NCBI RefSeq assembly: GCF_030406605.1
Contig: NZ_CP129104.1
Span: forward strand, 942,072-1,006,071
Reading direction: 5' to 3'
Source: Curtobacterium sp. 458
GTDB lineage: Bacteria > Actinomycetota > Actinomycetes > Actinomycetales > Microbacteriaceae
DNA length: 64,000 nt
Below, in pieces: positions 1 through 64,000 of this stretch. Every line of letters begins with the position of its first letter. The stretch's first letter is position 1. The position numbers and the translations under genes are program-made. The notes beneath the pieces were generated by a model. The model searched no databases. It had not been told where the DNA came from and saw only the letters and a program-made list of their open reading frames with translations.

Positions 1-45
1 AGCGGGTCCCAGCAGCTCGCCGTCGGCGGCGGGGCCTCCGAGTAG
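1..45 (+). CDS. 3' end of an upstream gene (partial, unknown)
   Basis: The first 14 codons are open in frame 1 and end at a TAG at 43-45, 12 nt before the next start codon. The residues (SGSQQLAVGGGASE) look like a flexible Gly/Ser-rich C-terminus. Only the tail is visible, so no function can be given. The short gap to the next gene suggests the two are co-transcribed. Confidence 0.35.
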   Translation, partial: SGSQQLAVGGGASE

Positions 46-57
46 GTCGGAGGCGCG

Positions 58-357
58 ATGGCAGCACTCCTGAACGCGCTGCTCGCGATCGGGGCCGTGA
101 CCGTCGCGCTCACCGCGACGAGTCTGGAGAGGCGGGTCGCCCTGGTGCTCGGGGCGACCGGCAGCACGGTCGGCGCGTTCCTCGCGTGGGTGGTCGCGCC
201 GAGCGCGTTCTCCGGGTTCGTGCCGTGGGTCGCCGCCGTCCTCGGGACGGCGGCGCTCACGGCCGGCTGGAGCGTCGTCCGGCTCTACGACGGCGTCTTC
301 GCCCCGCCGCCGGAACCGGCGGACGAGACCGGGACGATCGCGACGACCGCGCGGTGA
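58..357 (+). CDS. Small membrane protein, unknown function
   Basis: A 99-residue protein. About residues 1-20, 27-47 and 52-73 form three hydrophobic segments, and the tail is short, hydrophilic and Pro/Glu-rich. The ATG follows a GGAGG ribosome site at a normal distance, which supports the start. It probably shares a transcript with the gene ending at position 45. I recognise no family. Downstream are two palindromic elements and then a convergent catalase gene. Confidence 0.7.
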   Translation: MAALLNALLAIGAVTVALTATSLERRVALVLGATGSTVGAFLAWVVAPSAFSGFVPWVAAVLGTAALTAGWSVVRLYDGVFAPPPEPADETGTIATTAR

Positions 358-363
358 CCGCAT

Positions 364-410
364 GACGGACGGGCGCGCCCCGCTCAGCGGCACCGCGCCT
401 CCCGTCCGTC
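364..410. repeat. Family A palindrome, copy A1
   Basis: An inverted repeat with outer arms GACGGACGGG and CCCGTCCGTC. The left arm lacks an AGG present in the other copies, so the hairpin is bulged. It lies at the 3' end of the small membrane protein gene, between convergent genes, as other copies of the family do. Confidence 0.7.
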
Positions 411-423
411 CGCCCCATCAGTC

Positions 424-495
424 AACGAAACGCGCGCGTTCCGACATCGCACCGGTCGATCGACGGGTGCCACGTCGGAACGCGCGCGTTTCGTT
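424..495. repeat. Family B palindrome, copy B1 (perfect 22-bp arms)
   Basis: Positions 424-445 and 474-495 are exact reverse complements (22 bp; core ACGCGCGCGTT). The 28-nt spacer has its own symmetry: the core CACCGGTCGATCGACG (450-465) contains GTCGATCGAC. It sits between convergent genes just downstream of the catalase stop codon. No T-tract follows, so it may act as a rho-independent-like hairpin or a mobile palindromic element. A degenerate second copy is at 18743-18810. Confidence 0.8.
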
Positions 496-502
496 CCGCG
501 GA

Positions 503-1384
503 CTACTCCTTGTTGAGCTTGTCCTGCACCGTGCCGGCCGTCTTCTCGACGACGTTCGGGAGCTCGGTCGTGCCGTAGAACCGGACGTCCGGATGCGTGG
601 GCGGCGGCATCGGCGACGAGGTCGTCGGACCGTCGTGGTACGTGTACTCGCCCTTGCCGTCGAACGAGGGGCCGCTCGCCCACGGGCCGTTCGCCGCCTC
701 CTTGCCGTCGGAGAAGTTGAGGTACTGGTAGTTGACCTCCTGGTTCTCCTTCGCCTGCGGGAAGTTGCTCGGCACCGGGAAGTCCTCGATGCCCTTCTCG
801 CGGAGCTCCGCGGCGGCCGTCGCCCACATGTTCTGGTGCATGGTGTCGCGCGCGAGCAGGAACGACAGGAGGTCCCGGACCCCGGCGTCGTCGGTCTGGT
901 GGTAGAGCCGCGCGACCTGCACGCGGCCCTGCATCTCGGCGTTCGCGTTCGCCGTGAAGTCGGCGAGCAGGTTGCCGCTCGCGGTGATGAACGACCCCTG
1001 CCAGGGGTTGCCGTTGCTGTCGACCGGACGTGCGCCGGCTCCGGCGACGATGCCCTGCTGGACGTCCGTGCCACCGACGATCGCCGCGACGGTCGGGTCG
1101 TCCTGCACGGCGTCCTCGGTGATGCCGAGCGGGCTCTTCTCGAGCAGCTGCGCGATCATCGTCGCGAGCATCTCGACGTGGCCCATCTCCTCCGCGCCGA
1201 TGCCGAACACCAGGTCGCGGTACTTGCCGGGCATGTGCATGTTCCACGCCTGGAACTGGTACTGCAGGGCGACGGTGATCTCGCCGTACTGACCGCCGAG
1301 CACCTCCTGCAGCTTGCGCGCGTAGACGGCGTCGGGCTTGTCGGGCGTGGACTTGAACTGGAGTTCCTGCTTGTGGAAGTACAA
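503..1384 (-). CDS. Manganese-containing catalase
   Basis: A 293-residue protein of the non-haem dimanganese catalase family, which converts hydrogen peroxide to water and oxygen in the cytoplasm. Family metal ligands are visible: a Glu in GEITVALQYQFQAW, Glu/His in GAEEMGHVEML, a Glu in NAEMQGRVQVARLY and a His in RDTMHQNMW. The C-terminal 50 residues are Pro/Gly-rich, as in this family. The start is TTG at 1384, chosen because AGGAG lies 6 nt upstream and the protein begins YFHKQELQF as homologues do; no ATG or GTG fits. A downstream SDR-type gene is transcribed first, 32 nt upstream, so the two form an operon typical of general stress loci. It could also detoxify peroxide made by the amine oxidases elsewhere in the window, but that link is inference. 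Confidence 0.93.
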   Translation of the reverse strand: MYFHKQELQFKSTPDKPDAVYARKLQEVLGGQYGEITVALQYQFQAWNMHMPGKYRDLVFGIGAEEMGHVEMLATMIAQLLEKSPLGITEDAVQDDPTVAAIVGGTDVQQGIVAGAGARPVDSNGNPWQGSFITASGNLLADFTANANAEMQGRVQVARLYHQTDDAGVRDLLSFLLARDTMHQNMWATAAAELREKGIEDFPVPSNFPQAKENQEVNYQYLNFSDGKEAANGPWASGPSFDGKGEYTYHDGPTTSSPMPPPTHPDVRFYGTTELPNVVEKTAGTVQDKLNKE

Positions 1385-1416
1385 ATCGTGCTCCTGTCTT
1401 CGTTCGGTGGTGCGGT

Positions 1417-2250
1417 TCAGAGGATCGGGGTACCGCCGGTGACGGCGACGCGCGCACCGGAGACGTAGCTGCCGTCGTCGCTCGCGAGCAGCACGTACAC
1501 CGGGGCGAGCTCCGCGGGCTGTCCGGGACGGCCGAGCGGGGTCTGCTTCCCGAACTGCTCGACCTCCTCCGGAGGCATGGTCGAGGGGATCAGCGGCGTC
1601 CAGATCGGCCCGGGCGCGACGCTGTTGACGCGGATGCCACGCGGGCCGAGCAGCTGCGCCAGCGCTGCCGAGAGGTTCGCGACGCCCGCCTTCGTGACGT
1701 CGTACGGCGCGAGGTCGGGCTTCGGGTTGTCCGAGTTCACCGAGCTCGACCCGATGATCGCCGAGCCGGGGCCGAGGTGCGGCAGCGCGGCCTTGACGAG
1801 GTGGAAGTAGGCGCTGAGGTTGGTCGCGAGGGTGTGGTCCCACTCCGCGTCGCTGATCTCCTCGATCGTCTCGTGCGTCATCTGGTACGCCGCGTTGTTC
1901 ACGAGGACGTCGAGCCCGCCGAGTTGCTCCACCGCGGTGGCGACGACGGACCGGCAGTACGCGGGGTCGCTGACGTCGCCGGGCAGCAGGACCGCCGCCC
2001 GCCCCGCCTCCTCGACCCAGCGCTTCGTGTCCTGCGCGTCGTCCTCCTCGTCGGGGAGGTAACTGATGAGCACGTCGGCACCCTCGCGGGCGAAGGCGAT
2101 CGCGACGGCCTTGCCGATGCCGCTGTCCCCGCCGGTGATGACCGCCCGCTTGCCCGTGAGCTTGCCGGACCCGCGGTACGACTGCTCGCCGTGGTCCGCC
2201 GTCGGGCTGAGCTCCTGGTCGCTCCCCGGGGGCTGCTGTCGGTCGGTCAT
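1417..2250 (-). CDS. SDR-family oxidoreductase (YghA/YhdF-like)
   Basis: A 277-residue classical-extended short-chain dehydrogenase. The dinucleotide-binding motif is ITGGDSGIGKA (about residues 38-48), the structural NNAA motif is present, and the catalytic Tyr-Lys lie in APYDVTKAG. The first 30 residues (Gln/Pro/Asp-rich) match the N-terminal extension of the subfamily often found with Mn-catalases in stress clusters. The ATG has AGGAGG upstream. It is the first gene of the operon with the catalase. The substrate is unknown; the subfamily is usually annotated as glucose or aldehyde dehydrogenase. Confidence 0.9.
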   Translation of the reverse strand: MTDRQQPPGSDQELSPTADHGEQSYRGSGKLTGKRAVITGGDSGIGKAVAIAFAREGADVLISYLPDEEDDAQDTKRWVEEAGRAAVLLPGDVSDPAYCRSVVATAVEQLGGLDVLVNNAAYQMTHETIEEISDAEWDHTLATNLSAYFHLVKAALPHLGPGSAIIGSSSVNSDNPKPDLAPYDVTKAGVANLSAALAQLLGPRGIRVNSVAPGPIWTPLIPSTMPPEEVEQFGKQTPLGRPGQPAELAPVYVLLASDDGSYVSGARVAVTGGTPIL

Positions 2251-2344
2251 GTCGCCTCCTGATCAGTGGTGCGCGGTCCGCTTCGTCCGAGGACCGCTCG
2301 GTTCGGCCGATGGTCGGCGCGCCGCACTGAGCGGCCGTCCGGGA

Positions 2345-2383
2345 GTGGCCCGATCGCGCGGCGGGTGTGGCCGGATCGCGCGG
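2345..2383. promoter_or_regulatory. 17-bp direct repeat pair in a divergent intergenic region
   Basis: GTGGCCCGATCGCGCGG (2345-2361) and GTGGCCGGATCGCGCGG (2367-2383) differ at one base and are 22 bp apart, about two helical turns. They lie between divergently transcribed SDR genes, just before the -10 box of the plus-strand gene. They may be tandem binding sites for a regulator; this is inference from spacing. Confidence 0.35.
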
Positions 2384-2406
2384 GCACCGGCCCGACGGGC
2401 CGCGCG

Positions 2407-2412
2407 TAGCGT
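2407..2412 (+). promoter_or_regulatory. -10 box, leaderless promoter
   Basis: TAGCGT lies 7 nt before the ATG at 2420, and no ribosome site is present, so transcription should begin at or next to the start codon. Confidence 0.55.
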
Positions 2413-2419
2413 GGCCGGC

Positions 2420-3106
2420 ATGGACCTGCAACTCTCGGAACGTGTCGCGCTCGTCGTCGGAGGGAAGGGCTACATCGGTCGTGCCGTCGCCGAACGGCTC
2501 CGGACCGAGGGGGCGACCGTCGTGGTGGCCTCCCGGAGCGCCGGGGACGACGACGACAGCGTGTCGATGGACACCGCGTCGCAGGATTCGGTCGACGCCG
2601 GCGTCGCGTCGGTGCTCCAGCGGCACGGGCGGATCGACGTGCTCGTGGTCACGGCCGCCCCGAGCGCGCAGACCCTCGACCCGGCTCGGGGGTCCGACCC
2701 CGCGCAGGTCGCCGAGGCGATCGACGGCAAGGCACTCGGCTTCCTCCGCGTCGCGAACGCCGTGCTCCCCCACCAGCGGGAGGCGGGCTTCGGTCGGGTC
2801 GTCGTCGTGAGCGGCCAGAACGCCTACATCGCGGGCAACATCACCGCGTCGCTGCGGAACACCGCGACGAACGTCATCGCGAAGAACCTCGCTGACGAGT
2901 GCGCCGGGTCCGGCGTCGCCGTGAACGTGGTCAACCCCGGGACCGTCACCGACGAGCCCTCGTCGGAGGTGCAGCGCGGAGCCGGCGGCGAGTCGAGCCC
3001 GCAGCAGATCGCCGACCTCGTCGCGTTCCTGTCGTCGCCGCTCTCGGCGCTGAGCGGGGAGTCGATCTCGATCGCGCACCGGATGCTCGGCTCCGTCGTC
3101 GTCTGA
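2420..3106 (+). CDS. SDR-family oxidoreductase, short form
   Basis: A 228-residue Rossmann protein. VVGGKGYIGRAVAERL is the nucleotide-binding loop in a form altered from the classic TGxxxGIG. The expected Tyr-x-x-x-Lys is degenerate (the region SGQNAYIAGNITASLRNTATN carries no clear YxxxK), so catalytic activity is uncertain. Start ATG 2420 is set by the leaderless -10 box and by the beginning of the Rossmann fold. It stands alone on the plus strand; a family A palindrome follows the stop codon. Confidence 0.8.
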   Translation: MDLQLSERVALVVGGKGYIGRAVAERLRTEGATVVVASRSAGDDDDSVSMDTASQDSVDAGVASVLQRHGRIDVLVVTAAPSAQTLDPARGSDPAQVAEAIDGKALGFLRVANAVLPHQREAGFGRVVVVSGQNAYIAGNITASLRNTATNVIAKNLADECAGSGVAVNVVNPGTVTDEPSSEVQRGAGGESSPQQIADLVAFLSSPLSALSGESISIAHRMLGSVVV

Positions 3107-3119
3107 AGCCGCGTCGCGG

Positions 3120-3163
3120 CGGACGGGAGGCCCGTGGCGGGCCCGCCCCGCGCCTCCCGTCCG
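3120..3163. repeat. Family A palindrome, copy A2
   Basis: Arms CGGACGGGAGGC (3120-3131) and GCCTCCCGTCCG (3152-3163) are perfectly complementary, with a further G/C-rich inner pairing. It sits 13 nt after the SDR stop codon and may end its transcript. Confidence 0.75.
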
Positions 3164-3218
3164 TCCCGTGGTGCGTCAGCGCCCTGTCCGTGCGCCCGGT
3201 GCAGGGTCAAGATGGGGC

Positions 3219-3722
3219 ATGGACACTGCGGAGCAGGACGTGGTCGGACTCGTCGAGTACGCCGGTGGGCGGCTGACGGACCGGATGGAAGGGCTCTCCG
3301 ACGACGAGTGGGCATGGCAGCCGATCACCGGGGATGCGGAGGTCACCGTGCGGTGGCGGCTCGACCACGTCGTCGAGGTGCTCACGACCAGCCGGAACCG
3401 CGAGTGGCTGGGGCTCGCGCCGTCGACCGGACCGACGCCGGGCACCCCGGCGACCGCCGCCGAGGCGCTCGCGGGACTCGACGCGGCGATCCGGGTGTTC
3501 CTGGCGGCCGCGACGGAGGTCGGCGACACCGCCTCCGAGCCGATGGGCGCCGTCGCCGGCCCGTACGCCGAGTCGACGAAGCGGTCGTTCGTGCTGCACG
3601 TGGCGGACGAGCTGATCCACCACGGTGCCGAGGCGGCGCTCCTGCGGGACCTCTACGCCGCGCGACCGTCCCGGAGCTCCCGGACCACGGAGACGGCCTC
3701 GGTGGCGAGCGACGCCGGGTAG
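3219..3722 (+). CDS. DinB-superfamily protein
   Basis: A 167-residue predicted four-helix bundle. The conserved sections are the helix-1 region LVEYAGGRLTDRMEGLSDDEW, the metal-site His in WRLDHVVEVL and the late His pair in ELIHHGAEAALLRDLY. Members bind divalent metal and often act as thiol-dependent transferases or isomerases; the substrate here is unknown. The start is ATG 3219, with a possible -10 (CAAGAT) 5 nt upstream. The last about 20 codons lie antisense over the end of the convergent DUF6196-type gene, and the tail (PSRSSRTTETASVASDAG) looks unstructured. Confidence 0.75.
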   Translation: MDTAEQDVVGLVEYAGGRLTDRMEGLSDDEWAWQPITGDAEVTVRWRLDHVVEVLTTSRNREWLGLAPSTGPTPGTPATAAEALAGLDAAIRVFLAAATEVGDTASEPMGAVAGPYAESTKRSFVLHVADELIHHGAEAALLRDLYAARPSRSSRTTETASVASDAG

Positions 3723-4036
3723 CCCCAGTAGTCGTAGATGCCGCCGCGGGCGCTGTTCTGCCCGCAGACGACGAACACTCCCGTGCCGAGGCGCTGCTTC
3801 AACTCGGTGGCGAGCCACCCGACGAAGCCGCTGTTGTCCGTGCCGGCGGGGAAGTGGAAGGACACCAGCCCGAACCGCTCCGGCGCATCCTCGCCGGCCG
3901 GGGCGAGCCAGGACCACGAGTGCTCGTCCGGCACGACAGCGAGCACGTCCATCCCGAGCGTGGGCGTCTCGTCCGCGGGCGCCTCGCGGTACGCCCACTC
4001 CCCGTCGAGGACCACGAGCTCGGCTTCGGCGATCAT
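3653..4036 (-). CDS. DUF6196-type protein
   Basis: A 127-residue form from ATG 4036. Visible blocks are LVSFHFPAGTDNSGFVGWLA, LKQRLGTGVFVVCGQNSARGG and IYDYWGYPA, which I associate with DUF6196; no biochemical role is known. The reading frame stays open for 18 more codons upstream (to 4090) and encodes VDISHETPYETDRRLRA, which looks like real protein, but no ATG, GTG or TTG occurs before the in-frame TAG at 4100-4102. A -10 box (TAGCGT) lies 6 nt before an ACG codon at 4090-4088, so an ACG start giving 145 residues is possible. The 3' end overlaps the DinB gene by 70 bp. Confidence 0.75.
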   Translation of the reverse strand: MIAEAELVVLDGEWAYREAPADETPTLGMDVLAVVPDEHSWSWLAPAGEDAPERFGLVSFHFPAGTDNSGFVGWLATELKQRLGTGVFVVCGQNSARGGIYDYWGYPASLATEAVSVVRELRDGRAA

Positions 4037-4096
4037 CGCTCGGAGCCGTCGGTCGGTCTCGTACGGGGTCTCGTGGCTGATGTCGACCGTGTCCGC

Positions 4097-4102
4097 ACGC
4101 TA
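4097..4102 (-). promoter_or_regulatory. -10 box before the DUF6196-type gene
   Basis: On the minus strand TAGCGT is followed after 6 nt by an in-frame ACG codon (4090-4088). The spacing is that of the leaderless genes in this window. Confidence 0.4.
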
Positions 4103-4236
4103 GTCGCCCGACAGCTCTGCGGGAAACCGCAGGTTTCCGTCACCCTCCTTTCAGGGGCTCCCCAAGTTGAGCACTGCTCTTCTAGGCTGGGCCGGCACTT
4201 CCTGTGCCCCTGCCCAGCATCCGAGAACGGATCGAC

Positions 4237-5370
4237 ATGTCTCCCACCCGAAGCGCGTCCCGTGGACGCGCTCTCCTCGCTCTCCTCGGACTCGGCATCG
4301 CGTCCGTGACCGTGCTCGCCGGCACCACCCCGGCGAGCGCCGCAGCGACCTTCACCACCCAGGCCCCTCGGGCGACCGGCGCGGTGAAGGTCGGCAGCAC
4401 GATCACCGCGGTGTTCCCCACCTGGCGGCCCGCTCCGACGGCCAAGGGGTACCGCTGGCTCCGCGACGGGAAGGCCATCACCGGCGCGACGCGGCCCACG
4501 TACACGCCCGCGGCCGGGGACAGCGGGCACCGCCTCTCGTTGATGATCATCGGATCCCGGAGCGGGTACGCGAAGGCCACGCGGACGAAGGATCTCGGGA
4601 TCGTCGCGAAGGGCGATGCACCGAAGATGACCGTCGCCCCGAAGCTGACCGGGTCCGCGAAGGTCGGGAGCACGCTGACGACGACCAACGGCTCGTGGAA
4701 CCGGTCCGGGCTCTCGGTGCGGTACCAGTGGCTCCGCAACGGCTCGGTGATCAGCGGCCAGACGAAGAAGTCGTACACCGTGTCGGGCAGCGACTTCGGT
4801 GCAACGCTGGCAGCCCGGGTCATCGTCTCGAAGGCCGGCTACCAGGACGGCAGCGCGCGGACCACGGTGACCGCCAAGGTGACCCGCAGCGCAGCGTTCT
4901 CCGGCAACGGCACGTACGCCGTCGGGTCGAAGATCAAGCCGGGCACGTACTTCTCCGGCTCGACGAGCGGCTGCTACTGGGCGCGACTCAGCGGCGCGAG
5001 CGGCAGCTTCGACGAGATCATCGGGAACTCCTTCGGGAGTGGTCAGCGCATCATCACCATCGCTTCGTCGGACCGGTACGTTTCCTTCTCGGATTGCGGA
5101 TCGTGGTACCCGATCGCCAGCGCGCCCCGACTGACGAAGATGCCTGCGGACGGCGTCTTCAAGGTCGGACAGCAGATCGCTGCCGGCACTTGGCGGACGT
5201 CGTTCACGGACGGCTGCTACTGGGAGACGAGCAGCCGCGCGTCCGGTCGCTTCGAGGACGTCATCGCGAACGACTTCATCGACGGCCGTGGGTCCACGAC
5301 GGTCCGGATCGGCTCTGACATCTCGGTCTTCGAGTCCTCCGGCTGCGGCACCTGGAGCAAGGTCGGCTGA
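4237..5370 (+). CDS. Secreted protein with two Ig-like repeats and a duplicated C-terminal domain
   Basis: A 377-residue exported protein. Residues 1-36 form a signal peptide ending PASAAA. Two Ig-like repeats of about 85 residues follow, each with KVGSTxT, a central YRWLRDG or YQWLRNG and a closing SG or GD with DxG, a pattern common in actinobacterial surface proteins. The C-terminal half holds two copies of a domain with GTY or GTW, CYWxxxS, xGxFxxxIxNxF and xSxxCGxW, each with two Cys that probably form a disulfide. The ATG at 4237 is preferred over GTG 4204 because a -10 box (TAGGCT, 4183-4188) implies a leader of about 40 nt. It probably acts at the cell surface or outside; the ligand is unknown. 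Confidence 0.85.
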   Translation: MSPTRSASRGRALLALLGLGIASVTVLAGTTPASAAATFTTQAPRATGAVKVGSTITAVFPTWRPAPTAKGYRWLRDGKAITGATRPTYTPAAGDSGHRLSLMIIGSRSGYAKATRTKDLGIVAKGDAPKMTVAPKLTGSAKVGSTLTTTNGSWNRSGLSVRYQWLRNGSVISGQTKKSYTVSGSDFGATLAARVIVSKAGYQDGSARTTVTAKVTRSAAFSGNGTYAVGSKIKPGTYFSGSTSGCYWARLSGASGSFDEIIGNSFGSGQRIITIASSDRYVSFSDCGSWYPIASAPRLTKMPADGVFKVGQQIAAGTWRTSFTDGCYWETSSRASGRFEDVIANDFIDGRGSTTVRIGSDISVFESSGCGTWSKVG

Positions 5371-5384
5371 TCCTCGGGAGCCCG

Positions 5385-5427
5385 CGACCACGGACCCGTC
5401 ACGCGCGTCGTGGCGGGTCCGTGGTCG
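5385..5427. terminator. Hairpin terminator after the secreted protein gene
   Basis: A 14-bp perfect stem (CGACCACGGACCCG, 5385-5398, with its complement at 5414-5427) and a 15-nt loop, 15 nt after the stop codon. There is no long T-run. Confidence 0.65.
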
Positions 5428-5460
5428 TCGCAGCGGCGAGTGGTCACCCCGTTGCCCCGC

Positions 5461-5466
5461 TAGGCT
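5461..5466 (+). promoter_or_regulatory. -10 box, leaderless promoter
   Basis: TAGGCT lies 7 nt before the GTG at 5474, and there is no ribosome site in between. Confidence 0.55.
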
Positions 5467-5473
5467 CCCCGTC

Positions 5474-5959
5474 GTGGCGAGGGTGCTGATCACCGGGATG
5501 TCGGGGACGGGCAAGTCCTCGGCGCTGGAGCGGCTGGCCACGTTCGGTCACCGCGTCGTGGACACCGACGACCCGGGCTGGCGCGAGTACCACCCGTACC
5601 CGCACCCGTCCGACGAGGCACACCGCGGCGAGTGGCTCTGGGCCGAGGACCGGATGACGGCGCTGCTCGACGAGGACGACGACCGGTCGCTCTTCGTCCA
5701 GGGCTGCGTCCGCAACCAGGGCCGCTGGTACGACCGCTTCGATGCGGTCGTGCTCCTCAGCGCACCGCTCGACGTCCTGCTCGAACGGGTCGCGCGGCGG
5801 ACGACGAACCCGTACGGGAAGACCGACGTGGAGCGGGCGATGATCGCGGCGGACTTCGCCGAGGTGCTGCCGCTGCTCCGCGCCGGGTGCACGCACGAGC
5901 TCGACGCGACCCGGCCGCTGGACGACGTCGTCGCGGACCTGGCAGCCCTCGCGCGCTGA
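5474..5959 (+). CDS. P-loop kinase-like ATPase (AAA_18/shikimate kinase type)
   Basis: A 161-residue small P-loop protein. The Walker A motif is ITGMSGTGKSS at the N-terminus, an acidic DTDD (about residue 31) resembles the substrate or Mg site of nucleotide and shikimate kinases, and a LID-like stretch LERVARRTTNPYGK carries two arginines. The architecture fits a small-molecule kinase, but the substrate cannot be told. The start GTG 5474 gives the glycine loop at the usual distance from the N-terminus and fits the leaderless -10 box. Confidence 0.8.
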   Translation: MARVLITGMSGTGKSSALERLATFGHRVVDTDDPGWREYHPYPHPSDEAHRGEWLWAEDRMTALLDEDDDRSLFVQGCVRNQGRWYDRFDAVVLLSAPLDVLLERVARRTTNPYGKTDVERAMIAADFAEVLPLLRAGCTHELDATRPLDDVVADLAALAR

Positions 5960-6037
5960 GCCGTTCGTCCCCGCGACGGATGCGCTTCGGCCGTCCGCCC
6001 GATGCCCGGCGGCCCGAGATCGCGGAGGCTGAGGAGC

Positions 6038-6139
6038 ATGGACTCCTCGATCAAGCACGTCATCGCCACCCTGTCGGTCTGCGCCGGGATCGTCGTCGTC
6101 ACCGCGTGGGCGCTCATCGCGATGTCACCGGTGGCGTGA
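6038..6139 (+). CDS. 33-residue single-pass membrane peptide
   Basis: A short ORF encoding a hydrophilic start (MDSSIKH) and one hydrophobic helix of about 25 residues ending AMSPVA. GGAGG at 6024-6028 lies 9 nt before the ATG, a good ribosome site. Codon third positions are mostly G or C, as in neighbouring genes. It precedes the sensor kinase gene by 73 nt. Unknown function; it could be a small accessory membrane peptide. Confidence 0.55.
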   Translation: MDSSIKHVIATLSVCAGIVVVTAWALIAMSPVA

Positions 6140-6212
6140 AGCGCGGGGCGACCCGCGGGGCCGTCCCCACGCGCGGCCGGGTGACGGACCCCTCCGTGCG
6201 ATGATCGGACCC

Positions 6213-7421
6213 GTGACGGAAGGGCGCACGTTCATCCGACCGCTCGCCACGCGCTCGATCGTCGTCGACGTGGTCTGGGCGGTCGTCGCGGCGCTCGCGT
6301 TCCTCGCCCCCGTCGACCTCGAGCTCGAGCACGCCAGCATCCTCGCCGTCGTCGCCGCGGCCGGGGCCATCGCCGTGCGACGCATCTCGCCGTCCGTCGC
6401 GATGCTGCTCGTCGTCGCGCTCGGGTTCGTGCAGGTAGCCGGCGGCGAGCGTCCGTCGCTCGTGGACCTCGCGATCTTCGTCGTCATCGGGACGACCGCG
6501 ATCGTCGGGACCCGCGCCGAGGTCGTCCTCTCCGGACTGCTCGCGTTCGTCACCGGTGTCGGCGCGACGCTGTACCTGACCGTCACCGGGTTCCGGTTCG
6601 CCGTGCTCGTGAACGGGCCGCGCGACCAGGCCTTCCTGGCGATGGCGGCCCCCGCGGCGGCGCTGCTCGCGGTGTGGGCCGGCGGGCTGGCCGTGCGGGC
6701 GTTCCGCTCCCGCGACCGCGAGTCCGAGCGACGCGCCCACGCCGAGGCCGCGCGGTCCCGAGCGGAGGCCGTCGCCACCGAGGCCGAGGCCACCGCCACC
6801 CGTGCCATCGACGTCGCGGAGTCCGAGCGGATCCGAGCGGCGATCGCCCGGGACGTGCACGACGTCGTGGGTCACTCCCTCGCCGTGATCATCGCCCAGG
6901 CCGACTCGGTGCCGTTCCTCGCCGACGAGGCACGGGTGCGCGAGGTCAGCGCCACGATCGCCAGCACCGCGCGCAGTTCGCTCATGGAGGTCCGGCAGGT
7001 CCTCGGGCAGATCGACGGCACCGGGGACGCCGGTCCGGCGACGCTCGACGAGATCGTGCAGGGCATCCGCGACGCCGGGATCACCGTGGACCACACCGTC
7101 CGCGGCGTCCCGCGCACGTTCGGCCCCGACGCCGGCACCGCTGCCCGTCGGGTGCTGCAGGAGATGCTCACGAACGCGCTCCGGCACGGCGCTCCCGGCA
7201 TGCCCGTCACCGTCCGGGAGACCTGGCGCTCCGCGGACCTCGTGCTCGAGGTCGAGAACGTCGTCGGCGGTGGTGCCACCGGGGGCTCCGGCCGCGGGGT
7301 CGACGGCATGCGCTCCCGACTCGCCGCCCTCGACGGCTCCTTCGACGCCGCGGTCCTCGACGACGTGTTCGTCGCCCGCGCCCGCATCCCGATCGACATC
7401 CCAGGGGGGAACCACCGATGA
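6213..7421 (+). CDS. Two-component sensor histidine kinase (NarL/HisKA_3 type)
   Basis: A 402-residue membrane kinase. Residues about 10-165 hold five or six hydrophobic segments with no large periplasmic domain. A coiled-coil linker rich in Arg/Glu/Ala follows, then the HisKA_3 dimerisation box ERIRAAIARDVHDVVGHSL with the phospho-accepting His, and a HATPase_c domain with the N box LQEMLTNALRHG and the G box GRGVDGMRSRL. It passes phosphate to the response regulator, whose start overlaps its stop by 4 nt. The start is taken as GTG 6213 because a -10-like GATGAT lies 7 nt upstream; ATG 6201 in the same frame is the alternative. The signal sensed is unknown. Confidence 0.9.
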   Translation: MTEGRTFIRPLATRSIVVDVVWAVVAALAFLAPVDLELEHASILAVVAAAGAIAVRRISPSVAMLLVVALGFVQVAGGERPSLVDLAIFVVIGTTAIVGTRAEVVLSGLLAFVTGVGATLYLTVTGFRFAVLVNGPRDQAFLAMAAPAAALLAVWAGGLAVRAFRSRDRESERRAHAEAARSRAEAVATEAEATATRAIDVAESERIRAAIARDVHDVVGHSLAVIIAQADSVPFLADEARVREVSATIASTARSSLMEVRQVLGQIDGTGDAGPATLDEIVQGIRDAGITVDHTVRGVPRTFGPDAGTAARRVLQEMLTNALRHGAPGMPVTVRETWRSADLVLEVENVVGGGATGGSGRGVDGMRSRLAALDGSFDAAVLDDVFVARARIPIDIPGGNHR

Positions 7422-8161
7422 CCGACACGACCGACCACGCAGCCGCCGCCGACCCGGCCCGCGGCCCGGCCGGCACCGACGCGACGGGACCGGCGCCCAT
7501 CCGCGTCCTGCTCACCGACGACCAGGCGCTCTTCCGCGCGGGGCTCCGTGTCGTGCTCGACGCCCAGGACGACATGGTCGTGGTGGGTGAGGCATCGGAC
7601 GGCGCGGAGGCCCTCGCAGCGATCCCCGACGTCCGTCCGGACGTGATGCTGCTCGACATGCGGATGGCGGGCATGGACGGCGTCGAGACCGTCCGCCAGC
7701 TGTTCTCCGGCGCGGTCGACGGCCCGATCCCCCGCGTGATCGTCCTGACGACGTTCGGCCTCGACCCGGCGGCAGCGACCGCGATCCGGCTCGGTGCCAG
7801 CGGGTTCCTCCTCAAGGACACGACGCCGCCGTTCCTGTTCGCGGCCATCCGCGCCGTGCACGAGGGCAGCTCGGTGATCGCCCCGAACGACCTCGCGCAG
7901 CTGTTCGGCGCCGACGTCGAGCGTGCGCCGAAGCCGCAACCGCAGGAGTTCCAGACGCTCTCCGACCGCGAGCGCATCGTGTTCGGTTGGGCGTCGCGGG
8001 GTCTGTCGAACGCCGAGATCGCCGCGAAGGAGTTCGTCACCGAGTCGACCGTGAAGACCCAGATCTCGAGCATCCTGGGAAAGCTCCAGCTTCGCGACCG
8101 GGTGCAGCTGGTCGTCTACGCCCACGACCACGGGCTCGCGGGCGCACGCGACGAGGCGTAG
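7418..8161 (+). CDS. Two-component response regulator (NarL/FixJ family)
   Basis: A 247-residue cytoplasmic transcription factor. A 28-residue Ala/Asp-rich tail precedes a receiver domain (VLLTDDQALFRAG; phospho-accepting Asp in VMLLDMRMAGMDG; Thr in VLTTF; Lys in FLLKDT). A LuxR-type HTH at the C-terminus reads LSDRERIVFGWASRGLSNAEIA with TESTVKTQISSILGKL. It is the cognate partner of the preceding kinase, and the genes overlap at ATGA. Confidence 0.95.
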   Translation: MTDTTDHAAAADPARGPAGTDATGPAPIRVLLTDDQALFRAGLRVVLDAQDDMVVVGEASDGAEALAAIPDVRPDVMLLDMRMAGMDGVETVRQLFSGAVDGPIPRVIVLTTFGLDPAAATAIRLGASGFLLKDTTPPFLFAAIRAVHEGSSVIAPNDLAQLFGADVERAPKPQPQEFQTLSDRERIVFGWASRGLSNAEIAAKEFVTESTVKTQISSILGKLQLRDRVQLVVYAHDHGLAGARDEA

Positions 8162-8183
8162 CGGCGGACGAGGCGTAGCGGCG
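8150..8183 (+). repeat. 17-bp tandem duplication over a stop codon
   Basis: GACGAGGCGTAGCGGCG occurs twice in tandem (8150-8166 and 8167-8183). The first copy contains the TAG that ends the response regulator gene; the second lies just outside it. This is a recent slippage-type duplication. Confidence 0.8.
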
Positions 8184-8275
8184 GACGCGGCACGGACGCA
8201 CGTCAGGTGTCGCCGGGTACCGTCCCGGACACCGACCGAACGACGCCCGGTGCGCCGGGCAGAGAGGGGCGATCG

Positions 8276-9031
8276 ATGACGATCGACCAGACGACGACCG
8301 TGGCCCGCGACCTGACGGACCGGACGGTGGTGGTCACCGGAGCAGCCGGCGGCATCGGCCGCGAGGTCGTGCGCCGCCTCCACGCCGCCGGCGCCGAAGT
8401 GGTCGCGGTCGACCTCCGCGAACCGACCGACGTCCCCGCGGGCGTGACGTCGGACACGGTCGACATCACTGATCCGGAGTCCCTGCGCGCGTTCGCGGAC
8501 CGGGTCGGCTCCGAGCACCCCGGCCGCATCGACCTGGTCAACGCGGCGGGCATCGTCGAGGACGACGTCGCCGCGGCGGAGATGTCCGCCGAACAGTTCC
8601 GCGGGGTCCTCGACGTCAACCTCGTCGGGGTGTTCCTCACCTCGCAGGCCCTCCACCGGGTGATGGCGGGGCGCGGTGGAGCAGCGATCGTGAGCATCGC
8701 GTCCATGTCCGGCAACCACGTCGTGAACCACCCGCAGAAGCAGGTCGCCTACAACGTGTCGAAGGCGGGCGTCACCGCGCTCACGAAGACCCTCGCCGTC
8801 GAGTGGGGGTCGGAGGGCATCCGGGTGAACTGCGTGTCACCCGGCTACGTGGACACACCGCTGCTCGCCAAGAAGCACCACCAGTTCGACGAGTGGATGC
8901 GGGACATCGTGCCGGGGCGGTTCGCGCAGCCGGCCGAGGTCGCGGCGGCGATCCACTTCCTGCTGAGTGACGCGGCCTCGTACTGCCACGGGACCGAGCT
9001 GCTGATGGACGGCGGCTACTCGCTGCGCTGA
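8276..9031 (+). CDS. SDR-family dehydrogenase, possible tetritol/sugar-alcohol dehydrogenase
   Basis: A 251-residue classical SDR. The cofactor motif is VTGAAGGIGRE with an Asp (VAVDLRE) that favours NAD(H), and catalytic Ser and Tyr-x-x-x-Lys lie in SIASMSGN and VAYNVSKAG. It ends DGGYSLR, common in polyol dehydrogenases. AGAGGGG precedes ATG 8276. The gene converges on, and overlaps by 16 bp, the last gene of the erythrulose operon, which suggests it could oxidise a tetritol to erythrulose, as DthD does in mycobacteria. Specificity is inferred from position only. Confidence 0.85.
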   Translation: MTIDQTTTVARDLTDRTVVVTGAAGGIGREVVRRLHAAGAEVVAVDLREPTDVPAGVTSDTVDITDPESLRAFADRVGSEHPGRIDLVNAAGIVEDDVAAAEMSAEQFRGVLDVNLVGVFLTSQALHRVMAGRGGAAIVSIASMSGNHVVNHPQKQVAYNVSKAGVTALTKTLAVEWGSEGIRVNCVSPGYVDTPLLAKKHHQFDEWMRDIVPGRFAQPAEVAAAIHFLLSDAASYCHGTELLMDGGYSLR

Positions 9032-9789
9032 CCGGGCAGGGTCAGCACCTCGTCGAGGATGGTGGTGATCGCGGCCGGGTCGTGGGCGAAGCGTCCGAGG
9101 AACAGTCCGCCGATCCGCCCCTGCCCACGGGTGAGCAGCCCCGGTCCGGCGCTGCCGCCGTAGATCACCGTGCTGCCAGTGAGTTCCGGCCGCGACGCGA
9201 GGTGCGCCTCGAGCCCGGCGAGCACGTCCACGATGTGGTCGTCCGGCGCGGGCGCCGGCGCACCGATCGCCCACACGGGCTCGTACGCGACGATCAGCGG
9301 CCCGGCGAGACCGTCCGCGGTCGCGGTGGCGAGCGAGCGGTCCAGTTGCGCGGTCACCTCGTCGATCGCGTCCGCACTGGAGGCACGGTGCGGCTCCCCG
9401 ACGCAGACCAGCGGCCGCAGGTGGTTGCGGTACGCCGCGTGCACCTTCCCCGCGACGTCCTCGTCGGTCTCGTGGAACAGGCTCCGCCGTTCGGCGTGGC
9501 CGATCTCGACGAGGTCGACGCCGATCTCACGGAGCTCGGCGCCGGAGACCTCTCCCGTGAACGCGCCCTCGTCGGCCCACGCCAGATCCTGCGCCCCGAG
9601 CAGCACCGGAGCATCGCCGATGACCTCACGCACGGGCACGAGCGCCGGGAACGTCGGGACGACGAAGAGCTGCGCGGCCCCGGAACGCACGGCGGGGTGC
9701 CGCTCGGCGATGTCCACCACCTGCCGGACCCAGTCGAGGGTCCGGGCGTGGGAGAAGTACGTCTTGAGCGACACCCCGACGAGCGTCAT
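9016..9789 (-). CDS. lerI: Triosephosphate isomerase-like, L-erythrulose-1-phosphate isomerase
   Basis: A 257-residue TIM-barrel aldose-ketose isomerase. The triosephosphate isomerase catalytic residues are present: Lys in VSLKTYF, His in IGHAERR and Glu in [10 protein letters not shown], with the phosphate-binding IYGGSAGPG. Sitting beside a dihydroxyacetone-kinase homologue and an RpiB homologue matches LerI, which turns L-erythrulose 1-phosphate into D-erythrulose 4-phosphate. A housekeeping tpiA would normally sit with gap and pgk instead. The start codon overlaps the stop of the RpiB homologue (ATGA). It is the last gene of the minus-strand operon. Confidence 0.85.
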
Positions 9790-10280
9790 GCGCGGTCGGC
9801 CCCCGTCGCGTCGATGCCCTCGGCCGCCGAGCCGTCGTAGGAGCAGATCGCCGCGACCTTCTCGGCGCTGGCAGAGGACGTGTCGAACTCGTACCCGAGC
9901 CACTCCTTCGCCAGCCGTCGTGCGAGTTCCAGCCCGATGACCCGCTGCCCCATGCAGAGCACCTGCGCGTCGTTCGACAGCACGGAACGCTCGACGCTGT
10001 AACTGTCGTGGGCGGTCACTGCTCGGATGCCCGGGACCTTGTTCGCGCTGATCGCGACGCCGAGCCCGGTGCCGCAGATCAGGATTGCCCGGTCGGCCTC
10101 GCCGTTCGCGACCATGCGTGCGGCGTCGACGGCGACGTGCGGGTAGGCGGTGTGCCCGTCCGCGTCCACGCCGACGTCGGCGACGTCCGAGACCCGCTCG
10201 TCCGCGAGCAGGTCGGCCTTGATCGCCTCCTTGTACTCGAAGCCGGCATCGTCCGATCCGACCACCAGTCGCAGCGTCAT
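9786..10280 (-). CDS. derI: RpiB-family isomerase, D-erythrulose-4-phosphate isomerase
   Basis: A 164-residue RpiB/LacAB-fold protein that interconverts ketose and aldose phosphates. The active-site Cys lies in [16 protein letters not shown] and the substrate-binding His/Asp in AHDSYSVER. In this context it most likely acts as DerI, making D-erythrose 4-phosphate for the pentose phosphate pathway. ATGA overlaps join it to both neighbours, so translation is coupled. It could also be a plain ribose-5-phosphate isomerase B. Confidence 0.87.
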
Positions 10281-12004
10281 CGTGCTGCTCCTTCCTCGAT
10301 GACCGAGGTCACCGTCTCGACGATCAATGCGAAGGACACCGCTCCGGGGTCCCGCGTCCCCACCGCCTGGTCGGCGTGGGTCTTGGCGCGTCCCTTCCGG
10401 GGCACGAGGTCAGCCGTGGCGTCCGCCGCCTCGCGGGCAGCGGTCGCCGCGGTGCGCCAGGCGTCCGCGGTCGACGCCCCACCCTCGACCGCGGCGCCGA
10501 AGGCCTCGTCGAACGGCACGAGGGCGTCCACCATCGTCTTGTCCCCGGGCACGGCACCGAAGGCCGACACCGCCGTGGTCGCGGCGTGCACCGCTTCCGC
10601 GAGCCGCGCCGACGACGGACGTGACTCGTCCCCGATGACGCGACCCAGTGCCTCCAGGGCGGCTCCCCAGATCGCTCCGGACGTCCCGCCGGCCTTGTCG
10701 GACCAGGCGTCGGCGGCGATCGCGAGGAGGCCGCCGGCTCCGACCTCGCGGTGCAACGCACCGGAAGCCGCCGCGTCCGCGGCGTGCGCCCCGCGCTGCA
10801 TGCCGATGCCGTGGTCGCCGTCGCCAGCGACCGCGTCCATCTCTCCGAGTTCGTCGACGTGCTCGTCGACGACGCGGCGCGCTGCGGCGAGCGCCGCGGC
10901 GACCCGTGCCGCGACCTCCTGCGACTCCGCGGTGCCGGTGCCGACCTCGATGCCGTCGGACGCCTCGAGCTCGGACTCCGGCAGCCGCTCGGCCGCGACC
11001 GCACCGCCCTTCCGGAACGCGGGGGTGTCGGCCGGCGCTGCCCAGAGCCGTTCGAGTTCCTCGTCGAGCCAGAACAGGGTGAGCGAGACGCCCGCCATGT
11101 CGAAGCTCGTGACGAGCTCGCCGACCTCGGGTTCGACGATGACGACGCCGGCGTCCTCGAGCAGTCTGGCCACCGAGCGGTAGACGACGAAGAGTTCCTC
11201 GTACTTCACGCTGCCGAGGCCGTTGAGGATCGGGACGGCCCGCGCACCGGACGCCGTGACGCCCGTCGGCAGCTCGTCGAGCAGGCGCGACACCAGGAGG
11301 GACGCGAGCCCCTCGGCCGTGGGTACCTCGGTCTCGTCGATGCCGCGTTCGCCGTGGATGCCCATGCCGATGGCCATCCGGTGTTCCGGGACCTCGAAGA
11401 GCGGTTCGGCGGCACCGGGGAGGGAGCACCCGGAGAACGCGACGCCGAACGAGCGGGTCCGGTCGTTGGCCCGCGACGCCACCGTGGTGACGTCGTCGAG
11501 GCTGCGCCCCTCCTCGGCGGCGGCCCCCGCGACCTTGAAGACGCAGAGGTCGCCGGCGATGCCGCGGCGCTCGGCGGTGCGGTCGGTGGGTGCGGACACG
11601 ACGTCGTCGGTGACCCGGACGGTCCGCACCGGGATGCCCTCGCCCTCGAGCGTGCGTGCGGCGGCGTCGAAGTTCAGGCAGTCACCCGCGTAGTTGCCGT
11701 ACGAGAACAGCACCCCGCCCCCGTGCTCGGCTGCTCGGGCGACCCCGGCGACCTGCTGCGCCGACGGACTGGCGAACAGGTTGCCCATCGCCGCGCCGGC
11801 CGCCAGCCCGTGCCCGACGAGTCCGCCGAACGCCGGGTAGTGCCCGGAGCCGCCGCCGATGACGACCGCGACCGTGCCGTCGGGACTGGTGGTGGCGCGG
11901 GCCACACCGCCGTGCACCCGGCGCACCCACCGCTGGTTGGCGAGGACGAACCCGTCCGCCGCCTCGTCCGCGAAGTCCGCGGGGTCGTTGAAGAGCCTGG
12001 TCAT
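10277..12004 (-). CDS. lerK: Dihydroxyacetone kinase family, L-erythrulose kinase
   Basis: A 575-residue fusion of DhaK (about 1-330) and DhaL (about 365-575), the ATP-using type. DhaK shows [10 protein letters not shown] and the covalent substrate His in GMGIHGERG; DhaL shows the Mg-binding aspartates in [16 protein letters not shown] and GGTSGAIWG. Such kinases phosphorylate C3 or C4 ketoses. With TIM-like and RpiB-like genes directly downstream, L-erythrulose (product 1-phosphate) is the best guess; dihydroxyacetone or D-erythrulose remain possible. It overlaps the MFS gene before it and the RpiB gene after it by 4 nt each. Confidence 0.87.
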
Positions 12005-13389
12005 CGTGTCGTCTCCTTCGACGCACTCGTCGCCACGTGTGAGGTGTCGAGCAGATCATCCGCCTTCGCGCCTCGGAAGAACTTCGTGCAGAAGATCATC
12101 ACGGCCGCCACGAACGCCAGGACACCGAGCGAGACGATGCCGAACGCGCCGCTGTCGGTCGGGACCACCTCGTTGATGGCCGTCCGCATGATCGGGGCCA
12201 CGAAGCCGCCGAGGTTGCCGAGCGAGTTGATGAGGCCGATGCCCGCGGCCGCCGCCGCCCCGGTGAGGAACGCCGTCGGGTACGCCCAGGTGATCGGGCC
12301 GACGGCGAGGAAGCTCGCCACGGCCAGGGTGATGAACAGGATGCCGAGGATGGGCTGCCCGTTCGCACCCGCCCACGCCGACCCGAGGATCGACAGGCCC
12401 GTCGTGACGTAGAACATGGTGCCCCAGCGACGACGCCGTCCGACGGTGTCCGCCTTCGAGCCGACGAGGTAGCAGGCGACGAGGCCGACGAGCCACGGGA
12501 TCGCGGCGACGAGGCCGACCTGCCAGCCGACGTCCTGCCCGAGGAGCGACGACACCTGCTGCGGCAGGTAGAACGTCGTGCCGTACACGGCGACCTGCAG
12601 GCAGAAGTAGATGATCGTGAAGTACCAGACGCGGCCGCTCGCCATCGCCTTCCAGATCCCCTTCGGGCCGTCCTCGTTCCGGGCGTGGTCCTCGCGGGCC
12701 ATCGCCGCCGTGAGGGACGCCTTCTGCCCGTCGTCGAGCCACTTCGCCTGCTGCGGGCTGTTCGTCAGGAAGAAGAGGGCCGCGACGCCGGCGAGCACCG
12801 CGAGGATGCCCTCGCCGAAGAACATGACCTGCCAGCCGTGGAACGGGGTGACCTGGTCGCCGACGCTGATGAGTCCGCCGGAGAGCGGTGCGCCGATCAT
12901 CTGCGAGAAGGGCTGCGCGAGGTAGAAGATCGCGAACATCCGCACGCGGACCTTGTTCGGGAACCACTCGGAGAGGTACATGATCACGCCCGGGAAGAGC
13001 CCGGCCTCGGTCACGCCGAGCAGGAAGCGCAGGATGATGAACATCGTGTCGTTCGTCGTGAACGAGAACAGCGCGGCGACGATGCCCCACGTGACGGCGA
13101 TGCGGGCGAGCCAGAAGCGGGCGCCGAACCGCTTGAGCAGCAGGTTCGACGGGATCTCGAAGATCGCGTAGCCGATGAAGAAGATGCCGGCGCCGAGCGC
13201 GAACGCGGCGTCGGAGATGTTGCGGTCGACGCTGAGGGCCTCTTCGGCGAACCCGACGTTCGTGCGGTCGAGGAAGGCGACGAAGTACAGGATGACGAGC
13301 ATCGGCATGAGGTGCTTCGTCGCCTTGCCGATCGCCGACTTCAGGGCGGGATCGTGGGTGGACCCCAGGGCGGGGCTGGTTGCGGACAC
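12001..13389 (-). CDS. MFS transporter, anion:cation symporter (ACS) family
   Basis: A 462-residue integral membrane protein with about twelve hydrophobic segments. The ACS signature FLDRTNVGFAEEAL follows TM1, and a second motif, FRGAKADDLL, closes the C-terminal tail. ACS carriers import organic or sugar acids (tartrate, hexuronate, gluconate-like) with protons. This supports an acid rather than a neutral sugar as the operon's substrate. The start is GTG 13389 with AAGGAG upstream. A 108-nt gap to the gene before it contains small hairpins (for example ACGCC-TGTG-GGCGT) that could adjust expression. Confidence 0.88.
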   Translation of the reverse strand: MSATSPALGSTHDPALKSAIGKATKHLMPMLVILYFVAFLDRTNVGFAEEALSVDRNISDAAFALGAGIFFIGYAIFEIPSNLLLKRFGARFWLARIAVTWGIVAALFSFTTNDTMFIILRFLLGVTEAGLFPGVIMYLSEWFPNKVRVRMFAIFYLAQPFSQMIGAPLSGGLISVGDQVTPFHGWQVMFFGEGILAVLAGVAALFFLTNSPQQAKWLDDGQKASLTAAMAREDHARNEDGPKGIWKAMASGRVWYFTIIYFCLQVAVYGTTFYLPQQVSSLLGQDVGWQVGLVAAIPWLVGLVACYLVGSKADTVGRRRRWGTMFYVTTGLSILGSAWAGANGQPILGILFITLAVASFLAVGPITWAYPTAFLTGAAAAAGIGLINSLGNLGGFVAPIMRTAINEVVPTDSGAFGIVSLGVLAFVAAVMIFCTKFFRGAKADDLLDTSHVATSASKETTR

Positions 13390-13497
13390 GGTCGCTCCTT
13401 CGCGATCGGGTGGTCTGACTGGAGGCACGACTCACGACGAGCACACCGGCTCGCTCTGGTCGTGGGGCTGGGTCGGCCCAGTACGCCTGTGGGCGTT

Positions 13498-14259
13498 TCA
13501 GTGCATGTAGAGGCCGCCGTCGACGTTCAGCGTCTGCCCGGTGACGAACCCGGCGTCCTCGCTGATGAGGTAGGCGATCGCCGCCGCGATGTCCCGCGGG
13601 GTGCCGATGCGCGGGAGCACACCGTCGGCCGCCATCGCGGTCTTGCGCTCCTCGGAGAGCGTGCCGCCCATGATGTCGGTGTCGATCGGACCGGGCGAGA
13701 TCGCGTTGACGGTGATCCCCCGGTGGCCGAGCTCGCGGGCCATGCCACGGGTGAGACCGATGACCCCGGCCTTCGCGACCGAGTACGGCGTCTTGCTGAA
13801 CGTGCCGCCGCCGCGCTGGGCGGAGACCGACGACAGGTTCACGATGCGGCCGTACCCGCGCTCGACCATGGACTGCGCTGCCCGGAGGCTCGCGAAGTGC
13901 ACGCCGTCGAGGTTGATGCTCAGGACCCGGTGCCACTCCCCCTCGGGCAGGTCGAGGTACTCGTGCGCGGACGAGACGCCCGCGAGGTTCACGAGCGCCG
14001 CGATCGGCGGCAGCGCGGCTTCGATCGTGTCGAACGCGGCGCGGACGGCGGCCTCGTCCGCGACGTTCGCCCCGGCGCCGACGGCCTGGACGCCGTGCTG
14101 GTCGCGGAGCTCGGCGGCGACCTGCTCGCTCGCGGCCTGGTCGAGGTCGATGATGCCGACGTTCCAGCCCTGCCCGGCGAGGTGGTGGGCCGTGGCCCGG
14201 CCGATCCCGCGCGGGGAGGCGGCGCCGGTGAGGACGACGGTCTGCTGTTCGGTGCTCAT
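13498..14259 (-). CDS. SDR-family dehydrogenase (FabG-like)
   Basis: A 253-residue classical SDR. It has LTGAASPRGIGRATA with an Asp (GIIDLDQ) after strand 2 that points to NAD(H), plus NLAG, Ser in NLSSVS and the Tyr-x-x-x-Lys in TPYSVAKAG. It ends VDGGLYMH. It lies 11 nt downstream of the 3-hydroxyacid dehydrogenase in the sugar-acid operon and probably carries out another oxidation of the pathway substrate (lactol, polyol or hydroxyl group). Exact reaction unknown. Confidence 0.88.
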   Translation of the reverse strand: MSTEQQTVVLTGAASPRGIGRATAHHLAGQGWNVGIIDLDQAASEQVAAELRDQHGVQAVGAGANVADEAAVRAAFDTIEAALPPIAALVNLAGVSSAHEYLDLPEGEWHRVLSINLDGVHFASLRAAQSMVERGYGRIVNLSSVSAQRGGGTFSKTPYSVAKAGVIGLTRGMARELGHRGITVNAISPGPIDTDIMGGTLSEERKTAMAADGVLPRIGTPRDIAAAIAYLISEDAGFVTGQTLNVDGGLYMH

Positions 14260-14270
14260 GCTCGGTCCCC

Positions 14271-15224
14271 TCAGTGGATCGGGGCCGGGCCGAGGTCGTC
14301 GAGGAGCTTCTGCATCGCGACGTAAGCCTTGTTCCGGTAGGCGACCAGCTCGGGCGTGCGGTCGGCGGGCACGTCGAGGTACCCGGCGCCGGACTTCGTG
14401 CCGAGTTCACCGGCGTCGACGTGCTGCTGGAGCGACGGCGGCGTGGCGAAGCGCTCGGGCCAGCGGGTCTGCAGCGACTCGAAGCAGAACGCGTACACGT
14501 CGAGCCCGGCCATGTCGGCGATCGCGAACGGGCCGAAGAACGGCAGGCGGAACCCGAAGGTGGTGCGGACGATGGTGTCGATGTCGTCCGGGCTCGCGAT
14601 GCCCTCGTCGGCGATCTTCGTCGCTTCCTCGAACAGGGCGTACTGCAGGCGGTTGAGCACGAAGCCCGTGGAGTCCTTCACCCGGGCGGACTGCTTGCCG
14701 GTCGCAGCGACGACGGTCTCACCGACCTCGATCGCGTGCTCGTTCGTGGTCGGGTGCGGGATGAGCTCGACGCCGGGGATGAACGGCGCCGGGTTCGAGA
14801 AGTGCACGCCCAGGAATCGCTCCGGACCCACGACTGCCTCGGCGAGCGACTCGATGAGGATCGTCGAGGTGTTCGACCCGATGACGGCGTCCGGGCGCGC
14901 GGCCTCGCTGATCCGACGGAGCGTGGCGTGCTTGATCTCGAGCTTCTCGGGCACGGCCTCCTCGATGAAGTCGGCCGTGGCGACCGCTTCCTCGATGGAG
15001 TCGGCGGCGCTGAGGTGGGCGTCCACGCGCGCCACGGCGTCCGCGGGGAACAGGCCGTCCGCGACGAACTGTTCGGTCTCGGCGATGAGCCGGGCGCGGT
15101 TGGACGCGGCGATCTCGGCCGAGACGTCCGCGATCCGGACGGTGTGGCCGGCGAGGGCCAGGACCTGGGCGATCCCGCCGCCCATGTAGCCGGACCCGAC
15201 GACGGCGATGTCGAGGGTGCTCAT
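14271..15224 (-). CDS. 3-hydroxyacyl-CoA dehydrogenase-family, beta-hydroxyacid dehydrogenase
   Basis: A 317-residue two-domain NAD enzyme. VVGSGYMGGGIAQVLALAG is the N-terminal Rossmann loop, EAVPEKLEIK and SNTSTI are family motifs, the catalytic His lies in GVHFSNPAPFIPGVELI, and the helical C-terminal domain contains GFVLNRLQYALFEEA. In catabolic operons without thiolase genes these proteins usually oxidise the 3-hydroxyl of a free sugar acid (as L-gulonate 3-dehydrogenase does) or of carnitine. Next to a TIM barrel and the erythrulose genes, a 3-oxo acid product is likely. AAGGAG precedes the ATG; its start overlaps the TIM-barrel stop. Confidence 0.88.
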   Translation of the reverse strand: MSTLDIAVVGSGYMGGGIAQVLALAGHTVRIADVSAEIAASNRARLIAETEQFVADGLFPADAVARVDAHLSAADSIEEAVATADFIEEAVPEKLEIKHATLRRISEAARPDAVIGSNTSTILIESLAEAVVGPERFLGVHFSNPAPFIPGVELIPHPTTNEHAIEVGETVVAATGKQSARVKDSTGFVLNRLQYALFEEATKIADEGIASPDDIDTIVRTTFGFRLPFFGPFAIADMAGLDVYAFCFESLQTRWPERFATPPSLQQHVDAGELGTKSGAGYLDVPADRTPELVAYRNKAYVAMQKLLDDLGPAPIH

Positions 15225-16225
15225 CGAGTTGCTCCTTGCTTCGTCGCCCCGACCACCGAGGTGGCGAGGACGGATCGGATGTACTGCTGGTTGGCCGCGC
15301 AGACGCCGAGGCTGTCCCCGCCGTACTGCTCCGTCATGACGATGCCGCGGAACCCGTCGGCGACGGCGTCCCGGAGCACCTGGCGGTAGTTGATGAGTCC
15401 GGTCTCCATGGTGCTCGGCGCACTCGTCGCCCAGCTGCCGTCGCCGGCTTCGTCGCGCGTGTAGTTCTTGACGTGGAGGTAGTTCGTGTACGGCAGGGTC
15501 TTCGCGAAGAGCTCCTTCCAGTCCTCCACCGGACGGTGCAGACGGATGAGGTTCGCGACGTCCGCGTTCAGGCCGACGGTGTCCAGTCCGATCTCCTCGA
15601 CCAGGCGGACCGCGCTGTCGGCGGTGCCGAGGTAGGTGTCCTCGTACAGCTCGAGTGCCATCGGCAGTCCGACGCTCGCGGCGTGCTCCCCGAGCTCCCG
15701 GAGGCGCTTCACCGCGGCGTCCCACACCTCGGGGTCGTCGGGGTCCTCCGGGCCCGGTGCCGTCCAGAACCAGAGGGCCTTCCGCTGCGCCTCGGTGAAC
15801 GGCTGGTGCAGGCCCGTCGAGAACACCTGCATGCCCCACTCGGCCGCGGCGTCGATGGTCCGGTGCGCGTACGCGAGGTTGTCCTCCTCGTGCCCGGGCT
15901 GGATGACGCTCTTCCGCTGCAGGTGCACGGAGGGGATGCCGACCCCGTGCGCCGCGGCGACCGCGAAGAGTTCGTCACGTCGGGACCGCTCGAGGTCAGC
16001 GGGGCGGATGTGGCTGTCGGCGAGTTCGGCGAGCGAGAAGCCCGCGGACGCGATCTGTGCGAAGACGTCGTCCCAGACCTCGGCGGGCGCGTCGTGGAAG
16101 GCCGTCCCGTCGCGGGTGACCTGGGCGAACCCGTGCAGGCAGGCGGCGATCGGCCACGTCTCGTCGGTCCAGGTCGTCGGGTCCCAATCCTGGGTGACCC
16201 AGTCCTGTGGTGATGCCACGTGCAT
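15221..16225 (-). CDS. Xylose-isomerase-like TIM barrel protein, possible 3-oxo-sugar-acid decarboxylase
   Basis: A 334-residue protein of the sugar phosphate isomerase/epimerase (AP_endonuc_2) superfamily. The metal ligands fit the fold: Glu in LELYEDTYLG, Asp in LNADVANLI, His in NYLHVKNY and Glu in VMTEQYGG. It is the first gene of the operon, directly after the palindromic operator. Members isomerise, epimerise or decarboxylate; OiaC of apionate catabolism is a TIM-barrel decarboxylase that gives L-erythrulose. Because the operon's other enzymes start at L-erythrulose and include a beta-hydroxyacid dehydrogenase, a decarboxylase role is attractive but unproven. No signal peptide. Confidence 0.83.
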   Translation of the reverse strand: MHVASPQDWVTQDWDPTTWTDETWPIAACLHGFAQVTRDGTAFHDAPAEVWDDVFAQIASAGFSLAELADSHIRPADLERSRRDELFAVAAAHGVGIPSVHLQRKSVIQPGHEEDNLAYAHRTIDAAAEWGMQVFSTGLHQPFTEAQRKALWFWTAPGPEDPDDPEVWDAAVKRLRELGEHAASVGLPMALELYEDTYLGTADSAVRLVEEIGLDTVGLNADVANLIRLHRPVEDWKELFAKTLPYTNYLHVKNYTRDEAGDGSWATSAPSTMETGLINYRQVLRDAVADGFRGIVMTEQYGGDSLGVCAANQQYIRSVLATSVVGATKQGATR

Positions 16226-16264
16226 GCTCCTTCGCAGTCGTGCGGTGCGGTTCGGCCTTGAACC

Positions 16265-16282
16265 TCTTTCCTATAGGAAAGA
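16265..16282. promoter_or_regulatory. Perfect 18-bp palindrome, candidate GntR/FCD operator
   Basis: TCTTTCCTATAGGAAAGA is its own reverse complement. It lies between the GntR/FCD gene and the operon start, 40 nt upstream of the first ATG, in an AT-rich patch unlike its surroundings. Minus-strand -10-like sequences (TATAGG, TATCTT) fall inside or beside it, so a bound repressor would block the promoter. Confidence 0.7.
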
Positions 16283-16365
16283 TACTCGCAAACGGCCGGA
16301 GCGCAACCCGGCCCGCGCGATCGGGCCCCGTTCGGTCGGGTGCCGAGCTGTCAGACGCCGTGCGG

Positions 16366-17082
16366 TCAGGCGCCGTGTGACGCGTCGGCGCGCGACCGGA
16401 CCCGCACGTTGTCGATGTGCACACGCATCGCCGACACCGCCGCCGACGGGCTGATCGCGAGCGCGTCGAGGATCGACCGGTGCTCCGCCACCGCACGCGA
16501 GGTGTCGTCGTCCCCACCCCCGACGATCTGCCGCATCCGGTGCACGCGCGTGGTGATGATCTCGGACATCTCCTCGAGGAACGGGTTGTGCGTCGCGTCG
16601 AAGAGCACCTGGTGGAAGTCCCAGTCGCTGCGGAAGAAGCGGGCCATGAGTTCGTCGGGCACCGTCCCGACCTCGATCGCGGCGACCTCGGCGGCGACGT
16701 CGGACTGCACCGCGAGCGCGGCGTCGAGCCGGGTCCGGAGCGCCTCGACGTCCCCGCGCGCGGCGAGTTCGACGGCGCCGCTCTCGACGATGAGCCGGGC
16801 GTCGAACAGCGCCTCGAGCTGGTCGCCGGCGAGGGGCGGGGCGACGCGGTACCCCTTGTTCGCCTCGCGGGTGACGAGTCCGGTCCGCTCGAGCTGGACG
16901 AGCGCCTCACGCACCGGCGTGGGCGAGACGCCGAGGGTCCGGGCGAGCCCGTCGATCGACAGGCGCATGCCCGGCTCGACGTCGTGGCCCATGAGGAACT
17001 CGAGCACGCGGTCGTACACCCGGTCGCGCAGTCCGAGCTGCGTGATCCGCTCACTGCCGAACCCGGCCATGGTGCTCGTCAT
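16366..17082 (-). CDS. GntR-family regulator, FCD subfamily
   Basis: A 238-residue repressor-type protein. The winged HTH spans about residues 18-82 (LRDRVYDRVLEFL, RLSIDGLARTLGVSPTPVREAL, RTGLVTREANKGYRV). The FCD all-helical ligand domain follows (LFDARLIVESGAVELAA; metal-site residues in DWDFHQVLF and the late His in RAVAEHRSILDAL). It most likely controls the adjacent sugar-acid operon in response to a sugar acid or a phosphate ester. ATG 17082 follows a TATGAT box by 6 nt, so it is probably leaderless. Confidence 0.92.
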   Translation of the reverse strand: MTSTMAGFGSERITQLGLRDRVYDRVLEFLMGHDVEPGMRLSIDGLARTLGVSPTPVREALVQLERTGLVTREANKGYRVAPPLAGDQLEALFDARLIVESGAVELAARGDVEALRTRLDAALAVQSDVAAEVAAIEVGTVPDELMARFFRSDWDFHQVLFDATHNPFLEEMSEIITTRVHRMRQIVGGGDDDTSRAVAEHRSILDALAISPSAAVSAMRVHIDNVRVRSRADASHGA

Positions 17083-17088
17083 GGTCCG

Positions 17089-17094
17089 ATCATA
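17089..17094 (-). promoter_or_regulatory. -10 box, leaderless promoter of the GntR gene
   Basis: TATGAT on the minus strand, 6 nt before the ATG at 17082. Confidence 0.6.
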
Positions 17095-17126
17095 GAGAAT
17101 CGACGATCACGGAACGTGACCTGGAA

Positions 17127-17172
17127 CCGGGCGGGAGGCCCGTGGCGGCGCCGCCACGGGACTCCCGTCCGG
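17127..17172. repeat. Family A palindrome, copy A3
   Basis: Two 23-nt arms (17127-17149 and 17150-17172) meet without a loop and differ at two positions. It lies 12 nt past the stop of the GNAT gene on the minus strand, as a terminator would. Confidence 0.75.
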
Positions 17173-17184
17173 CCGGTGGTCCCG

Positions 17185-18291
17185 TCAGACTGCCGGCCGG
17201 TCCGGCACCTGGGCGAAGCGGATCGCACCGCGATCACGCACCCGGAACCCGAGGTGCTCGTACAGGGCGATCGCACCCGTGTTGGTCGCCGCGGCGTGCA
17301 GCATCGGCGTCTCGCCGCGCTCCCGGATGCCGTGTGCCACCGCGAGCACGAGTCGCCGTCCGAGCCCCTGGCCGCGGAACCCCGGGTCCGTGCACACCGC
17401 GCTGATCTCGGTCCACCCCGGCGGGTGCAGGCGCTCCCCGGCCATCGCGACGAGTCGGCCCTCGCGGCGGATGCCGAGGTACGTACCGAGCTCGATCGTG
17501 CGCGGGAGGAACGGACCGGGCTTCGTCCTGGTGACGAGGTCGAGCATCTCGGGGACGTCGTCGGGCGTCAGCTCGACCGCCTCGGAGTCCGGGTCGCCGA
17601 GGACCGCCTCTCCCGTGAGCTGCACGCCCCCGGCGCCCTCCAGTTCGTGCCAGCCGGACGGCAGCACCGCGGACGGGTCGACGCGGAACCCGGCGCCGGG
17701 CCCGAGGAGGGCAGCGACGTCCGCCCAGTCCTGGTCCGTCGGGTGCACCGGCACTCCGGTCCACACCGAGACGTCCGGCAGGTAGCGCACGATCTCGCCC
17801 CGGCGCTCGGCGAACCGGGCGTGGGCGCCGTTGAGGGACGCGAGCGCGGGGTTGTCGAGCATCCGCGTCGGTGTGCCGTCGTCGGCGGTCGTGAGGTCGA
17901 GGGTGCGGACGGCCGCACCGCGGGGGTCGGGTGCGAAGCCGCGGTCCTCGAGGAGCCGTCGGGTGCCGTCCGCGAGTCCGGCGGTGTCGACCACGAGCGC
18001 CGATGCGTACCGGGCGGTGGCGGTCGCGACCACGGCGTCGACGAGCGCGCCGTCGGCGCCGGGTGCACCGTCCGCTCGGTCGTCCGTCACCCGCAGTTCG
18101 ACCTCGCCCGGGTGCGTCAGTGCGCTGAGGTGCTCACCCGGGGCGCTCGACTCGACGACGGTGCCGTCGCGGCGGTCGTGGCGGTCGTGGCGGTCGTGGT
18201 CGTGGGTCCAGCGTTCGGCGCGCGGGTCGGCGGCAGCGGAACGGCGGACGGCGGATTCGGACACGGACACGGACACGGACGGGACGGTCAT
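17185..18291 (-). CDS. GNAT-family N-acetyltransferase
   Basis: A 368-residue protein. The C-terminal half (about 245-360) is a GNAT domain: GERLHPPGWTEISAVCTD, the acetyl-CoA loop GFRGQGLGRRLV, and NTGAIALYEHLGFRVR. Residues about 140-220 look like a second, degenerate GNAT-like half, as in FR47-type proteins. The N-terminal 45 residues are low-complexity, Ser/Val repeats then THDHDRHDRHDRRDG, produced by tandem 6-bp and 9-bp DNA repeats. ATG 18291 is the first start after which the frame reads as protein, but a start beyond the repeats would also be possible. The substrate amine is unknown. Confidence 0.82.
   Translation of the reverse strand: MTVPSVSVSVSESAVRRSAAADPRAERWTHDHDRHDRHDRRDGTVVESSAPGEHLSALTHPGEVELRVTDDRADGAPGADGALVDAVVATATARYASALVVDTAGLADGTRRLLEDRGFAPDPRGAAVRTLDLTTADDGTPTRMLDNPALASLNGAHARFAERRGEIVRYLPDVSVWTGVPVHPTDQDWADVAALLGPGAGFRVDPSAVLPSGWHELEGAGGVQLTGEAVLGDPDSEAVELTPDDVPEMLDLVTRTKPGPFLPRTIELGTYLGIRREGRLVAMAGERLHPPGWTEISAVCTDPGFRGQGLGRRLVLAVAHGIRERGETPMLHAAATNTGAIALYEHLGFRVRDRGAIRFAQVPDRPAV
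18172..18198. repeat. Three tandem 9-bp units
   Basis: GCGGTCGTG occurs three times in tandem plus a partial unit, in frame within the GNAT gene N-terminal region, where it encodes HDR-type repeats. Confidence 0.8.
18259..18280. repeat. Tandem 6-bp units
   Basis: GGACAC is repeated 3.7 times close to the GNAT start codon, encoding Ser-Val repeats. It is in-frame, so copy-number change would only lengthen or shorten the protein. Confidence 0.8.
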
Positions 18292-18348
18292 GGGTCCAGT
18301 CTCCGGTCGGATCGTGGTGTCCGACGGATCGTTGCGGTGCGTGACGGA

Positions 18349-18354
18349 TACCCT
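18349..18354 (+). promoter_or_regulatory. -10 box, leaderless promoter
   Basis: TACCCT lies 6 nt before the GTG at 18361. Confidence 0.55.
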
Positions 18355-18360
18355 GCTGGC

Positions 18361-18720
18361 GTGACCTCGCAACAGGCTCGTCCGCAGGTGGTGACCGTGT
18401 CGGTCGTGCTCTGGGCCGTGTGGCTCGTGGGCTGCGTGCTCGCGTCGGTGATCGGCTTCGTGGAGTTCCCGGCGAGCGCCCTCGTGACCGTGATCTCCGT
18501 CGTGCTCTCACTGGTGATCTGGGCGCTCGTCGCCTGGGCCGTGCTGCGGGTCCGGCGCGGCTCGGCGACCGCGCGCATCGTGCTCGTGGTGGTCGCGGCG
18601 GCTCGGGCGCTCCTGAGCATCGGCGACGGCGCCTCGACGCTCCTGCTCGTCGCGCTGTCCGCGGTGGCAGCGGTCCTGCTGTTCGTGCCGGCGGCACGCC
18701 CGTTCTTCGTCCGGCGGTAG
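18361..18720 (+). CDS. Small four-helix membrane protein, unknown function
   Basis: A 119-residue protein with four hydrophobic segments (about 10-32, 36-58, 66-84 and 92-111) and an Arg-rich end. GTG 18361 is set by the leaderless -10 box. Its opening (VVLWAVWLVG) and its close (LFVPAARPFFVRR) resemble those of the 150-residue protein at 40516, so they may be paralogues. No known function. Confidence 0.75.
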   Translation: MTSQQARPQVVTVSVVLWAVWLVGCVLASVIGFVEFPASALVTVISVVLSLVIWALVAWAVLRVRRGSATARIVLVVVAAARALLSIGDGASTLLLVALSAVAAVLLFVPAARPFFVRR

Positions 18721-18742
18721 CGTCCGGCGACCCTTGGTCCCA

Positions 18743-18810
18743 CGGAACGCGCGCGTTTCGACGAACCACCGGTCGATCGACGCGTGCGCCGTCGGACTGC
18801 GCGTGTTCCG
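18743..18810. repeat. Family B palindrome, copy B2 (degenerate)
   Basis: The left arm 18743-18762 (core GAACGCGCGCGTTTCG) and the right arm 18791-18810 pair imperfectly. The central core CACCGGTCGATCGACG (18767-18782) is identical to that of copy B1 (450-465). It again lies between two convergent genes. Confidence 0.75.
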
Positions 18811-18824
18811 CCGACTCGCCCGGC

Positions 18825-19712
18825 CTACCCCCGCGTGCGCGCCAGCCTCCGGTTGAGGGCACCGTTCAGCAGGGCCACGAGCAGCCCCACCGCGAACACG
18901 AGGGTCCCGAAGCAGAGCACCTGGGGCGGCATCCCGGCCTTCGCGGCGCCGTACACGAACAGCGGGAACGTGACCGACGGCCCGGCGACGAACGACGTGA
19001 TCACGTAGTCGTCGATCGACATCGCGAGCGCCAACAGCCCCGCAGCGAGCATGCCCGGCGCGAGGAGCGGCAGCGTGACGAGCCGGAACGCCTGGAACGG
19101 CGTTGCACCGAGGTCACCCGCCGCTTCCTCGAGCACCTTCGACGTCCCGGCGATCCGCGCCCGGAGGACCACCACGACGTACGCCACGTCGAAGGCCACG
19201 TGGGTGATGAGGATGGTCCAGAACCCGGTGCCGAGGCCGACCGACAGGAAGAACGACAGCGACGCCGACCCGACGACGATCGACGGCGCCGCTATGTCGG
19301 CGAAGACGATCGAGCTCACGATGCCGCGGCCGGGGAAGCGGTAGCGCTCCAGGGCGAGGGCGAGCGGCAGACCGATCGCCACGGAGACGACCGCCGCCAG
19401 GAACGCGACGAGCACCGACGTCCCGAAGGCCGCCCCGAGCCCGGAGACGTTCCAGAGGTTCTGGTACCAGTACGTCGTGAAGCCGTTCCAGGCGAAGGTC
19501 AGGCGGTTGGTCGGGGCGTCGTTGAACGAGTACGCGACCATGGAGACGATCGGGACGAGGGTGATCGCGATGACGACCCAGTAGACGATCGCGAGCCACG
19601 GCCCGCGGCGTTGGGCCCCACGACGACGGCGCTGCGGCCGGACGGCGGTGCCGGCCGAGACGGGCGAGAGGGGTGCGGTCGACCCCGGACGGGTCGGTGT
19701 GACGGCGGTCAT
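18825..19712 (-). CDS. potC: Polyamine-type ABC transporter permease (PotC-like)
   Basis: A 295-residue inner-membrane permease with six predicted helices. The EAA loop that contacts the ATPase is LEEAAGDLGATPFQAFRLVTLPLLAPG. The first 35 residues are Arg/Pro-rich and cytoplasmic. It is the last gene of the ALDH-potA-potD-potB-potC operon, and its ATG overlaps the potB stop. With its partners it imports spermidine, putrescine or a similar cation. Confidence 0.88.
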   Translation of the reverse strand: MTAVTPTRPGSTAPLSPVSAGTAVRPQRRRRGAQRRGPWLAIVYWVVIAITLVPIVSMVAYSFNDAPTNRLTFAWNGFTTYWYQNLWNVSGLGAAFGTSVLVAFLAAVVSVAIGLPLALALERYRFPGRGIVSSIVFADIAAPSIVVGSASLSFFLSVGLGTGFWTILITHVAFDVAYVVVVLRARIAGTSKVLEEAAGDLGATPFQAFRLVTLPLLAPGMLAAGLLALAMSIDDYVITSFVAGPSVTFPLFVYGAAKAGMPPQVLCFGTLVFAVGLLVALLNGALNRRLARTRG

Positions 19713-20623
19713 ACGAGGTCCTCGAGGTCGTCGGTGCCGGACACCCGGGCGTAGATGAACAGGATGATGCCGAGCACGACCATGAGCACGGTCGAGAGCG
19801 CGGCGGCGACGTTGTACTGCTGGTTGCCGGAGTAGGCGTCCTGGATCGCCTGACCGATCGTGTACGTGTTCGTTCCGCCCAGGAGCGCCGAGTTCACCGG
19901 GTCGCCCACGCAGTCGATGAACACGAGCAGCACCCCGGCGAAGATGCCCGATCGCGACAGGGGCAGCGTGGTGTGCCAGAACGCGCGGAACCTCCCCGCG
20001 TAGAGGTCGTTGGCGGCCTCACCGAGCCGCGGGTCGATCCGCTCGAGCGCCGCGTAGATCGGCAGCACCATGAACGCGAGGTCGTTGTAGGCGTTGCCGA
20101 AGATGACCGCGCCGGAGGTCCCGAGGATGTGGAAGTCCTTCCCGGCGAGTCCGATCGCCTGCAGCGTCGTCACGACCGGGCCCTGCGACGCGAGCACGAA
20201 CGCCCACATGTCGGTGCGGATCACGAAGGACACCAGGAAGCTGATGAACACGAGCATGAGCAGCGGGTTCTTCCAGCGCGGCGACACCCGGAACGCGATG
20301 AAGTAGGCCACCGGGTACCCGACGAGGATGGTCGCGATCGTGGCAGCGACGCCGTACCAGAGCGACCGGAGCAGGAACGTCAGGTACGGCACCTGCGGGT
20401 CGACGAAGAGCGACGAGTAGATCCCGACGTTCCACGTGAACGTGTACCCGTCGTCCGGGTTGCCCGACATGAGCGAGACGATGAGCCCCGACACGAGCGG
20501 GATGACGAAGAACACGCAGAGGTAGGCCGTGCCGACGATCCCGAGCAGGAACGGCACCCGGAGCCGACGACGCCCCGGCCCCGTGCCGACCCCCGCGATC
20601 GCGGCGGTCCCGACCGCGGTCAC
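19709..20623 (-). CDS. potB: Polyamine-type ABC transporter permease (PotB-like)
   Basis: A 304-residue permease with six helices and the EAA loop LGEAANDLYAGRFRAFWHTTLPLSRSG. It is the heterodimer partner of PotC. The start is GTG 20623 within a GTGA overlap with the potD stop; no better start with a ribosome site is seen, so translation is coupled. The FIAF and NPLLMLVFISFLVSFVIRT segments are typical of PotB. Confidence 0.87.
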   Translation of the reverse strand: MTAVGTAAIAGVGTGPGRRRLRVPFLLGIVGTAYLCVFFVIPLVSGLIVSLMSGNPDDGYTFTWNVGIYSSLFVDPQVPYLTFLLRSLWYGVAATIATILVGYPVAYFIAFRVSPRWKNPLLMLVFISFLVSFVIRTDMWAFVLASQGPVVTTLQAIGLAGKDFHILGTSGAVIFGNAYNDLAFMVLPIYAALERIDPRLGEAANDLYAGRFRAFWHTTLPLSRSGIFAGVLLVFIDCVGDPVNSALLGGTNTYTIGQAIQDAYSGNQQYNVAAALSTVLMVVLGIILFIYARVSGTDDLEDLV

Positions 20624-21831
20624 GACTGCACCACCGCGTTGAAGATGCTGTTCCACTCCGAGTACTCGTCGTAGTTCTCGAACACCCGGAACTCGTGGGA
20701 GCGGGCGAGGACGTCCTCCGACGGGAACACGAGCGGGCTGTCGGCGACGGTGGGGTCCTCGAGGACGTCCCGCACGTAGTCCTCGGCCGCAGGGACCGGA
20801 CAGACGTAGTTCACGTAGTCCTCGACGATCCCGGCGATCTTCGGCGTGTAGTAGAAGTCCATCCACGCCAGGGCCGACACCGGGTTCGCGGCCTGCCTCG
20901 GGATCATGAGGTTGTCGTGCCACATCATCTGGCCTTCCTCGGGTGTGACGAACTCCAGGTGCTCGAACCCGGACTGCTGCGCCTGGAACACGTCGCCCGA
21001 CCAGGCCTGCGTGATCCAGGTGTCGCCGTTCTCGAGCTTGTTGATGTAGCTCTGGTCGTAGAACCCGGTGACGCTCGGCCGGAGCTTCCGCAGCCAGTCC
21101 TGGGCCTTCCGCCAGTCGGACGGGGTCGAGGTCTCGGGGTCGATCCCGTTCGCGAGGAGTCCGAGCGACCCCAGCTCGGTGTTGTCGCTCATCAGCCCGA
21201 CACGACCCCGGAAGGCCGGGTCGAGGAGGTCCTGGAAGGACGTGATCTCGCGGTCGATGTACTTCGGGTTGTAGGCGAGCCCGGTGAACCCGGTCTGCCA
21301 CACCACCGAGTGCTTGTTGTCCGGGTCGTACGTCGGGTTCTTCACCGAGTCACCGGCGTGCTTCGCGAAGTTCGGCAGCCGCGCGTGGTCGAGTTCGCAC
21401 ACGAACCCGTTCTTGATCATCTGCGTCAGCTCGAACCCGTTGGTCATCACGACGAGGTCGTACCCGGTCGCGCCCTGCGCGCGGAGGATCGGTGAGACGG
21501 TCGCGTAGAACGTCGCGTTGTCCTGGATCACCGCCTGGTAGTCGACCGAGATCCCGGTGGCTTGCTCGAAGAGCTGGATCGACTCGGACTTGCCCTTGTC
21601 GGAGTCGATGTAGAGCGGCCAGTTCGCGAAGTTGAGCTGCTTGGTCGCCTTCGCGTCGGCCCAGAACCGTTGCCAGTCGACCTCGGTGCCGGCGAGCGAG
21701 GCAGCGGATCCCTTGATGCTGCACCCGGCGAGGAGCGCGGCGACGGCCGCGGCCCCGCCGCCAGCGAGGAACCCGCGTCGGCTGACGCGCGCGGACGTCA
21801 GTCCGCGGACCAGGTCGGGTCGGCTGGTCAC
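20620..21831 (-). CDS. potD: Polyamine-type ABC substrate-binding lipoprotein (PotD-like)
   Basis: A 403-residue exported protein. The N-terminus has a twin-arginine-like SRRGFLAGG followed by a hydrophobic stretch and a lipobox LLAGCS, so it is probably a Tat-exported lipoprotein. The mature part has PotD-type blocks (LNFANWPLYID, GYDLVVMTNGFELTQMI, FTGLAYNPKYI, GVYxQSYI-like GFYDQSYINKLENGDTWITQAWSGD). It captures the polyamine outside the cell. Start GTG 21831 overlaps the potA stop (GTGA). Confidence 0.88.
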   Translation of the reverse strand: MTSRPDLVRGLTSARVSRRGFLAGGGAAAVAALLAGCSIKGSAASLAGTEVDWQRFWADAKATKQLNFANWPLYIDSDKGKSESIQLFEQATGISVDYQAVIQDNATFYATVSPILRAQGATGYDLVVMTNGFELTQMIKNGFVCELDHARLPNFAKHAGDSVKNPTYDPDNKHSVVWQTGFTGLAYNPKYIDREITSFQDLLDPAFRGRVGLMSDNTELGSLGLLANGIDPETSTPSDWRKAQDWLRKLRPSVTGFYDQSYINKLENGDTWITQAWSGDVFQAQQSGFEHLEFVTPEEGQMMWHDNLMIPRQAANPVSALAWMDFYYTPKIAGIVEDYVNYVCPVPAAEDYVRDVLEDPTVADSPLVFPSEDVLARSHEFRVFENYDEYSEWNSIFNAVVQS

Positions 21832-23015
21832 GCGACCGCTCCTGCGGTCGCCGGTGCGGACTGGAGGCCCGGATCGCCCTGGGCGGGGACGGTCGCCTCG
21901 GACGCGGGGCGCGCCTCCAGGCCGAACCCGTGGTCGACGCCCCACGTGAGCCAGACCTCGGTTCCTCTGGCGATCCGTGGGCCGCCCTTCGAGTTCTGCG
22001 CGAAGACGGAGACCTGCCCGGCCCCGGGGACGTCCACGAGGTACTGCGTGCTGACGCCGGAGAACGAGACGTCCACGACCCGTCCGGGCCCGAGGATGTT
22101 CCGGCCGGCTTCCGGGGACGGCTCCGCCGTGCGGATCTTGAGCTTCTCGGGGCGGACGCCGACGACCACGCGTCCGGAGGTCGCGACGGCCCGGGCGGTG
22201 GGGACCGCGAGGGTGCCGGCCTCGGTCGTCACGACGAGGAGCTCGCCGTCGGTGCCCCGGACCTCGCCCTCGAGCAGGTTCGACTGGCCGAGGAAGTTCG
22301 CGACGAAGGCGGTGCGCGGGAGTTCGTAGAGCTCCTGCGGGCTGCCCATCTGCTCGATGCGCCCGCCGTTCATGACGGCGACCGTGTCGGCCATCGTCAT
22401 CGCTTCCTCTTGGTCGTGGGTGACATGCAGGAACGTGAGGCCGACCTCGGCCTGGATTGACTTCAGCTCGAACTGCATCTGGTGGCGGAGCTTGAGGTCG
22501 AGCGCGCCGAGCGGCTCGTCGAGGAGCAGGAGCGCGGGACGGTTGACGATCGCACGGGCGAGGGCGACGCGCTGCTGCATGCCGCCGGAGAGCTGCGCCG
22601 GACGCTTCGACGCCGAGCCCTCCAGCTCGACCAGCCGGAGTGCCTCGGTCGCCTTCGTCACCGGGTCCGGGATGCGCCGTCGCTTCAGGCCGAACGCGAC
22701 GTTCTCGAGCACGCTCATGTGCGGGAAGAGCGCGTAGTTCTGGAACACCGTGTTGACCGGCCGCTGGTACGGCTTCGTGTCGGTGACGTCCTTCCCGCCG
22801 ATCGTGATCGTGCCGCTCGTGGGTTCCTCGAGCCCGGCGACGAGCCGCAGCGTGGTGGTCTTGCCGCAGCCGGACGGGCCGAGCAGGGCGAAGAACGACC
22901 CGGCGGGCACCGTGAGGTCGAGCGAGTCGACCGCGGTGTGGCCCGGGAAGGCCTTGGTGATCCGGTCGAGCCGCAGATCGGCCCCCGATTCGGCGAACGT
23001 GCCGGTCATTGCCAT
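21828..23015 (-). CDS. potA: Polyamine-type ABC transporter ATP-binding protein (PotA-like)
   Basis: A 395-residue ATPase. Walker A is LLGPSGCGKTTTLR, the Q-loop VFQNYALFPHM, the signature LSGGMQQRVALARAI, Walker B LLLLDEPLGALD, and the H-loop Thr-His lies in LHVTHDQEEAM. The C-terminal about 130 residues form the TOBE-type regulatory domain of the CUT1/Pot class. AGGAGG precedes ATG 23015. It follows the aldehyde dehydrogenase gene by 36 nt. Confidence 0.93.
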   Translation of the reverse strand: MAMTGTFAESGADLRLDRITKAFPGHTAVDSLDLTVPAGSFFALLGPSGCGKTTTLRLVAGLEEPTSGTITIGGKDVTDTKPYQRPVNTVFQNYALFPHMSVLENVAFGLKRRRIPDPVTKATEALRLVELEGSASKRPAQLSGGMQQRVALARAIVNRPALLLLDEPLGALDLKLRHQMQFELKSIQAEVGLTFLHVTHDQEEAMTMADTVAVMNGGRIEQMGSPQELYELPRTAFVANFLGQSNLLEGEVRGTDGELLVVTTEAGTLAVPTARAVATSGRVVVGVRPEKLKIRTAEPSPEAGRNILGPGRVVDVSFSGVSTQYLVDVPGAGQVSVFAQNSKGGPRIARGTEVWLTWGVDHGFGLEARPASEATVPAQGDPGLQSAPATAGAVA

Positions 23016-23051
23016 GGTGCCTCCTGCTGGTGCGCGGGTCGGGTCCGGTGG

Positions 23052-24497
23052 TCAGCCGGTGTAAGACATGACGTGCTTGATGCGGGTGTAGTCGTCGAAC
23101 CCGTACTGCGACAGGTCCTTGCCGTAGCCGGAGTGCCGGAAGCCGCCGTGCGGCATCTCGGCGACGATCGGGATGTGCGTGTTGATCCACACGCAGCCGA
23201 AGTCGAGGTCGCGGGAGCACCGCATCGCCCGTGCGTGGTCGGTGGTCCACACCGAGCTCGCGAGGCCGTACTCGACGTCGTTCGCCAGCCGGAGGGCCTC
23301 GTCCTCGGTCCGGAAGCGCTGGACCGTCTGGACCGGACCGAAGACCTCTTCCTGCACGATGCGGTCGTCCTGCCGGAGCCCGGAGACGATCGTGGCCTCG
23401 TGGTGGAACCCGCGGTCGCCGATCCGGTGGCCGCCCGTCTCGACCGTGGCGTGGTCGGGGAGGGAGTCGAGGAACGAACGGACCTGCGCGAGCTGGCCGG
23501 CGTTGTTCACCGGGCCGAAGGCGGGGTCGGCGACGTCGGGGCCGGTGCGGGCGTTCGCGTGCGCCTCGGCGACGAGGGCCGCGACGAACTCGTCGTGGAT
23601 GCCGTCCTGCACGAGCAGCCGGGTGGCGGCGGTGCAGTCCTGTCCGGCGTTGAAGAACCCCGCGGCGACGATCCCGGCGACCGCGGACGGGATGTCGGCG
23701 TCGTCGAACACGATGACGGGTGCCTTGCCGCCGAGTTCGAGGTGCGTGCGCTTCAGGTCGGTCGCGGCGGCACGGGCGACCTGCACGCCGGCGCGGACCG
23801 AGCCGGTGATGCTCACCAGCTGGGGAGTCGGGTGGTCGATCATCGCGGCACCGGTCGTCCGGTCGCCGAGCACGACGTTGAGGACGCCCGGCGGCAGGAA
23901 CTCGGCGGCGACCTCGGCGAGCAGCAGCGTCGAGAGCGGCGTGGTGTCGCTCGGCTTGAGCACGGTCGTGTTCCCCGCGGCGATCGCCGGGGCGAACTTC
24001 CACACCGCCATGTTGAGCGGGTAGTTCCACGGCGTGACCTGCGCGACGACGCCGATGGGCTCGCGTCGGACGAACGACGTGTGGTCGGGCAGGTACTCGC
24101 CGGCGCTCCGACCCTCGAGGTTCCGGGCCGCTCCGGCGAAGAAGCGGATCTGGTCGACGGACAGCAGGATCTCGTCCTGCACGAGGGTCGCCCGGGGCTT
24201 GCCCGTGTCCAGGGACTCGAGGTCGGCGAACTCCTCGGCACGCTGCTCCATCGCGTCGGCGATCCGGAACAGGGCGAGCTGGCGTTCGCCGGGGGTGGTG
24301 TGACGCCAGGTCGTGGACGCCTCGGCCGCGGCGGCGAACGCGGCGTCGACGTCTTCGGGGGTGGAGACGGGCGAGGTGCCGTACACGTGCTCGTCGGTGG
24401 GCGCGACGAGGTCCATCGTCGCGTCGCCGCGGGTCTCGACCTGCTCGCCCCCGACGAAGTTCCGGAGCACCCGCGTGGCTGTGTCACTGTCCAGCAT
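23052..24497 (-). CDS. Gamma-aminobutyraldehyde-type NAD dehydrogenase
   Basis: A 481-residue aldehyde dehydrogenase. The catalytic Cys lies in FFNAGQDCTAATR, the general-base Glu in LELGGKAPVIVFDDADI, and VTPWNYPLNMAVWK and GFRHSGYGKDLS are family motifs. The best functional match from context is oxidation of 4-aminobutanal (from putrescine) to GABA, like PatD/PuuC; betaine aldehyde is a possible alternative. It is the first gene of the Pot import operon. ATG 24497 is 7 nt downstream of a CAGTAT box, so it may be leaderless. The AsnC-type regulator is divergent across 145 bp. Confidence 0.88.
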   Translation of the reverse strand: MLDSDTATRVLRNFVGGEQVETRGDATMDLVAPTDEHVYGTSPVSTPEDVDAAFAAAAEASTTWRHTTPGERQLALFRIADAMEQRAEEFADLESLDTGKPRATLVQDEILLSVDQIRFFAGAARNLEGRSAGEYLPDHTSFVRREPIGVVAQVTPWNYPLNMAVWKFAPAIAAGNTTVLKPSDTTPLSTLLLAEVAAEFLPPGVLNVVLGDRTTGAAMIDHPTPQLVSITGSVRAGVQVARAAATDLKRTHLELGGKAPVIVFDDADIPSAVAGIVAAGFFNAGQDCTAATRLLVQDGIHDEFVAALVAEAHANARTGPDVADPAFGPVNNAGQLAQVRSFLDSLPDHATVETGGHRIGDRGFHHEATIVSGLRQDDRIVQEEVFGPVQTVQRFRTEDEALRLANDVEYGLASSVWTTDHARAMRCSRDLDFGCVWINTHIPIVAEMPHGGFRHSGYGKDLSQYGFDDYTRIKHVMSYTG

Positions 24498-24513
24498 GGC
24501 GGCGATACTGGCA

Positions 24514-24543
24514 CGGAATCCCCCGCTCCGGAAGAAGATTCCG
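24514..24543. promoter_or_regulatory. Inverted repeat in the aldehyde dehydrogenase/asnC intergenic region
   Basis: CGGAATC (24514-24520) and GATTCCG (24537-24543) are perfect inverted 7-mers separated by 16 nt. A smaller pair, CCGT-AACA-ACGG, is at 24558-24569. The region serves divergent promoters, so these are candidate binding sites for the AsnC/Lrp protein. Confidence 0.45.
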
Positions 24544-24642
24544 CAGGTTGTGGAGAACCGTAACAACGGAAATCGTCGCGAAACATCGTGTTCACAACGA
24601 AATCCCTTGCGCGGCTCGGACACCGCTGCCATGCTGTCCGGC

Positions 24643-25113
24643 ATGGCGGCAGCACCACGACGTCCGGGACCGATCGACGAGACCTCGAAGCGGATCATCG
24701 AGCAACTCCAGGCAGACGGACGCCGCCCGTACGGCGAGATCGGCAAGGCGGTCGGTCTCAGCGAGGCGGCGGTCCGCCAACGGGTGCAGAAGCTCACGGA
24801 GACCGGCGTCATGCAGATCGTCGCGGTCACGGACCCCCTGCAGTTGGGGTTCCACCGGCAGGCGATGATCGGCATCCGGGTCAGCGGTGACACCCGAACC
24901 GTCGCCGACGAACTCGAACGGCTCCCGGCGGTCGACTACCTCGTCATGACCGCCGGGAGCTTCGACCTCATGGTGGAGGTCGTCTGCGAGGACGACGACG
25001 GCCTCATCGAACTGCTCAACGGCACGATCCGGGCGATCCCGGGGGTCGCCGAGACCGAGACCTTCGTCTACCTGCAACTCCGCAAACAGCTCTACGACTG
25101 GGGAACGCGATGA
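24643..25113 (+). CDS. Lrp/AsnC-family transcription regulator
   Basis: A 156-residue protein. The HTH is at about residues 14-60 (SKRIIEQLQADGRRPYGEIGKAVGLSEAAVRQRVQKL) and a RAM ligand-binding domain follows (MIGIRVSG, YLVMTAGSFDLMVEVVCEDDD, VAETETFVYL). It is the first gene of the operon with the aminotransferase and two amine oxidases and is divergent from the ALDH-pot operon, so it probably controls both. ATG 24643 has CATGCT 7 nt upstream; ATG 24631 in the same frame is an alternative. Confidence 0.9.
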   Translation: MAAAPRRPGPIDETSKRIIEQLQADGRRPYGEIGKAVGLSEAAVRQRVQKLTETGVMQIVAVTDPLQLGFHRQAMIGIRVSGDTRTVADELERLPAVDYLVMTAGSFDLMVEVVCEDDDGLIELLNGTIRAIPGVAETETFVYLQLRKQLYDWGTR

Positions 25114-26540
25114 CCATCTCCGAACCACGTGCACGCCTGGGGTCCTACGACCCGTTCGCCCCGGTGGACGACGCCGCGCTGCAGCAGAAGTCGCGCGACC
25201 ACCTCTGGATGCACTTCGCCCGGCACGGCGCGAACCAGGCCGGAGCCGACGTCCCGATCATGGTCCGGGGCGAGGGGCACCACGTCTACGACAGCCACGG
25301 CAAGGAGTACATCGACGGACTCTCCGGCCTGTTCGTCGTCGCTGCCGGGCACGGCCGCAAGCGTCTGGCCGAGATGGCCGCCAAGCAGGCCGAGACCCTG
25401 TCGTTCTTCCCGATCTGGTCGTACGCGCACCCCGCCGCGATCGAGCTCGCCGACCGGCTGGCCGACCACGCCCCGGGCGACCTCAACAAGGTGTTCTTCT
25501 CGACCGGCGGCGGAGAGGCCGTCGAGACCGCGTTCAAGCTCGCGAAGTACTACTGGAAGCTCCGCGGCAAGCCGATGAAGCACAAGGTGATCTCGCGTGC
25601 GGTCGCCTACCACGGCACCCCGCAGGGCGCCCTCGCGATCACGGGCATCCCGGCGATGAAGCAGATGTTCGAGCCGCTCACCCCGGGTGGCTTCCGCGTC
25701 CCGAACACGAACTACTACCGCGCCGCGGAGATGGGTTTCGCCGGCGGATCGGAAGAGGAGTTCGGCTTCTGGGCAGCCGAGCGCATCCGCGAGATGATCG
25801 AGTTCGAGGGGCCCGACACCGTCGCCGCGGTCTTCCTCGAACCGGTGCAGAACTCCGGCGGGTGCTTCACGCCGCCGCCCGGCTACTTCCAGCGCGTCCG
25901 CGAGATCTGCGACGAGTACGACGTGCTGCTGGTCTCCGACGAGGTCATCTGCGCGTTCGGCCGGATCGGCACGATGTTCGCGTGCGACACGTACGACTTC
26001 GTGCCGGACATGATCACCTGCGCGAAAGCCATGACCTCGGGCTACTCCCCCATCGGCGCGACGATCATCAGCGACAAGCTGTTCGAGCCGTTCTCCACCG
26101 GTGACACGACCTTCTACCACGGCTACACGTTCGGCGGGCACCCGGTGTCGGCGGCCGTCGCGATGGAGAACCTCGACATCTTCGAGGAAGAGGGGCTGCT
26201 GCAGAACGTCCAGCAGAACGCGCCGCTCTTCAAGGCCGAGCTCGACACGCTCCGCGACCTGCCGATCGTCGGTGACGTCCGCGGCGACGGGTACTTCTAC
26301 GGCATCGAGCTCGTGAAGGACAAGGCGACGAAGACGACCTTCGACGACGCCGAGTCGGAGCGCCTGCTCCGCGGGTTCCTGTCGAAGGCGCTCTTCGACG
26401 CGGGCCTGTACTGCCGCGCCGACGACCGGGGAGACCCCGTCGTGCAGCTCGCGCCGCCGCTGACCATCGGGCAGCCGGAGTTCCGCGAGATGACGTCGAT
26501 CCTGCGGAGCGTCCTGACCGAGGCCTGGACGAAGATCTGA
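25110..26540 (+). CDS. Class III PLP aminotransferase, putrescine/polyamine type
   Basis: A 476-residue fold-type I aminotransferase. The PLP Lys lies in MITCAKAMTSGYSPIG, the PLP-stacking Asp in LLVSDEVICAFGR and the phosphate cup in FSTGGGEAVETAFKLA. It resembles the putrescine/pyruvate group (SpuC-like), which moves the amino group of putrescine to an oxo acid and leaves 4-aminobutanal for the dehydrogenase next door. It overlaps asnC by 4 nt (ATGA). Beta-alanine or another omega-amine as substrate cannot be excluded. Confidence 0.88.
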   Translation: MTISEPRARLGSYDPFAPVDDAALQQKSRDHLWMHFARHGANQAGADVPIMVRGEGHHVYDSHGKEYIDGLSGLFVVAAGHGRKRLAEMAAKQAETLSFFPIWSYAHPAAIELADRLADHAPGDLNKVFFSTGGGEAVETAFKLAKYYWKLRGKPMKHKVISRAVAYHGTPQGALAITGIPAMKQMFEPLTPGGFRVPNTNYYRAAEMGFAGGSEEEFGFWAAERIREMIEFEGPDTVAAVFLEPVQNSGGCFTPPPGYFQRVREICDEYDVLLVSDEVICAFGRIGTMFACDTYDFVPDMITCAKAMTSGYSPIGATIISDKLFEPFSTGDTTFYHGYTFGGHPVSAAVAMENLDIFEEEGLLQNVQQNAPLFKAELDTLRDLPIVGDVRGDGYFYGIELVKDKATKTTFDDAESERLLRGFLSKALFDAGLYCRADDRGDPVVQLAPPLTIGQPEFREMTSILRSVLTEAWTKI

Positions 26541-26542
26541 CC

Positions 26543-27907
26543 ATGACGGGCTACCGAGGCGTCTCGTTCTGGCTCGACGCGCTCGTCACGAGCGGTCGCG
26601 ACGACCTGACGCCCAGGCCCCCGCTCGACGGCGACACGACCGCCGACGTCTGCATCATCGGTGCCGGACTGACGGGTCTCTGGACCGCGTGGTACCTGCA
26701 CCAGGCCGACCCGCGCCTCCAGGTCGTCGTCGTGGAACGCGAGATCGCGGGGTTCGGCGCGTCCGGCCGCAACGGCGGTTGGTGCTCGGCCCTGTTCCCG
26801 GCGTCCGCCGCGTCGATCGCGGAACGCGACGGGTGGGACGCGGCCAACGCCCTGCGCGCGGCCATGCGCGACACCGTCGACGAGGTCGGACGCGCAGCGT
26901 CCGAAGCCGGGGTCGACTGCGACTTCGTCAAGGGCGGCACCGTCCTCTACGCGCGCTCCGCCGTGCAGGAGCGCGCCGCCCGTGACGAGGTCGCGTCCTG
27001 CGCCGCCTGGGGTGACGACATGACGTACCGCGACGCACGCCCCGGCGACGCCGCCGGGTCAGCCGGCGTCGCGTGGACCCCCGACTGCGCGCGCGTGCAG
27101 CCCGCTGCGTTGGTGCGTGGCCTGGCGGCCGCCCTGGAGGCACGGGGCGTCCGGATCGCGGAGCACACGCCCGCCTCGTCCTGGGACCAGGGCCGGGTGG
27201 TCACCTCGCGCGGGACCGTCTCGGCGGGTGCCGTCGTCGTCGCGGTCGAGGGCTACGGTGCCCAGCTCGAGCAGACCCGACGCCGCGTGCTGCCCCTGTA
27301 CTCGCTCATGATCGCGACGGCGCCGCTGCCCGCCGCCGTGTGGGACCGGATCGGGCTCGAGCACGGGCAGACGTTCTCGGACTACCGGCACCTGCTCGTG
27401 TACGGGCAGCGGACGGCCGACGACCGCATCGCCTTCGGCGGACGGGGTGCCCGCTACCACTGGGGCTCGTCGATCGAACCGGGTCACGACCGGGTGCCGC
27501 GGGTGTTCGAGCACCTGCGGAGGGCACTCGTCGACCTCTTCCCCGCCGTGGCCGACGCTCCGGTCACGCACTCGTGGGGCGGACCCCTCGGGGTGCCCCG
27601 CGACTGGTACGCCTCGGTCACCTGGGACGGCCACGTCGGGACCGCCGGCGGCTACGTCGGCGACGGTCTGTCGACGACGAACCTCGCTGGCCGGACCCTC
27701 GCCGACCTCGTCCGCGGGGTGGCGTCGCCGCTGACCGCGCTGCCGTGGGTGAACCACCGCTCGCCGGACTGGGAGCCCGAGCCGTTGCGGTTCCTCGGCG
27801 CGAACGCCGGACTCGTGGCGACCGACCTGGCGGACCGCGAGGAAGCACTGACCGGGCGGCCGAGCCTCGCCGCACGGTTGATGGCCCCACTGACGGGAGG
27901 GCACTGA
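26543..27907 (+). CDS. FAD-dependent amine oxidoreductase (PuuB/DAO family)
   Basis: A 454-residue DAO-fold flavoprotein. The Rossmann motif is VCIIGAGLTGLWTAWYL, the second FAD contact GFGASGRNGGWCSALF, and a C-terminal block reads GYVGDGLSTTNLAGRTLADLV. It resembles gamma-glutamylputrescine oxidase, but no gamma-glutamylputrescine synthetase is in the window, so the true substrate may be another secondary amine. It starts 2 nt after the aminotransferase stop, in the same operon. Confidence 0.87.
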   Translation: MTGYRGVSFWLDALVTSGRDDLTPRPPLDGDTTADVCIIGAGLTGLWTAWYLHQADPRLQVVVVEREIAGFGASGRNGGWCSALFPASAASIAERDGWDAANALRAAMRDTVDEVGRAASEAGVDCDFVKGGTVLYARSAVQERAARDEVASCAAWGDDMTYRDARPGDAAGSAGVAWTPDCARVQPAALVRGLAAALEARGVRIAEHTPASSWDQGRVVTSRGTVSAGAVVVAVEGYGAQLEQTRRRVLPLYSLMIATAPLPAAVWDRIGLEHGQTFSDYRHLLVYGQRTADDRIAFGGRGARYHWGSSIEPGHDRVPRVFEHLRRALVDLFPAVADAPVTHSWGGPLGVPRDWYASVTWDGHVGTAGGYVGDGLSTTNLAGRTLADLVRGVASPLTALPWVNHRSPDWEPEPLRFLGANAGLVATDLADREEALTGRPSLAARLMAPLTGGH

Positions 27908-29253
27908 TGTCCGATGTTCCTGGTCCGGATGCCGACGTCGTCGTCGTGGGGGCCGGGGTCGCCGGGCTCGCCGCCGCTCGGGCCCTGGTGCAGGGCGGGC
28001 GGTCGGTCACCGTCCTCGAGGCCCGCGACCGCATCGGCGGGCGCACCTGGACCGACGACGCACTCGGCGTCCCGGTCGACCTCGGCGCCTCGTGGATCCA
28101 CGGCATCGACGGCAACCCGCTGTGGGAGCTCGCGCCCGCGCTCGGGATCGACACCGTCGAGTTCACCGTCGGCAGCTTCCAGTTCGACGGTCGCCCGATC
28201 GGCTGGCACGCACCGTCCGGTCGCCGGCTCACCGAGGCCGAGGCCGCGTCGTTCGTCGCCGATCTGCATGCCCTCGACGCCGCACTGCCCGAGGTGGTGG
28301 AACACGCGCCGCCGCCGTCCACCTACGCCAGCGCCGTGAACGCCGTCCTGCGCGACCTGCGGATCGACGGCGACCGCGCCGCTCGCGTCCGGGAGTACAC
28401 GGCGCACCGCTCCGAGGACCTCTGCGGTGCACCCGTCACCGTGCTCGATGCCCACGGCCTCGACGAGGAGCACGTGCCCGGCGACGAGGTCGTCTTCCCC
28501 CGCGGGTACGGCCAGTACGCCCGCGCCCTCGCCGAGGGTCTCGACGTCCGGCTGTCCTCGGTGGTCCGGGCCGTGCGGCAGTCTCCGGACGGTGCGGCGG
28601 TCGAACTCGCGGACGGTCGGGTCGTCACCGCCGCCGCGGTCGTCGTGACCGTCCCGCTCGGTGTCCTGCAGGCAGGTGCCGTCACCTTCGAGCCCCCGCT
28701 CGGCCCTGACGTCCTCGACGCGATGGGCCGGCTCGGGATGGGCGTCTACGACAAGGTGTTCCTCCGGTTCCCCGAGCGGTTCTGGGGCGACGACTGGGTC
28801 GTGCGGCAGCAGGGTCCGGCCGGTGTCGACTGGCACTCCTGGTACGACATGTCCCGGGTGACCGGCGAGCCGGTGCTCGCCGCCCTCGTCGGCGGTGCCG
28901 GCGCCCGGCGGATCGAGTCGCTGCCCGATGCCCTCGTCGTCGACGAAGCCGTCACCGCGCTGCGACGGATGTTCGGTCCGTCCATCCCACAGCCCGACGC
29001 CGTGCGCATCACCCGGTGGGCGGCGGACCCGTTCGCGCGGGGGTCGTACTCCTACCTGCACGTCGGGGCGTCCCCGGACGACCACGACCTGCTCGGCTCG
29101 CCGTCCGGCCGGGTGCAGCTCGCCGGGGAGGCCACGTGGGGCGACGACCCCGCGACCGTCCACGGGGCGCTGCTCTCCGGCCTGCGTGCGGCGGGGCGGT
29201 TGCTCGGGCGCGAGGTCGAGCCGGTCTCCCTCACCGAACCGCTTCCCACCTGA
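27907..29253 (+). CDS. Flavin monoamine/polyamine oxidase
   Basis: A 448-residue amine oxidase of the MAO/PAO family. N-terminal VVVVGAGVAGLAAARAL and EARDRIGGRTW bind FAD; GASWIHG, found in polyamine and spermine oxidases, follows; the C-terminal FAD cap is LAGEATWGDDPATVHGAL. It most likely oxidises spermidine, spermine or an acetylated form with release of hydrogen peroxide. It shares one nucleotide with the preceding stop (TGATG) and ends the asnC operon. A strong hairpin follows. Confidence 0.88.
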   Translation: MSDVPGPDADVVVVGAGVAGLAAARALVQGGRSVTVLEARDRIGGRTWTDDALGVPVDLGASWIHGIDGNPLWELAPALGIDTVEFTVGSFQFDGRPIGWHAPSGRRLTEAEAASFVADLHALDAALPEVVEHAPPPSTYASAVNAVLRDLRIDGDRAARVREYTAHRSEDLCGAPVTVLDAHGLDEEHVPGDEVVFPRGYGQYARALAEGLDVRLSSVVRAVRQSPDGAAVELADGRVVTAAAVVVTVPLGVLQAGAVTFEPPLGPDVLDAMGRLGMGVYDKVFLRFPERFWGDDWVVRQQGPAGVDWHSWYDMSRVTGEPVLAALVGGAGARRIESLPDALVVDEAVTALRRMFGPSIPQPDAVRITRWAADPFARGSYSYLHVGASPDDHDLLGSPSGRVQLAGEATWGDDPATVHGALLSGLRAAGRLLGREVEPVSLTEPLPT

Positions 29254-29269
29254 CGTCTCGGACCCCGAC

Positions 29270-29301
29270 GGGTGCCCCGCGCTGCGGAGCGCGGGACACC
29301 C
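29270..29301. terminator. Hairpin terminator after the amine oxidase gene
   Basis: A 14-bp stem (29270-29283 with 29288-29301), one mismatch, tetraloop GCGG. It lies between convergent reading frames and may end both transcripts. Confidence 0.7.
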
Positions 29302-29306
29302 GGGGC

Positions 29307-29417
29307 TCAGCCCTTGCGCCAGAGGTCGTGCAGGAACCGGGCCAGGGTCACGATGAACGTCGCGATCCTCAACCACGGCACCTGACGGCGTCGGCGCGGT
29401 TCGTCGTCGTGCGACAT
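29307..29417 (-). CDS. 36-residue ORF, possible small membrane-associated peptide
   Basis: A minus-strand ORF encoding a charged start (MSHDDEPRRRRQ) and a hydrophobic/aromatic helix (VPWLRIATFIVTLARFLHDLW). GGAAGGTGG lies 5 nt before the ATG, and 33 or so of 36 third positions are G or C, as in real genes here. The terminator hairpin lies directly after its stop codon. Function unknown; it may be amphipathic. Confidence 0.5.
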   Translation of the reverse strand: MSHDDEPRRRRQVPWLRIATFIVTLARFLHDLWRKG

Positions 29418-29749
29418 GCGAACCACCTTCCGTGTCAGCGCCGGCGAACACGAAGAGCAGGGGCCGAGGGACGTGCGACCCGATCGTGGATCGGGTTACA
29501 CTGGTTCCGAGATCAAGCTCGGGACCCGTGTTGTCCCTCGTTCTCCACTCGGAGAGCAAATCGGAGCCCATCGCTGTTCGCGCAGCGGTGGGCTTCATCC
29601 TTGCCCGGGCCTCGTTCCGGCGGTGGCGCGGCCCACGGCCAGCCTACTGATGTTCCACGTTCCACCATCGCGACTCGGGGCAGTCCGCTGAGAGGGTCCG
29701 CACGGGTCGCAGCGCCGTGGCCCCGCGCAGCGGTGCCACACTCGGGACC
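29418..29749. other. Gene-poor stretch with hairpins, candidate small RNA region
   Basis: No convincing ORF. A 17-bp palindrome (CCCGATC-GTG-GATCGGG, 29479-29495) is followed by TACACT (29497-29502), a 9-bp hairpin (29503-29526), a small hairpin around 29540-29555, and a stem of at least 12 bp (29563-29596) followed by a weak T-containing tail. The order looks like a short structured transcript, but strand and promoter are not proven. The rest contains the start region of the next gene. Confidence 0.35.
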
Positions 29750-30403
29750 GTGACGACGACGCGGACCACCCACGAGCACGAACACCGTGCGCCGGTCGCC
29801 GTGGCCGTGCTCGTCAACCTCGCCCTGAGTCTCTTCCTGCCCGACCAGGTGCTGTTCTTCCCCTCGTGGGTCGTGCCGCTGCTCGGTGTCCTGCTCCTCA
29901 CACCGCTCATCGTGTTCAACCCGCGACGACTCACCCGTGAGACCACCTGGTCGCGCTGGCTGTCCACGGGCCTCGCGGTGCTGCTCACGGTGGCGAATCA
30001 GCTCACCGTCGTGAAGACGATCGACCAGCTCCTGCACGGACACCCTGACGGCGGTGCGGTGCTGCTCACGGCCCTGCAGGTGTGGGTGAGCAGCATCATC
30101 GCGTTCGGGCTCGTGTACTGGGAGCTGGACCGCGGTGGTCCGGTCGCACGTCGGCAGCCGCAGCTCTGGGCGAGCGAGGAGGCCGACTTCCTGTTCCCGC
30201 AGGAGTCCGATCCGACCAAGGCGTCGTGGCGACCCGTGTACCTCGACTACCTCTACGTCGCGATGACGAACATGGTGGCCTTCAGCCCGACCGACACGAT
30301 GCCCCTCACCGTCCGGGCGAAGATGATCATGGCCTACCAGGCGATCGGCGGCTTCATCCTGCTCGCACTCGTCATCTCCCGCGCGGTGAACATCATCTCC
30401 TGA
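29750..30403 (+). CDS. Multi-pass membrane protein, unknown function
   Basis: A 217-residue protein with a His-rich start (TTHEHEH), two close hydrophobic pairs in the N-terminal half, a hydrophobic segment near 105-120 and two more near the end (YLYVAMTNMVAFSP, AYQAIGGFILLALVISRAV). The block MVAFSPTDTMPLTVRAKMIMAYQA resembles the pore-proximal part of two-helix channel-like families, but I cannot assign one. GTG 29750 is 7 nt after a CACACT box. It is followed by the agmatine operon promoter. Confidence 0.75.
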   Translation: MTTTRTTHEHEHRAPVAVAVLVNLALSLFLPDQVLFFPSWVVPLLGVLLLTPLIVFNPRRLTRETTWSRWLSTGLAVLLTVANQLTVVKTIDQLLHGHPDGGAVLLTALQVWVSSIIAFGLVYWELDRGGPVARRQPQLWASEEADFLFPQESDPTKASWRPVYLDYLYVAMTNMVAFSPTDTMPLTVRAKMIMAYQAIGGFILLALVISRAVNIIS

Positions 30404-30407
30404 CCCC

Positions 30408-30436
30408 TTGCGCTTGTTGATCGCAAGGTCAACAAT
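30408..30436 (+). promoter_or_regulatory. Promoter and operator of the agmatine operon
   Basis: A -35-like TTGCGC (30408-30413), a 17-nt spacer and a -10-like AACAAT (30431-30436) lie 6 nt before the ATG. A perfect inverted repeat TTGTTGA-N8-TCAACAA (30414-30435) fills the spacer and runs into the -10. This is the layout of a repressor site. Confidence 0.65.
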
Positions 30437-30442
30437 GGCGCC

Positions 30443-31495
30443 ATGGACGTCATCACCGCTGCAGACCAGCCGTCTCCCCTGCGCGAGGACACCGGGACCG
30501 CCCGTCGCCGGGTCCGTGTCGCGCTCGTCCAGACCCGTTGGCACGAGGACCCCGTCGAGCACGAGCGCGTGCTCGCCGACGGGATCGCCTCCGCGGCGAC
30601 GAACGGAGCCACCGCCGTCTTCCTGCAGGAGCTCACGCTCTCCCGGTACCCCGGTGACGTGCCGGCGGACGGGGTACCGAAGGACGGGGCAGAGTCGCTC
30701 GAGGACGGCCCGACCGTGACCTTCGCCCGCGAACAGGCCCGGCGCCACGGCGTGTTCGTGCACGCGTCGCTGTACGAGCGACCTGCCGACGACGACCAGC
30801 CGGACGACCCCCGTGGCTACAACACCGCGGTGCTCGTCGGCCCGGACGGCTCCCTCGTCGGACGGACCCGGAAGACCCACATCCCGATCAGTGCCGGCTA
30901 CTACGAGGACACCTACTTCCGGCCGGGCCCCGACGACGACGCGTTCCCCGTGTACGACCCGGAAGGCCTCGGCGTGCGGGTCGGGCTCCCCACGTGCTGG
31001 GACGAGTGGTTCCCCGAGGTCGCGCGGTCCTACGGGCTCGCCGGTGCGGAGGTCCTCGCCTACCCGACCGCGATCGGGTCCGAACCGACGTTCCCCGACT
31101 TCGACACCGCACCGATCTGGCGGCAGGTCATCGTCGCGAACGGCATCACCGCCGGGCAGTTCATGGTCGTGCCGAACCGCTGGGGCGACGAGGGCGCGAT
31201 CACGTTCTACGGCTCGTCGTTCATCTCGGACCCGTTCGGCCGGGTGCTCGTCGAGGCTCCGCGCGACACGGACGCCGTGCTCGTGGCCGACCTCGACCTC
31301 GACGCACGCGCCGAGTGGCTCCGGCTCTTCCCGTTCTACGTCACGCGGCGTCCCGACCTCTACGCTCCACTGACCGACCCGGTCGACCGCCTGCGTGACG
31401 GGTACGGCGCCGACGAGGCGATCCGTGCCTCCCTGGCGGACACCGCCACCTCGCACCGGGCCGACGGCCCGCAGACCGCGGCGGCACGCGCGTGA
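30443..31495 (+). CDS. aguB: N-carbamoylputrescine amidase
   Basis: A 350-residue nitrilase-superfamily hydrolase with an extended N-terminus. The Glu-Lys-Cys triad is seen in FLQELTLSRYPG, RKTHIPISAGYYED and VGLPTCWDEWFPE. It converts N-carbamoylputrescine to putrescine, ammonia and carbon dioxide in the cytoplasm. Its stop overlaps the start of agmatine deiminase, so both enzymes are made together. The long Pro/Asp-rich inserts (around DDDQPDDPRGY) and a 25-residue tail are lineage features. The start ATG 30443 is probably the first base of the transcript. Confidence 0.93.
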   Translation: MDVITAADQPSPLREDTGTARRRVRVALVQTRWHEDPVEHERVLADGIASAATNGATAVFLQELTLSRYPGDVPADGVPKDGAESLEDGPTVTFAREQARRHGVFVHASLYERPADDDQPDDPRGYNTAVLVGPDGSLVGRTRKTHIPISAGYYEDTYFRPGPDDDAFPVYDPEGLGVRVGLPTCWDEWFPEVARSYGLAGAEVLAYPTAIGSEPTFPDFDTAPIWRQVIVANGITAGQFMVVPNRWGDEGAITFYGSSFISDPFGRVLVEAPRDTDAVLVADLDLDARAEWLRLFPFYVTRRPDLYAPLTDPVDRLRDGYGADEAIRASLADTATSHRADGPQTAAARA

Positions 31496-32508
31496 CCTGG
31501 CGGATGCCGGCGGAGACGGCGCCGCAGGACCGCACCTGGATGGCCTTCCCCCGCCCGGGCGCGACCCTCGGCGACGACGCGGCGAGCGCCGATGCCGCCC
31601 GGACGGCATGGGCCACGACGGCGAACACGATCGCCGAGTACCAGCCCGTCACGGTCGTCGTCGACCCGGTCGCCCGAGCGGACGCAGCACGCCTGCTCTC
31701 GGGTGCCGTCGACGTCCTCGAGGCGTCGCTCGACGACTTCTGGATGCGGGACATCGGCCCCACGTTCGTACTGGGTGACGACGGACGACTCGGTGCGGTG
31801 GACTGGGTGTTCAACGGGTGGGGCGCGAACGCGTGGTCGACCTGGACCCGTGACGCACGGATCGCCGCCACGGTCGCCGAGGCAGCCGGCGCCGAACGGA
31901 TCCCGTCGCTCCTCGTGAACGAGGGCGGGGCGATCCACGTCGACGGCCGGGGCACGGTGCTGGTCACGGAGACGGTGCAGCTCGATCCCCGACGGAACCC
32001 GTACGCGGACCACGCCCGCGTCGAGGAGGAGCTCGCACGGACCATCGGCGCGTCCGAGGTCGTGTGGCTGCCGCGTGGACTGACCCGGGACTACGACGGG
32101 CTCGGGACCCGCGGGCACGTGGACATGGTGGCGACCTTCGCTGCGCCGGACGTCCTGCTCCTGCACGCGCAGCCGGATGCCGACCACCCGGACCACCTGG
32201 TGATGCCACAGGTCCGGGCGGCGCTCGAACGTGTGACGGACGCCACGATCGTCGAGTTGCCGGCACCGGCGACGCTCGCCGACGACGACGGCCCGGTGGA
32301 CTGGAACTACGTCAACCACGTCGTGGTGAACGGCGCCGTGATCGCGTGCGCCTTCGGTGAGCCCTCGGCCGACGACCGGGCTCGCGGGGTCCTCGCGGAC
32401 GTGTACCCGGGGCGGGAGGTGCGGTCGGTGGACGCGCGGGAGGTGTTCGCGCGTGGGGGCGGGCTGCACTGCATCACGCAGCAGCAGCCGAGCGTCGGCG
32501 CGCACTGA
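31492..32508 (+). CDS. aguA: Agmatine deiminase
   Basis: A 338-residue protein of the peptidyl-arginine deiminase fold. The catalytic Cys lies in GGGLHCITQQQP, Asp in DDFWMRDIGPTF, and His/Asp in RGHVDMVATF. It removes ammonia from agmatine to give N-carbamoylputrescine, the substrate of the gene before it. The start is GTG 31492 in a GTGA overlap. No signal peptide. Confidence 0.94.
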   Translation: MTWRMPAETAPQDRTWMAFPRPGATLGDDAASADAARTAWATTANTIAEYQPVTVVVDPVARADAARLLSGAVDVLEASLDDFWMRDIGPTFVLGDDGRLGAVDWVFNGWGANAWSTWTRDARIAATVAEAAGAERIPSLLVNEGGAIHVDGRGTVLVTETVQLDPRRNPYADHARVEEELARTIGASEVVWLPRGLTRDYDGLGTRGHVDMVATFAAPDVLLLHAQPDADHPDHLVMPQVRAALERVTDATIVELPAPATLADDDGPVDWNYVNHVVVNGAVIACAFGEPSADDRARGVLADVYPGREVRSVDAREVFARGGGLHCITQQQPSVGAH

Positions 32509-32548
32509 CACGGCTGCTGCACCGACCGGACACGAGCGCCCGCTGCGG

Positions 32549-33676
32549 TCAGTCCCCGGACGGCGCCAACCCGATCCGCGACTGCATCCACGCCAGCCCC
32601 GCGGCGAGCGCCGCCCGTGCGGTCGTCCAGTTGTGCTTGTCGCCGGGCACCACCCACGTCGCGACGTGCATGCCCGCGGCTCGCGCTCGCGCTGCCTGCA
32701 CGGGCATCACGGGCCCGTAGGTGTGGTCGAGTTGCCCGACCGCGAAGAACGCGTTCGTGTCCCGGTAGGGCGCGTTCGCCCGCATCAGGGCCGCCGGCTG
32801 CGCGGCGAGGTACGCGGCACGGCTGCCCGCGAAGCCGTCGGCGATCGTCTTCGCCTCGCCGCCGAGCGTCGGACCGTCCTCGCCGGAGACGTCGATCAGG
32901 TTGCCGAAGCGGGAGGGGTCACCGGCACCGAGCTGGATCGCGCACGTCCCGCCCTGCGAGAACCCACCGATCGTCCACGCCGACGCCGCGGTCTGCACCT
33001 TGAGGTGACTCGTGATCCACGCGGGGACGTCCTTCGTGAGGTACGTCCGGCTGTTGCCGAGCTTCCCGTCGACGCACATCGGGTTGGCGGACTGCGGACC
33101 GAGCTGGTCCGGCACGACGACGATCGGAGCGAGCCCGCGGTCGACGGTGGCGAGGGCGTCCATGGTCTGCTCGATCTGCCCGCCGCTCTGCACGTCGTTC
33201 GGTCCGGCGCCGCGGGACTGACCCGACAGCAGGACGTCGACCGGTAGGTGCGGCGGGTCGGCGGTGAGGGCTGCGGGTGGCAGGTACACGAGGGCCTGTC
33301 GCGCTGCGAAGTGGGACGTCGTCGCGGGGATCGTCTCGTGCAGCAGGCGCCCCTGGGTCGGCATGCCGTCGGGCGCCGTCCACGAGGTCGCGAGGTCGAC
33401 GCTGCTCGGGGCGGTCGACCCGCCGGGCGCCTCGCTGGCGGGGATGCCGAGCGACGACGTCGGCACCGGGGTGTACGTGGGCACGGGTCGCGGGGAGGTA
33501 CGCGTCGGCGTCGCGGAGGCAGCCGCGGCCGGTCCGTCGGCGCGGGCCGACGCGTGGCTCGCCGTCCAACCGCCGAGTCCTCCGACGACCAGCCCGACGA
33601 CGAGTCCCCCCGCGAGTCCACCGGCGAGCAGGGCTCCACCACGTCGTTGCCGGGGGGTGCTGGGTGTGCGTGCCAT
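32549..33676 (-). CDS. Secreted/membrane-anchored esterase of the alpha/beta-hydrolase fold
   Basis: A 375-residue protein. An N-terminal Arg-rich end and a Gly/Leu/Val hydrophobic segment (about 14-36) act as an anchor or signal. A Ser/Thr/Pro linker (about 45-95) precedes the esterase-D/Fes-like catalytic domain. The nucleophile is in IGGFSQGGTCA, acid candidates are in DVSGEDGPT or GQLDHTYG, and the His is in VPGDKHNWTTAR. Likely substrates are outside the membrane (ester or mycolyl-like), but none is known. It converges on aguA and is divergent from the APC permease. Confidence 0.84.
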   Translation of the reverse strand: MARTPSTPRQRRGGALLAGGLAGGLVVGLVVGGLGGWTASHASARADGPAAAASATPTRTSPRPVPTYTPVPTSSLGIPASEAPGGSTAPSSVDLATSWTAPDGMPTQGRLLHETIPATTSHFAARQALVYLPPAALTADPPHLPVDVLLSGQSRGAGPNDVQSGGQIEQTMDALATVDRGLAPIVVVPDQLGPQSANPMCVDGKLGNSRTYLTKDVPAWITSHLKVQTAASAWTIGGFSQGGTCAIQLGAGDPSRFGNLIDVSGEDGPTLGGEAKTIADGFAGSRAAYLAAQPAALMRANAPYRDTNAFFAVGQLDHTYGPVMPVQAARARAAGMHVATWVVPGDKHNWTTARAALAAGLAWMQSRIGLAPSGD

Positions 33677-34011
33677 CGGTCGTCCTCGTCCTGCGTGCGC
33701 TCTCGTCGGAGGTGCTCTCCGGCCGCGAGCGTAGGGACCGGGTCCGGGAACTCGCTGCCGTCCGGCGACGGTCGGCTGAGGGTCTTCCCCGCCCGCCTTC
33801 AGCGACCGTCGGGCGTCCTCCGAGCAAGCGACATGACGTACAACCGACACCGCCCCCGTGTACTCGACGGCGTGCCCGGCGCGCTTGCCGTCGTCGGTAT
33901 CGTCTGCGCACCGGGTCGCTCCGAACGGGCGTCCCGGTACCCGTACCGGTCGGGGCACCGTCGCCCCGACCCCGGCCCCGCGGCCCGGCCGCGAGCAGGA
34001 GGGAACGACCC
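33677..34011. promoter_or_regulatory. Divergent regulatory stretch between esterase and permease genes
   Basis: No ORF is convincing in these 335 bp. For the esterase (minus) a -10-like TACGCT is at 33727-33732 (plus-strand AGCGTA). For the permease (plus) TATCGT occurs near 33898-33903 with a leader of about 100 nt. An imperfect inverted repeat of about 15 bp (33767-33782 with 33796-33810) could be an operator or a hairpin. The ribosome site AGGAGGG at 33997-34003 belongs to the permease. Confidence 0.45.
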
Positions 34012-35442
34012 TTGGCAACACCGACCCTCGCCACAGCGGCGTCCGGCTCGACCGCCCGTGGCGGTTCCCTGAAGCGGAGTCTCGGCCTGTGGGCCATCGT
34101 CGGACTCGGCCTGGGCTACATGACCCCGACGGTCGTGTTCGACACGTTCGGCATCGTGTCCGACGAGACGAACGGCGCCGTGCCGAGCGCCTACGTCATC
34201 GCGCTCGTCATCATGCTCCTGACCGCGGTCAGCTACGGGAAGATGGTGCGGGTCTACCCGGCGGCCGGTTCGGCGTACACGTACGTGCGGGAGTCGATCC
34301 ACCCCAACGCCGGCTTCATGGTGGGCTGGGCTTCCCTGCTCGACTACCTGCTGCTGCCGATGGTCAACGCGCTCATCATCCGGCTGTACCTCGAGCAGGT
34401 GTTCCCCGCGCTGCCGGCGTGGGTCACGGTCGTCGTGTACACGCTCTTCGTCACCACCGTGATCTGCCTCTCCATGCGCGGCACCTCGAACCTCAACATG
34501 GTCCTGCTCGTCGGAGCGATCCTCGCGATGATCGCGTTCGTCGTGTTCGCGGTCATCGAGCTCGTCCGCGGTGCCGGAGCGGGCACCGTCGTCAGCACCG
34601 AGCCGTTCGTGCACGACGGCGTCACCATGACCGCCCTGCTCACCGGCGCCACGGTGGTGTGCTTCTCGTTCATCGGGTTCGACGCCGTGACGATGTACAC
34701 GGAGGAGGCGAAGAGCATCCGGATCATGCCGAAGGCGATCCTGCTCACCGTCCTGCTCGGCGGCCTGATCTTCCTGGTGTCGGCGTACTTCGCGCAGCTC
34801 CGGTTCCCGACCAACGCGCCGTTCGGGGAGTTCACCGACGACCCGCTGCCGCAGATCGGGCTGCTCGTGGGCGGTCCGGTCTTCCAGGCCATCCTCGTCG
34901 CCGCGGGCTTCGTCGCCGCCCTGGCGTCCGGGCTGGCCTCGCACGCGAGCGTCGCGCGCATGCTGCTCGTGATGGGCCGGAACAACGTCCTGCCGAAGAA
35001 GGTGTTCGGCTACGTCAGCCCGAAGACCCGCACGCCGATCCCGAACATCATCATCGTCGGCGCGGTCACGCTCTTCGCGATGACCTTCTCGCTCGACACG
35101 ATCTCGTCGTACATCAACTTCGGCGCCCTCATCGCGTTCACCTTCGTCAACCTGACCGTCATCGTGCACTTCGCCTGGCGCCAGGGTCGTCGGCACACCG
35201 CCCGCGACCGCTTCGCCTACATCGTGCTGCCGGGTGTCGCGATGCTCCTGACGGGTGTTCTCTGGTCTCAGCTGCACGCCGACGCGCTCATCGCCGGCGG
35301 GGTGTGGGCCGCGATCGGGTTCGTGTACCTGCTGGTCATCACGAAGGGGTTCCGGATCCAGCCGAGGGGCTTCGACGAGAACCAGCCCGTGACCGGCGTC
35401 AACAAGCAGCTCACCGACGAGCACCGACAGGAGACACGATGA
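34012..35442 (+). CDS. APC-superfamily amine/amino acid permease (PuuP-like)
   Basis: A 476-residue membrane protein with twelve predicted helices. It shows the APC opening GLGLGYMTPTVVFDTFG, a charged loop YTEEAKSIRIMPKAI between helices 6 and 7, and a VGRM-like SVARMLLVMGRNNVLPKKVF after helix 8. It is a probable proton-coupled importer of putrescine, GABA or another amine, judged by its operon partner, a succinate-semialdehyde dehydrogenase that it overlaps by 4 nt. The start is TTG 34012, fixed by AGGAGGG 8 nt upstream; no other start gives a sensible N-terminus. Confidence 0.88.
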   Translation: MATPTLATAASGSTARGGSLKRSLGLWAIVGLGLGYMTPTVVFDTFGIVSDETNGAVPSAYVIALVIMLLTAVSYGKMVRVYPAAGSAYTYVRESIHPNAGFMVGWASLLDYLLLPMVNALIIRLYLEQVFPALPAWVTVVVYTLFVTTVICLSMRGTSNLNMVLLVGAILAMIAFVVFAVIELVRGAGAGTVVSTEPFVHDGVTMTALLTGATVVCFSFIGFDAVTMYTEEAKSIRIMPKAILLTVLLGGLIFLVSAYFAQLRFPTNAPFGEFTDDPLPQIGLLVGGPVFQAILVAAGFVAALASGLASHASVARMLLVMGRNNVLPKKVFGYVSPKTRTPIPNIIIVGAVTLFAMTFSLDTISSYINFGALIAFTFVNLTVIVHFAWRQGRRHTARDRFAYIVLPGVAMLLTGVLWSQLHADALIAGGVWAAIGFVYLLVITKGFRIQPRGFDENQPVTGVNKQLTDEHRQETR

Positions 35443-36821
35443 ACGACACCGCCACCACCTACGCGGTGACCGACCCGGCGTCCGGCGAGGTCCTCGCCAC
35501 GTTCCCGACGATCACGGACGCCGAGCTCCAGCAGGCGATCGCCGCCGCCGACCGGACGCACGCGGACTGGAGCCGGTCCACCACCGTGGCCGACCGCGCC
35601 GCCCTCCTGCACCGCGTCGCCGAGCTCTACCGCGAGCGACGCGAGGCCCTCGCGACCACGATCGTGCGCGAGATGGCGAAGCCGATCGACCAGGCGTACG
35701 GCGAGGTCGACTTCTGCGCCGACATCTACGACTACTACGCGGACCACGCCGAGGACTTCCTCGCCGATCAACCGATCACGCTTGCGGAGGGCAGCGAGGG
35801 CAGCGCCTTCGTCCGCAAGTCCTCCGTCGGCGCGCTGCTCGGCATCATGCCGTGGAACTTCCCCGCGTACCAGATCGCCCGGTTCGCCGGCCCGAACCTC
35901 GTCATCGGCAACACGGTCCTGCTCAAGCACGCTCCGCAGTGCCCGGAGTCCGCACTCGCGATCGAGGCGGTCTTCCACGACGCCGGGTTCCCCGAGGGCG
36001 CCTACACGAACGTCTTCGCCACGAACGACCAGGTCGCCGACGTCATCGCCGACCCGCGCGTGCAGGGTGTTTCCCTCACCGGCTCCGCCAGGGCAGGCGC
36101 CGCCGTCGCGGAGATCGCCGGCCGCAACCTCACGAAGGTCGTGCTCGAGCTCGGCGGGTCGGATCCGTTCATCCTGCTCTCGACCGACGACCTCGACGCC
36201 GTGGTCGAGTCCGCCGTCGCCACCCGTCTGGAGGGCAACGGCCAGGTCTGCAACGCCGCGAAGCGCTTCCTCGTGGCAGACCACCTGTACGACGACTTCC
36301 TCGCGAAGTTCACCGCTGCCATGTCCGCCGTGGAACCGACCGACCCGAGCGTCTCCGGCGCCGAGCTCGGCCCGCTGTCCTCGCCGACCGCGGCCGACCG
36401 GCTCGAAGCACAGCTGGCGGCGGCCGAGGAGCAGGGTGCCACGGTCGTCACCGGGGGCGAGCGCCGCGGCAACGCGTTCACGCCGACCGTGCTGACGGGC
36501 GTCACGTCCGACAACGACGCCTACCGCGAGGAGTTCTTCGGTCCCGTGGCGGCCGTGTACCGGGTCGCCGACGAGGACGCCGCGATCGAGCTCGCGAACG
36601 ACACCCCGTTCGGCCTCGGCTCGTACCTCTTCACCACCGACGCCGACCAGGCGCTCCGGGTGGCCGACCGCATCGAGGCCGGCATGGTCTACGTCAACAT
36701 CGTCGGCGCGGACAGCCCCGAGCTGCCGTTCGGCGGCGTCAAGGCGAGTGGCTTCGGGCGCGAACTCGGCCCCTTCGGGGCCGACGAGTTCGTCAACAAG
36801 AAGCTCATCCGCATCGGCTGA
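35439..36821 (+). CDS. gabD: NAD(P)-dependent succinate-semialdehyde dehydrogenase
   Basis: A 460-residue aldehyde dehydrogenase. The nucleophile Cys lies in GNGQVCNAAKRFLV, the Glu in VLELGGSDPFILLSTDDLD, and MPWNFPAYQIARF and the end PFGGVKASGFGRELGPFG fit the SSADH group of short (about 455) members. It makes succinate from succinate semialdehyde. It overlaps the permease by ATGA. A second gabD is at 42606. The family A palindrome follows 19 nt after its stop. Confidence 0.9.
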   Translation: MNDTATTYAVTDPASGEVLATFPTITDAELQQAIAAADRTHADWSRSTTVADRAALLHRVAELYRERREALATTIVREMAKPIDQAYGEVDFCADIYDYYADHAEDFLADQPITLAEGSEGSAFVRKSSVGALLGIMPWNFPAYQIARFAGPNLVIGNTVLLKHAPQCPESALAIEAVFHDAGFPEGAYTNVFATNDQVADVIADPRVQGVSLTGSARAGAAVAEIAGRNLTKVVLELGGSDPFILLSTDDLDAVVESAVATRLEGNGQVCNAAKRFLVADHLYDDFLAKFTAAMSAVEPTDPSVSGAELGPLSSPTAADRLEAQLAAAEEQGATVVTGGERRGNAFTPTVLTGVTSDNDAYREEFFGPVAAVYRVADEDAAIELANDTPFGLGSYLFTTDADQALRVADRIEAGMVYVNIVGADSPELPFGGVKASGFGRELGPFGADEFVNKKLIRIG

Positions 36822-36840
36822 CGGTCCGACCGGACCAGCA

Positions 36841-36886
36841 ACGGACGGGAGGCGCGGTGCCAGCCGGCACCGCGCCTCCCGTCCGT
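36841..36886. repeat. Family A palindrome, copy A4 (perfect 21-bp arms)
   Basis: Arms 36841-36861 and 36866-36886 are perfectly complementary (core GGACGGGAGGCGCGGTGCC) with loop AGCC. It sits just after the gabD operon and is the best example of the family. Confidence 0.9.
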
Positions 36887-36931
36887 CGCTGCTCGCGTCC
36901 GCTGACTCACCCGGAATTCTGTCACATCCGG

Positions 36932-36937
36932 TATGTT
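36932..36937 (+). promoter_or_regulatory. -10 box, leaderless promoter
   Basis: TATGTT lies 7 nt before ATG 36945, within an AT-rich patch. Confidence 0.55.
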
Positions 36938-36944
36938 TCGTATC

Positions 36945-37484
36945 ATGTCGCGGATCGCATCATTCGCTCGTGAGAGCATCAGCCTTTCGACGGCAATGCC
37001 CGTGATCGCCGGGGGCACGATGCTCGGCCTGTCCGCGACGGGATCGAGCTCGGCACTGTGGTGGGGAATAGGCGAGGTCATACTCGTAGCGAGCGTCGTG
37101 GTCACCGTCGGTTCACTCCTCCTCACCCGCCTCCGCGGCCTGCCTCCCGTGCCTTGGGATGGGAGGACCTGGACCCGCACGGCACTCGCGATCCCGCTCG
37201 CTGCCGTCGCGGGAGCGATGCTCTTCGATGGACCGTTGTCGCTGCTGGCCGTGACCCCGATCCTGACCCTCGCATGCGGAGTGGGGGCCGAGCGATCAGG
37301 AGCACGCCGCCGCACCGTCGCCGCGATCTCCTGCGCAGCTGCGGGGACAGTGCTCATCGTGCTGTTCTGCGGAGGCACGTTGAACGCTGGCCTCTCCGCC
37401 CTCATCCAGGGCAGCGTCGTGTCCGGGGCGTTCGTCGCCCTGCTCGTCGCCGGTCGAGTCGTGATCCGGCGGTGGCGGCGCTGA
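36945..37484 (+). CDS. Small multi-pass membrane protein, unknown function
   Basis: A 179-residue protein with about five hydrophobic segments and a basic C-terminus (RVVIRRWRR). The start at 36945 (MSRIAS) is preferred over ATG 36933 because the -10 box TATGTT would overlap the latter. Codon use is less G/C-rich at third positions than in neighbours, so this may be acquired DNA. It begins an accessory patch between the polyamine genes and glgX. No family recognised. Confidence 0.7.
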   Translation: MSRIASFARESISLSTAMPVIAGGTMLGLSATGSSSALWWGIGEVILVASVVVTVGSLLLTRLRGLPPVPWDGRTWTRTALAIPLAAVAGAMLFDGPLSLLAVTPILTLACGVGAERSGARRRTVAAISCAAAGTVLIVLFCGGTLNAGLSALIQGSVVSGAFVALLVAGRVVIRRWRR

Positions 37485-37517
37485 CTCGCACGTCAGCACC
37501 GCCACACCGTCGGCTCC

Positions 37518-38084
37518 TTACTTGAAGACCGCCATGCAAGTGGTTCCGCGAACGACGCCGTTGTTCCGGAACTGCACGCAGATGCTGCCCGCCCGCATCG
37601 TGCGCTTCTTCGCCCCGGGGATGTGGAACGAAGCCTGCCCGCATCCAGATCGCACGGACGTGGTCTCCGTCGCGTAGACACGATTCGACGTGTCCTTGAA
37701 CTGGTACCGGCCGCTCCAGTTGCAGAACATGCCGGGGACGATCGCCGCAGGACCGATGCAGTCAACGCCAGTCGTGGTGCCGCTCAGGTTCAGACCACTG
37801 CCCCGGACCGACATGTTCAAGAAGCACCCTGCGGGCACGTTGATCGTCGTGCCTTTCCAGCTCCATGAGAACGAGCCGACCGGCCGGGAAGCGAAGCCAC
37901 CCCGTGCGTTCGATCCCCCGTCCGCCGCCGCGTCGTACGGCGCTGACGCCGCAGTGAGGGCGCGCTCGAACTCGCGTACCTCGGACAAGCCCGCCGAAGC
38001 ACTCGCCGGCGCCGTGGTCGCGGCACCGATCAGCACCGCCCCGCCGAGGACGGCGGCAGACTTGGTGATCATTCTGGTGACCAT
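37518..38084 (-). CDS. Secreted six-cysteine protein, unknown function
   Basis: A 188-residue exported protein. A signal peptide covers about 1-30 (ends APASASA). The mature part has six Cys (in PAGCFLN, GVDCIG, GMFCNW, RSGCGQ, GSICVQ and GTTCMAV), consistent with three disulfides, and is rich in Gly, Ser and Asn. The start is ATG 38084 after a GGGGGGAAGAG purine tract; ATG 38072 is an alternative. A -10 box TATGTT is at 38130-38125. Codon usage is less biased than in metabolic neighbours. A secreted effector, inhibitor or surface factor is possible, but nothing proves this. Confidence 0.75.
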   Translation of the reverse strand: MVTRMITKSAAVLGGAVLIGAATTAPASASAGLSEVREFERALTAASAPYDAAADGGSNARGGFASRPVGSFSWSWKGTTINVPAGCFLNMSVRGSGLNLSGTTTGVDCIGPAAIVPGMFCNWSGRYQFKDTSNRVYATETTSVRSGCGQASFHIPGAKKRTMRAGSICVQFRNNGVVRGTTCMAVFK

Positions 38085-38124
38085 CTCTTCCCCCCCGTCA
38101 GCCCCTTGCTGACATTTCACCGTT

Positions 38125-38130
38125 AACATA
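38125..38130 (-). promoter_or_regulatory. -10 box of the six-cysteine protein gene
   Basis: TATGTT on the minus strand, with a predicted leader of about 35 nt before ATG 38084. Confidence 0.5.
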
Positions 38131-38134
38131 GCGT
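38129..38134 (+). promoter_or_regulatory. -10 box, leaderless promoter, overlapping the divergent one
   Basis: TAGCGT is 7 nt before GTG 38142 and shares two bases with the minus-strand box at 38125-38130, so the two promoters probably compete. Confidence 0.45.
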
Positions 38135-38141
38135 TGTCCTG

Positions 38142-38432
38142 GTGAGGAAGAGAACGGCGGAAGCGCGATCGAGTGGAGGCAGGCTGATCCGTGACGGCAC
38201 GAAGAGCGCATCGCAGGTCCTGCACGCCTTGCGGCAGCAACGGGTCGGCGTCGAGCGCATCATCAAGCGCGACTTCTCGGACGACCAGATGCACGCCGCC
38301 GTCGCCCGGTACAGCGCGAGATGGCTGGGCTCCGCATCGGCCGACGGCCCCGATCGGGCAGGACGACGGACTGGAGGCGCGGTGCCGGCTGGCACCGCGC
38401 CTCCAGTCCTGTGGTCTAGACCAGCGCCGTGA
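38142..38432 (+). CDS. Small basic protein whose 3' end runs through a palindrome
   Basis: A 96-residue ORF from GTG. The first 60 residues look like a folded helical protein (RLIRDGTKSASQVLHALRQQ, RIIKRDFSDDQMHAAVARYSARW). The last about 30 residues (GRRTGGAVPAGTAPP) are the translation of palindrome A5, so the original C-terminus may have been replaced when the repeat arose. The leaderless -10 box supports expression. It converges on, and overlaps by 17 bp, the end of glgX. Function unknown. Confidence 0.45.
   Translation: MRKRTAEARSSGGRLIRDGTKSASQVLHALRQQRVGVERIIKRDFSDDQMHAAVARYSARWLGSASADGPDRAGRRTGGAVPAGTAPPVLWSRPAP
38368..38409. repeat. Family A palindrome, copy A5 (perfect 19-bp arms)
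   Basis: GGACTGGAGGCGCGGTGCC (38368-38386) and its exact complement (38391-38409), loop GGCT, 7 nt from the glgX stop codon. Confidence 0.88.
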
Positions 38433-40434
38433 AGGACGCGTCCCGCACCAGCACGGTCGTGGCGTCGCCGCCGACCGCCTGCTCCTGGTCACTCGACAGC
38501 CCGAGCGCCCAGCTCCCGCCGCCCGGCTTCTCCGGCAGCGTGAACTCGACGGTCGTGTCCGAGGCGTTGAGGAGCACCGCCACGGCGTCGTCACCACGGG
38601 TCAGCACGAGCGTGACCGCCCGGTTGCCCCCGTCGGCCCAGTCGGCGTCCTCGAAGCCCTGCGCGTCGGCTCGGAGCACCTGCACGGTCGAGTCGGAGTC
38701 GCCGGGGGCGGTGCGGTACCACTCGGGCCGGAGCGCCGGGTGCTCGCGGCGGAAGGCGATCGCAGCCGTCGCGAACGCGAGGAGGTCCTGGTCGGCGGCT
38801 GCCCAGTCGAACCAGGAGATCTCGTCGTCCTGGCAGTACGCGTTGTTGTTGCCGCCCTGCGAGCGCGCGATCTCGTCGCCGCCGAGGATCATCGGCACCC
38901 CGGCGGAGAGCATCAGCGTGCCGAGGAAGTTGCGGCGCTGGCGGTCGCGGTAGTCGTTCACCGCGCCGTCGTCGGTCGGCCCCTCGACCCCGCCGTTGAA
39001 CGACGTGTTGTCGCTCTCGCCGTCGTTGTTGTCCTCGCCGTTCGCCTCGTTGTGCTTCTCGGCGTACATCGTCAGGTCGGCGAGGGTGAAGCCGTCGTGC
39101 GCGGTGATGAAGTCGACGGAGCACAGCGGCGAGCGCCGGGACCCCTCGTACACGTCGGGGCTGCCGAGGACGCGCTGGACGGCCTCGCCGAGGGTGCCCT
39201 CGTCGCCGCGCCAGAACGCGCGGAGGTCGTCGCGGTACTTGCCGTTCCACTCCGACCAGTCCGCGGGGAACCCACCGACCTGGTAGCCGGCGGTGTCCCA
39301 CGGCTCGGCGATCATCTTGACCTCGCGGAGCACCGGGTCCTGGTGGACGATGTCGAGGAACGCGGAGTGCTTCTCAGCCTCGCCGTCCTGCCGGGTCAGG
39401 GTGGTGGCGAGGTCGAAGCGGAAGCCGTCGACGTGCATCTCCTCCACCCAGTAGCGGAGCGAGTCGGTGATGAGCCCGAGTGCGGACGGGTGCGACACGT
39501 TGAGGCTGTTGCCGGTGCCGGTGGTGTCGAAGTAGTTCGCCTCGTCACCCTCGACCAACCGGTAGTACGCCTGGTTGTCGATGCCCTTGAAGGACAGCGT
39601 CGGGCCCATGTGGTTGCCCTCGGCGGTGTGGTTGTAGACGACGTCCATGATGACCTCGAGCCCGGCGGCGTGCAGGGCCTTGACCATCTCCTTGAACTCG
39701 GTCACCTGCTGCCCGGAGGTGCCGGAGGACGAGTACTCGTCGTGCGGGGCGAAGAACCCGATGGAGTTGTAGCCCCAGTAGTTCCGGAGGCCCTTGTCCG
39801 CGAGGGTCGAGTCCTGGACGAACTGGTGCGTGGGCAGGAGTTCGACGGCGGTGACGCCGAGGTCGGTGAGGTGCTTGATCGCTGCCGGGTGCGCGAGGCC
39901 GGCGTAGGTGCCGCGGATCTCCTCGGGGACGTCGGGGTGCTGCTTCGTGAACCCCTTGACGTGCACCTCGTACACGACGGTGTCGGCGTACGACGTCCCG
40001 GGTCGGGTGTCGCCGGCCCAGTCGAACGCGCGGTCGGCGACGACGGACTTCGGCATCGCGCTCGCGGAGTCGGTGTCGTCGAGCTGGTCCGGCTGCTCCA
40101 TGTCGTGCCCGAACAGTGCCTGGCCCCACTCGTACGTGCCGTCGATCGCGGTCGCGTAGGGGTCGAGCAGGAGCTTGGCCGGGTTGTGCCGCAGGCCGTT
40201 CGCGGGGTCCCACGCACCGTGCACGCGGAAGCCGTAGCGGGTACCGACGGTGACGTCCGGGACGACGTCGTGGAAGGTGTACCCGGTGCGGTTCGTGAGT
40301 TCGGTGCGGTGTTCGGTGCCGTCCTCGTCGAAGCGGCAGAACTCGACGCGCTCGGCGGTGCTGGAGAAGAGTGCGACGTTCGCGCCGCCGTCGACGAGCG
40401 TCACGCCGAGCGGGGTGCGGGAGGAAGTGGTCAT
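38416..40434 (-). CDS. glgX: Glycogen debranching enzyme (GlgX type)
   Basis: A 672-residue GH13 enzyme that cuts alpha-1,6 branches of glycogen. An N-terminal CBM48/isoamylase domain (about 1-130) precedes the catalytic barrel. The conserved regions are [21 protein letters not shown] (nucleophile Asp), [17 protein letters not shown] (acid/base Glu) and [13 protein letters not shown] (stabilising Asp). The C-terminal beta domain closes the protein. ATG 40434 has AAGGACGAC upstream. It stands alone; family A palindrome A5 follows. Confidence 0.95.
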
Positions 40435-40452
40435 GTCGTCCTTGTACCGGTC

Positions 40453-40465
40453 GGTCACTGTGACC
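40453..40465. promoter_or_regulatory. Palindrome in the divergent glgX/membrane-protein promoter region
   Basis: GGTCAC-T-GTGACC has 6-bp arms and a single central base. It lies 19 nt upstream of the glgX start, a plausible operator; no regulator is identified. Confidence 0.4.
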
Positions 40466-40503
40466 TGTGCCGGACGACGTACCCCGGGCGGGTCGGCCGG
40501 TCG

Positions 40504-40509
40504 TAGGAT
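40504..40509 (+). promoter_or_regulatory. -10 box, leaderless promoter
   Basis: TAGGAT lies 6 nt before GTG 40516. Confidence 0.6.
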
Positions 40510-40515
40510 CGGCTC

Positions 40516-40968
40516 GTGACCACCGGTGCTCCGCGCTCCCGCCCCGCCCTCGTGACCGCTGCCGTCGTGCTCTGGCTGGTGGTGTCCGCCGCCCAGCTGA
40601 TCGGCCCCACCCTGGTGATCGGCCGGACAGCAGCGCAGTACGGGCCGTGGTCCGTCGCCGGGTACGTCATCGGGCTCGGGCTCATCGGGTTCGTCGTCTT
40701 CGGCGCGATCCGACTGGCGCGAGGCTCCGGCCGCGCACGGTTCTGGCTGGCGGTGCTCGCCACGTTCGCCCTGCTGAACGCGGTGGTCCCACCGTACGGC
40801 CTGACCACCGCCGAGCGCGTGGCCGCAGCCCTCGCCGGGGTGCTCCCGTACCTGCCGCCGGCGCGCGCCTGGTTCCCGCCGCGGCTCGCTCGCACTCCGA
40901 AGCCGCAGCAGCCGCGCGTAGTCGGCTGGGACCCGGAGACGGGCGAGCCGATCCGCGCCAGCGAGTGA
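40516..40968 (+). CDS. Four-helix membrane protein with a Pro-rich tail, unknown function
   Basis: A 150-residue protein with four hydrophobic segments (about 11-33, 43-67, 73-92 and 100-118) and a cytoplasmic tail rich in Pro, Lys and Arg ending VVGWDPETGEPIRASE. The opening (AAVVLWLVVSAAQ) and the close of the last helix (YLPPARAWFPPR) resemble the protein at 18361. The start GTG 40516 is fixed by the leaderless -10 box. Confidence 0.75.
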   Translation: MTTGAPRSRPALVTAAVVLWLVVSAAQLIGPTLVIGRTAAQYGPWSVAGYVIGLGLIGFVVFGAIRLARGSGRARFWLAVLATFALLNAVVPPYGLTTAERVAAALAGVLPYLPPARAWFPPRLARTPKPQQPRVVGWDPETGEPIRASE

Positions 40969-40972
40969 CGGA

Positions 40973-41128
40973 CTAGTCCGCCTGGGGGTCCTCGGGCTCG
41001 CCGCCCGAGTCGTGGTCGCTGTCCTGCGAGGGGTCCTCGGTCGCGTCGCCCGACGGCGATCCGTCCGGCAGGTCCTCGGTGTACTCGCGCTCGGCGTCGG
41101 ACGGCTGGCTGCTGCTCGTGTCGCTCAT
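40973..41128 (-). CDS. 51-residue acidic hydrophilic protein
   Basis: A very acidic small protein (Ser/Asp/Glu/Pro-rich, opening MSDTSSSQPSDAEREYTEDL) with no hydrophobic segment. It is probably disordered. Such short acidic proteins recur in Microbacteriaceae, but no function is known to me. It ends 4 nt from the stop of the convergent membrane protein. Confidence 0.6.
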   Translation of the reverse strand: MSDTSSSQPSDAEREYTEDLPDGSPSGDATEDPSQDSDHDSGGEPEDPQAD

Positions 41129-41178
41129 GGCCGGGACGCTACGCGCGGCGCGCGTCATGCTCTTCCAGGCGACCGAGA

Positions 41179-41226
41179 GACGGCCGGGAGGCGCGGTGCG
41201 GGCCCGCACCGCGCCGCCCGGCCGTC
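41179..41226. repeat. Family A palindrome, copy A6
   Basis: Two 24-nt arms (41179-41202 and 41203-41226) with no loop and one mismatch (inner core GGCGCGGTGCGGG). It lies 12 nt beyond the stop of the putrescine oxidase gene on the minus strand. Confidence 0.85.
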
Positions 41227-41238
41227 GTCCCGTTCCGC

Positions 41239-42609
41239 CTACTGCACCACCGGCTGCGGCAGTGCGGCGAGGATCTCGGCGGCCGCTTCGCGGCCCATCC
41301 GCACCGCCCCGTCCACGTGCTGGTACCCGTGCCCGGCGAGGTCGCTCGACGCGAACCGCAGCGGTCCGACGGCGGCGCGCTGGTCGGCGCCGTACCGGAC
41401 GAGCCCGCCGAGGTCGAAGCTCGCGGCGTAGGCGCCACGGGTCCACTCCTCGGTGCCCCAGTCGCTCTCGTAGTAGACGACCGGGCGGCGCGCCTCGTCA
41501 CCGTAGTAGTGCGCGAGCGAGTCGAGCACGCGGGCCTTGCGTTCCACCGCCGACAGCGCGAAGACGTCGTCCGCGTGCTGGTCGGAGACGAACCCGACGA
41601 GCGTGCCCTGCTCCGAGCCGTGCATCGAGTTGTCGTACGCCTCGTGCACGAGCTCGTACGGGCTGAACGCGGTGCCGGACAGCCCCGCGCCCCGCCAGAA
41701 CGGCCGGTCGTAGACGGCGTGCACCTTGATGACGAAGCCCATCGAGAGGTGCTGGTGGAGCTGGTGCTGCCGTCGGGGCAGCGGCGGCTCGTAGGAGATC
41801 CGCGAGTACAGGGGCGGCGGGACGGCCACGAGGGCCTGCCGCGCTCGGACCTCGACGCCGCCGTCGGCGATCGCGACCACGCCCTCGTCGTCCCAGCGGA
41901 GCGTCCGGACCGGGGCGTTCAGGTGCACGTCGTCGCCGAGCCGGGCGGCCAGGCGCTCGGAGACCTGCTGCATCCCGCCGACGACGCGCTTGTCGAGGAT
42001 GAAGTCGGCGTCGACGAGGTTCGAGAAGCTCCCCGCGGAGGCCGCCATGAGCAGGGCCTGCAGGGCGGAGAACGTGTGCGCGGGCTTCGTCAACATCGCG
42101 CCGGCGATGAAGAGCTCGACGTTCTCGGTCGCGACCCGGTCGTCGCTGAGCCGCCGGAGCCACTCGCGGAAGGAGACCTCGTCGAGCGCCGCGGCGTCCG
42201 GCGTCTCCCAGGGCCGCGACGGGTCGACCTTCGCGACGTACTCGTCCACGACGGCCACGAGCCGTTCGATCTCGGTCGCGGTGGCCTCGGGCAGCGGGAA
42301 GATGTCGCCGGTGTACTCGGTGCGGGAGCCGTGCTGGTCGATGTAGACGCTCGAGCCCTCGCGGTACCGGTCGTACGTCGCGAGCCCGAGCTGGTCGAGC
42401 GTCTCGAGCAGGGCGGTCTGGTCCGGGGAGACCCACTGCCCGCCGATCTCGAGCGTGACGCCCTCGATGTCGTTCGTCCACGTCCGGCCGCCGACGCGGT
42501 CACGGGCCTCGAGCACGGCGACGCTCCGGCCCTGCGCGACGAGACGGTTCGCGGCGACGAGGCCGGTCACCCCGGCGCCGATGACGACGACGTCCTTCTC
42601 GATGGTCAT
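41239..42609 (-). CDS. puo: Putrescine oxidase (flavin amine oxidase)
   Basis: A 456-residue FAD amine oxidase. It has VVVIGAGVTGLVAANRL, EARDRVGGRTWTND and GGQWVSPDQTALLETL, which place it with actinobacterial putrescine oxidases, and the C-terminal FAD block SSDLAGHGYQHVDGAVRMG. It turns putrescine into 4-aminobutanal, ammonia and hydrogen peroxide. It overlaps gabD (ATGA) and shares the gabT-gabD-puo operon, which would take the product to succinate. Substrate specificity is inferred from family and neighbours. Confidence 0.86.
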   Translation of the reverse strand: MTIEKDVVVIGAGVTGLVAANRLVAQGRSVAVLEARDRVGGRTWTNDIEGVTLEIGGQWVSPDQTALLETLDQLGLATYDRYREGSSVYIDQHGSRTEYTGDIFPLPEATATEIERLVAVVDEYVAKVDPSRPWETPDAAALDEVSFREWLRRLSDDRVATENVELFIAGAMLTKPAHTFSALQALLMAASAGSFSNLVDADFILDKRVVGGMQQVSERLAARLGDDVHLNAPVRTLRWDDEGVVAIADGGVEVRARQALVAVPPPLYSRISYEPPLPRRQHQLHQHLSMGFVIKVHAVYDRPFWRGAGLSGTAFSPYELVHEAYDNSMHGSEQGTLVGFVSDQHADDVFALSAVERKARVLDSLAHYYGDEARRPVVYYESDWGTEEWTRGAYAASFDLGGLVRYGADQRAAVGPLRFASSDLAGHGYQHVDGAVRMGREAAAEILAALPQPVVQ

Positions 42610-44126
42610 CGCTGCGTTCCCTTCGTGCGCCCGAACGGGTCGGGCGTCAGTGTGTACATGGTCTCGAGGTACTCGTGCAGGCCCTCGCCGCCGCCCTCGC
42701 GGCCGAGCCCGGACTGCTTGACGCCGCCGAACGGGGCGGAGGCGTTCGACACGATGCCGGTGTTCAGCCCGAGCATGCCGGTCTCGAGCCGCTCCATGAG
42801 CCGCTGTCCGCGGGCGGGGTCCTCGGTGAACGCGTACCCGACGAGGCCGTACTCGGTGTCGTTCGCCGCGGCGATGCCCTCGTCCTCGGAGGAGAAGGTG
42901 CGGATCGCGAGGACCGGTCCGAAGATCTCGTCGCGGAGCAGGTCGCTGCCGGGCTGCACGTCGGTGATCACCGTCGGCGCGTAGAACGTCCCGGGGCCGT
43001 CCACGGGCTGGCCGCCGGTGCGGAGGGTGGCGCCTCGGTCGAGGGCGTCGGTCACGAGCCGGTGCGCCTTGTCGACGGCGCGCTGGTCGATGAGCGGTCC
43101 GATGGCGACGCCGTCCTCGGTGCCGCGGCCGACGGTCATCGCCTCGACGCGTTCCGTGAGCCGCCGGGCGAACTCCTCGGCGACCGACTCCTGCACGATG
43201 AACCGGTTGGCCGCGGTGCACGCCTGCCCGGTGTTGCGGAACTTCGCCGCGAGGGCACCCTCGACGGCGAGGTCGAGGTCGGCGTCCTCGAAGACGAGGA
43301 ACGGCGCGTTGCCCCCGAGCTCCATGCTCGTGCGGAGGACGTTCTGCGCGGCCTGCGCGAGCAGTGTCCGGCCGACGGGGGTCGACCCCGTGAACGACAG
43401 CTTGCGGAGCCGGGGGTCGTTGATGATCGGTTCGGAGAGCGCGCCGGCGTGGCTCGTCGGGACGACGTTGACGACCCCGGCGGGCACCCCGGCCTCGAGC
43501 AGCAGGTCCGCGAACAGCAGGGTCGTGAGCGGGGTGAGCTCGGCCGGCTTCACGACCGCGGTGCACCCGGCGGCGAGCGCGGGGGCGATCTTGCGCGTCG
43601 CCATCGCGAGCGGGAAGTTCCACGGGGTGATGAGGAACGTCGGACCGACGGGCTTGTGGGTGACGATCGCGCGCCCGGAGCCCTCGGGGTTGGTGCCGTA
43701 GGAGCCGCCGATCCGGACGGCCTCCTCGGAGAACCAGCGGAGGAACTCGCCGCCGTACGTGACCTCGCCGTTCGCCTCGGCGAGCGGCTTGCCCATCTCG
43801 AGCGTCATGAGGAGCGCGAAGTCCGCGCGGCGCTCCTGGAGCAGGTCGAACGCCTTCCGCAGGACCTCGGCGCGCTGCCGCGGCGGGGTCGACGCCCAGG
43901 CCTGCTGGGCAGCTGCGGCGGCGTCGAGGGCACGGACACCGTCTTCGGGGGTTGCATCGGCGATCTCGAGGAGCGTCTCCCCGGTCGACGGGTCGACGAC
44001 GGGGAACGTCGCGCCGTCGGCTGCCTGCTGCCAGGTGCCGTCGACCAGGAGGCCCGTGGGGACCTTCGCGAGCAGCTCGCGTTCGGCGTCGGTGCGGGTG
44101 CTGAGGTCGGTCTGGGTGTCGGTCAT
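42606..44126 (-). CDS. gabD: Succinate-semialdehyde dehydrogenase (second copy)
   Basis: A 506-residue aldehyde dehydrogenase of the long GabD/SSADH I type. It has ITPWNFPLAMATRKIAPALAAG, the Glu in MELGGNAPFLVFEDADLDLA, the Cys in FRNTGQACTAANRFIV and the end PFGGVKQSGLGREGGGEGL. It is 46 residues longer than the copy at 35439 and belongs to a different subgroup, so the pair are not recent duplicates. It is coupled to gabT upstream and puo downstream by 4-nt overlaps. Confidence 0.92.
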   Translation of the reverse strand: MTDTQTDLSTRTDAERELLAKVPTGLLVDGTWQQAADGATFPVVDPSTGETLLEIADATPEDGVRALDAAAAAQQAWASTPPRQRAEVLRKAFDLLQERRADFALLMTLEMGKPLAEANGEVTYGGEFLRWFSEEAVRIGGSYGTNPEGSGRAIVTHKPVGPTFLITPWNFPLAMATRKIAPALAAGCTAVVKPAELTPLTTLLFADLLLEAGVPAGVVNVVPTSHAGALSEPIINDPRLRKLSFTGSTPVGRTLLAQAAQNVLRTSMELGGNAPFLVFEDADLDLAVEGALAAKFRNTGQACTAANRFIVQESVAEEFARRLTERVEAMTVGRGTEDGVAIGPLIDQRAVDKAHRLVTDALDRGATLRTGGQPVDGPGTFYAPTVITDVQPGSDLLRDEIFGPVLAIRTFSSEDEGIAAANDTEYGLVGYAFTEDPARGQRLMERLETGMLGLNTGIVSNASAPFGGVKQSGLGREGGGEGLHEYLETMYTLTPDPFGRTKGTQR

Positions 44127-45487
44127 GCTGCGGCGAGTCCTTCCAGGACGACGTCCAGGCCTTCGCGGAGGAGGGCGTCGTCGATCGCGAGCGGGGGGAG
44201 GAAGCGGAGGACGTTGCCGTACGTCCCCGCGGTGAGCGCGATCACACCGTGCTCGTACGCGTACTTGACCACACGACCGGTGAGCGCGGCATCGGGTTCG
44301 CCGGTCTCCGGGTCGACGAGCTCGATCGCGACCATGGCGCCGCGGCCCCGGACGTCGCCGATGCGGGGGTCCTCGGCCTGCGCGGAACGGAGGCGCCCGA
44401 GCAGGAGGTCGCCGATGGCTGCCGCGCGCTCCACGAGCCCGTCGTGCTCGAAGGCGTCGATCGCGGCGAGTGCGGCGGCGCAGGCGACCGGGTTGCCCCC
44501 GTACGTGCCGCCGAGGCCGCCGACGTGCGCGGAGTCCATGATGTCGGCACGACCGGTGACGGCGGAGAGCGGCATCCCGCCGGCCATGCCCTTCGCGGTC
44601 GTGACGAGGTCGGGGACGATGCCCTCGTGCTCGCTGGCGAACATCGCGCCGGTGCGGGCGAACCCGGTCTGGACCTCGTCGGCGATGAAGACGACGCCGT
44701 TCGCGGTCGCCCACTCGGACAGCGCCGACAGGAACCCTGGTGCGGGGACGACGAAGCCGCCCTCGCCCTGGATCGGCTCGATGAGCACGGCCGCGGTGTT
44801 CTCGGTGCCGACCTGCTTCTCGATCTGGGTGATCGCGCGCTTCGCGGCCTCGGCGCCGGACAGGCCGCCGTCGCGGAAGGGGTAGGACATCGGGACGCGG
44901 TAGACCTCGGGGGCGAACGGGCCGAAGCCGTTCTTGTACGGCTGGTTCTTCGCCGTCAGCGCCATCGTGAGGTTCGTCCGACCGTGGTACGCGTGGTCGA
45001 ACACCACGACGGCCTGCTTGCCGGTGTGCTTGCGCGCGATCTTCACGGCGTTCTCGACGGCCTCGGCACCGGAGTTGAACAGGGCCGTCCGCTTCTCGTG
45101 GTCACCGGGGGTCAGCCGGTTCAGGGCCTCGGCCACCTCGACGTAGCCGTCGTACGCCGCGATCGTGAAGCACGTGTGCGTGAACGACGCGACCTGCTGC
45201 TGCACGGCCTCGACCACGCGGGGGTGGGCGTTGCCGACGCTCGTCACGGCGATGCCGGACCCGAGGTCGACGAACGAGTTGCCGTCCGCGTCGACGACGA
45301 CACCGCCCCCGGCCGCGACGACCGCGATCGGTACCGCGACCCCGACGCCTGCGGCCACCGCGGCGCGCTTGCGGTCCATGAGCTCCCGCGAGCGGGGACC
45401 CGGCACCTCGGTGACGAGCCGGCGCTCCTGCGGCAGCGAGGGGCCGCCCGTGGCGGCGCTGGTCGAGGGTGCGACGGTGGAGGTCAT
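44123..45487 (-). CDS. gabT: 4-aminobutyrate aminotransferase
   Basis: A 454-residue PLP enzyme. The PLP Lys lies in LVTTAKGMAGGMPLSAV, the Asp in VFIADEVQTGFARTG, NSGAEAVENAVKIAR forms the phosphate cup, and IEPIQGEGGFVVP matches GabT. It converts GABA and 2-oxoglutarate to succinate semialdehyde and glutamate. It is the first gene of its operon. The start ATG 45487 is 6 nt after TACGAT, so it is leaderless. It is divergent from a PucR-type regulator. Confidence 0.93.
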   Translation of the reverse strand: MTSTVAPSTSAATGGPSLPQERRLVTEVPGPRSRELMDRKRAAVAAGVGVAVPIAVVAAGGGVVVDADGNSFVDLGSGIAVTSVGNAHPRVVEAVQQQVASFTHTCFTIAAYDGYVEVAEALNRLTPGDHEKRTALFNSGAEAVENAVKIARKHTGKQAVVVFDHAYHGRTNLTMALTAKNQPYKNGFGPFAPEVYRVPMSYPFRDGGLSGAEAAKRAITQIEKQVGTENTAAVLIEPIQGEGGFVVPAPGFLSALSEWATANGVVFIADEVQTGFARTGAMFASEHEGIVPDLVTTAKGMAGGMPLSAVTGRADIMDSAHVGGLGGTYGGNPVACAAALAAIDAFEHDGLVERAAAIGDLLLGRLRSAQAEDPRIGDVRGRGAMVAIELVDPETGEPDAALTGRVVKYAYEHGVIALTAGTYGNVLRFLPPLAIDDALLREGLDVVLEGLAAA

Positions 45488-45579
45488 GCGGCGATCGTAG
45501 GAGCCTCGCGCCGGGAGCCCCACCGTCCACGGCGTACAGCAGTACTGGCCTCGTTCGCCATAGCGGATAGAGTCCGACC
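45488..45579. promoter_or_regulatory. Divergent leaderless promoters of gabT and pucR-type gene
   Basis: The minus-strand -10 TACGAT is at 45499-45494, 6 nt before gabT; the plus-strand -10 TAGAGT is at 45568-45573, 6 nt before ATG 45580. The 68 bp between must hold both -35 regions and any binding site for the regulator. Confidence 0.6.
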
Positions 45580-47166
45580 ATGTCCGCGACCCTGCGTTCC
45601 CTGCTCCACCGCGCCGACCTCCGGCTCCGGCTGCTCACGCGCGACGACGCCCCGGCGCTGGACGCCCCGCTGTCCTGGCTGCACAGCTCCGACCTCGAGG
45701 ACCCGACGCCGTTCCTCGCCGACGGGCAGGGCCTGCTGACGACGGGCACACAGTTCGGCGACGCCGAGGTGGACGCGGAGGTCGCCGAGGGCTACGTCGA
45801 CCGACTCCGGCGGCGCGGCGTCGTCGCGCTCGGATTCGGCACGGAGGTCGTCCGGAACGGCACCCCGGCGTCGCTGGTCGCGGCCTGTGACGCGCACGGC
45901 CTGCCGCTCTTCGAGGTGCCCTACGAGACGTCGTTCATCGCCGTCGCGCAGGCGAACGCCGACGCGGTGTCCCGCGAGGCCAACGCCCGGAACGCGTGGG
46001 CACTCGCGGCACAGCGGGCGATCTCGCTCGCGGCGATGCGGCCGGACGGGCTCGGCGCGACGATCGCCGAGCTCTCCCGGCAGCTCGACGGCTGGGTCGG
46101 GCTCTTCGACCTCTCCGGGCGGCTCGACCGCGGGTTCCCCGACGGTGCCGTCCCGGTCACCGACCTCGACGTGCTGCGGTCCGAGGCGCTGCGGCTCCTG
46201 CGCGCGGGTCAGCGGGCGAGCCTGCCGGTCACCACCGAGCACCGCACCGGGTACACGCTCCAGACGCTCGGCAGCGGCGGGCACCTCGCCGGTGTGCTGG
46301 CGATCCAGAACGGCGGGGCGCTCGACCGGGCGGGCCGCGAGGTCGTCACCGCCGTCATCGCCCTCGCCGGACTGGCCCTGCAGCAGAACCGCGAGCTCGC
46401 CCGGGCCCGGGGGCTCCTGCGCACCGGACTCCTCACGATGCTGTCGGTCGGGGACCCGGCCGTCGTCGACTCGACCTCGCGCGAGGTCTGGGGGCCGTTG
46501 CCCGCGGAACCGGTGCGGATCGCGGCCGTCGACGTGGCCGACCAGGACCTCGACGCGGTCGTCGACCTGCTCGAGCTCTGGGTGCAGGACCGCCCCGGCC
46601 GCTTGTTCTTCGCCGTGGACGACGCGCTCTTCCTCTGCGTCGGCGCGGAGGACACCGCGGTGGTCGAGGAGCTCGTCGACCGCTTCGAACTGCACGCCGG
46701 ACTCTCCGACGGGGCCTCGTACCGGTACTTCGGCCGCGCCCGCACCGAGGCCGTGCAGGCGCTCGACCGGCGCCGCGAAGGACGTCCCGGCACGACCGAG
46801 TTCGGCGACCTCGCCCGTGAGGGGGTGCTCGCCCACCTGGCCCACGTCGACGTCGACGCCGGGGCCGTCGCACGCGCCTTCCTCGCCCCGCTGCTCGACC
46901 ACGACCGGGCCTCGGGGACCGATCTCACCCGGACCGTCCGGACCTGGCTGGAGCAGAACTGCGAGTACGACCGCACCGCGCAGGCCCTCGGCGTCCACCG
47001 GCACACCGCCCGCGCCCGGGTGGAACACGCCGGCCGGCTGCTCGACCGCGACCTCTCCGCGTTCGCCACCCGCGCCGACCTCTGGGCCGCGTTCGTCGTC
47101 GACGGCAGCGGCGGCCCGATCGGCGCCACCGGTACGACCGGCACCGGCGGAGTGGCTGCCGTCTAG
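45580..47166 (+). CDS. PucR-family transcription regulator
   Basis: A 528-residue regulator. The N-terminal about 125 residues are a PucR sensor domain (SWLHSSDLEDPTPFLADGQGLLTTG, GVVALGFGT), the middle is a GAF-like or GGDEF-like region, and the C-terminal HTH_30 is DLTRTVRTWLEQNCEYDRTAQALGVHRHTARARVEHAGRLL (here from about 455). PucR relatives activate nitrogen-compound catabolism; this one probably controls the divergent gabT-gabD-puo operon. The end is a Gly/Thr-rich tail. Confidence 0.9.
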   Translation: MSATLRSLLHRADLRLRLLTRDDAPALDAPLSWLHSSDLEDPTPFLADGQGLLTTGTQFGDAEVDAEVAEGYVDRLRRRGVVALGFGTEVVRNGTPASLVAACDAHGLPLFEVPYETSFIAVAQANADAVSREANARNAWALAAQRAISLAAMRPDGLGATIAELSRQLDGWVGLFDLSGRLDRGFPDGAVPVTDLDVLRSEALRLLRAGQRASLPVTTEHRTGYTLQTLGSGGHLAGVLAIQNGGALDRAGREVVTAVIALAGLALQQNRELARARGLLRTGLLTMLSVGDPAVVDSTSREVWGPLPAEPVRIAAVDVADQDLDAVVDLLELWVQDRPGRLFFAVDDALFLCVGAEDTAVVEELVDRFELHAGLSDGASYRYFGRARTEAVQALDRRREGRPGTTEFGDLAREGVLAHLAHVDVDAGAVARAFLAPLLDHDRASGTDLTRTVRTWLEQNCEYDRTAQALGVHRHTARARVEHAGRLLDRDLSAFATRADLWAAFVVDGSGGPIGATGTTGTGGVAAV

Positions 47167-47169
47167 GCT
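47164..47169 (+). promoter_or_regulatory. -10 box, leaderless promoter (contains a stop codon)
   Basis: TAGGCT lies 6 nt before GTG 47176; its first three bases are the TAG stop codon of the PucR gene, so the box is built into the gene end. Confidence 0.6.
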
Positions 47170-47175
47170 GTGCGC

Positions 47176-47793
47176 GTGCCGACCACACCGCCCCGCCGGC
47201 GCCTCAGCCCGGCCGAGCGGGAGTCCCAGATCACCGAGACGGCCGCCGCGGTCGCCCGTACCGACGGCCTCACCGCCGTCACGCTGCGCGGGGTCGCCGC
47301 GGCCGTCGGGGTCGCCCCCTCACTCGTGGCGCACTACCGCCCGGTGATGGAGGACCTCGTCGGCGAGACGTTCCGCTCGATCGCGTCGGCCGAGGTCGCC
47401 GAGGTCGCCGGGCTCGTGGCCCACGAGGCCGACCCGGTCGCACGGCTGGCCGTCCTGGTCACCGCCGTCACCGATCCCGCCCGCGACGACGTGGCCGTCC
47501 TCTGGGCCGACGCCTGGAGCCTCGGCCGGACGAACGCGGTGCTCGCCGCCGCCGCGCGCGACGTCATGGACGACTGGCAGCGGCTCGCGACCGCTGTCGT
47601 CGAGGCGGGGGTGGGCGCCGGGGTCCTGCACGCCGAGGACCCGGCGGCCGTCGGACGGCTGCTCTTCGCCCTCGTCGACGCCACGAACGGCTACGCCCTC
47701 GTCGACCACCTCGACCGGTCGACGCGTGACGATCTCGTCCGGAGCACGATCGCCCGCGCCGTCGGCCTCGACGCGGCCACCCTGCGGCGCTGA
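47176..47793 (+). CDS. TetR-family regulator
   Basis: A 205-residue regulator. The N-terminal HTH reads ESQITETAAAVARTDGLTAVTLRGVAAAVGVAPSLVAHYRP, which is close to the BetI-like TetR group. The C-terminal domain (VARLAVLVTAVTD, VLWADAWSLGRTN) forms the ligand pocket and dimer interface. GTG 47176 is chosen over GTG 47170 because of the leaderless -10 box. Ligand unknown; it may regulate the amine genes or the downstream hydrolase. Confidence 0.88.
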   Translation: MPTTPPRRRLSPAERESQITETAAAVARTDGLTAVTLRGVAAAVGVAPSLVAHYRPVMEDLVGETFRSIASAEVAEVAGLVAHEADPVARLAVLVTAVTDPARDDVAVLWADAWSLGRTNAVLAAAARDVMDDWQRLATAVVEAGVGAGVLHAEDPAAVGRLLFALVDATNGYALVDHLDRSTRDDLVRSTIARAVGLDAATLRR

Positions 47794-47833
47794 GCGTCGT
47801 CGCCGCGCGAGCGCAGCGCGACCGCGCACCGGA

Positions 47834-47869
47834 CTGGAGGCACGGGTCGGGCCCGCCCCGTGCCTCCAG
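47834..47869. repeat. Family A palindrome, copy A7
   Basis: CTGGAGGCACGGGTCGGG (47834-47851) with its complement (47852-47869), one mismatch, no loop. It lies between the convergent TetR and hydrolase genes. Confidence 0.85.
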
Positions 47870-47886
47870 ATCGGAGGTGGCAACGC

Positions 47887-48873
47887 TCACCCCAGGACGC
47901 GCGCCGTCCAGTCGGCGAGCGCCGCGACCGCGCGGCGGGACACCGCCGCGTCCGGGACCATGCTCGTGAAGCCGTGGAACGCGCCCGGCCAGACGTGCAG
48001 CTCCGCGTCGACGCCCGCGGCCCAGAGGGCGCTCGCGTAGGCGACCGTCTCGTCGCGGAAGACCTCCGCGGTGCCGCAGTCGAGGTACGTCGGCGGGAGC
48101 CCGTCGAGGTCCGTCGCCCGTGCCGGCGCGGCGTACTCGGACACGTCTGCGGTCGCGCGGCGGGCGCCGAGGTACGCGTCCCAGCCGAAGCGCGTGAGCT
48201 GCCGGTCCGCGACCCCGACGCCGTCGATCTGCCGGGTCGACACGGACGCATCGCGGTCGTCGAGCATCGGCGAGACGAGCACCTGCGCGAGCACGCTCGG
48301 CCCCTGCCGGTCACGGGCGAGCAGGACCGTCCCCGCCGCGAGCCCTCCGCCCGCGCTCTGCCCGGCGACGACGATGCGCTCCGGATCGACCCCGAGCTCC
48401 TCGGCGTGCTCCGCGACCCAGACCAGTCCGGCGTAGCAGTCCTCGACCGGGTACGGATCGGGGTGCTCGGGCGCGAGGCGGTAGTCGACGCTCACGAGCA
48501 CGACGTCGTGGTGGTCGAGGAGCCACGGGTCGTAGGAGTCGAGGTTGCCGAGGTGGTGCCCGAACACCATGCCGCCGCCGTGGATCGCGTACACGACCGG
48601 CGCGGTGCCGGTGCGGCCTCGGCGCTGGATGACCGCGAGGTCGATCGGATCGCCGAGGTGTCCCGGCACGCTGATGCTGCGCCGTTCGAGCCCGCGGCTC
48701 TCGAGACGGGCGTCGAGCTCGGCCTCGGTGACGTCGAGCTGGCGCATCCGGGGCAGGGCCTCGGGTGTCACGGTGAACGGTCCGCGGGCGGCGAGCGCGT
48801 CGAGGAACGGGACGAGCTCGGGGTCGAACGGCGGGTAGGCGAGACGGTCGCTGGGCACGGGGTGGATCGGCAC
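47887..48873 (-). CDS. Alpha/beta hydrolase of the hormone-sensitive lipase (HSL) family
   Basis: A 328-residue cytoplasmic esterase. The oxyanion-hole motif HGGGM (AIHGGGMVFG), the nucleophile elbow GQSAGGGLAAG, Asp in LDCGTAEVFRDE and His in AFHGFTSMVP form the HSL catalytic set. It cleaves short- or medium-chain esters; the natural substrate is unknown. The start GTG 48873 is chosen for AAGGAG 8 nt upstream. A -10-like TAGGGT is at 48972-48967, giving a leader of about 90 nt. Confidence 0.88.
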   Translation of the reverse strand: MPIHPVPSDRLAYPPFDPELVPFLDALAARGPFTVTPEALPRMRQLDVTEAELDARLESRGLERRSISVPGHLGDPIDLAVIQRRGRTGTAPVVYAIHGGGMVFGHHLGNLDSYDPWLLDHHDVVLVSVDYRLAPEHPDPYPVEDCYAGLVWVAEHAEELGVDPERIVVAGQSAGGGLAAGTVLLARDRQGPSVLAQVLVSPMLDDRDASVSTRQIDGVGVADRQLTRFGWDAYLGARRATADVSEYAAPARATDLDGLPPTYLDCGTAEVFRDETVAYASALWAAGVDAELHVWPGAFHGFTSMVPDAAVSRRAVAALADWTARVLG

Positions 48874-49153
48874 GGGGTGCACTCCTTCGGTGAGAAGTGG
48901 CGACTCCCGTGAGACGCGTGCGTGGTCTCGTGCGCCGGAGCCCACGGACGTTTTCCCTCTGCCGCGACCCTAGCGCACCGTCACGGTCCCTCCCGGTTCC
49001 GCTCCCGCCGACGGCGGACCGCGACCAGAAGCGCAGCAATGCCATGTTTTACATTTCAATACTGGCGCGCCAAGGTGGGCGATGTGGCGGCTGCGATCGC
49101 CACGAAAGACGAAACATGCCGGCACCGACGCCGGAGAGAAGGGGAAGACGTCC

Positions 49154-49891
49154 GTGAGTTCGAAGAAACATCAGCGTGTCGCCGCGATCGGCCTTGGCCC
49201 ACTCGTGGTTGCGGCATCGACGTTGCTCGTTGCCCCGGCGAACGCAGCGACCCGCACAGCCGAGGCGGCAGACATCTCATCTCCGGCCACGTCTGTTCTC
49301 AAGGAGATCAGACGCGAACTCGTGATTTCCGGCTCAGGCGCAGAACTCGCCTCCTTTGACCGTCTGAGCAGCACGCAACGCAACGAGCTTGCGTCCTACT
49401 TCCTCTACCCCGCGCCACGGGGCAACCCGAACGCCAGCGGTGCACCAGTCGAGCACGGAACGGTGCGGAGTTCGGGAGACTTCGAGTGGGGTGTCGACTT
49501 CGATGTGTCGGAGGCTGAGACACCGCTCGCTGAGCAGCCAGGAATCACCGCGGCCTCTCGCAGCTCCTGGGGAACGCAGTGGTTCTCATTCGCTGGGATC
49601 AAGCTCACTGAGACGAAGGTCTCCATGACCTACGAGTACAGCGGCACCACCGCCCGCAAGATGCTCGGCTACTCCTGCACTGTCGTTCGGAACATCCAGC
49701 CGTTCACCGAGGTGCGGACCTCGAAGAACAGCGGCTACGTCAGCGGTGGGCAAGCAACGTCGAAGTGCAAGGTCGTCGTGAAGCGCGGGGTCCTGACACC
49801 GTGGGGGACGGTTGCTTGGAGCACGTACTCGGCCATCCAGCGTCTCAGCGCGAGGGGGAACGGAGCGATCACGGCGAATCGCTGGGAGTGA
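49154..49891 (+). CDS. Secreted protein, unknown function
   Basis: A 245-residue exported protein. The signal peptide covers about 1-32 (basic start, then LGPLVVAASTLLVAPANA). The mature part has a helical segment, VLKEIRRELVISGSGAELASFDRL with SSTQRNELASYFLYP, then a beta-rich domain with two Cys (YSCTVV, TSKCKV) that probably pair, and conserved-looking Trp residues. Codon use is less G/C-biased than in neighbours and the upstream 100 bp are AT-richer, suggesting transfer. It is followed after 31 nt by a small PLDc_N-like membrane protein with a strong ribosome site, so the two may form a unit. No family recognised. Confidence 0.75.
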   Translation: MSSKKHQRVAAIGLGPLVVAASTLLVAPANAATRTAEAADISSPATSVLKEIRRELVISGSGAELASFDRLSSTQRNELASYFLYPAPRGNPNASGAPVEHGTVRSSGDFEWGVDFDVSEAETPLAEQPGITAASRSSWGTQWFSFAGIKLTETKVSMTYEYSGTTARKMLGYSCTVVRNIQPFTEVRTSKNSGYVSGGQATSKCKVVVKRGVLTPWGTVAWSTYSAIQRLSARGNGAITANRWE

Positions 49892-49922
49892 ACACCGTGC
49901 TGAACACCCAAGGAGGTAAGTC

Positions 49923-50159
49923 GTGAACCCTCTCGTACCGACCGTGCTGGACGGCACGTTGATGGTCGTCTCGCTCGTGGCGCTGGTGCTCTCGTTGGGC
50001 GCGTTCCTCTCCCTCGCTCGTGCAGGAGCGCTGACAGGTCGTCGTGGTCTCGCCTGGACGCTGGTGGTCCTGTTCGTCCCGTTCCTCGGGGCCACGGCGT
50101 GGTTCGTCGCACGGCACCGCGAGCGCGCGGCGGCGCGGCGGAAGCGCGGCGCCCACTGA
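49923..50159 (+). CDS. PLDc_N-like small membrane protein
   Basis: A 78-residue protein with two hydrophobic helices (about 12-34 and 43-63) and a basic tail. The second helix and its flank (GLAWTLVVLFVPFLGATAWFVARHR) match the PLDc_N motif. The GTG 49923 is preceded by AAGGAGGT, the best ribosome site in the window. It lies 31 nt after a secreted protein gene. PLDc_N proteins lack a catalytic domain and have been found next to secreted toxins as well as elsewhere, so an immunity-type role is only a guess. Confidence 0.8.
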   Translation: MNPLVPTVLDGTLMVVSLVALVLSLGAFLSLARAGALTGRRGLAWTLVVLFVPFLGATAWFVARHRERAAARRKRGAH

Positions 50160-50191
50160 CGCGGTGCGATCCCACCGTGACCACACGACGA

Positions 50192-50229
50192 ACGGGAGGC
50201 ACGGTGCCAGCCGGCACCGTGCCTCCCGT
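50192..50229. repeat. Family A palindrome, copy A8 (perfect 17-bp arms)
   Basis: ACGGGAGGCACGGTGCC (50192-50208) and its exact complement (50213-50229), loop AGCC. It lies between convergent genes. Confidence 0.88.
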
Positions 50230-50248
50230 CCGTCAGCGCGTCAGCGTG

Positions 50249-51586
50249 TCAGCCCTTGACCGGGATCGACTGCGCCTTGAGCGCCGCCACGGTCTTGGAC
50301 TGCCCCGACTCGAGCGCCTCGAGGAGCGTGCCGTTCCCGGACGCCGCCTGGCCGAACCCGTCGGACACGTCCGAGTAGGTCTGCGTCATGGTCGGACCCC
50401 AGGTGAAGGGCTGGATGTCCTTCGCCGCGGAGGCGAACTCCTCGTAGATCTTCTGGTTGCCGTAGAAGGGGAGCCCCTCGGTCAGCGCGGGGAGGTCGGC
50501 ACCGGTGGTGGACGCCGGGTAGAGGTTGGCCTCCTTGTTGAGGGCAGCGAGCGCCTCCTTCGAGGTGTTCAGCCACACGAGGAACTTCGACGCCTCGGCC
50601 GGGTGCTTGCTGCCCGTGAAGACGACGTTGGACGAGCCACCCCAGGCAGCGGACTTGGTCTCACCCGAGGTCCACTGCGGCATCGGCGCGACGGCCCACT
50701 TGCCCGAGGTCGAGGGCGCACCGCTCGAGATGGTGTTCGCTCCCCAGACGGCGGAGACCCAGGTCCAGTCCTGGCCCTTGTCGTACGCGTTGTTCCACTG
50801 GTCGGTGAAGCTCGGCAGCGTGTTGACGAGCTTCTTGTCGATGAGGTCCTGCCAGTAGTCGGCGACCTTCTTCGACGCACTGTCGGTGAGGTTCACGTTC
50901 CAGTCCGAGCCGGAGTTCGAGAACCACTGGCCGCCGGCCTGCGAGACGAGCCCGGCGAACTGGTTGACGTCGCCCTTGGCGAAGTTGGTGATGTTGCCGC
51001 CCATCGCCTTGATCTTCACGGCGTCCTCGGCGTACTCGTCCCAGGTCTTCGGCACGTCGAGGCCGGCCTTCTCGAACAGGTCCTTGCGGTAGTACAGCGC
51101 CATCGGGCCGGAGTCCTGCGGCACGGCGTAGACCGACTTCGACTCGCCGAACGTGACCTGGTTCCAGAGGCCGGAGGAGAAGTCCTTCTTCGCGTCGCTG
51201 ATGCCGGCGCAGGCACCGATGTCCTCGAGGCCGCCCTGCACCCGGAACGCCGGCAGCGTGTCGTACTCGACCTGGCCGATGTCCGGCGCCTGCTTCGCCT
51301 TCAGCTGGTTGAAGAAGTTCTGGTACGTGCCGCTGTTGCCGTTCGCGACGATGGAGACCTTGACCTGGATGTCCGGGTTCTCCTTGTTCCAGATCGCGAC
51401 GACCTTGTCCATGTTGGGGACCCAGGTGGTGAAGTCGAGCGTGACCTTGCCGCTCGACGGCTTGCAGCTCGCGGCCGCGGTGTCGGAACCGCCTCCGGAG
51501 CCGCTGCCGCCGGCGCTGCAGCCGGCGAGGGCCACGGTCGCGGCGACCGCCACGGCGGCGACGCTGAGGAACTTCGTTGTCTTCAT
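50249..51586 (-). CDS. Sugar ABC transporter substrate-binding lipoprotein
   Basis: A 445-residue exported lipoprotein of the family 1 binding proteins. The signal and lipobox read VALAGCSAGG, followed by a Gly/Ser linker. The mature part has the typical LDFTTWVPNMDKVVAIWNKENPDIQVKV, LYYRKDLFEKAGLDVPKTWDEY and LVWLNTSKEALA. It captures galactosides or related sugars for the permeases encoded before it. It is the last gene of the operon, 100 nt after the second permease; a Pro/His-coding purine-poor leader precedes ATG 51586. Confidence 0.92.
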   Translation of the reverse strand: MKTTKFLSVAAVAVAATVALAGCSAGGSGSGGGSDTAAASCKPSSGKVTLDFTTWVPNMDKVVAIWNKENPDIQVKVSIVANGNSGTYQNFFNQLKAKQAPDIGQVEYDTLPAFRVQGGLEDIGACAGISDAKKDFSSGLWNQVTFGESKSVYAVPQDSGPMALYYRKDLFEKAGLDVPKTWDEYAEDAVKIKAMGGNITNFAKGDVNQFAGLVSQAGGQWFSNSGSDWNVNLTDSASKKVADYWQDLIDKKLVNTLPSFTDQWNNAYDKGQDWTWVSAVWGANTISSGAPSTSGKWAVAPMPQWTSGETKSAAWGGSSNVVFTGSKHPAEASKFLVWLNTSKEALAALNKEANLYPASTTGADLPALTEGLPFYGNQKIYEEFASAAKDIQPFTWGPTMTQTYSDVSDGFGQAASGNGTLLEALESGQSKTVAALKAQSIPVKG

Positions 51587-51686
51587 GCTGTTTCCGTTCG
51601 GATGTGGGTGAAGGGTCGGTGGTGCTGGTGGAGGCCGTCGCGGCTGCGGCTGGGGGATCACAGCCGCGACGGGGTCGGGGATGCTG

Positions 51687-52637
51687 CTACTTCAGGCCGC
51701 CCGCGCCGAGGCCGGACCGCCAGAACCGCTGGAGGGAGAGGAACGCGATGAGCAGCGGGATGATCGAGACGAACGACCCGATGAGCACGAGGGTGCGCAG
51801 GTCCGGGTACTGGTTCACGCTCGAGTTCCACGTGTAGAGGCCGAGGGTGACGGGGAACAGCGACGAGTCGCGGAGCATCACGAGCGGCAGGAAGAAGTTG
51901 TTCCAGATGGCGACGAACTGGAACAGGAAGATCGTCACGAGCGCGGGCGACATGAGCCGCACGGCCACGGTGAAGAAGGTGCGGACCTCGCCGGAGCCGT
52001 CGATGCGGGCGGCCTCGATGATCTCGTCCGGCACGCTCGACGCCGCGAACAGCCGCGACAGGTACACGCCGAACGGGCTGACGATGCTCGGCAGGAACAC
52101 CGACCAGAACGTGTCGGTCAGGTCGACCTGGCTGAAGATGAGGAACAGCGGCAGGGCCAGCGCGGTCGCCGGGACGAGCACGCCGCCGAGGAACACGTTG
52201 AAGAGGGCCTCGCGGCCGCGGAACCGGTACTTGGCGAGTGCGTACCCGCACATCGCGGAGAGCACGGTGCCGATGAGCCCGGCGACGCCGGCGTAGGCGA
52301 TGCTGTTGAGCATCCACCGGACGTAGACGCCGTCCTGGTACGTGAACAGCCTGCCGATGTTGCCGAGGAAGTCCTGCACGCTGGAGGCGCTGAACCACAG
52401 CGAGAACGTCGTGTTGAAGTTCGCGGTCGTCTTCGTCGACGAGACCAGCAGCCAGAAGATCGGCAGCAGGAAGTAGACGGTGAAGACGCCCATGACGAGC
52501 ATCGCCGCGCCGCGCGAGATGACGCTCTCACGCGGTCCCCGCGCTCCGCGCTGGTGCGGCCGGGAGGCACGGTTCGGCTCGAGCGGTCGGCCTGCGTCCG
52601 CCACGAGGTCGCGGCGGGAGGGTGCGTTGACGGTCAC
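51687..52637 (-). CDS. Sugar ABC transporter permease (MalG/LacG type)
   Basis: A 316-residue inner-membrane permease with six helices. The EAA loop is EIIEAARIDGSGEVRTFFTVAVRLMSPAL. The first 40 residues are hydrophilic, Arg/Pro-rich and cytoplasmic. It starts at GTG 52637 within a GTGA overlap with the MalF-type gene, so translation is coupled. Confidence 0.9.
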   Translation of the reverse strand: MTVNAPSRRDLVADAGRPLEPNRASRPHQRGARGPRESVISRGAAMLVMGVFTVYFLLPIFWLLVSSTKTTANFNTTFSLWFSASSVQDFLGNIGRLFTYQDGVYVRWMLNSIAYAGVAGLIGTVLSAMCGYALAKYRFRGREALFNVFLGGVLVPATALALPLFLIFSQVDLTDTFWSVFLPSIVSPFGVYLSRLFAASSVPDEIIEAARIDGSGEVRTFFTVAVRLMSPALVTIFLFQFVAIWNNFFLPLVMLRDSSLFPVTLGLYTWNSSVNQYPDLRTLVLIGSFVSIIPLLIAFLSLQRFWRSGLGAGGLK

Positions 52638-53548
52638 TGGGCGGCCTTCCGCTGGGTCAGTCGGAGGAACCCGATCGACAGGACGAACGTGGCGACGGCG
52701 AGGACGACCGAGAACGCCGCGGCGAGGTTGAAGTTCGGCACCGAGGAGGTCGAGTAGACGAGCATGTTCGGCGTGAAGGTCGACGAGATCGTCGAGGTGA
52801 ACTGCCGGAACACGGTCGGCTCGGTGAGGAGCTGGAGGGTGCCGATGATCGAGAAGACCGCGGTGAGGACGATCGCCGGGATCACCATCGGGATCTTGAT
52901 CGAGAGTGCGATGCGGAGCTGCGAGGCGCCGTCGAGCTTCGCGGCCTCGTAGATCTCGGTCGGGATCGCGAGGAGCGACGAGTAGATGATCAGCATGTTG
53001 TAGCCGACGTAGACCCACGTGACGACGTTCGCGACGGCCCAGAGGACGGTGCCGGAGCCGAGCAGGTCGACCTTCGACGTGACGGCGGAGAACGGCGAGA
53101 GGTTCGGCGCGTAGAGGTAGCCCCACATGATCGCGGCGATGACCCCGGGGACGGCGTACGGCGCGAAGAACGCCAGGCGGAAGAACCGCTTGCCGCGCAG
53201 GAGCGGGGAGTCGAGCAGGAGCGCGAAGACCAGGGCGAGCGCGAGCATCACGGGGACCTGCACGACGCCGAACAGCAGCACGCGGAGGACCGAGCCCCAG
53301 AACTCGCTGTTCTGGAACACGAGCACGTACTGGCTGAGGCCGCCGAACACCTGCGTCGGGGCACCGAACGTGCCCTGGCGCTCGATCTTCAGCAGCGACT
53401 GCCACACCGCGTAGAGGATCGGGACGAGGTAGAACGCGGTGAAGAGCACGGCGAACGGCGTGACGAAGACCGCGATCGCGCGGCGGTACCGGAAGCCCCC
53501 GCCGCGTCGACGTCGGGCGACCCGGGGTCGCTGGGCTGTGGTGGTCAT
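52634..53548 (-). CDS. Sugar ABC transporter permease (MalF/LacF type)
   Basis: A 304-residue permease with six helices. The EAA loop is EIYEAAKLDGASQLRIALSIKIPMVIPAI, and AFFAPYAVPGVIAAIMWGYL marks the CUT1 class. It pairs with the MalG-type protein. No ATPase gene is in the operon, so a shared MsiK-like ATPase encoded elsewhere is expected. The ATG 53548 overlaps the galactosidase stop (ATGA). Confidence 0.9.
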   Translation of the reverse strand: MTTTAQRPRVARRRRGGGFRYRRAIAVFVTPFAVLFTAFYLVPILYAVWQSLLKIERQGTFGAPTQVFGGLSQYVLVFQNSEFWGSVLRVLLFGVVQVPVMLALALVFALLLDSPLLRGKRFFRLAFFAPYAVPGVIAAIMWGYLYAPNLSPFSAVTSKVDLLGSGTVLWAVANVVTWVYVGYNMLIIYSSLLAIPTEIYEAAKLDGASQLRIALSIKIPMVIPAIVLTAVFSIIGTLQLLTEPTVFRQFTSTISSTFTPNMLVYSTSSVPNFNLAAAFSVVLAVATFVLSIGFLRLTQRKAAQ

Positions 53549-55578
53549 GGGCGCTTCCTGTCCGTGCGGATGATCTGGGTGCCACCGGGGGCGATGGTCG
53601 TGGTGCCGGCGACGGCGCGGTCGGCGACGAGTTCGTGGCCCGCCTCGTGGTGCTCGACGGCCCGGTCGGTGTGGTTGAGCAGGAACACCCACTCGTGCTG
53701 GTCGTCACGGCGTCGGACGACCTCGAGTCCCGGCTGGGCGGCGGGGTCCGGCGACACCCCGGCCTCGTCGAGGACGTCGCGGAGGAGTCCTCGGAGCGTC
53801 TCCGCGGCGAGGACGGTGGAGACGTACCAGGCAGCTCCGGCCCCGTGGTCGTTGCGGGTGACGGCTGGTGATCCGGCGACCTCGCCGTCCGTGTAGTCGA
53901 GGACGCTCGTGGCGCCGCGGAGCTCGACCGGCTCGCGCCACACCGTGCCGACGGACCCGTCCGACAGGTGCACCTCGCCGCCAGCGGGCAGCGGGAGGAA
54001 CTCGTCGACGCGGACGCCGAGGAGCTCGCGGAACGCCCCGGGGTAGCCACCGCGGCGGACCCGGTCGCGCTCGTCGACGATGCCGCTGAAGAACGTCACG
54101 ACCGCTCGACCTCCGCCGGCGACGTGGTCGGCGATCACCGCGGCGTGCTCGTCGCGGACGAGGTACAGCTCGGGGACGAGGACGACGGCGTACCCGTCGA
54201 GGGGTGCCCCCGGCGCGACGACGTCGACCGTGACGCCGAGGTCCCACAGTGCGCCGTGGAGCGCGTGCACCTGCTCCAGGTACTTGAGCGCGGTGGTGGG
54301 GTGGGCCTCCAGGTCGGCCGCCCACTGGTTCTCCCAGCTGAACACGAGCGCGACGTCCGCGGTGACGCGGGACCCGCGGAGCTCGCCGAGCCGTTCGACC
54401 AGGGAACCCAGTTCGACGACGTCACGCCAGGTGCGGGAGTCGGTGCCGGCGTGCGGGAGCAGCGCGGAGTGGAACTTCTCGCTGCCCTGCACGGACGCAC
54501 GCCACTGGAAGAAGCAGACGCCGTCGGCTCCGCGGGCGATGTGCGCCGCGGTGTTCCGCAGCATCTCGCCAGGGGCCTTCGCCACGTTGTGCGGCTGCCA
54601 GTTCACGGCGCCCGTCGAGTGCTCCATGAGGAGCCACGGGGCGCCACCGGCGAGACCGCGCGTGGTGTCGGCGGCGAAGGCGAGCTCGACGTGCGGCCGG
54701 GGCAGGCGGTGGTCGAGGTAGTGGTCGTTGGCGATGACGTCCATGTCGCCGGTCCACGTCCAGTAGTCCATCGCCGTGATGTGCGCGGCGACCATGAAGT
54801 TCGTCGTGACGGGCTTGTCGCTCAGGCTGCGCAGGACCTCGGCCTCGGCGCGGTGGTGGGCGAGGAGTTCGTCGGACGAGAACCGGTCGAAGTCGAGCGT
54901 CTGGCCGGGGTTGGTGGAGGACAGCGTGGCCCGGGGCGGCAGGACCTGCTCCCACGCGGAGTAGCGCTGGCTCCAGAACGCGGTGCCCCACGCGGCGTTG
55001 AGTTCCTCGACGGAGCCGTAGCGGGCCCGGAGCCAGGTGCGGAAGGCCTCGGCGGAGACGTCGCAGTAGCAGTGGGCGTTGTGGCAGCCGAGCTCGTTCG
55101 AGACGTGCCAGAGCTTCACGGCCGGGTGGTCGCCGTACCGCTCGGCCGTGGCACGGACGAGGGCGAGGGCGTGCTCGCGGTAGACCGGGGAGCTCGGGCA
55201 GAACGCCTGTCGCCCACCGGGCCAGCGGGTGGTGCCGTCGGCGACGACCGGCAGGACCTCGGGGTGCGCGGTCGTGAGCCACGGCGGGGTGGACGCGGTG
55301 CCGGTGCCGAGGTCGACCCCGATGCCGGTGTCGTGCAGGAGCTCGATGACGCGGTCGAGTGCGCTGAAGTCGTACTCGCCCTGGCGCGGCTCGACGTGCG
55401 ACCACCCGAAGACGTTGATCGCGACGAGGTTCACGCCGGCCTCGCGCATGAGCCGGACGTCCTCGACCCAGACCTCGGGGTCCCACTGCTCGGGGTTGTA
55501 GTCGCACCCGAACGCCAGGCCGGTCGAGCCGAGCCCGAGCGCGCCGGTGGCGACGGTCGGCTGGGTGGTGGTGGTCAC
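53545..55578 (-). CDS. GH42 beta-galactosidase
   Basis: A 677-residue cytoplasmic glycosidase that releases galactose from beta-galactosides. The domain order is a TIM barrel (about 1-390), a trimerisation domain and a C-terminal beta domain. The acid/base Glu is in WHVSNELGCHNAHCYCDVS and the nucleophile Glu in LLMEHSTGAVNWQP; the Cys in FCPSSP with the CHNAHCYC cluster could bind zinc. There is no signal peptide. The start GTG 55578 has GAGGA upstream. It is the first gene of an operon with ABC sugar import and is controlled by the LacI operators upstream. Confidence 0.94.
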   Translation of the reverse strand: MTTTTQPTVATGALGLGSTGLAFGCDYNPEQWDPEVWVEDVRLMREAGVNLVAINVFGWSHVEPRQGEYDFSALDRVIELLHDTGIGVDLGTGTASTPPWLTTAHPEVLPVVADGTTRWPGGRQAFCPSSPVYREHALALVRATAERYGDHPAVKLWHVSNELGCHNAHCYCDVSAEAFRTWLRARYGSVEELNAAWGTAFWSQRYSAWEQVLPPRATLSSTNPGQTLDFDRFSSDELLAHHRAEAEVLRSLSDKPVTTNFMVAAHITAMDYWTWTGDMDVIANDHYLDHRLPRPHVELAFAADTTRGLAGGAPWLLMEHSTGAVNWQPHNVAKAPGEMLRNTAAHIARGADGVCFFQWRASVQGSEKFHSALLPHAGTDSRTWRDVVELGSLVERLGELRGSRVTADVALVFSWENQWAADLEAHPTTALKYLEQVHALHGALWDLGVTVDVVAPGAPLDGYAVVLVPELYLVRDEHAAVIADHVAGGGRAVVTFFSGIVDERDRVRRGGYPGAFRELLGVRVDEFLPLPAGGEVHLSDGSVGTVWREPVELRGATSVLDYTDGEVAGSPAVTRNDHGAGAAWYVSTVLAAETLRGLLRDVLDEAGVSPDPAAQPGLEVVRRRDDQHEWVFLLNHTDRAVEHHEAGHELVADRAVAGTTTIAPGGTQIIRTDRKRP

Positions 55579-55655
55579 GGGGATCCTCGCTGGTCGGGGC
55601 GGTCCTGCCGTCCGGCCGCGTGCGACCCCTTCGACGGCGAAGGTCACCCAGGATT

Positions 55656-55671
55656 CTGGGAGCGCTCCCAG
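55656..55671. promoter_or_regulatory. LacI-family operator O1
   Basis: CTGGGAGCGCTCCCAG is a perfect 16-bp palindrome of the type TGGGAGCGCTCCCA bound by CebR/LacI-type regulators. Its centre lies 46 bp from O2, inside the leader of the galactosidase transcript. Confidence 0.88.
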
Positions 55672-55701
55672 TCCGCTGCGATCGATCGGGACCGAGAAGT
55701 T

Positions 55702-55717
55702 CTGGGAGCGCTCCCAG
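55702..55717. promoter_or_regulatory. LacI-family operator O2
   Basis: An identical 16-bp palindrome, extendable to 18 bp (55701-55718). It lies directly downstream of the -10 of the galactosidase promoter, over the likely transcription start. Confidence 0.9.
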
Positions 55718-55746
55718 AGTGAACACCAGCGCGCCGCCGATGTCAA
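55718..55746 (-). promoter_or_regulatory. Promoter of the galactosidase/ABC operon
   Basis: On the minus strand a consensus -35 TTGACA (55746-55741), a 17-nt spacer and a -10-like TTCACT (55723-55718) directly abut operator O2. Confidence 0.65.
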
Positions 55747-55780
55747 CACGGCACGGTCATCGACCAGGCAGAGCGGTCGG

Positions 55781-55786
55781 TACGCT
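55781..55786 (+). promoter_or_regulatory. -10 box, leaderless promoter of the lacI-type gene
   Basis: TACGCT lies 6 nt before ATG 55793. Confidence 0.6.
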
Positions 55787-55792
55787 TGCCGC

Positions 55793-56815
55793 ATGTCCGA
55801 CGTCCGTGCCGCCCGTTCCCGCGCCACGATCCAGGACGTCGCGGACGAGGCAGGCCTCTCGCGCGGCACGGTCTCCCGCGTCCTCAACGACGAGCCGTAC
55901 GTGTCGCCGAAGGCCCGCGAGGCCGTCCAGGAGGCCGTTCGTCGCGTCGGGTACGTCCGCAGCGCAGCAGCTCGCAGCCTGGTCACCCGGCGCTCGGGGG
56001 CGATCGCACTCATCGTCCACGAGCCCTCGGTCCAGGTGCTCGACGACCCCAACATCGGGAACATCTTGATCGGCACGAACACCGTGCTGTCCGAGGCCGA
56101 CCAGCAGCTCGTGACGATCATGGTCGACTCCGCCCGCGACAACGAGCGCGTGGTCGAGTACCTGCGCGGCGGGTTCGTCGACGGTGCGATCGTGCTCTCC
56201 GCCCGCGACGGCGACGCCGTGACCCGGGCCGTCGAGGAGATCGGGCTGCCCGCGTGCTTCGTCGGCCACCCGTCGGATGCGCCGAACACCTCGTACATCG
56301 CGATCGACAACCGCGCCGCCGCGTACGAGATCACGAGTCGACTCGTCGAGACCGGACGGCAGCGCATCGGCATGCTCGCGTCCGGCCTCGACCGCGACTC
56401 CGGGCAGGACCGTCTCGCGGGCTTCGAGGCCGCGCTCGGCGACCGCTTCGACCCCCTGCTCGTCGCCCCGAACCCGCTCTTCAGCTACACGGCCGGCGTC
56501 GAGGGCATGCGCGAGCTCCTCGACCGTGCGCCGGACATCGACGGGGTCTTCGCGGCGTCGGACGCCGTCGCCGCCGGGGCGATGGACGTCCTGCAGCGCG
56601 CCGGTCGGTCCGTCCCCGGCGACGTCGGCGTGGTGGGCTTCGACGACAGTGCGTGGGCGCTCCGCTGCGACCCGCCGCTGTCGACCGTGCGGCAGCCGGC
56701 CAAGACGCTCGGCGAGCACGCAGCGCGACAGGTGCTCGAGCAGATCGCCGGCTCCGACGAGGGTCCGCACGGGCTCATCCTGCCCACCGAGGTGGTCTGG
56801 CGGGCGAGCGCCTGA
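55793..56815 (+). CDS. LacI-family repressor
   Basis: A 340-residue regulator. The LacI HTH and hinge are at about 12-62 (ATIQDVADEAGLSRGTVSRVLNDEPYVSPKAREAVQEA, then GYVRSAAARSL), and a periplasmic-binding-like sensor domain follows (NGAIVLSAR-type, GFDDSAWALRCDPPLSTVRQP). It most likely represses the divergent galactosidase operon through the two palindromes between them and is released by a galactoside. The leaderless -10 box fixes the start. Confidence 0.93.
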   Translation: MSDVRAARSRATIQDVADEAGLSRGTVSRVLNDEPYVSPKAREAVQEAVRRVGYVRSAAARSLVTRRSGAIALIVHEPSVQVLDDPNIGNILIGTNTVLSEADQQLVTIMVDSARDNERVVEYLRGGFVDGAIVLSARDGDAVTRAVEEIGLPACFVGHPSDAPNTSYIAIDNRAAAYEITSRLVETGRQRIGMLASGLDRDSGQDRLAGFEAALGDRFDPLLVAPNPLFSYTAGVEGMRELLDRAPDIDGVFAASDAVAAGAMDVLQRAGRSVPGDVGVVGFDDSAWALRCDPPLSTVRQPAKTLGEHAARQVLEQIAGSDEGPHGLILPTEVVWRASA

Positions 56816-56827
56816 CGAAGGGTCGGG

Positions 56828-57505
56828 TCAGCCCCGAGCGCTCCGGTGCAGGGCGAGCCACTGCAGCAGCATGATCGTCTTGCCGTCGGAGATCCGCCCG
56901 TCGTCGACCATCGCGAGCGCCTCGCGCACCGGGAGCTCGAGCACGTCGATGTCCTCGCCCTCGTCCTCGATGCCGCCGCCGTCCTCCACCCGGTCCGCCG
57001 GCGTGTACGCCCCGACGTACCCGTGCACCCGCTCGGTGACGGACCCGGGACTCATGAACGCGTCGAACACCTTCGTCAACACCCCGAGCCGGATGCCGAG
57101 CTCCTCCGCTGCCTCACGCCGGACCGCCGTCTCCGGGTCGTCCTCGTCGAGCAGTCCCGCCGCGGCCTCCACGAGCATGCCGTCCGGGTGGCCGTTGACG
57201 TACGCCGGCCAGCGGAACTGCCGGGTGAGCAGGACGGTGTCGCGCTCCGGGTCGTGCGGCAGCACCGTGGCGCCGTTCCCCCGGTCGTAGGTCTCGCGCT
57301 GCTGGCGGTCCCACCGGCCGTCGCGCCGCCGCACGTCGAGCGTCGTCCGGCGGAGCACGTGCCAGCCGTTCGAGACCACCTCGACGTCGTGGACGACCAC
57401 GTCCGGGTTGCGGTCGAGGTCACGGCCGACGGCGTCGAGGCCCGTGCGACCCCGGTCGTCCGGGACCGTCTCGCCGGGGCGTGCGTTCGTCATCGGGGTG
57501 TCCAC
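56828..57505 (-). CDS. nudK: Nudix hydrolase, GDP-mannose pyrophosphatase type
   Basis: A 225-residue Nudix protein. The Nudix box is AGLLDEDDPETAVRREAAEELG, and downstream MSPGSVTERVH, GGGIEDEGEDIDVLELP and DGRISDGKTIMLL correspond to the E. coli NudK pattern. It cleaves GDP-mannose or a related nucleotide sugar. The start GTG 57505 is chosen because TACCGT lies 6 nt upstream (57517-57512); ATG 57493 is the in-frame alternative. It converges on the LacI gene with a 12-nt gap. Confidence 0.88.
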   Translation of the reverse strand: MDTPMTNARPGETVPDDRGRTGLDAVGRDLDRNPDVVVHDVEVVSNGWHVLRRTTLDVRRRDGRWDRQQRETYDRGNGATVLPHDPERDTVLLTRQFRWPAYVNGHPDGMLVEAAAGLLDEDDPETAVRREAAEELGIRLGVLTKVFDAFMSPGSVTERVHGYVGAYTPADRVEDGGGIEDEGEDIDVLELPVREALAMVDDGRISDGKTIMLLQWLALHRSARG

Positions 57506-57511
57506 GCCGCC

Positions 57512-57517
57512 ACGGTA
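57512..57517 (-). promoter_or_regulatory. -10 box, leaderless promoter of nudK
   Basis: TACCGT on the minus strand, 6 nt before GTG 57505. Confidence 0.6.
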
Positions 57518-57631
57518 GCGCGGCGGTCGGACGCACCAGGATGAGCCGCGGACGACGCGACCGACGAGCCGGGGCCGAGCCGTGCCTCCAGGCCGGTCGC
57601 CGGGTCTCGCCCGGGCGGGCGCGGGCGGAAC

Positions 57632-57667
57632 GCAACAGGCCCCCGGATTCCTCCGGGGGCCTGTTGC
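57632..57667 (-). terminator. Terminator after tRNA-Leu
   Basis: A perfect 15-bp stem (57632-57646 with 57653-57667) closed by a 6-nt loop, 5 nt after the tRNA CCA end. Confidence 0.85.
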
Positions 57668-57672
57668 TCGCC

Positions 57673-57759
57673 TGGTGCGCGAGGGGGGACTTGAACCCCC
57701 ACGCCGTTTCCAGCACACGGACCTGAACCGTGCGCGTCTACCAATTCCGCCACTCGCGC
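57673..57759 (-). tRNA. tRNA-Leu (anticodon CAG)
   Basis: The transcript folds into a class II tRNA with acceptor stem GCGCGAG/CTCGCGC, discriminator A and an encoded CCA (57675-57673). The anticodon loop is TTCAGGT between CACGG and CCGTG, giving CAG for Leu codon CUG. An extended variable arm (about 14 nt, GTGCTGGAAACGGC) is typical of Leu tRNA, and the T-arm has GTTCAAGTC. A TAGTGT box on the minus strand (57775-57770) is 10 nt upstream. Confidence 0.96.
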
Positions 57760-57770
57760 CAGCCCCAGAA

Positions 57771-57815
57771 CACTACCATGCACAGACGGCCCCAGGCGCC
57801 AGCCACTACCATGCA
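57771..57815. repeat. Direct repeat pair in the tRNA-Leu/fhaA promoter region
   Basis: CACTACCATGCA occurs at 57771-57782 and 57804-57815. Each copy contains a plus-strand -10-like TACCAT, while the first also overlaps the minus-strand TAGTGT box of the tRNA. They may be duplicated divergent promoters. Confidence 0.5.
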
Positions 57816-57845
57816 GGAGTCCCTGACCGAGAACACTGGAGACCC

Positions 57846-58526
57846 ATGGGCCTGTTGGACAGCTTCGAGCGGGGGTTGGAGCGCGCCGTGAACGGTGCGT
57901 TCGCCAAGACCTTCCGCTCCGGCGTGCAGCCCGTCGAGATCTCGAGCGCTCTCCGGCGCGAGCTCGACACGAAGGCGGCCGTCGTCTCCCGTGAGCGCAT
58001 CCTCGTGCCGAACGAGTTCACCGTCCGGCTCGCCCCGCCGGACTGCACGCGCATGACGGACATCGGCCAGCCGCTCATCGACGAACTGCGGCAGATGGTG
58101 CAGCAGCACGCGGTGGCGCAGAACTACTCGTTCTCCGGGCCGGTCTCGATCACGCTCAAGCAGGACGGCACGCTCTCCACGGGGATCCTGCAGATCGACT
58201 CCTCGACCGTCCAACGCGACGTCGCCTGGGTCGCGGTGCTCGACATCGGCTCCCAGCGGCACAAGCTCCAGCGCGGGCGCACCGTGATCGGGCGCGGTTC
58301 CGACGCCGACATCACCGTCGCCGACACCGGCACGAGCCGCAAGCACGTCGAGGTGATCTGGGACGGCAAGCACGCCCAGGCGAACGACCTCGGGTCGACG
58401 AACGGCTCGAAGCTGAACGGCGAACGCTTCCAGCAGGCGATCGTGGAGCCGGACTCCACCATCGAGATCGGTCGTACCCGTATGGTGTTCCGGGTGATCC
58501 CGGAGAACGACGGAGGTGCTCGATGA
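57846..58526 (+). CDS. fhaA: FHA-domain protein FhaA
   Basis: A 226-residue cytoplasmic protein. The N-terminal about 120 residues are the DUF3662 (FhaA N-terminal) domain opening GLLDSFERGLERAVNGAFAKTFRSGVQPVEIS; the FHA domain (about 145-225) shows IGRGSDADITV, TSRKH and DLGSTNGSKLNG, which reads phosphothreonine. It probably links Ser/Thr kinase signalling to cell wall synthesis. ATG 57846 has GGAG upstream. It is the first gene of the fhaA-pknA operon and much shorter than the mycobacterial protein because the middle linker is short. Confidence 0.95.
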   Translation: MGLLDSFERGLERAVNGAFAKTFRSGVQPVEISSALRRELDTKAAVVSRERILVPNEFTVRLAPPDCTRMTDIGQPLIDELRQMVQQHAVAQNYSFSGPVSITLKQDGTLSTGILQIDSSTVQRDVAWVAVLDIGSQRHKLQRGRTVIGRGSDADITVADTGTSRKHVEVIWDGKHAQANDLGSTNGSKLNGERFQQAIVEPDSTIEIGRTRMVFRVIPENDGGAR

Positions 58527-59071
58527 CCACGGGGCTGACCCTGCTCGTCCTGCGCTTCGCGTTCCTCGCGGTGCTCTGGCTGTTCGTGTTCGTGATCGTC
58601 TTCGCCCTCCGGAGCGACCTGTTCGGCCAGCGCGTCCGGACGATCCCCACCGACCCCAAGGCCGCGCCGTCCGGGCCGACCACCCCGTCGATCCCGACCG
58701 CAGCGACGACCGCCTCCGCTCCGGCCGGGGCGTTCACCGAGCTCATCAACCAGGGTGGGGGCACCGCGTCGAACGCCGCCGTCGCCACCCGACTCGTCAT
58801 CACCGAGGGGTCGCGCGAGGGCATGGAGATGCCCCTCGGCGGCGGTCCGATCACGATCGGACGCTCGAGCGAGTCGAACGTCGTCATCCGTGACGACTAC
58901 ACGTCCACCAACCACGCCCGACTCGATCTGCGTGCCGAGGGCTGGGTCGTCACCGACCTCGAGTCCACCAACGGCACGTTCGTCAACGGTCAGAAGGTGA
59001 CCTCCCCGGTGCTCGTCGCCGAGGGGACGCCCATCACGATCGGGACGACGACGTTCGAGCTGCGGCGGTAG
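58523..59071 (+). CDS. fhaB: FHA-domain membrane protein FhaB (FipA-partner type)
   Basis: A 182-residue protein. One N-terminal helix (about 5-28) anchors it, a Pro/Thr/Ala linker (45-70) follows, and the C-terminal FHA domain shows IGRSSESNVVI, STNHARLDL and DLESTNGTFVNG. It is phosphorylated by PknA/B-type kinases in relatives and acts in division and growth. It overlaps fhaA by ATGA. Confidence 0.95.
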   Translation: MTTGLTLLVLRFAFLAVLWLFVFVIVFALRSDLFGQRVRTIPTDPKAAPSGPTTPSIPTAATTASAPAGAFTELINQGGGTASNAAVATRLVITEGSREGMEMPLGGGPITIGRSSESNVVIRDDYTSTNHARLDLRAEGWVVTDLESTNGTFVNGQKVTSPVLVAEGTPITIGTTTFELRR

Positions 59072-59075
59072 GCGG

Positions 59076-60428
59076 ATGACGGCACGGACGCTGAGCGCCG
59101 CTGTGTCCCACGTGGGGCGCATCCGCGCGAACAACCAGGACTCCGGTTACGCCGGCGCGCACCTGTTCGCGGTGGCGGACGGCATGGGCGGGCACGCCGG
59201 CGGTGACGTCGCCTCGGCGATCGCGATCCGCCGCATCCGCGAGGTCGACCGCGAGTTCCCGTCGGCGCACGACGCCGAGTTCGCCCTGCAGTCGGCACTC
59301 ATCGCGGCGAACCAGCTCATCACCGAGACGGTCTTCGAGCACCAGGAGCTCACCGGCATGGGCACCACGGTGTCCGCGCTCATCCGGGTCGGCGACCAGA
59401 TCGCGATCGCGCACATCGGTGACTCCCGCATCTACCGCTACCGCGACGGCGAGCTCCAGCAGATCACGTCCGACCACACCTTCGTGCAGCGGCTCGTCGA
59501 CAGCGGACGCATCACGCCGGAAGAGGCAGCGGTCCACCCGCGACGCTCGGTGCTCATGCGGGTGCTCGGCGACGTCGACGCGGCGCCGGAGGTCGACACC
59601 GCGGTCATGGACATCCAGCCGGGCGACCGCTGGCTGCTCTGCTCGGACGGCCTGTCCTCCTACCTCGCCGAGGAGCGCATCCGCCACGCGCTCGCGTCGA
59701 ACATGGACGCGAACCAGGCCACCCAGCGCCTGGTCAAGGAGACGCTGGACCACGGCGCCCCGGACAACGTCACCGTCGTCGTGATGGACGTCACGGACGC
59801 CGACGTCGTCGACGAGGACGACGCCGCGACGACGGTCGGATCGGCCGCAGCTCCGCTGACCTTCGAGGCGTCGACCGGCCGCAAGCCGATCCGCCTCCCC
59901 ACCATCCTGCTGCACCCGCTCAAGGTCACCACGGCACCGGAGGACTCCCACTTCGAGCCAGAGTCGGACCAGTTCTTCGCGGAACTCATCGCGGAGGACC
60001 GCCGTCGGCGCGTCCGTCGCCGCGTCGCCTGGAGCATCGCGCTCGTGGTCGCGATCGCAGCCCTCGTCGGTGCCGTGTTCCTCGGCTGGCGCATCACGCA
60101 GGACCACTACTACGTCGGCTCCGACCGCGGGACGGTGGCGATCTACAAGGGCGTCCAGCAGTCGATCGGACCGATTGCGCTCTCGGACGTCTACGAGGAC
60201 ACCGACATCAGCGTGAGCGGCCTGCCCGAGTACACGCGGGAGAACGTCCGGTCGACGATCAACGCGCAGTCACTGTCCGACGCGCGCGAGATCGTCGATC
60301 GACTCCGCAAGGCCGCCGAGACCGGGCAGGACCAGGCGGGGACCGGTGGATCGTCACCGTCGGCGTCGCCGTCCGCGACCGGTTCCCCGACGCCGTCGCC
60401 GACGCCCACCCCCGGGAAGAAGCGATGA
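59076..60428 (+). CDS. pstP: PP2C-family Ser/Thr phosphatase PstP
   Basis: A 450-residue membrane phosphatase. The PP2C domain (about 1-240) has metal-binding aspartates in FAVADGMGGHAGG, GDSRIYRYRDG, LLCSDGLSSYL and APDNVTVVVMD. A TM helix (about 312-333, VAWSIALVVAIAALVGAVFLGW) and an extracellular part with a Ser/Pro/Thr tail follow. It reverses the phosphorylation by the neighbouring kinases. It starts 4 nt after fhaB. Confidence 0.96.
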   Translation: MTARTLSAAVSHVGRIRANNQDSGYAGAHLFAVADGMGGHAGGDVASAIAIRRIREVDREFPSAHDAEFALQSALIAANQLITETVFEHQELTGMGTTVSALIRVGDQIAIAHIGDSRIYRYRDGELQQITSDHTFVQRLVDSGRITPEEAAVHPRRSVLMRVLGDVDAAPEVDTAVMDIQPGDRWLLCSDGLSSYLAEERIRHALASNMDANQATQRLVKETLDHGAPDNVTVVVMDVTDADVVDEDDAATTVGSAAAPLTFEASTGRKPIRLPTILLHPLKVTTAPEDSHFEPESDQFFAELIAEDRRRRVRRRVAWSIALVVAIAALVGAVFLGWRITQDHYYVGSDRGTVAIYKGVQQSIGPIALSDVYEDTDISVSGLPEYTRENVRSTINAQSLSDAREIVDRLRKAAETGQDQAGTGGSSPSASPSATGSPTPSPTPTPGKKR

Positions 60429-61861
60429 GCAACGCGACCGCCCAGTCCTTCACGCAGGCGATCACGATCAAGCTGCGCGAACCCGCGCGGGCCCGGAACC
60501 TCGAGCTCGTCCTGCTCGTCATCGCCTGCGGCATCTGCGCCGGCGCGATGGTGCTCGTGCAGCTCGGCACGAAGGGACGGCTCTTCGACACGTCCGTGCT
60601 GTGGATCGGCGCGACCATCCTCGGCCTGGCACTGATCATGCACGTCGTGCTGCGGATCGTCGCGAAGAACGCCGACCCGTTCATCCTGCCGGTCGCCCTG
60701 GTGCTCAACGGGATCGGCATCGCGGAGATCTACCGCATCGACGTCCACGACGGCCTGACCGGCTGGTCGGCGATCGGCGTCAAGCAGATCGTGTGGACGA
60801 TCCTCGCGATGGCCGTGGCGATCGTCGTCCTGCTCGTCGTCCGCAACCACCGCTTCCTGCAGCGGTACCGCTACATCTTCATGGCGCTGACGATCTTCCT
60901 GCTGCTCATGCCGATGCTCCCGCTCATCGGGCACAACGTGAACGGCGCACGCGTCTGGATCAAGGTCGGCTCGTTCACCTTCCAGCCCGGTGAGCTCGCG
61001 AAGATCACGATGGCGCTGTTCTTCGCCGGTTACCTCGTGACCGCGCGGGACTCCCTGTCGATCGTCGGGCGCAAGGTCCTCGGCATGACCCTGCCGCGTG
61101 CCCGCGACCTGGGGCCGATCCTCATCATCTGGGCCGCTGCGATGAGCGTCCTCGTGTTCCAGCGCGACCTCGGCACCGCACTGCTCTACTTCGGCCTGTT
61201 CCTCGTCATGATCTACGTCGCGACGGCGCGGCTCAGCTGGGTGCTCATCGGCCTCGTGCTGTTCGTCGGCGGTGCCCTCGTGGCGCAGTCGGTCCTCGTG
61301 TACGTGCACGGCCGGTTCGAGCAGTGGCTGAACCCCTTCGACAACGCGATCTACAACGCCGACACCCAGGCCAGCTACCAGCTCGTGCAGGGTCTGTTCG
61401 GTTTCGCGAACGGTGGCATCACCGGCACGGGGCTCGGGCAGGGGCGGCCCTACATCACCCCGGTGGCGAACGCCGACTACATCGTCGCGTCGCTCGGCGA
61501 GGAGCTCGGCCTGATCGGCGTGTTCGCCATCCTCGCCCTGTTCATCGTCTTCGCCTCGCGCGGCATCCGCGTCGGCTTCATGGCGCAGGACGACTTCGGC
61601 AAGCTCCTCGGCGTCGGCTTCGGCTTCATCATCGCCCTGCAGGTGTTCGTCGTCGTCGGCGGCATCACGCGCGTCATCCCCGTGACCGGCCTCACCACAC
61701 CGTTCATGGCGGCCGGTGGATCCTCCCTGATCGCGAACTGGATCATCGCCGCGATGCTGCTGCGCCTGACCGATGCGATCCCGGCCGAACAGCGCGTGCA
61801 GCAGGGGTCGATCCCCGCTGCTCGCGGACGAGGGGCGACCAGGAAGGAGCGTGCCCGGTGA
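60425..61861 (+). CDS. rodA: Peptidoglycan polymerase, RodA/FtsW family
   Basis: A 478-residue SEDS-family membrane protein with about ten to twelve helices. The conserved blocks are NGARVWIKVGSFTFQPGELAKI (catalytic-region Arg/Asp nearby), FQRDLGTALLYFGLFLVMIY, and ITGTGLGQGRPYITPVANADYIVASLGEELGLIG. With the PBP encoded next it extends glycan strands. It overlaps pstP (ATGA) and the PBP gene (GTGA), so expression is coupled. Confidence 0.96.
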   Translation: MSNATAQSFTQAITIKLREPARARNLELVLLVIACGICAGAMVLVQLGTKGRLFDTSVLWIGATILGLALIMHVVLRIVAKNADPFILPVALVLNGIGIAEIYRIDVHDGLTGWSAIGVKQIVWTILAMAVAIVVLLVVRNHRFLQRYRYIFMALTIFLLLMPMLPLIGHNVNGARVWIKVGSFTFQPGELAKITMALFFAGYLVTARDSLSIVGRKVLGMTLPRARDLGPILIIWAAAMSVLVFQRDLGTALLYFGLFLVMIYVATARLSWVLIGLVLFVGGALVAQSVLVYVHGRFEQWLNPFDNAIYNADTQASYQLVQGLFGFANGGITGTGLGQGRPYITPVANADYIVASLGEELGLIGVFAILALFIVFASRGIRVGFMAQDDFGKLLGVGFGFIIALQVFVVVGGITRVIPVTGLTTPFMAAGGSSLIANWIIAAMLLRLTDAIPAEQRVQQGSIPAARGRGATRKERAR

Positions 61862-63315
61862 ACCGACAACTCCGCGGTGTGTCCACCGTCATCGTGCTCA
61901 TGTTCGTCGCGCTCTTCGTGTCGACCACGTCGATCCAGTTCTTCTCGGCCGAACAGCTGCGTGCCGACCCCCGCAACTCCCGGACGATCCTCGCGAGCTA
62001 CTCCACGAAGCGCGGCGCCATCCTCGTGGACGGCAGCCCGATCGCGGAGTCCTCCCCGTCGAACGACCAGTACCAGTACCAGCGGAAGTACACCGACGGC
62101 GACCTCTACTCGGCGGTCACGGGGTACTTCACGATCGGTCAGGGCAACTCCGGCATCGAGAGCGCGGAGAACGGAGTGCTGTCCGGCAACTCGGACGCCT
62201 CGTTCTTCCAGAACCTCAACGCGATCCTCACCGGCCAGGACGTCCAGGGCGACAACGTCAACCTGACGATCGACCCGGACGTGCAGAAGGCCGCGTACGA
62301 CGCCCTCGGCTCGAACACCGGCGCCGTCGTGGCGATCCAGCCGAAGACCGGCAAGATCCTGGCGATGGTCTCGAAGGAGTCGTACGACCCGAACGTCCTG
62401 ACCTCGCACGACACCGCCGACGTCGTCGCGAAGTACAAGGCGCTCGAGCAGGCCGCCGGGCAGCCGCTGAAGAACCGTGCGATCGCGGGCGACCTCTACA
62501 CGCCGGGCTCGGTGTTCAAGCTCATCGTCGCGTCGGCGGCACTCGAGGGCGGCAAGTACACCCTCGACTCGACGTTCCCCAACCCCTCGCGGCTGCAGCT
62601 CCCGGGCACGAGCACGTACATCAACAACGCCGAGGGCGGCTCGTGCGGGGGCGGCGACAAGGTCAAGCTCCGCACGGCGATCCAGTACTCGTGCAACATC
62701 CCGTTCGCGGAGCTCGGACAGAAGCTCGGCTACGACGCGATCAAGAGCATGGCGGACAAGTACGGCTTCAGCGACCAGATCGAGGTCCCGATGAAGGCCA
62801 CCGCGAGCCAGTACCCCGACGTCAGCGATGACACCGCCCAGCTCATGCTCAGCGCGTTCGGCCAGGCGAGCGTCCGCGTCACCCCGCTGCAGATGGCGAT
62901 GGTGTCGGCGGGCATCGCGAACGGCGGTACGGTGATGCAGCCGACGCTGATCGACTCGATCACGACGAGCGACCTCAAGACGGTCGAGTCGTTCTCCCCG
63001 AAGGAGTTCAGCAGCCCGCTGTCCTCGTCGGAGGCCGGTGACCTCACCGAGGCGATGCAGAGCGTCGTCAACGCGGGGACCGGGACGAACGCCAAGATCC
63101 CCGGGGTCGACGTCGCAGGCAAGACCGGGACCGCCGAGGGCGGGACCGGCGACCCCTACACGCTCTGGTTCACGGGCTTCGCTCCGGCGAAGGACCCGGA
63201 GGTCGCCGTCGCGGTCGTCGTCGGCAACGGCGGCGGTCTCGGGCAGTCCGGGGTCGGCAACACGGTCGCGGCTCCGGTCGCGAAGAAGGTCATGGAGGCG
63301 GTGCTGAACAAATGA
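61858..63315 (+). CDS. pbpA: Penicillin-binding protein PbpA (transpeptidase)
   Basis: A 485-residue class B PBP. A signal-anchor helix (about 8-30) precedes the dimerisation domain and the transpeptidase domain. Active-site motifs are [13 protein letters not shown] GSVFKLI (SxxK), YSCNIPF (SxN) and GKTGTAEG (KTG). It cross-links peptidoglycan with RodA. The start is GTG 61858 in the GTGA overlap with rodA. Confidence 0.96.
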
Positions 63316-64000
63316 GACCCACCAGCGGGCTCACCTTCGGTGGGCGGTACCAGCTCTCGTCCCGCGTCGCGATCGGCGGCATGGGTGAGGTGTGGCAGGC
63401 GACCGACCTGGTCATCGGCCGCACCGTCGCGCTCAAGATCCTCAAGGACGAGTACCTCGGTGACCCCGGGTTCCTCGAGCGCTTCCGCGCCGAGGCCCGG
63501 CACGCGGCGCTCGTCAACCACGAGGGCATCGCGAACGTCTTCGACTACGGCGAGGAGGACGGCAGCGCCTACCTCGTGATGGAGCTCGTGCCCGGTGAGG
63601 CCCTCTCCACCATGATCGAGCGGGAGCACACGCTGCCGGTCGACAAGGTGCTCGACATCGTCGCGCAGACCGCGAACGCCCTCCAGGCCGCGCACGCCGT
63701 GGGCCTCGTGCACCGCGACATCAAGCCGGGCAACCTGCTCATCACGCCGGACGGCCGCGTCAAGATCACCGACTTCGGCATCGCACGCATCGCCGACCAG
63801 GTCCCCCTGACCGCGACGGGCCAGGTCATGGGCACCGTCCAGTACCTCTCGCCCGAACAGGCCAGCGGACACCCGGCGTCGCCGTCGACCGACATCTACT
63901 CGCTCGGCATCGTGGCGTACGAGTGCCTCGCGGGACGGCGCCCCTTCACGGGCGAGTCGCAGGTCGCGATCGCGATGGCGCACATCAACGAACAGCCGCC
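63312..64000 (+). CDS. pknA: Ser/Thr protein kinase PknA, N-terminal part (cut by window end)
   Basis: The first 229 residues are visible. They contain the glycine loop [13 protein letters not shown], the ATP Lys in VALKILKDE, the catalytic loop [12 protein letters not shown], the DFG of [10 protein letters not shown], and the activation-segment end [12 protein letters not shown]. It completes the classical block and phosphorylates the FHA proteins and cell-division targets. ATG 63312 overlaps pbpA (ATGA). The C-terminal domain and TM helix lie beyond the window; pknB may follow. Confidence 0.95.

Follow-up and report, generated by a model that had tools for sequence, protein, structure and literature searches.

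The window analyzed here is a stretch of 64,000 nucleotides from Curtobacterium sp. 458. A Pfam profile search, combined with inspection of the sequence, located seven genes in a coupled operon at positions 9016–16225, all on the minus strand. The gene for a GntR regulator (16366–17082) and a palindrome belong to the same unit. The features are listed below in 5′ to 3′ order.

16366–17082, minus strand: gene for an FCD-type GntR regulator (PF07729 FCD, 70.5 bits; PF00392 GntR, 52.3 bits)
16266–16281, no strand: candidate operator, palindrome CTTTCCTATAGGAAAG, with the core TCCTATAGGA at 16269–16278
15221–16225, minus strand: PF01261 TIM barrel (84.8 bits), proposed 3-oxo acid decarboxylase
14271–15224, minus strand: 3HCDH-family dehydrogenase (3HCDH_N and 3HCDH; PF02737, 162 bits; PF00725, 80 bits), proposed to oxidize the acid at C3
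13498–14259, minus strand: SDR oxidoreductase (PF13561, 212 bits), probably accessory
12001–13389, minus strand: MFS transporter (PF07690, 161 bits), best match the D-galactonate transporter subfamily (TIGR00893, 277 bits, cut-off 395)
10277–12004, minus strand: DhaK-DhaL kinase (Dak1, about 363–365 bits; Dak2, 145 bits; NF011049, 721 bits, cut-off 492), LerK type
9786–10280, minus strand: RpiB-like isomerase (LacAB_rpiB; PF02502, 158 bits; TIGR02133, 207 bits, cut-off 168), DerI type
9016–9789, minus strand: TIM-like isomerase (TIM; PF00121, 171 bits), LerI type

Four of the six junctions (TIM barrel/3HCDH, MFS/kinase, kinase/RpiB-like, and RpiB-like/TIM-like) are four-base ATGA overlaps, and the other two are gaps of 11 and 108 bases. 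The families, order, strand, and overlaps confirmed the coupled seven-gene operon described in the initial annotation. Judged from the sequence, the most probable start of the TIM-like gene is ATG 9789, not 9903; the MFS gene starts at GTG 13389, which is preceded by AAGGAG, and GTG 16219 is a possible alternative to ATG 16225 for the TIM-barrel gene. A promoter and terminator scan gave no promoter-like site and two terminator-like sites, approximately the number given by shuffles.

Scanning gave 569 confirmed loci with a related TIM barrel, and the counts below refer to the best 80 of the 569, which are the closest ones and include many from Curtobacterium. In 75 of the 80 loci, the 3HCDH gene immediately follows that of the TIM barrel, and a LerK-like kinase is encoded in the same stretch in 70. 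The LerI-like isomerase is present in 64 loci, the DerI-like isomerase in 51 (not found in 29), the GntR gene in 75 (at least 33% identity), the MFS gene in 63 (60% identity), and the SDR gene in 65 (at least 60% identity). OtnK-like kinase genes and LtnD-like genes were observed in 15 and 13 of the 80 loci, respectively. All seven Mycobacterium-type loci examined, out of 11 genomes found, possess the TIM barrel, the 3HCDH protein, the kinase, the LerI-like isomerase, and the GntR regulator. No SDR copy with at least 60% identity was found in these seven loci, the matches being absent or 32–37% identical and farther off, and neither LerI nor DerI was found in three rhizobial loci. Across 396 genomes from the phylum, the four best 3HCDH matches by genome (54–100% identity) belonged to precisely the four genomes that have a true TIM-barrel relative; 12 further genomes carry 3HCDH copies at 42–46%, and one genome (G008) has a second copy (55%) with no TIM-barrel relative nearby. 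The gene-neighbour survey took in 66 loci, including only three of L007–L032. A convergent SDR gene at 8207–9031 was considered as a member of the system and rejected, because a close copy (95%) adjoins the cluster only in C. luteum (L007). The count for SDR2 (49 of 80 loci) was made without an identity limit and is not relied on.

The description of the MFS protein as acid-type rests on its best match, TIGR00893, for which the score is under the cut-off. Three unrelated acid-type transporters, MFS, GntP, and TctA/TctC, are found beside the TIM barrel and replace one another in different bacteria. GntP (355 bits, cut-off 293) is encoded in six of the seven Mycobacterium-type loci and MFS in the remaining one. 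Among the 17 of the 80 loci lacking the MFS at 60% identity, four have TctA and one has GntP, and no importer was identified in the other 12. The fact that the exchanged transporters all belong to acid-type families suggests that the substrate is an acid.

The core TCCTATAGGA occurs as one exact site in the 3.68-Mb genome, and the reversed control gave 0. The 80 loci contain 113 core sites, compared with 0.26 expected: 69 precede the TIM barrel, 38 the kinase, two PdxA, and one OtnK, and three are unassigned. In seven of the 80 loci, the operator site was not found. The presence of the operator before both the TIM-barrel and kinase operons indicates that they form one regulon, and the adjacent GntR regulator probably pairs with this candidate operator.

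The dehydrogenase has both 3HCDH Pfam domains, and alignment with solved 3HCDH proteins showed that the Ser, His-Glu, and Asn motifs (NTST, GVHFSNP, VELI, and NRL) are present. We take these positions to be catalytic motifs typical of enzymes with secondary-alcohol substrates. A PdxA-like β-hydroxyacid dehydrogenase replaces the 3HCDH protein in four of the five loci without it among the 80, and in the three rhizobial loci; two unrelated β-hydroxyacid dehydrogenases thus accompany the TIM barrel in different bacteria. The retained motifs and this stand-in point to oxidation at C3. PdxA enzymes often decarboxylate by themselves, and a separate decarboxylase would then be redundant, which counts against the pathway that we propose below. 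The Pfam search (E 0.001) gave no match of the 3HCDH protein to PF16896, presumably the family of ApnO, and the one PF16896 match in the genome, for which the structure match is 5t57, sits in another cluster. The proposal that the oxidase belongs to the 3HCDH family was upheld, and its identification as ApnO was rejected. The lambda-crystallin (CRYL1) match scored 112 bits and stood behind 27 others among the matches listed, the best of which scored 169 bits; the closest solved 3HCDH relative is not lambda-crystallin.

We propose that the operon encodes a dedicated catabolic route from a C5 sugar acid via L-erythrulose to erythrose 4-phosphate, and assign this reading a probability of approximately 0.55; each catalytic step and the substrate are what we infer. 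Counting against it are the loci lacking LerI, DerI, an identified importer, or the operator, the 3HCDH copies distant from TIM-barrel relatives or of lower identity, and the OtnK-like and LtnD-like genes, which a C4 acid would suit as well. The MFS importer would take up the acid, and the 3HCDH-family enzyme would oxidize its C3 hydroxyl group with NAD+ to give a 3-oxo acid, which the metal-dependent PF01261 TIM barrel would decarboxylate to L-erythrulose. The LerK-type kinase would then produce L-erythrulose 1-phosphate, the LerI-type isomerase would convert this to D-erythrulose 4-phosphate, and the DerI-type isomerase would produce D-erythrose 4-phosphate, which would feed the pentose phosphate pathway. 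The GntR protein encoded next to the operon may act via TCCTATAGGA, and the SDR may have an accessory role, perhaps in handling an epimer or a lactone. If correct, the route would be a second way for sugar acids to enter tetrulose metabolism, would provide a function for a TIM-barrel family of solved structure but unassigned role (PDB 5tnv), and would point to a means by which plant-associated bacteria exploit C5 acids, for instance those derived from vitamin C or L-arabinose. It would also supply candidate genes for the reported, unexplained growth of Curtobacterium on tetroses. In line with L-erythrulose as the intermediate, Curtobacterium isolates have been obtained from L-erythrulose and D-erythrose enrichments (PMC12780249).

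The closest solved structure to the TIM barrel is 5tnv from Mycobacterium smegmatis. Residues E192, D222, H251, and E299 are invariant in 25 sequences and kept in the ten rows of the TIM-barrel alignment shown; we assume that they are the four metal-binding residues of the PF01261 barrel. In the PF01261 tree, the operon TIM barrel and the OiaC-like proteins, which were labelled by gene context only, fall into separate clades with support of 100/99 each; OtnI, D-apiose isomerase, and 3-epimerases of known function were outside the set used for the tree. For the TIM barrel, NCBIfam matches were limited to two weak ones that scored far under the cut-off, and three OiaC-like proteins had one weak match in total. 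Given the separate, well supported clades, orthology of the TIM barrel with OiaC was rejected, and the OiaC-like proteins sit in another cluster of the same genome. Of the route from a sugar acid to L-erythrulose in the initial annotation, the identity with OiaC was thus lost, and an acid-fed route aimed at L-erythrulose was retained on the basis of the acid-type transporters, the 3HCDH–TIM barrel association (75 of 80), and the shared operator. We propose that the TIM barrel is a decarboxylase of a 3-oxo acid. It might instead be an epimerase or isomerase, with the 3-oxo acid losing CO2 spontaneously or on the dehydrogenase to give D-erythrulose, which the TIM barrel would convert to L-erythrulose, or with 2-oxo and 3-oxo acids interconverted as by OtnI. 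The known structural neighbours, which are epimerases, isomerases, and (de)hydratases, and the position outside the OiaC clade count against a decarboxylase. However, directly phosphorylated D-erythrulose would need no LerI, and the invariant basic residues R104, R228, R231, and K253 (25 sequences) would suit an acid substrate, a weak argument. We therefore regard it as unlikely, though worth keeping in mind.

The kinase and the two isomerases are encoded together and are distinct from the canonical triose-phosphate isomerase (TPI) and DhaK. The genome encodes elsewhere a higher-scoring TPI (284 bits vs 171 bits for the TIM-like protein) and a higher-scoring DhaK (438 vs about 363–365 bits), and an ordinary dihydroxyacetone operon was rejected on this ground. 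The TIM-like protein is below the TPI cut-offs of NF000722 and TIGR00419. The RpiB-like protein exceeded the cut-off of TIGR02133, an actinobacterial ribose-5-phosphate isomerase model, and scored 151.5 bits with the DerI model NF051858 (cut-off 240), scores that count against the proposed route; no LerK or LerI model was among the NCBIfam matches of the operon proteins. ApnO/OiaC-like genes accompany the trio in L122 and L149, and the two LerI copies share a 500-bp tract that is 97–100% identical in DNA. The TPI and DhaK encoded elsewhere, the trio beside ApnO/OiaC-like genes, and the shared tract argue for L-erythrulose as the intermediate. A C4 acid (threonate or erythronate) could alternatively be oxidized at C3 and decarboxylated to dihydroxyacetone, which the kinase would convert to dihydroxyacetone phosphate, the TIM-like protein being a TPI. 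The OtnK-like and LtnD-like genes in some of the loci and the name of the kinase model NF011049, dihydroxyacetone kinase family protein, are in line with this, but the RpiB-like enzyme would be left without a role, and the TPI cut-offs and the enzymes encoded elsewhere oppose it; we consider it improbable. In the known threonate and erythronate routes (OtnK, OtnI, LtnD, and PdxA2), the acid is phosphorylated before decarboxylation. These routes resemble our proposal in using acid sugars and in the PdxA-like and OtnK/LtnD-like genes beside some related clusters, whereas neither an OtnK nor a PdxA-like gene is present in the window operon.

A separate cluster encoding ApnO- and OiaC-like proteins is located near C1 3430–3436 kb in the same genome, suggesting that the window operon is a second route. 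This type of cluster is also found on an Erwinia plasmid; the PF16896 loci L151 and L152 (37% identity) gave no match to the kinase, the isomerases, or the OiaC-like protein and were excluded from the comparison. The D-apionate route ApnO-OiaC-LerK-LerI-DerI, reportedly described by Carter and colleagues in 2018, likewise leads from a sugar acid via L-erythrulose to erythrose 4-phosphate, and in it, too, a PF01261 protein accompanies a dehydrogenase and the trio. The window operon differs in having a 3HCDH protein in place of the PF16896 protein, a TIM barrel of another PF01261 clade, and its own regulator site, which an exact search of the whole genome did not find at the apionate-type cluster. 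The initial annotation had left the entry acid as five-carbon or branched; the separate cluster and the 3HCDH motifs make the branched option less likely. If the substrate were branched, either an isomer of apionate or some 2-C-branched acid, the 3HCDH protein would replace ApnO. This would account for the lower module and the PF01261 protein being positioned as in the ApnO/OiaC-type cluster, but is highly improbable in a genome already possessing that cluster and with a dehydrogenase that lacks PF16896 and keeps the secondary-alcohol motifs.

Two other systems share parts of the proposed C5-acid route. The tetritol routes of Mycobacterium smegmatis use LerK, LerI, DerI, and EltD (Huang et al. 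2015, via PMC10733421) and have the kinase and two isomerases in common with the operon; polyol dehydrogenases provide the entry there, whereas in the operon this role would fall to an acid transporter, a 3HCDH enzyme, and the TIM barrel. In the L-gulonate system (PMC12435205), a 3HCDH-family enzyme (L-gulonate 3-dehydrogenase, CRYL1) oxidizes C3 of an aldonate, and decarboxylation to a ketose falls to a different enzyme, 3-dehydro-L-gulonate decarboxylase, but a C6 acid yields a pentulose and the decarboxylase is DUF1907 (C11orf54), not PF01261. Our literature search found nothing joining apionate with erythrulose, and that on pentonate 3-dehydrogenases matched gulonate 3-dehydrogenase only.

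The substrate is most likely an L-pentonate, with L-arabinonate as the first candidate. L-Lyxonate and L-xylonate are acids formed in ascorbate breakdown. On the basis of family stereochemistry, we predict L-arabinonate or L-ribonate for the window operon and, for the PdxA form, either L-lyxonate or L-xylonate. It is possible, though we put it forward only tentatively, that these belong to an undescribed L-pentonate pathway, in which 3HCDH and PdxA-like enzymes of opposite C3 stereospecificity in one GntR regulon converge on a single decarboxylase for 3-oxo-L-pentonate, which would represent a new PF01261 clade and produce L-erythrulose. Both the 3HCDH and PdxA-like branches are present in an Agrococcus MAG (L062), where the same operator precedes the kinase, TIM-barrel, and PdxA operons.

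Pfam and sequence searches recovered all seven gene families that the initial annotation had claimed for positions 9016–16225 of the window, on the minus strand of a genome of 3.68 Mb in a single contig, whose nearest named kin belong to Curtobacterium. The order of transcription, beginning with the regulator gene, is as follows (Pfam and sequence):

16366–17082, minus strand, GntR/FCD regulator gene
15221–16225, minus strand, PF01261 TIM barrel gene
14271–15224, minus strand, 3HCDH dehydrogenase gene
13498–14259, minus strand, SDR gene
12001–13389, minus strand, MFS gene
10277–12004, minus strand, DhaK-DhaL kinase gene
9786–10280, minus strand, RpiB-like isomerase gene
9016–9789, minus strand, TIM-like isomerase gene

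Four of the six junctions among the seven enzyme and transporter genes are coupled by ATGA overlaps; 11 bases separate the 3HCDH stop from the SDR start, and 108 bases the SDR stop from the MFS start. The last 16 bases of the TIM-like gene are shared with a convergent SDR gene (8207–9031), of which a close linked copy was observed only in C. luteum (L007).

A scan of the genome collection confirmed 569 related TIM-barrel loci, and genes were counted by a script with identity limits in the best 80 of the 569, which are the closest relatives and in which Curtobacterium is heavily represented. The 3HCDH gene was found in 75 of the 80 loci, always on the same strand and directly downstream of the TIM barrel gene. 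The GntR gene was also found in 75, followed by the LerK-type kinase (70), SDR (65), LerI-type (64), MFS (63), and DerI-type (51) genes. The 29 loci in which the RpiB-like gene was not found include L012–L032 and L082, and many Curtobacterium loci without this match retain the kinase and the TIM-like gene. The kinase was not found in 10 of the 80 loci (L030, L040, L052, L070, L072, L076, L077, L079, L080, and L083); the contig ends there in L077 and L079, and the RpiB-like gene of L072 runs to the end of the compared stretch. In four of the five loci lacking 3HCDH (L081 of Glycomyces and L084–L086 of Agrococcus), a PdxA-like gene and TctC/TctA take its place; neither 3HCDH nor this set was found in the fifth, L083. 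PdxA occurs in five of the 80 loci, the fifth being L062 (6210–18371, an Agrococcus MAG), in which the 3HCDH-SDR-MFS and PdxA-Tct sets occur together.

The 3HCDH_N and 3HCDH matches span almost the entire length of the window dehydrogenase, and alignments showed that it retains motifs of L-3-hydroxyacyl-CoA dehydrogenases, namely NTS, HFxNP, E, and NRL. No CoA-related gene was found in the operon. Lambda-crystallin, which is L-gulonate 3-dehydrogenase, gave a weaker match to the window protein (112 vs 169 bits). The conversion of L-gulonate to L-xylulose, in which a 3HCDH protein oxidizes C3 and a separate decarboxylase follows, is a precedent for the two steps proposed here. That decarboxylase (DUF1907) is unrelated to PF01261; natural 3HCDH-decarboxylase fusions are described from three rotifer genera (PMC12435205).

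The LerI step interconverts tetrulose 1-phosphate and tetrulose 4-phosphate and makes sense for a C4 ketose. LerI and DerI together convert L-erythrulose 1-phosphate to erythrose 4-phosphate, as described in PMC10733421. In the proposed route, a C5 acid would be oxidized to a 3-oxo acid, and loss of CO2 would yield the C4 ketose; with L-erythrulose as the product, C4 of a straight-chain acid would be in the L form. In Fischer projection, 3HCDH enzymes are known to oxidize a C3 hydroxyl group drawn left (L-3-hydroxyacyl-CoA, L-carnitine, and L-gulonate), and PdxA enzymes one drawn right (4-phosphohydroxy-L-threonine and D-threonate 4-phosphate). Combining this family stereochemistry with the L-form C4, we hypothesize that the 3HCDH form acts on L-arabinonate or L-ribonate, and the predicted substrate of the PdxA form is L-lyxonate or L-xylonate. 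One 3-oxo acid would be common to L-arabinonate and L-lyxonate, or to L-ribonate and L-xylonate. L-Lyxonate and L-xylonate derive from ascorbate breakdown products according to PMC11066805. OtnK-like and LtnD-like genes, which belong to four-carbon acid sugar metabolism, adjoin the clusters in 15 and 13 of the 80 loci, respectively, and fit the acid-sugar theme; they also suit the alternative that the substrate is a C4 acid. Loci with such neighbors include L042, L053, L061, L067, and L078.

The palindrome CTTTCCTATAGGAAAG is present in the window, and the core TCCTATAGGA at 16269–16278 is the sole exact site in the genome, where the reversed-core control gave 0 sites. Across the 1,589,262 bp of the 80 loci, 113 copies of the core were counted, vs 0.26 expected from base composition. 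When sites were assigned to the nearest gene start at most 400 bp away, 69 fell to the TIM barrel, 38 to the kinase, two to PdxA (L062 and L084), and one to OtnK (L048), leaving three without assignment: that in L053 (16557) lies directly before a second MFS gene, and those in L054 and L057 have a second MFS-like match nearby. L062 has one core site each before the kinase, TIM barrel, and PdxA genes. The exact site is absent in seven of the 80 loci (L026, L031, L034, L076, L080, L081, and L083). Since core sites precede both TIM-barrel and kinase genes, the entry and kinase operons are most simply read as one putative regulon, whose regulator is presumably the adjacent GntR protein.

The genome contains a second kinase-isomerase cluster (locus L122, 7106–14223; about 3430–3437 kb of the chromosome), composed of GntR-like (labeled from its translation), MFS (41%), kinase (76%), RpiB-like (86%), TIM-like (94%), 281-residue PF01261, and PF16896 genes, with 0 core sites. 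The PF16896 protein is similar to PDB 5t57 and bears a weak likeness to ketol-acid reductoisomerases, as would be expected of an oxidoisomerase. This cluster is apparently a D-apionate route, which we take to be that of Carter et al. 2018, and its ApnO- and OiaC-like proteins are named by context. The Carter et al. study is cited in PMC6302742. The gene set also occurs in genomes G246 (L149) and G257 (L150; LerI not found there) and on an Erwinia plasmid, with rpiB on the opposite strand. The two LerI copies (window 9116–9615 and near 3432 kb) share about 500 bp at 97–100% DNA identity, vs 59–95% in the remaining 100-bp segments of the kinase-isomerase alignment. This gene-conversion-like pattern suggests that the two LerI enzymes may be interchangeable.

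Curtobacterium isolates Eru-6 and Ery-28b were obtained by enrichment on L-erythrulose and D-erythrose, respectively, and Ery-28b was among four strains growing well on one of these sugars; the authors termed the transporters and kinases needed for tetrose use unreported (PMC12780249). The window and L122 modules are candidates for these functions in Curtobacterium. The lower half of the operon is probably the known L-erythrulose module, and the entry half looks new: our literature search, whose coverage lacked most subscription journals and which is weak evidence of absence, found no description of such a pathway.

In a phylum survey of 396 genomes, 42 gave some TIM-barrel match, and only four possess a near-full-length TIM barrel (43–100% identity). 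The same four are the four best 3HCDH genomes of the 396 (54–100%); a second 3HCDH copy (55%) elsewhere in one of them (G008, at L189) and copies at 42–46% in 12 further genomes count against a 3HCDH-TIM barrel pairing. Twenty of the 396 genomes carry the kinase, which thus has other partners too; its neighborhood in G074 (L193) contains ABC-transporter and alcohol-dehydrogenase-like genes, named by reading translations. More distant 3HCDH relatives (43–56%) lie apart from any TIM-barrel relative in L189, L190, and L191, with an SDR match nearby in the first two.

The TIM barrel was found in 11 of 148 genomes of one genus, taken as Mycobacterium. Seven of the 11 loci were examined, and 3HCDH, kinase, LerI-like, and GntR genes stand beside the TIM barrel in all seven, with a DerI-like gene in five and GntP (six) or MFS (one) as importer. 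In the plasmid collection, 98 records hold a TIM-barrel relative. The three examined (Sinorhizobium meliloti pSymB, Shinella, and Pararhizobium; 48–50% identity) combine the TIM barrel and the kinase with GntR, TctCBA, and a PdxA-like gene; their 10 kb flanks gave no match to LerI or DerI. On Paracoccus and Pararhizobium plasmids (L170 and L171), OiaC-related TIM barrels have TRAP transporters, an SDR, transketolase halves, and a kinase annotated as DhaL for neighbors, a gene set that is perhaps a D-apiose/apulose route.
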